A stretch of 7,818 bases of DNA, from the NCBI GenBank assembly GCA_001799195.1, contig MGSU01000121.1, forward strand, positions 1 to 7,818, written 5' to 3'. The notes beneath the pieces are model-generated. The model saw only the letters and a list, made by a program, of their open reading frames with translations, did no database searches and was not told where the DNA came from. This stretch comes from Deltaproteobacteria bacterium RIFOXYA12_FULL_61_11 (GTDB lineage Bacteria > Bdellovibrionota_F > JAHFAK01 > YA12-FULL-61-11). Positions 1-7,818 of the stretch are shown in pieces; the first letter of the stretch is position 1; the number at the start of each line of letters is the position of its first letter. The position numbers were made by a program, and so were the translations under genes.

Positions 1-1559
1 CCAAGACCCACCGGTTGCCGATCGTGGTGGTCATTCAACCCGACGGAGAGGCTCTGGATCCCGCCACCATGGAGGCAGCGCATACCGGACCGGGGAGGCT
101 GGTCAACTCAGGTTCCTTCGACGGTCTACCCAACCACGAGGCCATGGCGGCCATCACCGCCCATGCCGCGAAGGAGGGCTTCGGCGAGGCCACGGTGAAC
201 TACCGCCTCAAGAACTGGTTGCTCTCGCGGCAGCGCTACTGGGGTGCCCCAATCCCGATCATCCACTGTCCGAGCTGCGGCGAGGTTCCTGTACCGGAGA
301 AGGATCTACCCGTACTCTTGCCCAAGGGGGTCGAATTCAAGGAAACGGGAGAATCGCCACTGGCCCGCTGCCCCGACTTCGTCAACACATCCTGCCCCCG
401 TTGCGGCGGCGCGGCCAAGCGCGAGGTGGACACCATGGACACCTTCGTGGATTCCTCGTGGTACTTCCTGCGCTTCCCGACCCCCCGAGCGGAAAATGCC
501 TGCTTCGATCAGGCGGCTCTGCGCTCGATGTTGCCGGTCCACCAGTACGTGGGTGGGATCGAACACGCCACCATGCACCTCATCTATGCCCGTTTCTTTA
601 CCATGGTGTTGCACGACCTTGGTTTGGTGCCCTTCACCGAGCCTTTCAAACGTCTGTTCTGCCAGGGTATGGTCTGCCGCATGGCCTACTATTGTTCCAC
701 TCATAAATGGATAGCCGAAGAGACTCTGGTGCGTGAGCTCCAGACAGGTAAAGAGGCCCTCCTGTGCCCGCACTGCCGTCAACCGGTGCGCGCCGAGATG
801 GCCAAGATGTCCAAGACAAAACTCAACGGCGTAAGCCCGGACGAGATGTTCGACCGCTACGGCGCCGATTGCACCCACCTGGCCATCCTCTTCCTCGGTC
901 CACCGAACCGGGACCTCGAGTTCAACGAGAAGGTCGTCCTGGGTATGAGCAGGTTCCTCGGCCGGGTCTGGGCCGCGTTCGAAGAATACAGTCCCCAAGT
1001 GGGCAGGGTCGCTCCATACCGGCGCGGACAGGCCACCGAGCTCCAACCCGCTGAGCGGGAGTTGCGGCGCAAGACCCACGAGATGCTCCGCTGGGTCACC
1101 CATGCGTTCGAGGTCGACGAGCACCCCGACACCGAGAACAACTTCCACTTCAACACCTGCATCTCGCAGCTCATGGAGTTGCTCAACACCATCCGGAGCA
1201 GCAAGGCCGTTCGTCCGGAGATCCTGCGGGAGGCGCTCGAGGCCTTGGCGCTGGCGCTCAACCCCTTCGCGCCGCACCTGGCCGAAGAACTCGGACAACG
1301 GCTTGGGCTCGAGGGCGGCATGCTGCGCCAGGCGTGGCCGGTCTGGGACGAGGACGCGGTGCAGGTCGAGAGCATCGAGTTAGTCCTCCAGGTCAACGGC
1401 AAAGTCAGATCCAGGCTGCAAGTCCCGGTCGGTCTGGGACAGCCCGACGTCGAGGTCTTGGCCTTCGCCGACGAGACCCTGAAGAAACACCTCGAGGGCA
1501 AGACGGTGCGCAAGGTCATCCACGTCAAGGACAAGCTGGTCAACATCGTGGCCGGCTGA
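1..1559 (+). CDS. leuS: Leucyl-tRNA synthetase, C-terminal part (5' end outside window)
   Basis: Class I aminoacyl-tRNA synthetase that charges tRNA-Leu with leucine in the cytoplasm. The reading frame is open from base 3, so the start lies upstream; about 518 residues remain of a family usually near 800-870. The fragment begins at the end of the CP1 editing insertion, so the N-terminal HIGH motif and editing-site residues are not visible. Seen in order: VNSGSFDGL, the NYRLKNWLLSRQRYWG block, a Cys-rich zinc ribbon (cysteines at 267, 276, 393 and 402), DTMDTFVDSSWYFLRF, GGIEHATMHLIYARFF, a second CPHC-containing ribbon, and the catalytic loop KMSKT at 804-818. The anticodon-binding helical domain and a C-terminal domain ending RKVIHVKDKLVNIV follow. 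The usual loop is KMSKS; Thr replaces the last Ser. The sirtuin gene starts 30 bases after the stop and may be co-transcribed. Identification is very secure. Confidence 0.97.
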   Translation, partial: KTHRLPIVVVIQPDGEALDPATMEAAHTGPGRLVNSGSFDGLPNHEAMAAITAHAAKEGFGEATVNYRLKNWLLSRQRYWGAPIPIIHCPSCGEVPVPEKDLPVLLPKGVEFKETGESPLARCPDFVNTSCPRCGGAAKREVDTMDTFVDSSWYFLRFPTPRAENACFDQAALRSMLPVHQYVGGIEHATMHLIYARFFTMVLHDLGLVPFTEPFKRLFCQGMVCRMAYYCSTHKWIAEETLVRELQTGKEALLCPHCRQPVRAEMAKMSKTKLNGVSPDEMFDRYGADCTHLAILFLGPPNRDLEFNEKVVLGMSRFLGRVWAAFEEYSPQVGRVAPYRRGQATELQPAERELRRKTHEMLRWVTHAFEVDEHPDTENNFHFNTCISQLMELLNTIRSSKAVRPEILREALEALALALNPFAPHLAEELGQRLGLEGGMLRQAWPVWDEDAVQVESIELVLQVNGKVRSRLQVPVGLGQPDVEVLAFADETLKKHLEGKTVRKVIHVKDKLVNIVAG

Positions 1560-1577
1560 GCGTCCCTGAAAACCGTT

Positions 1578-1583
1578 GGAGGT
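1578..1583 (+). promoter_or_regulatory. Ribosome binding site of the sirtuin gene
   Basis: GGAGGT, a near-perfect Shine-Dalgarno match, lies 6 bases before the ATG at 1590. It sits in the 30-base gap after leuS and fixes the sirtuin start. Confidence 0.85.
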
Positions 1584-1589
1584 GGCGGC

Positions 1590-2351
1590 ATGAGCCCTTC
1601 TGTAGCACTCGTGACGCAGTGCAGGGACTTGCTCCTGCGGAGCCGACGCATCGTGGTACTCAGCGGCGCGGGTATCTCCACCTCGGCCGGCATCCCGGAT
1701 TTTCGCAGCCCGGACAGCGGTCTCTATGCCGGGCTCGATCGCTACGCCCTACCCTATCCCGAGGCCATCTTCGAGCTGGAGTTCCTGCGCGAGAATCCCG
1801 AGCCGTTCTTCCACCTAGCCGGGAGGTTGCTGCCCGGTGCCTATGCTCCGACCGAGGGGCATCAGTTCATCGCCGACCTGGAACGGGCCGGGAAGCTCTT
1901 GCGGCTCTTCACCCAGAACATCGACGGCCTCGACCGTATGGCCGGCACGACGAGGGTGGTGGAATGTCACGGCAGCTTCCACAGCGCGACCTGCCTCGCG
2001 TGCGGCCGGAAGTACCCCCTCGCCGAGTACCGCGAGCCCGTCCTCCGGCAGGAGGTACCTCGCTGCGCGTGCCCGGCAGCCGGGGTGATCAAGCCCGACG
2101 TGGTCTTCTTCGGCGAAGCCCTGCCAGTCGCCTTCTTCGAGCATGCCCGGGCCGATTTGCCAGTCTGTGACCTGCTCCTGGTGATCGGCAGCTCGTTGAC
2201 CGTCTATCCGGTCGCGGGACTGGTCGAACAGGTTCCGAGGGGAGTGCCGCGCGTGCTGCTCAACCGAGAGCGCACCGGGCACCGCTTCGATCTCGAACTG
2301 CTCGGCGAGCTCGACGACCTCTGCGCAGCCTTGCGGGATAGCCAAACCTGA
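1590..2351 (+). CDS. Sir2-family NAD-dependent protein deacylase, class I (SIRT2/SIRT3-like)
   Basis: Sirtuins remove acetyl or other acyl groups from lysine, consuming NAD and releasing nicotinamide and O-acyl-ADP-ribose. At 253 residues this is a complete catalytic core without extensions. Visible motifs: GAGISTSAGIPDFRSP (26-41), TQNID (108-112), catalytic His127 in ECHG, zinc-site cysteines C135, C138, C159 and C161, KPDVVFFGE (168-176), GSSL (200-203) and LLNRE (223-227). The segments SGLYAGLDRYALPYPEAIFE (43-62) and NPEPFF (69-74) are typical of the class I SIRT1-3 branch. The usual bacterial CobB (class III) would show Ala-Tyr and Arg desuccinylase residues instead, and those are not seen. 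The second zinc pair is C-X-C rather than the usual C-X2-C. The ATG is supported by a strong ribosome binding site. The gene follows leuS closely on the same strand. Targets are unknown; general protein deacetylation is the default role. Confidence 0.95.
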   Translation: MSPSVALVTQCRDLLLRSRRIVVLSGAGISTSAGIPDFRSPDSGLYAGLDRYALPYPEAIFELEFLRENPEPFFHLAGRLLPGAYAPTEGHQFIADLERAGKLLRLFTQNIDGLDRMAGTTRVVECHGSFHSATCLACGRKYPLAEYREPVLRQEVPRCACPAAGVIKPDVVFFGEALPVAFFEHARADLPVCDLLLVIGSSLTVYPVAGLVEQVPRGVPRVLLNRERTGHRFDLELLGELDDLCAALRDSQT

Positions 2352-2441
2352 CCGTTACCTTTATTTCCAACGGGCTGAAATACGCCTCTCAAGAGTGCTT
2401 GGCGCGATCGCTCCACCACATCCCGCCGGCGTTGACCAATC

Positions 2442-2470
2442 TTGACAAGTCTTCCCGACAACCTCATTAG
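2442..2470 (+). promoter_or_regulatory. Possible sigma-70-type promoter for the exbB-tonB operon
   Basis: The gap between the sirtuin stop and the exbB frame (2352-2469) holds a perfect -35 box TTGACA at 2442-2447. After a 17-base spacer comes CATTAG at 2465-2470, a weak -10 match (3 of 6). A second TTGAC lies 10 bases upstream at 2432. Transcription would start near 2477, just downstream of the annotated GTG, which would need a later start codon. No convincing terminator for leuS-sir2 is visible in the gap. Suggestive only. Confidence 0.35.
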
Positions 2471-3093
2471 TGAGGCTCGCTGGACTACTGCCACCCTCTG
2501 GCCGCTGCCCCCCCCTTTTCAACCGTTTGATTCTCTTTCTTTCTACCCGTGATCGGCTTTTGGTGCTCGAACCCAAGCTGAGCGCGGCGATCGCCGACCT
2601 GGACTTCATTGCCGCCAGGGCCACGGTCGACGGCGACAGCATGGTCCGTAACGTGCTCAGAGCCGGTTTAGACCAAGTTGCCCGGGGCAAGAAGAACCCC
2701 GGCGCCGCAGAGCAGGCCATGCTCGGAGTCCTGGCCAGAGAGAGAGCCCGCTACGATGCCTGGCTGACCGTGCTCGGGACCATCGGCAACAACGCGCCCT
2801 TCATCGGGCTCTTCGGCATGGTTCTGGGAATCATCGAAGCCTTCCACCACCTCGGTTCGGTCGACATCGCGGGGGTCAGCAGCAACCAGTACATTATGGG
2901 TGCGATCGGCGAGGCCCTGGTCGCGACCGGGGTCGGAATCCTGGTCGCCATACCGGCGGTGGCTTCCTACAACTGGGCGCGATCGACGATTACGAGCCGG
3001 GTTTCCCACACCGAGGCTCTCATGCGCGCGCTGCTCGCCGGAATCGGCTGCATCGATTGCAAACCCGACCAGCCTGCCGACGGAGTGCTCTGA
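2470..3093 (+). CDS. exbB: ExbB/TolQ/MotA-family proton channel subunit, N-terminus abnormal
   Basis: Inner-membrane subunit that, with ExbD, uses the proton gradient to energise TonB. The MotA/TolQ/ExbB domain is clear. A cytoplasmic region (about 28-95) is followed by a membrane segment with GTIGNNAPFIGLFGMVLGII (103-122). The last membrane segment has GEALVATGVGILVAIPAVA (147-165), including the family Glu (E148) and Thr (T153). At 207 residues it is about 30 short of typical relatives. The first membrane helix expected before the LFNRLILFLSTRDRLL segment (16-31) is missing. Residues 1-15 are Pro/Gly/Arg-rich and unlike the family. The GTG at 2470 has no clear Shine-Dalgarno site; the frame is closed upstream by a TGA at 2443-2445. 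A run of eight C and four T (2508-2519) sits exactly where family-like sequence begins. The true start is uncertain, and the gene may be frameshifted or 5'-damaged. The exbD start codon follows the stop after one base. Confidence 0.87.
   Translation: MRLAGLLPPSGRCPPLFNRLILFLSTRDRLLVLEPKLSAAIADLDFIAARATVDGDSMVRNVLRAGLDQVARGKKNPGAAEQAMLGVLARERARYDAWLTVLGTIGNNAPFIGLFGMVLGIIEAFHHLGSVDIAGVSSNQYIMGAIGEALVATGVGILVAIPAVASYNWARSTITSRVSHTEALMRALLAGIGCIDCKPDQPADGVL
3081..3085 (+). promoter_or_regulatory. Ribosome binding site of exbD
   Basis: CGGAG inside the last codons of exbB lies 9 bases before the ATG at 3095. It supports this start over the in-frame ATG nine bases later and implies translational coupling with exbB. 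Confidence 0.55.
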
Positions 3094-3094
3094 C

Positions 3095-3526
3095 ATGGCT
3101 GGCATGCAACACGAGGGCGATGCTCCTATCAGCGGCATCAACGTCACACCCCTGCTCGACGTGGTCCTGGTCATCTTGATCATCTTCATGGTCACCGCGT
3201 CGCTCACAGCGCGGCAGGCCTTGCAGCTCGACCTGCCGAGGGCCCAGACCGCATCCGAACAGCCGGGTGAGCTGCTCGGGGTGTCCCTCACCTCGGACGG
3301 TCGCATGTTCTACAACGGCCGGCCCGGGTCCCTGGACGACCTGCCGCAGATCGTCAGCCAAGCGCGCGAGCGAGCCGCCGGCAAGCCGGTCAGCGCCTTC
3401 GTCGCAGCAGATCGGAGCGTACCCTACGGCCTTTTTGCCGAGGTCATCGATCGCCTCCGTCTCGAAGGCATCGAAGAGATCGCCCTGGACACGCAACCCG
3501 TGGAAGCGAGCGAGCTCGAACGGTGA
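3095..3526 (+). CDS. exbD: ExbD/TolR-family biopolymer transport protein
   Basis: Partner of ExbB in the proton-driven motor that powers TonB. The protein has 143 residues, the usual family length. A short cytoplasmic N-terminus carries the family signature INVTPLLDVVLVILIIFMVT (15-34), which is also the single membrane helix. Asp22 in this helix matches the essential proton-carrying Asp of ExbD/TolR. A periplasmic domain of about 105 residues follows, with LDLPRA, the DGRMFYNG strand, and VAADRSVPYGLFAEVIDRLR (108-127), all typical of ExbD. The reading frame extends upstream into exbB, but the ATG at 3095 has a ribosome binding site and puts the N-terminus at the expected distance from the helix. 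The start is one base after the exbB stop, and its own stop overlaps the tonB ATG by one base, so the three are likely translated together. Confidence 0.96.
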   Translation: MAGMQHEGDAPISGINVTPLLDVVLVILIIFMVTASLTARQALQLDLPRAQTASEQPGELLGVSLTSDGRMFYNGRPGSLDDLPQIVSQARERAAGKPVSAFVAADRSVPYGLFAEVIDRLRLEGIEEIALDTQPVEASELER

Positions 3527-4326
3527 TGTTCATCCGTTTCGCGGGTATTCTCGGACTCACCTCGGCCCTGATCGTCCACGGAGCCGCCCTTGCCTATCTG
3601 TTCTTGGCAACTCCGCCCAGACCAGAACGATCCAAAGTAGGAGCCCCGCGCAAGATAACCACGGTCAGGACCTTGCCCACGCGGCCCGTCGTCATCGCGG
3701 CGAAGAGGGTCGAACCTCCTCCTACCGTGTCACGACCGGAGCCCCCGAAGAAACCGCCACGACAGAAGAAGTCTTCGCCCCAGTCCCTGCCGACACCCAC
3801 ACCGTCAGTCGAACCGGTTCCCGTCGTAGTGCAAGAGACGCCCCCCTCGGCCCCTGCCGCCGCTCCTGCACCCGCGGTGCCCCGCCGCTTCTCGGTAAGC
3901 TTGGAGGCGACCGTGCAGAGCGGAGGTATAGCGGTCCCGACCTCGCAGGAGGGGTGGACCTTCGGTACCCCGGACGGTAGCCCAGAGGGACAGCGCCGTC
4001 CTGCCGGTAGCGTGGATCAGCCGGCTCGAGCCGCCGAGGTGACCGCTTTACCCAGGCTCTTGGGGATGCCACCACTCGAGGACCTGCGCCGGGCTTACCC
4101 CGAACAGGCTCGCCGCGATGGCAGAGAGGCAGACGTCAAGCTCGAGGTTCTGGTCTCCGACCGCGGGAGCGTGCTCGAGGTTCGCATCCTCCAGTCCGCC
4201 GGACCCGACTTCGACCAGGCCGCGAAAGCCCTGGTCAGACGCTTCCGTTTCAGCCCCGGCAACCGGGGGGGTGCACCGGTTACGGTGTGGCTGCCCTGGA
4301 CCTACAAGTTCCGACTCGATGGATAA
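3526..4326 (+). CDS. tonB: TonB energy-transducer protein
   Basis: Links the ExbB-ExbD motor to outer-membrane receptors. The 266 residues show the standard layout: one N-terminal membrane anchor (about 5-28); a long Pro/Lys-rich, probably extended periplasmic region (about 30-120); a Gly/Ser-rich linker; and a TonB C-terminal domain (about 178-266). The C-terminal domain contains AYPEQARRDG (190-199), strands around VKLEVLVSDRGSVLEVRIL, then FDQAAKALVRRFRFSP and GAPVTVWLPWTYKF. The anchor keeps the HGA motif (His18), matching the His important in E. coli TonB; the anchor Ser is one position off. The ATG overlaps the exbD stop as TGATG. A GTG one codon earlier (3523) is possible and would add one residue. 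The receptor N-terminal frame starts 3 bases after the stop, so this TonB is probably dedicated to that receptor. Confidence 0.95.
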   Translation: MFIRFAGILGLTSALIVHGAALAYLFLATPPRPERSKVGAPRKITTVRTLPTRPVVIAAKRVEPPPTVSRPEPPKKPPRQKKSSPQSLPTPTPSVEPVPVVVQETPPSAPAAAPAPAVPRRFSVSLEATVQSGGIAVPTSQEGWTFGTPDGSPEGQRRPAGSVDQPARAAEVTALPRLLGMPPLEDLRRAYPEQARRDGREADVKLEVLVSDRGSVLEVRILQSAGPDFDQAAKALVRRFRFSPGNRGGAPVTVWLPWTYKFRLDG

Positions 4327-4329
4327 TCG

Positions 4330-4563
4330 ATGGATGAGAAGACCATGACGCTGCGCTGGTTTTGTCCGCTCCTGCTCTTGGTTCAGCTCTTCGACTCCAC
4401 CTGGGCCCAAGAGGCCGAGCCGACCTTGGCAGTACCTCCACGCCTGCTGGAACTTGTGCCTGCCGAGGTCCCTCCCGGCTACCGAGGTAATAGTCGTCCT
4501 CGGCCTGGATGTCTCGGCGGACGGCACCGTCGAGAAGGTCGAAATCTTGAGGGGAGCTGGTGA
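4330..4563 (+). CDS. Signal peptide and first part of the TonB-dependent receptor, out of frame with the rest
   Basis: This short frame begins with what the receptor needs. A basic start (MDEKTMTLRW; ATG at 4330 or 4345) leads into a hydrophobic core FCPLLLLVQLF and a likely signal peptidase I site after STWA (residues 23-26). The mature start QEAEPTLAVPPRLLELVPAEV (27-47) looks like the beginning of a TonB C-terminal-type domain. After about residue 49 the frame loses family character, becoming Arg/Gly-rich, and stops at 4563. The continuation of the same domain, EVIVVLGLDVSADGTVEKVE, appears in the next frame from about 4484. I therefore read this as the 5' piece of one gene with the feature at 4454-6877, not as an independent peptide. 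It follows the tonB stop by 3 bases. Confidence 0.75.
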   Translation: MDEKTMTLRWFCPLLLLVQLFDSTWAQEAEPTLAVPPRLLELVPAEVPPGYRGNSRPRPGCLGGRHRREGRNLEGSW

Positions 4564-6877
4564 ACCCTTCGACCGAGCTGCGCTCGATGCAGGTCGACGT
4601 TTCCGCTTCGAACCCGCCCGGCTGAGCACCGGCGAGGCCGTGCCCGTCTCGATCGAGTTCAAGCTGACCCTGAGTCCGCCCCCAGAACCGCCCCCACCGC
4701 CGGTACGCCTGAACGGCATCCTGCTCCAGCGTGGCAGGAGATTGCCTCTCCGAGGAGTCGAGATCCTGATCCGGGTCCAAGACCGCACCGTAACCTCCAC
4801 GCGCAGTGACGAACAAGGTCGTTTCTCGGTCGAGGTGCAGAGCCCCGAGTTCACCGTCCTCGCTGCTCCCGAAGGCCATGACCGTCTGGAAGCATCTATT
4901 CAAGCTGTTCCGGGAGAAGAGCGCGAAGAGGTGTATTACCTCGAGGCCGTTTCCGCGGACAATGAAACCGTCATCACCGCCGAACGCTTGCGCCGCGAGG
5001 TGGTTCGTCAGACCATTCCCAAAGAGGTCGTCCGCACGGCCGCCGGCACCCAAGGAGACGTGCTCAAGGTCGTCCAGAACTTGCCGGGTGCTGCTCGCGG
5101 TTCCTTCGGCGCCGGAGCCGTCATTCTGCGCGGGACCAGCAGCGAGGACAGCAGGGTCTACCTCCACGGACATGAGCTTCCGATCCTCTACCACTTCGGC
5201 GGCCTGCGCAGCACGGTCAACAGCGCCTTCCTCGAGGCCGTCGACTACGTTCCCGGCAATTTCGCGCCCGAGTACGGCCGCGCTATCGGCGGGGTGGTCG
5301 ACGGGCGCTTGCGCGATCCTGCCATCGACGACTTCCACGGCGAAGCCGATCTCAACCTCTACGACGCCGGCTTCATGGTGGAGGGGCCCCTCTCCGACCA
5401 GGTCGCGGTCGGCGCAGCCTTCCACCGCTCCTATGTCGACACCTTCCTCAACGCGGTCCTTCCCGAGGACGCACCCATCTCCTTCGATACCGCGCCGCGC
5501 TATTACGACTATCAGTTCCTCGCCACCTGGCGGCCCCGCCCCAACCACACCCTTCGACTCATTTGGCTCGGCTCTCTGGACCAGACGCGCCTCATCCTCT
5601 CCCGGCCCTCGGACGATCCGGTCCTGCGCGGGGCCATCGACGCCCGGATTATGTTCCACGACCTGCAACTGCGCCAGGAATGGAACGTCCGGCCCGGAGT
5701 GCGCGAGGAATTCTCGCTGATGGTCGGCCTGCAGCAATTCAAGACCCGCATCGGCCCGGACCTCTATTTTAACCTCGACGACCTCCCCGTCTCCGGCCGC
5801 TTCGCCCTGGAGTTCGAACCAACAGATCGCTTGGCCTTGCGCTGGGGTCTGGATGTGCTCTACGATCAGGTCTCCATCGACCTCCTCTCTCCGCTCCGCC
5901 CCCTCGAAGGCGAACAGTCCGCACCGATATCAGCGGGCAAGCTCTATGGCTTCAGCAACGAGACCGAGCTGTTCCAGCCCGCCACCTTTTTGGAGCTGCG
6001 TTGGAGTCCGACCGAACGGCTGATGCTCCTGCCATCACTCCGGTTGGATCATTACAGCCAACTCGATCGCACCACCCTCGATCCGAGGGTGACGGCCCGG
6101 TATCGTCTGTTCCCGGCCACGACGCTGGTGGCCGGCCTCGGAATGTACCAACAGCCGCCAACGCCGGATCAAAGCGCCGAACGTCTGGGCAATCCCGCAC
6201 TCCTCGCCCCGCGCAGCTTGCAAACCAGCCTCGGCGCCGAGCAAGACTTCGCCAAGGGGTTGAGCCTCGCAGTGACCGGCTTCCACAAGCGGCTCGATAA
6301 CCTGGTGAGTCGAAATCAGGCCTTCTTCTCCGACCCGGACGCGGTGCCATACCTCAGCGAGGGTACCGGCCGCATCTACGGCCTGGAACTCCTCTTCAAG
6401 GTCTTGTACGGCAAACGCCTGAGCGGCTGGCTAGCCTACAGTTACCAGCGATCCTTCCGCACCGACCAGCCGGGAGAAATCGAACGGCGTTTCGAGTACG
6501 ATCAGCCCCACAACCTCACCCTGCTCGGCAGCACCGAGTTCGCCCGCGTCTGGTCAGCTAGTGCGCGTTTCCGCTTGGTCTCCGGTAACCCGACCACCCC
6601 CGTGGTCGGCTCGCTCTACGATGCCGAGAGCGACACCTACCTCCCGGTCTTCGGTGAAACCTTTTCGGATCGCCTGGCGCCTTTCCACCAACTCGATCTA
6701 CGCCTCGATCGCCGCTTCACCTTCGACACCTTCCTCCTCGCGGCCTTCCTCGACGTGCAGAACGTCTACAACCGGGGGAACGAAGAGGGAACCCAGTACA
6801 ACTACGATTACTCTCGCCGCAAGGGTTTGACAGGGCTACCGATCCTGCCCATCCTCGGACTGAGGGGGGAGTGGTGA
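4454..6877 (+). CDS. TonB-dependent outer-membrane receptor with N-terminal TonB C-terminal-like domain
   Basis: Outer-membrane beta-barrel transporter or signal receptor, 807 residues in this frame (TTG start), about 850 if joined to the signal peptide at 4330. Domains in this numbering: TonB C-terminal-like fold (9-73; FDRAALDAGRRFRFEPAR at 39-56); proline linker (74-83); carboxypeptidase-regulatory-like beta domain (about 84-165; DEQGRF at 119-124); a TonB-box-like ETVITA (171-176); plug (about 183-300) with VLKVVQNLPG, VILRG (223-227), PILYHFGG, YVPGNF (265-270) and YGRAIGGVVD (274-283); then a 22-strand-type barrel ending in Trp807, a typical outer-membrane terminal aromatic. DVQNVYNRGN near the end is also receptor-like. 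The TTG at 4454 is probably not a real start: the product would lack a signal peptide and start inside the TonB-like domain. The substrate is not readable. The lipoprotein gene starts 2 bases downstream. Confidence 0.93.
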   Translation: MCLPRSLPATEVIVVLGLDVSADGTVEKVEILRGAGEPFDRAALDAGRRFRFEPARLSTGEAVPVSIEFKLTLSPPPEPPPPPVRLNGILLQRGRRLPLRGVEILIRVQDRTVTSTRSDEQGRFSVEVQSPEFTVLAAPEGHDRLEASIQAVPGEEREEVYYLEAVSADNETVITAERLRREVVRQTIPKEVVRTAAGTQGDVLKVVQNLPGAARGSFGAGAVILRGTSSEDSRVYLHGHELPILYHFGGLRSTVNSAFLEAVDYVPGNFAPEYGRAIGGVVDGRLRDPAIDDFHGEADLNLYDAGFMVEGPLSDQVAVGAAFHRSYVDTFLNAVLPEDAPISFDTAPRYYDYQFLATWRPRPNHTLRLIWLGSLDQTRLILSRPSDDPVLRGAIDARIMFHDLQLRQEWNVRPGVREEFSLMVGLQQFKTRIGPDLYFNLDDLPVSGRFALEFEPTDRLALRWGLDVLYDQVSIDLLSPLRPLEGEQSAPISAGKLYGFSNETELFQPATFLELRWSPTERLMLLPSLRLDHYSQLDRTTLDPRVTARYRLFPATTLVAGLGMYQQPPTPDQSAERLGNPALLAPRSLQTSLGAEQDFAKGLSLAVTGFHKRLDNLVSRNQAFFSDPDAVPYLSEGTGRIYGLELLFKVLYGKRLSGWLAYSYQRSFRTDQPGEIERRFEYDQPHNLTLLGSTEFARVWSASARFRLVSGNPTTPVVGSLYDAESDTYLPVFGETFSDRLAPFHQLDLRLDRRFTFDTFLLAAFLDVQNVYNRGNEEGTQYNYDYSRRKGLTGLPILPILGLRGEW
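4470..4490 (+). other. Frameshift site in the receptor gene
   Basis: Meaningful coding passes from frame 1 to frame 2 here. Both frames are open across the site: frame 2 from 4349 on, frame 1 up to 4563. Skipping one base, for example G4477 after the CCC codon at 4474-4476, joins VPAEVPP to ATEVIVVLGLDV and restores a continuous signal peptide plus TonB-like domain. No classic -1 slippery heptamer is present. Confidence 0.7.
6866..6871 (+). promoter_or_regulatory. Ribosome binding site of the lipoprotein gene
   Basis: GGGGAG, part of a longer purine run at the end of the receptor gene, lies 8 bases before the ATG at 6880. It favours that ATG over the in-frame GTG codons at 6871 and 6874. Confidence 0.6.
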
Positions 6878-6879
6878 CC

Positions 6880-7743
6880 ATGCAACCGATCCACCGCACG
6901 ACCTCGGCCATGGGGTTCATACTGTTCCTCGGCCTCCTCTCCTGCAGCGAAACCTTCGAGCCGCCCTCGTACCTATCAGACCTGCGCGTCCTTGCGATCC
7001 TGGCCTCTCCCCGGCCAGCATCACCCGGGGAAGAGATCACGGTAAGGGCGGTACTGTACGTGCCGCCTGGAGAGACTGTGACCGAGGAGCGTTGGACCTT
7101 TTGCCCCTTCAGCGCCGGCGCCGCGAGCGGCTATATCTGCCTCGATCCCTCCTGTGAGGTCGAGGTCGAGGCCTCGGCCGACGGAAGCGTGAGGACGAAA
7201 CCGCACGAGTTGGCGCTGGCCTGCCTAGCCCGTTTCGAGAACCAACTCCTCGACGGACTGCCCACCACGATACCCTCGACCGTAGAGGTCCTGTTCCGCT
7301 ACCGCGTCGCCACGTCCTCCGGACAACGCCGCGAGGCGTTGCTGCGCTATCCCCTGGCCACAGCCCCGAACGCCGCGCCCAAACAACGCGATCCGGTGAT
7401 CCGAGAAGTGCAATTCGACGGCACACCGTTGGCTCCGGGACATCGAACCCCGCCGGTTGCAACCGAGGGCGAACTCGAGGTCACCGTGGACATCGATCCC
7501 GACAGTTTGGAACGTTACCAAGATGAGGCAGGCCGCGAGCGGCGCGAGACCCCGGTGGTGAGCTTCTTCTCCACTGCCGGACGTTTCGAGGCCAACAAAG
7601 CCGAGGGCGAAACGGCAACCTTGCGTTGGAAGGCGGAAAAATTGTCGGCCACCGACGAGGAAGCAGCGATCTGGATCGTGGTTCGGGATCTGCGGGGAGG
7701 CCAGGCGGTGGCCGGCCCCTTCTTGATCCCCCTGATCCGCTGA
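6880..7743 (+). CDS. Secreted lipoprotein of unknown function, receptor-linked
   Basis: Predicted 287-residue lipoprotein. A short N-terminus and hydrophobic stretch (MGFILFLGLL, 11-20) end in the lipobox LLSC, with Cys22 as the lipid-modified residue. Ser at the next position would favour the outer membrane under the E. coli sorting rule. The mature start FEPPSYLSDLRVLAI (26-40) followed by SPGEEITV resembles, from memory, lipoproteins found beside myxobacterial receptors. I cannot name a Pfam family. Four more cysteines (75, 87, 92, 115) could form disulfides in the periplasm or on the surface. The rest is rich in predicted beta strands and may be one or two sandwich-like domains (inference). 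The gene starts 2 bases after the receptor stop (TGACCATG), so translation is probably coupled. A role as substrate-binding or barrel-capping partner of the receptor is plausible but unproven. Confidence 0.88.
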   Translation: MQPIHRTTSAMGFILFLGLLSCSETFEPPSYLSDLRVLAILASPRPASPGEEITVRAVLYVPPGETVTEERWTFCPFSAGAASGYICLDPSCEVEVEASADGSVRTKPHELALACLARFENQLLDGLPTTIPSTVEVLFRYRVATSSGQRREALLRYPLATAPNAAPKQRDPVIREVQFDGTPLAPGHRTPPVATEGELEVTVDIDPDSLERYQDEAGRERRETPVVSFFSTAGRFEANKAEGETATLRWKAEKLSATDEEAAIWIVVRDLRGGQAVAGPFLIPLIR

Positions 7744-7818
7744 AGCTCGTTGCCCCAATTCCCTTGCTCGGCCACGTCGCTCGGTTTAACACTGTCTCAT
7801 TTCGTTGACCCTTGCCTC

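Follow-up and report, generated by a model that had tools for sequence, protein, structure and literature searches.

TonB normally pulls outer-membrane transporters open. Its C-terminal domain binds the TonB box, and it meets its receptor around its last strand and the stretch that precedes the YP motif. What may precede the box and the plug varies among receptors: a survey of 34,893 receptors recognises five N-terminal architectures, which combine CarboxypepD_reg, STN and AMIN domains, and a TonB C-terminal domain (TonB_C) is not one of those it lists (PMC6434023). Here we analyse a stretch of 7,818 nucleotides (the window) from Deltaproteobacteria bacterium RIFOXYA12_FULL_61_11, in which a TonB_C is fused to the N-terminal side of a receptor. 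The fusion is real, ancient and conserved, but it is annotated piecemeal and under-described, and in the literature searched we found no description of the role of this architecture.

The domain is already part of a curated, named family, given that the M. xanthus receptor L170 passes the model of the myxochelin receptor MxcH (NCBIfam NF038079; 1020 bits, cut-off 925) and carries TonB_C at residues 83-145. MxcH and the window receptor share an N-terminal TonB_C on a plug-barrel receptor; however, the latter reaches only 42 bits on the same model (cut-off 925), through its TonB_C part only, and is therefore not MxcH. The gene order of the window, exbB-exbD-tonB-fused receptor-lipoprotein, is also that of an M. 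xanthus-type locus, which in two close Myxococcus genomes consists of exbB, exbD, a 266-aa TonB, a 920-aa fused receptor and a lipoprotein. According to PMC6434023, attempts to delete the receptor MXAN_0821, which lies in a complete Ton cluster, failed, and MXAN_0820, the TonB of that cluster, ends at residue 266; the text consulted makes no mention of a TonB_C domain. Judged by gene order and TonB length rather than by the DK1622 sequence, MXAN_0821 probably carries the fused TonB_C.

Other described receptors resemble the window receptor in part. Members of the Oar/SusC class have a regulatory-like domain before the TonB box, for which the window receptor scores below the Pfam cut-off, but the Oar-type M. 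xanthus receptor L174 has no TonB_C match. STN-type receptors (FpvA, FecA, FoxA) likewise bear an extra N-terminal periplasmic domain before the box, although it belongs to a different family, and the window has neither an STN match nor a FecR-like gene nearby. Free TonB shares the TonB C-terminal domain itself, whereas the fused copy is preceded by neither a membrane anchor nor a proline-rich stem, is secreted with a signal peptide and is joined to an outer-membrane barrel.

Gene order and receptor domains in the window

The features of the window are as follows.

Upstream of exbB, + strand: 3′ part of leuS, then a Sir2-type gene
2470-3093, + strand: exbB (MotA_ExbB; PF01618, 93.1 bits)
3095-3526, + strand: exbD (PF02472, 92.3 bits)
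3523-4326, + strand: tonB, with its C-terminal domain at 4093-4308 (residues 191-262; PF03544, 65.4 bits)
4330-6877, + strand: receptor gene, in two frames
4330-4479, + strand: signal peptide (..LLLLVQLFDSTWAQ) and start of TonB_C (PPRLLELVPAEVPP) in the first frame, from translation, family consensus and codon-position GC
4454-6877, + strand: receptor ORF, second frame
4493-4660, + strand: receptor TonB_C (PF03544; ORF residues 14-69, profile positions 18-73 of 79)
4745-4921, + strand: carboxypeptidase-regulatory-like domain (PF13620, 18.1 bits, under the cut-off of 32.3)
4964-4981, + strand: TonB box ETVITA, from the sequence, aligning with the ETVVRA-like boxes of relatives
5009-5296, + strand: plug (PF07715, 30.2 bits)
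5750-6766, + strand: beta-barrel of TonB-dependent receptor, profile match (PF00593, 91.3 bits; the ORF ends at 6877)
6871-7743, + strand: lipoprotein gene, conserved in the module (own profile, 244 bits)

The receptor adjoins a complete exbB-exbD-tonB set and is part of a module exbB-exbD-tonB-receptor-lipoprotein. Its domains follow one another in the order TonB_C, carboxypeptidase-regulatory-like domain, TonB box, plug and barrel, and the plug, barrel and TonB box by which a TonB-dependent transporter is recognised are all present. The original prediction, made from the sequence, had placed a TonB C-terminal-like domain ahead of the TonB box and plug and had proposed a profile search for it; this search gave a significant match to Pfam PF03544 (35.5 bits, cut-off 24.6, E 1.3e-8), NCBIfam TIGR01352 was likewise matched above its cut-off (38.6 bits against 27.1), and the box lies exactly where it had been predicted. 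A PDB sequence search with the receptor domain returned E. coli TonB as the best match (1ihr/1qxx, E 6e-5), as well as the BtuB-bound E. coli TonB 2gsk (E 1e-4). The domain had moreover been called closely parallel to the end of the adjacent TonB, and here the homology stands while the closeness was overstated, about one third of the residues being common to both by hand count; the highest identity of the window TonB_C in the data set, 45%, is to another receptor.

The receptor gene is frame-broken just 5′ of the TonB_C profile match. The signal peptide and first TonB_C residues are in frame from 4330 and the remainder lies in the next frame, with the exact break point not fixed, and the receptor is thus split over two frames instead of forming one intact frame with a signal peptide. 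The family consensus over the TonB_C start is KPPxLxxSxEATYPxxA, and the codon-position GC is coding-like in both frames (0.70/0.44/0.74 and 0.72/0.47/0.74). A hydrophobicity scan against the intact paralogue, in which the first membrane helix of exbB is present, found this helix absent in every upstream frame of the window exbB examined. The exbB region 2341-2560 adjoins a run of C. Two genes of one operon, exbB and the receptor, hence look damaged or misassembled, and their defects may be assembly errors or real decay. The genomes compared include only two from the window genome's own phylum. The window genome itself has, on contig C342 (L007), an intact module of exbB, exbD, tonB, lipoprotein and receptor, and the 891-aa receptor encoded there comprises a TonB_C (52.8 bits), a CarboxypepD_reg domain (PF13620, 33.6 bits, above the cut-off of 32.3), a plug and a barrel, so that the fused architecture is independent of the broken window copy.

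The window lipoprotein is modelled as two Ig-like beta-sandwiches (pLDDT 89); it matched no Pfam or NCBIfam family, and a fold search for its function gave generic matches only. Other copies of the module lipoprotein lie at 2192-3127 in L007 and at 8641-9510 in L041. Among the 38 clusters whose flanks are long enough on either side, 30 have it before or after the receptor, and it may be a surface partner of the receptor. The next gene downstream, beyond the window on contig C121 (L010, 7903-10197), has several tandem LLPIDHED copies near its start.

Distribution and origin of the fused domain

A genome scan with a single protein as query gave no matches, and a three-sequence profile scan found 317 relatives. 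Of these, 79 loci were retained, nearly all of which come from bins assigned to Myxococcota or 'Deltaproteobacteria'. After dereplication at 70% identity, TonB_C is present in 51 of 54 receptor clusters, the other three being two fragments and L049, and in all intact relatives it lies in one frame with the plug and not in a separate gene, the outcome that had been named as fatal to the fusion. When a myxobacterial genome (G029) was taken as the centre of a phylum search, 186 of 195 genomes in its phylum matched a query spanning TonB_C to plug, the best matches covering most or all of the query. The fusion is thus old and nearly universal in Myxococcota, and not a local oddity.

Within the single M. 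xanthus genome searched, TonB_C is found in 5 of 19 plug-carrying frames. Some fused receptors, L172 of M. xanthus among them, are without the regulatory-like domain. A highly conserved fused receptor with an adjoining lipoprotein (L173, L061 in M. xanthus) occurs in nearly all Myxococcaceae examined, and exbB, exbD and tonB are not near it. The survey of fusions beside exbB-exbD-tonB that had been called for found all three genes nearby in 14 of the 38 clusters that have 3 kb or more of upstream DNA; such linkage is common, then, but not general, the full set not being nearby in the other 24. L049 (4221-9112), from another lineage, keeps the same five-gene order with a receptor that has no TonB_C, from which it follows that the module can work without the domain; this locus is a natural comparison for what TonB_C adds. 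In an unrelated genome, TonB_C-like matches occur twice in the one frame of an 875-aa ORF (L047, 4245-6872) in which the search detected no plug; it is possibly a tandem TonB domain protein.

In regards to origin, duplication of the adjacent tonB had been put forward as one possibility, and it is not supported, since the window receptor sits among receptors that are already fused. In a tree of plug and barrel only, it nests inside the fused Myxococcota receptors, which makes a fresh copy of the adjacent tonB unlikely, and the fused state needs three changes as against 14 in shuffles. Trees of the domain itself separate fused from free TonB with 4 to 5 changes, as against about 19 to 23 in shuffles. 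A clade uniting the fused domain with its own neighbouring TonB was rejected for L007 (p 0.014), L042 (p 0.039) and L093 (p 0.00015); these rejections, together with the plug-barrel nesting, speak against a recent duplication of the neighbouring tonB. For the window, the AU test on the same grouping (p 0.59) is uninformative because its domain is cut short and stands on a long branch. One tree placed the window domain beside E. coli TonB, which is ascribed to long branches. The data are better accounted for by an old fusion that was passed on together with the receptor than by local duplication.

Constraint on the domain and a structure model

The alignment of 46 receptors indicates that the fused TonB_C is under selection and is more conserved than the barrel and the free TonB C-termini: mean pairwise identity is 43% for the fused TonB_C (25% of columns with at least 80% identity), 50% for the plug (28% of columns), 38% for the barrel (18%) and 35% for the regulatory-like domain (11%), with 36% for the free TonB C-termini. 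The fused and free classes differ before the YP motif, at a conserved Glu and on the last strand, the Glu being strictly conserved in the free TonBs (26 of 26) as against 27 of 56 fused domains.

The structure was considered in the M. xanthus homologue, of which an AlphaFold2 single-chain model has a pLDDT of 82.9. In this model, which finds matches among solved receptors, Cir and BtuB included, residues 36-123 show the strand-and-helix order of a TonB C-terminal domain (pLDDT about 80), the regulatory-like domain is at 142-222, and the TonB-box region at 225-236 is disordered (pLDDT below 50), forms no strand and does not pair with the fused domain.

Possible roles of the fused domain

We infer the role of the fused domain throughout, and conservation by itself would fit docking, gating and wall binding alike. 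Our ranking places docking first and self-blocking second; an envelope anchor comes after these, as do signalling and the lack of any function. The most likely reading, which we hold tentatively, is that the fused domain serves as a TonB-docking module in the periplasm. By TonB-type sheet pairing it would engage the C-terminal domain of a free TonB, or a TonB-ExbD complex, and would thereby bring the right TonB to the TonB box about 100 residues downstream, after which TonB would pull the plug as usual; where a genome encodes several TonB paralogues, partner choice and faster capture would follow. Such a role is suggested by the TonB_C matches above cut-off in the window and its relatives and the strong constraint on the domain, by the predicted strand and helix order of the M. 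xanthus homologue, and by the recurrent operon linkage to exbB-exbD-tonB, the M. xanthus-type locus included. Free TonB would still be needed, since the TonB box is retained downstream of the fused domain. Partner choice is a real problem in M. xanthus, given that only five of its 21 TonB_C matches fall within plug-carrying frames. Another N-terminal extension, that of SusC, has been suggested to act in choosing TonB (PMC7782687). However, the 24 clusters in which the full exbB-exbD-tonB set is not nearby, and L049 without the domain, argue against docking.

It is possible, if doubtful, that the fused domain is a built-in TonB mimic controlling energisation, which would compete with free TonB, or relay to it, at the receptor's own box. 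We consider unlikely a self-blocking gate, in which the fused domain would bind its own TonB box as an extra strand until the box is released upon substrate binding or through competition by energised TonB. TonB C-terminal domains bind TonB boxes by nature, the edge strand of TonB_C is kept, and TonB_C comes close to the box where the regulatory-like domain is missing, as in L172; in most members, however, a domain of 80 residues lies between the two, and a full-affinity cis binder would tend to block transport. A parallel exists in FpvA, whose signalling domain and TonB box together make up a four-stranded sheet, and in FecA, whose box is blocked by the signalling domain (PMC11658791). Occupation of the receptor's own box had been among the original suggestions, and self-pairing is not predicted by the disordered, strandless box of the model, weak evidence as a single-chain model is; it is on this point that docking is favoured over self-blocking.

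The constraint on the domain, which shows no dependence on a neighbouring Ton system, would also agree with an anchor that binds peptidoglycan or another part of the envelope and positions the receptor under the wall, and peptidoglycan binding has been reported for ExbD, a partner of TonB (PMC11658791). Our data nevertheless hold no pointer to wall binding, and the class-specific conserved positions include the regions of TonB-receptor contact, in front of the YP motif and along the last strand, so that an anchor seems improbable.

A stand-in for STN that talks to an inner-membrane regulator is very unlikely, even though the domain occupies the same place, between signal peptide and TonB box: searches for STN (PF07660) came up empty in the window (E up to 1) and in relatives (E up to 0.1), the genome's only FecR-like gene is on another contig (C241), and the receptor's neighbours are Ton genes and a lipoprotein. 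An STN-type signalling receptor proper was rejected for want of an STN domain and of a regulator nearby. The domain might also be a functionless remnant of an ancient fusion, retained through descent only, or belong to a pseudogene decaying in the window. This would suit the broken receptor frame and the exbB without its first membrane helix, but is highly improbable in view of the intact paralogue in the same genome and of a domain that is more conserved than the barrel in intact relatives and present across the whole phylum.

Bacteria with many TonB paralogues face the problem of matching each receptor with the proper TonB at the proper moment. With a constrained TonB_C found phylum-wide, and probably also in the undeletable M. 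xanthus receptor, docking and self-blocking can be told apart genetically. If the fused domain does act as a TonB mimic, the transporters of a whole phylum would add to the Ton system a second layer of control that they encode themselves.
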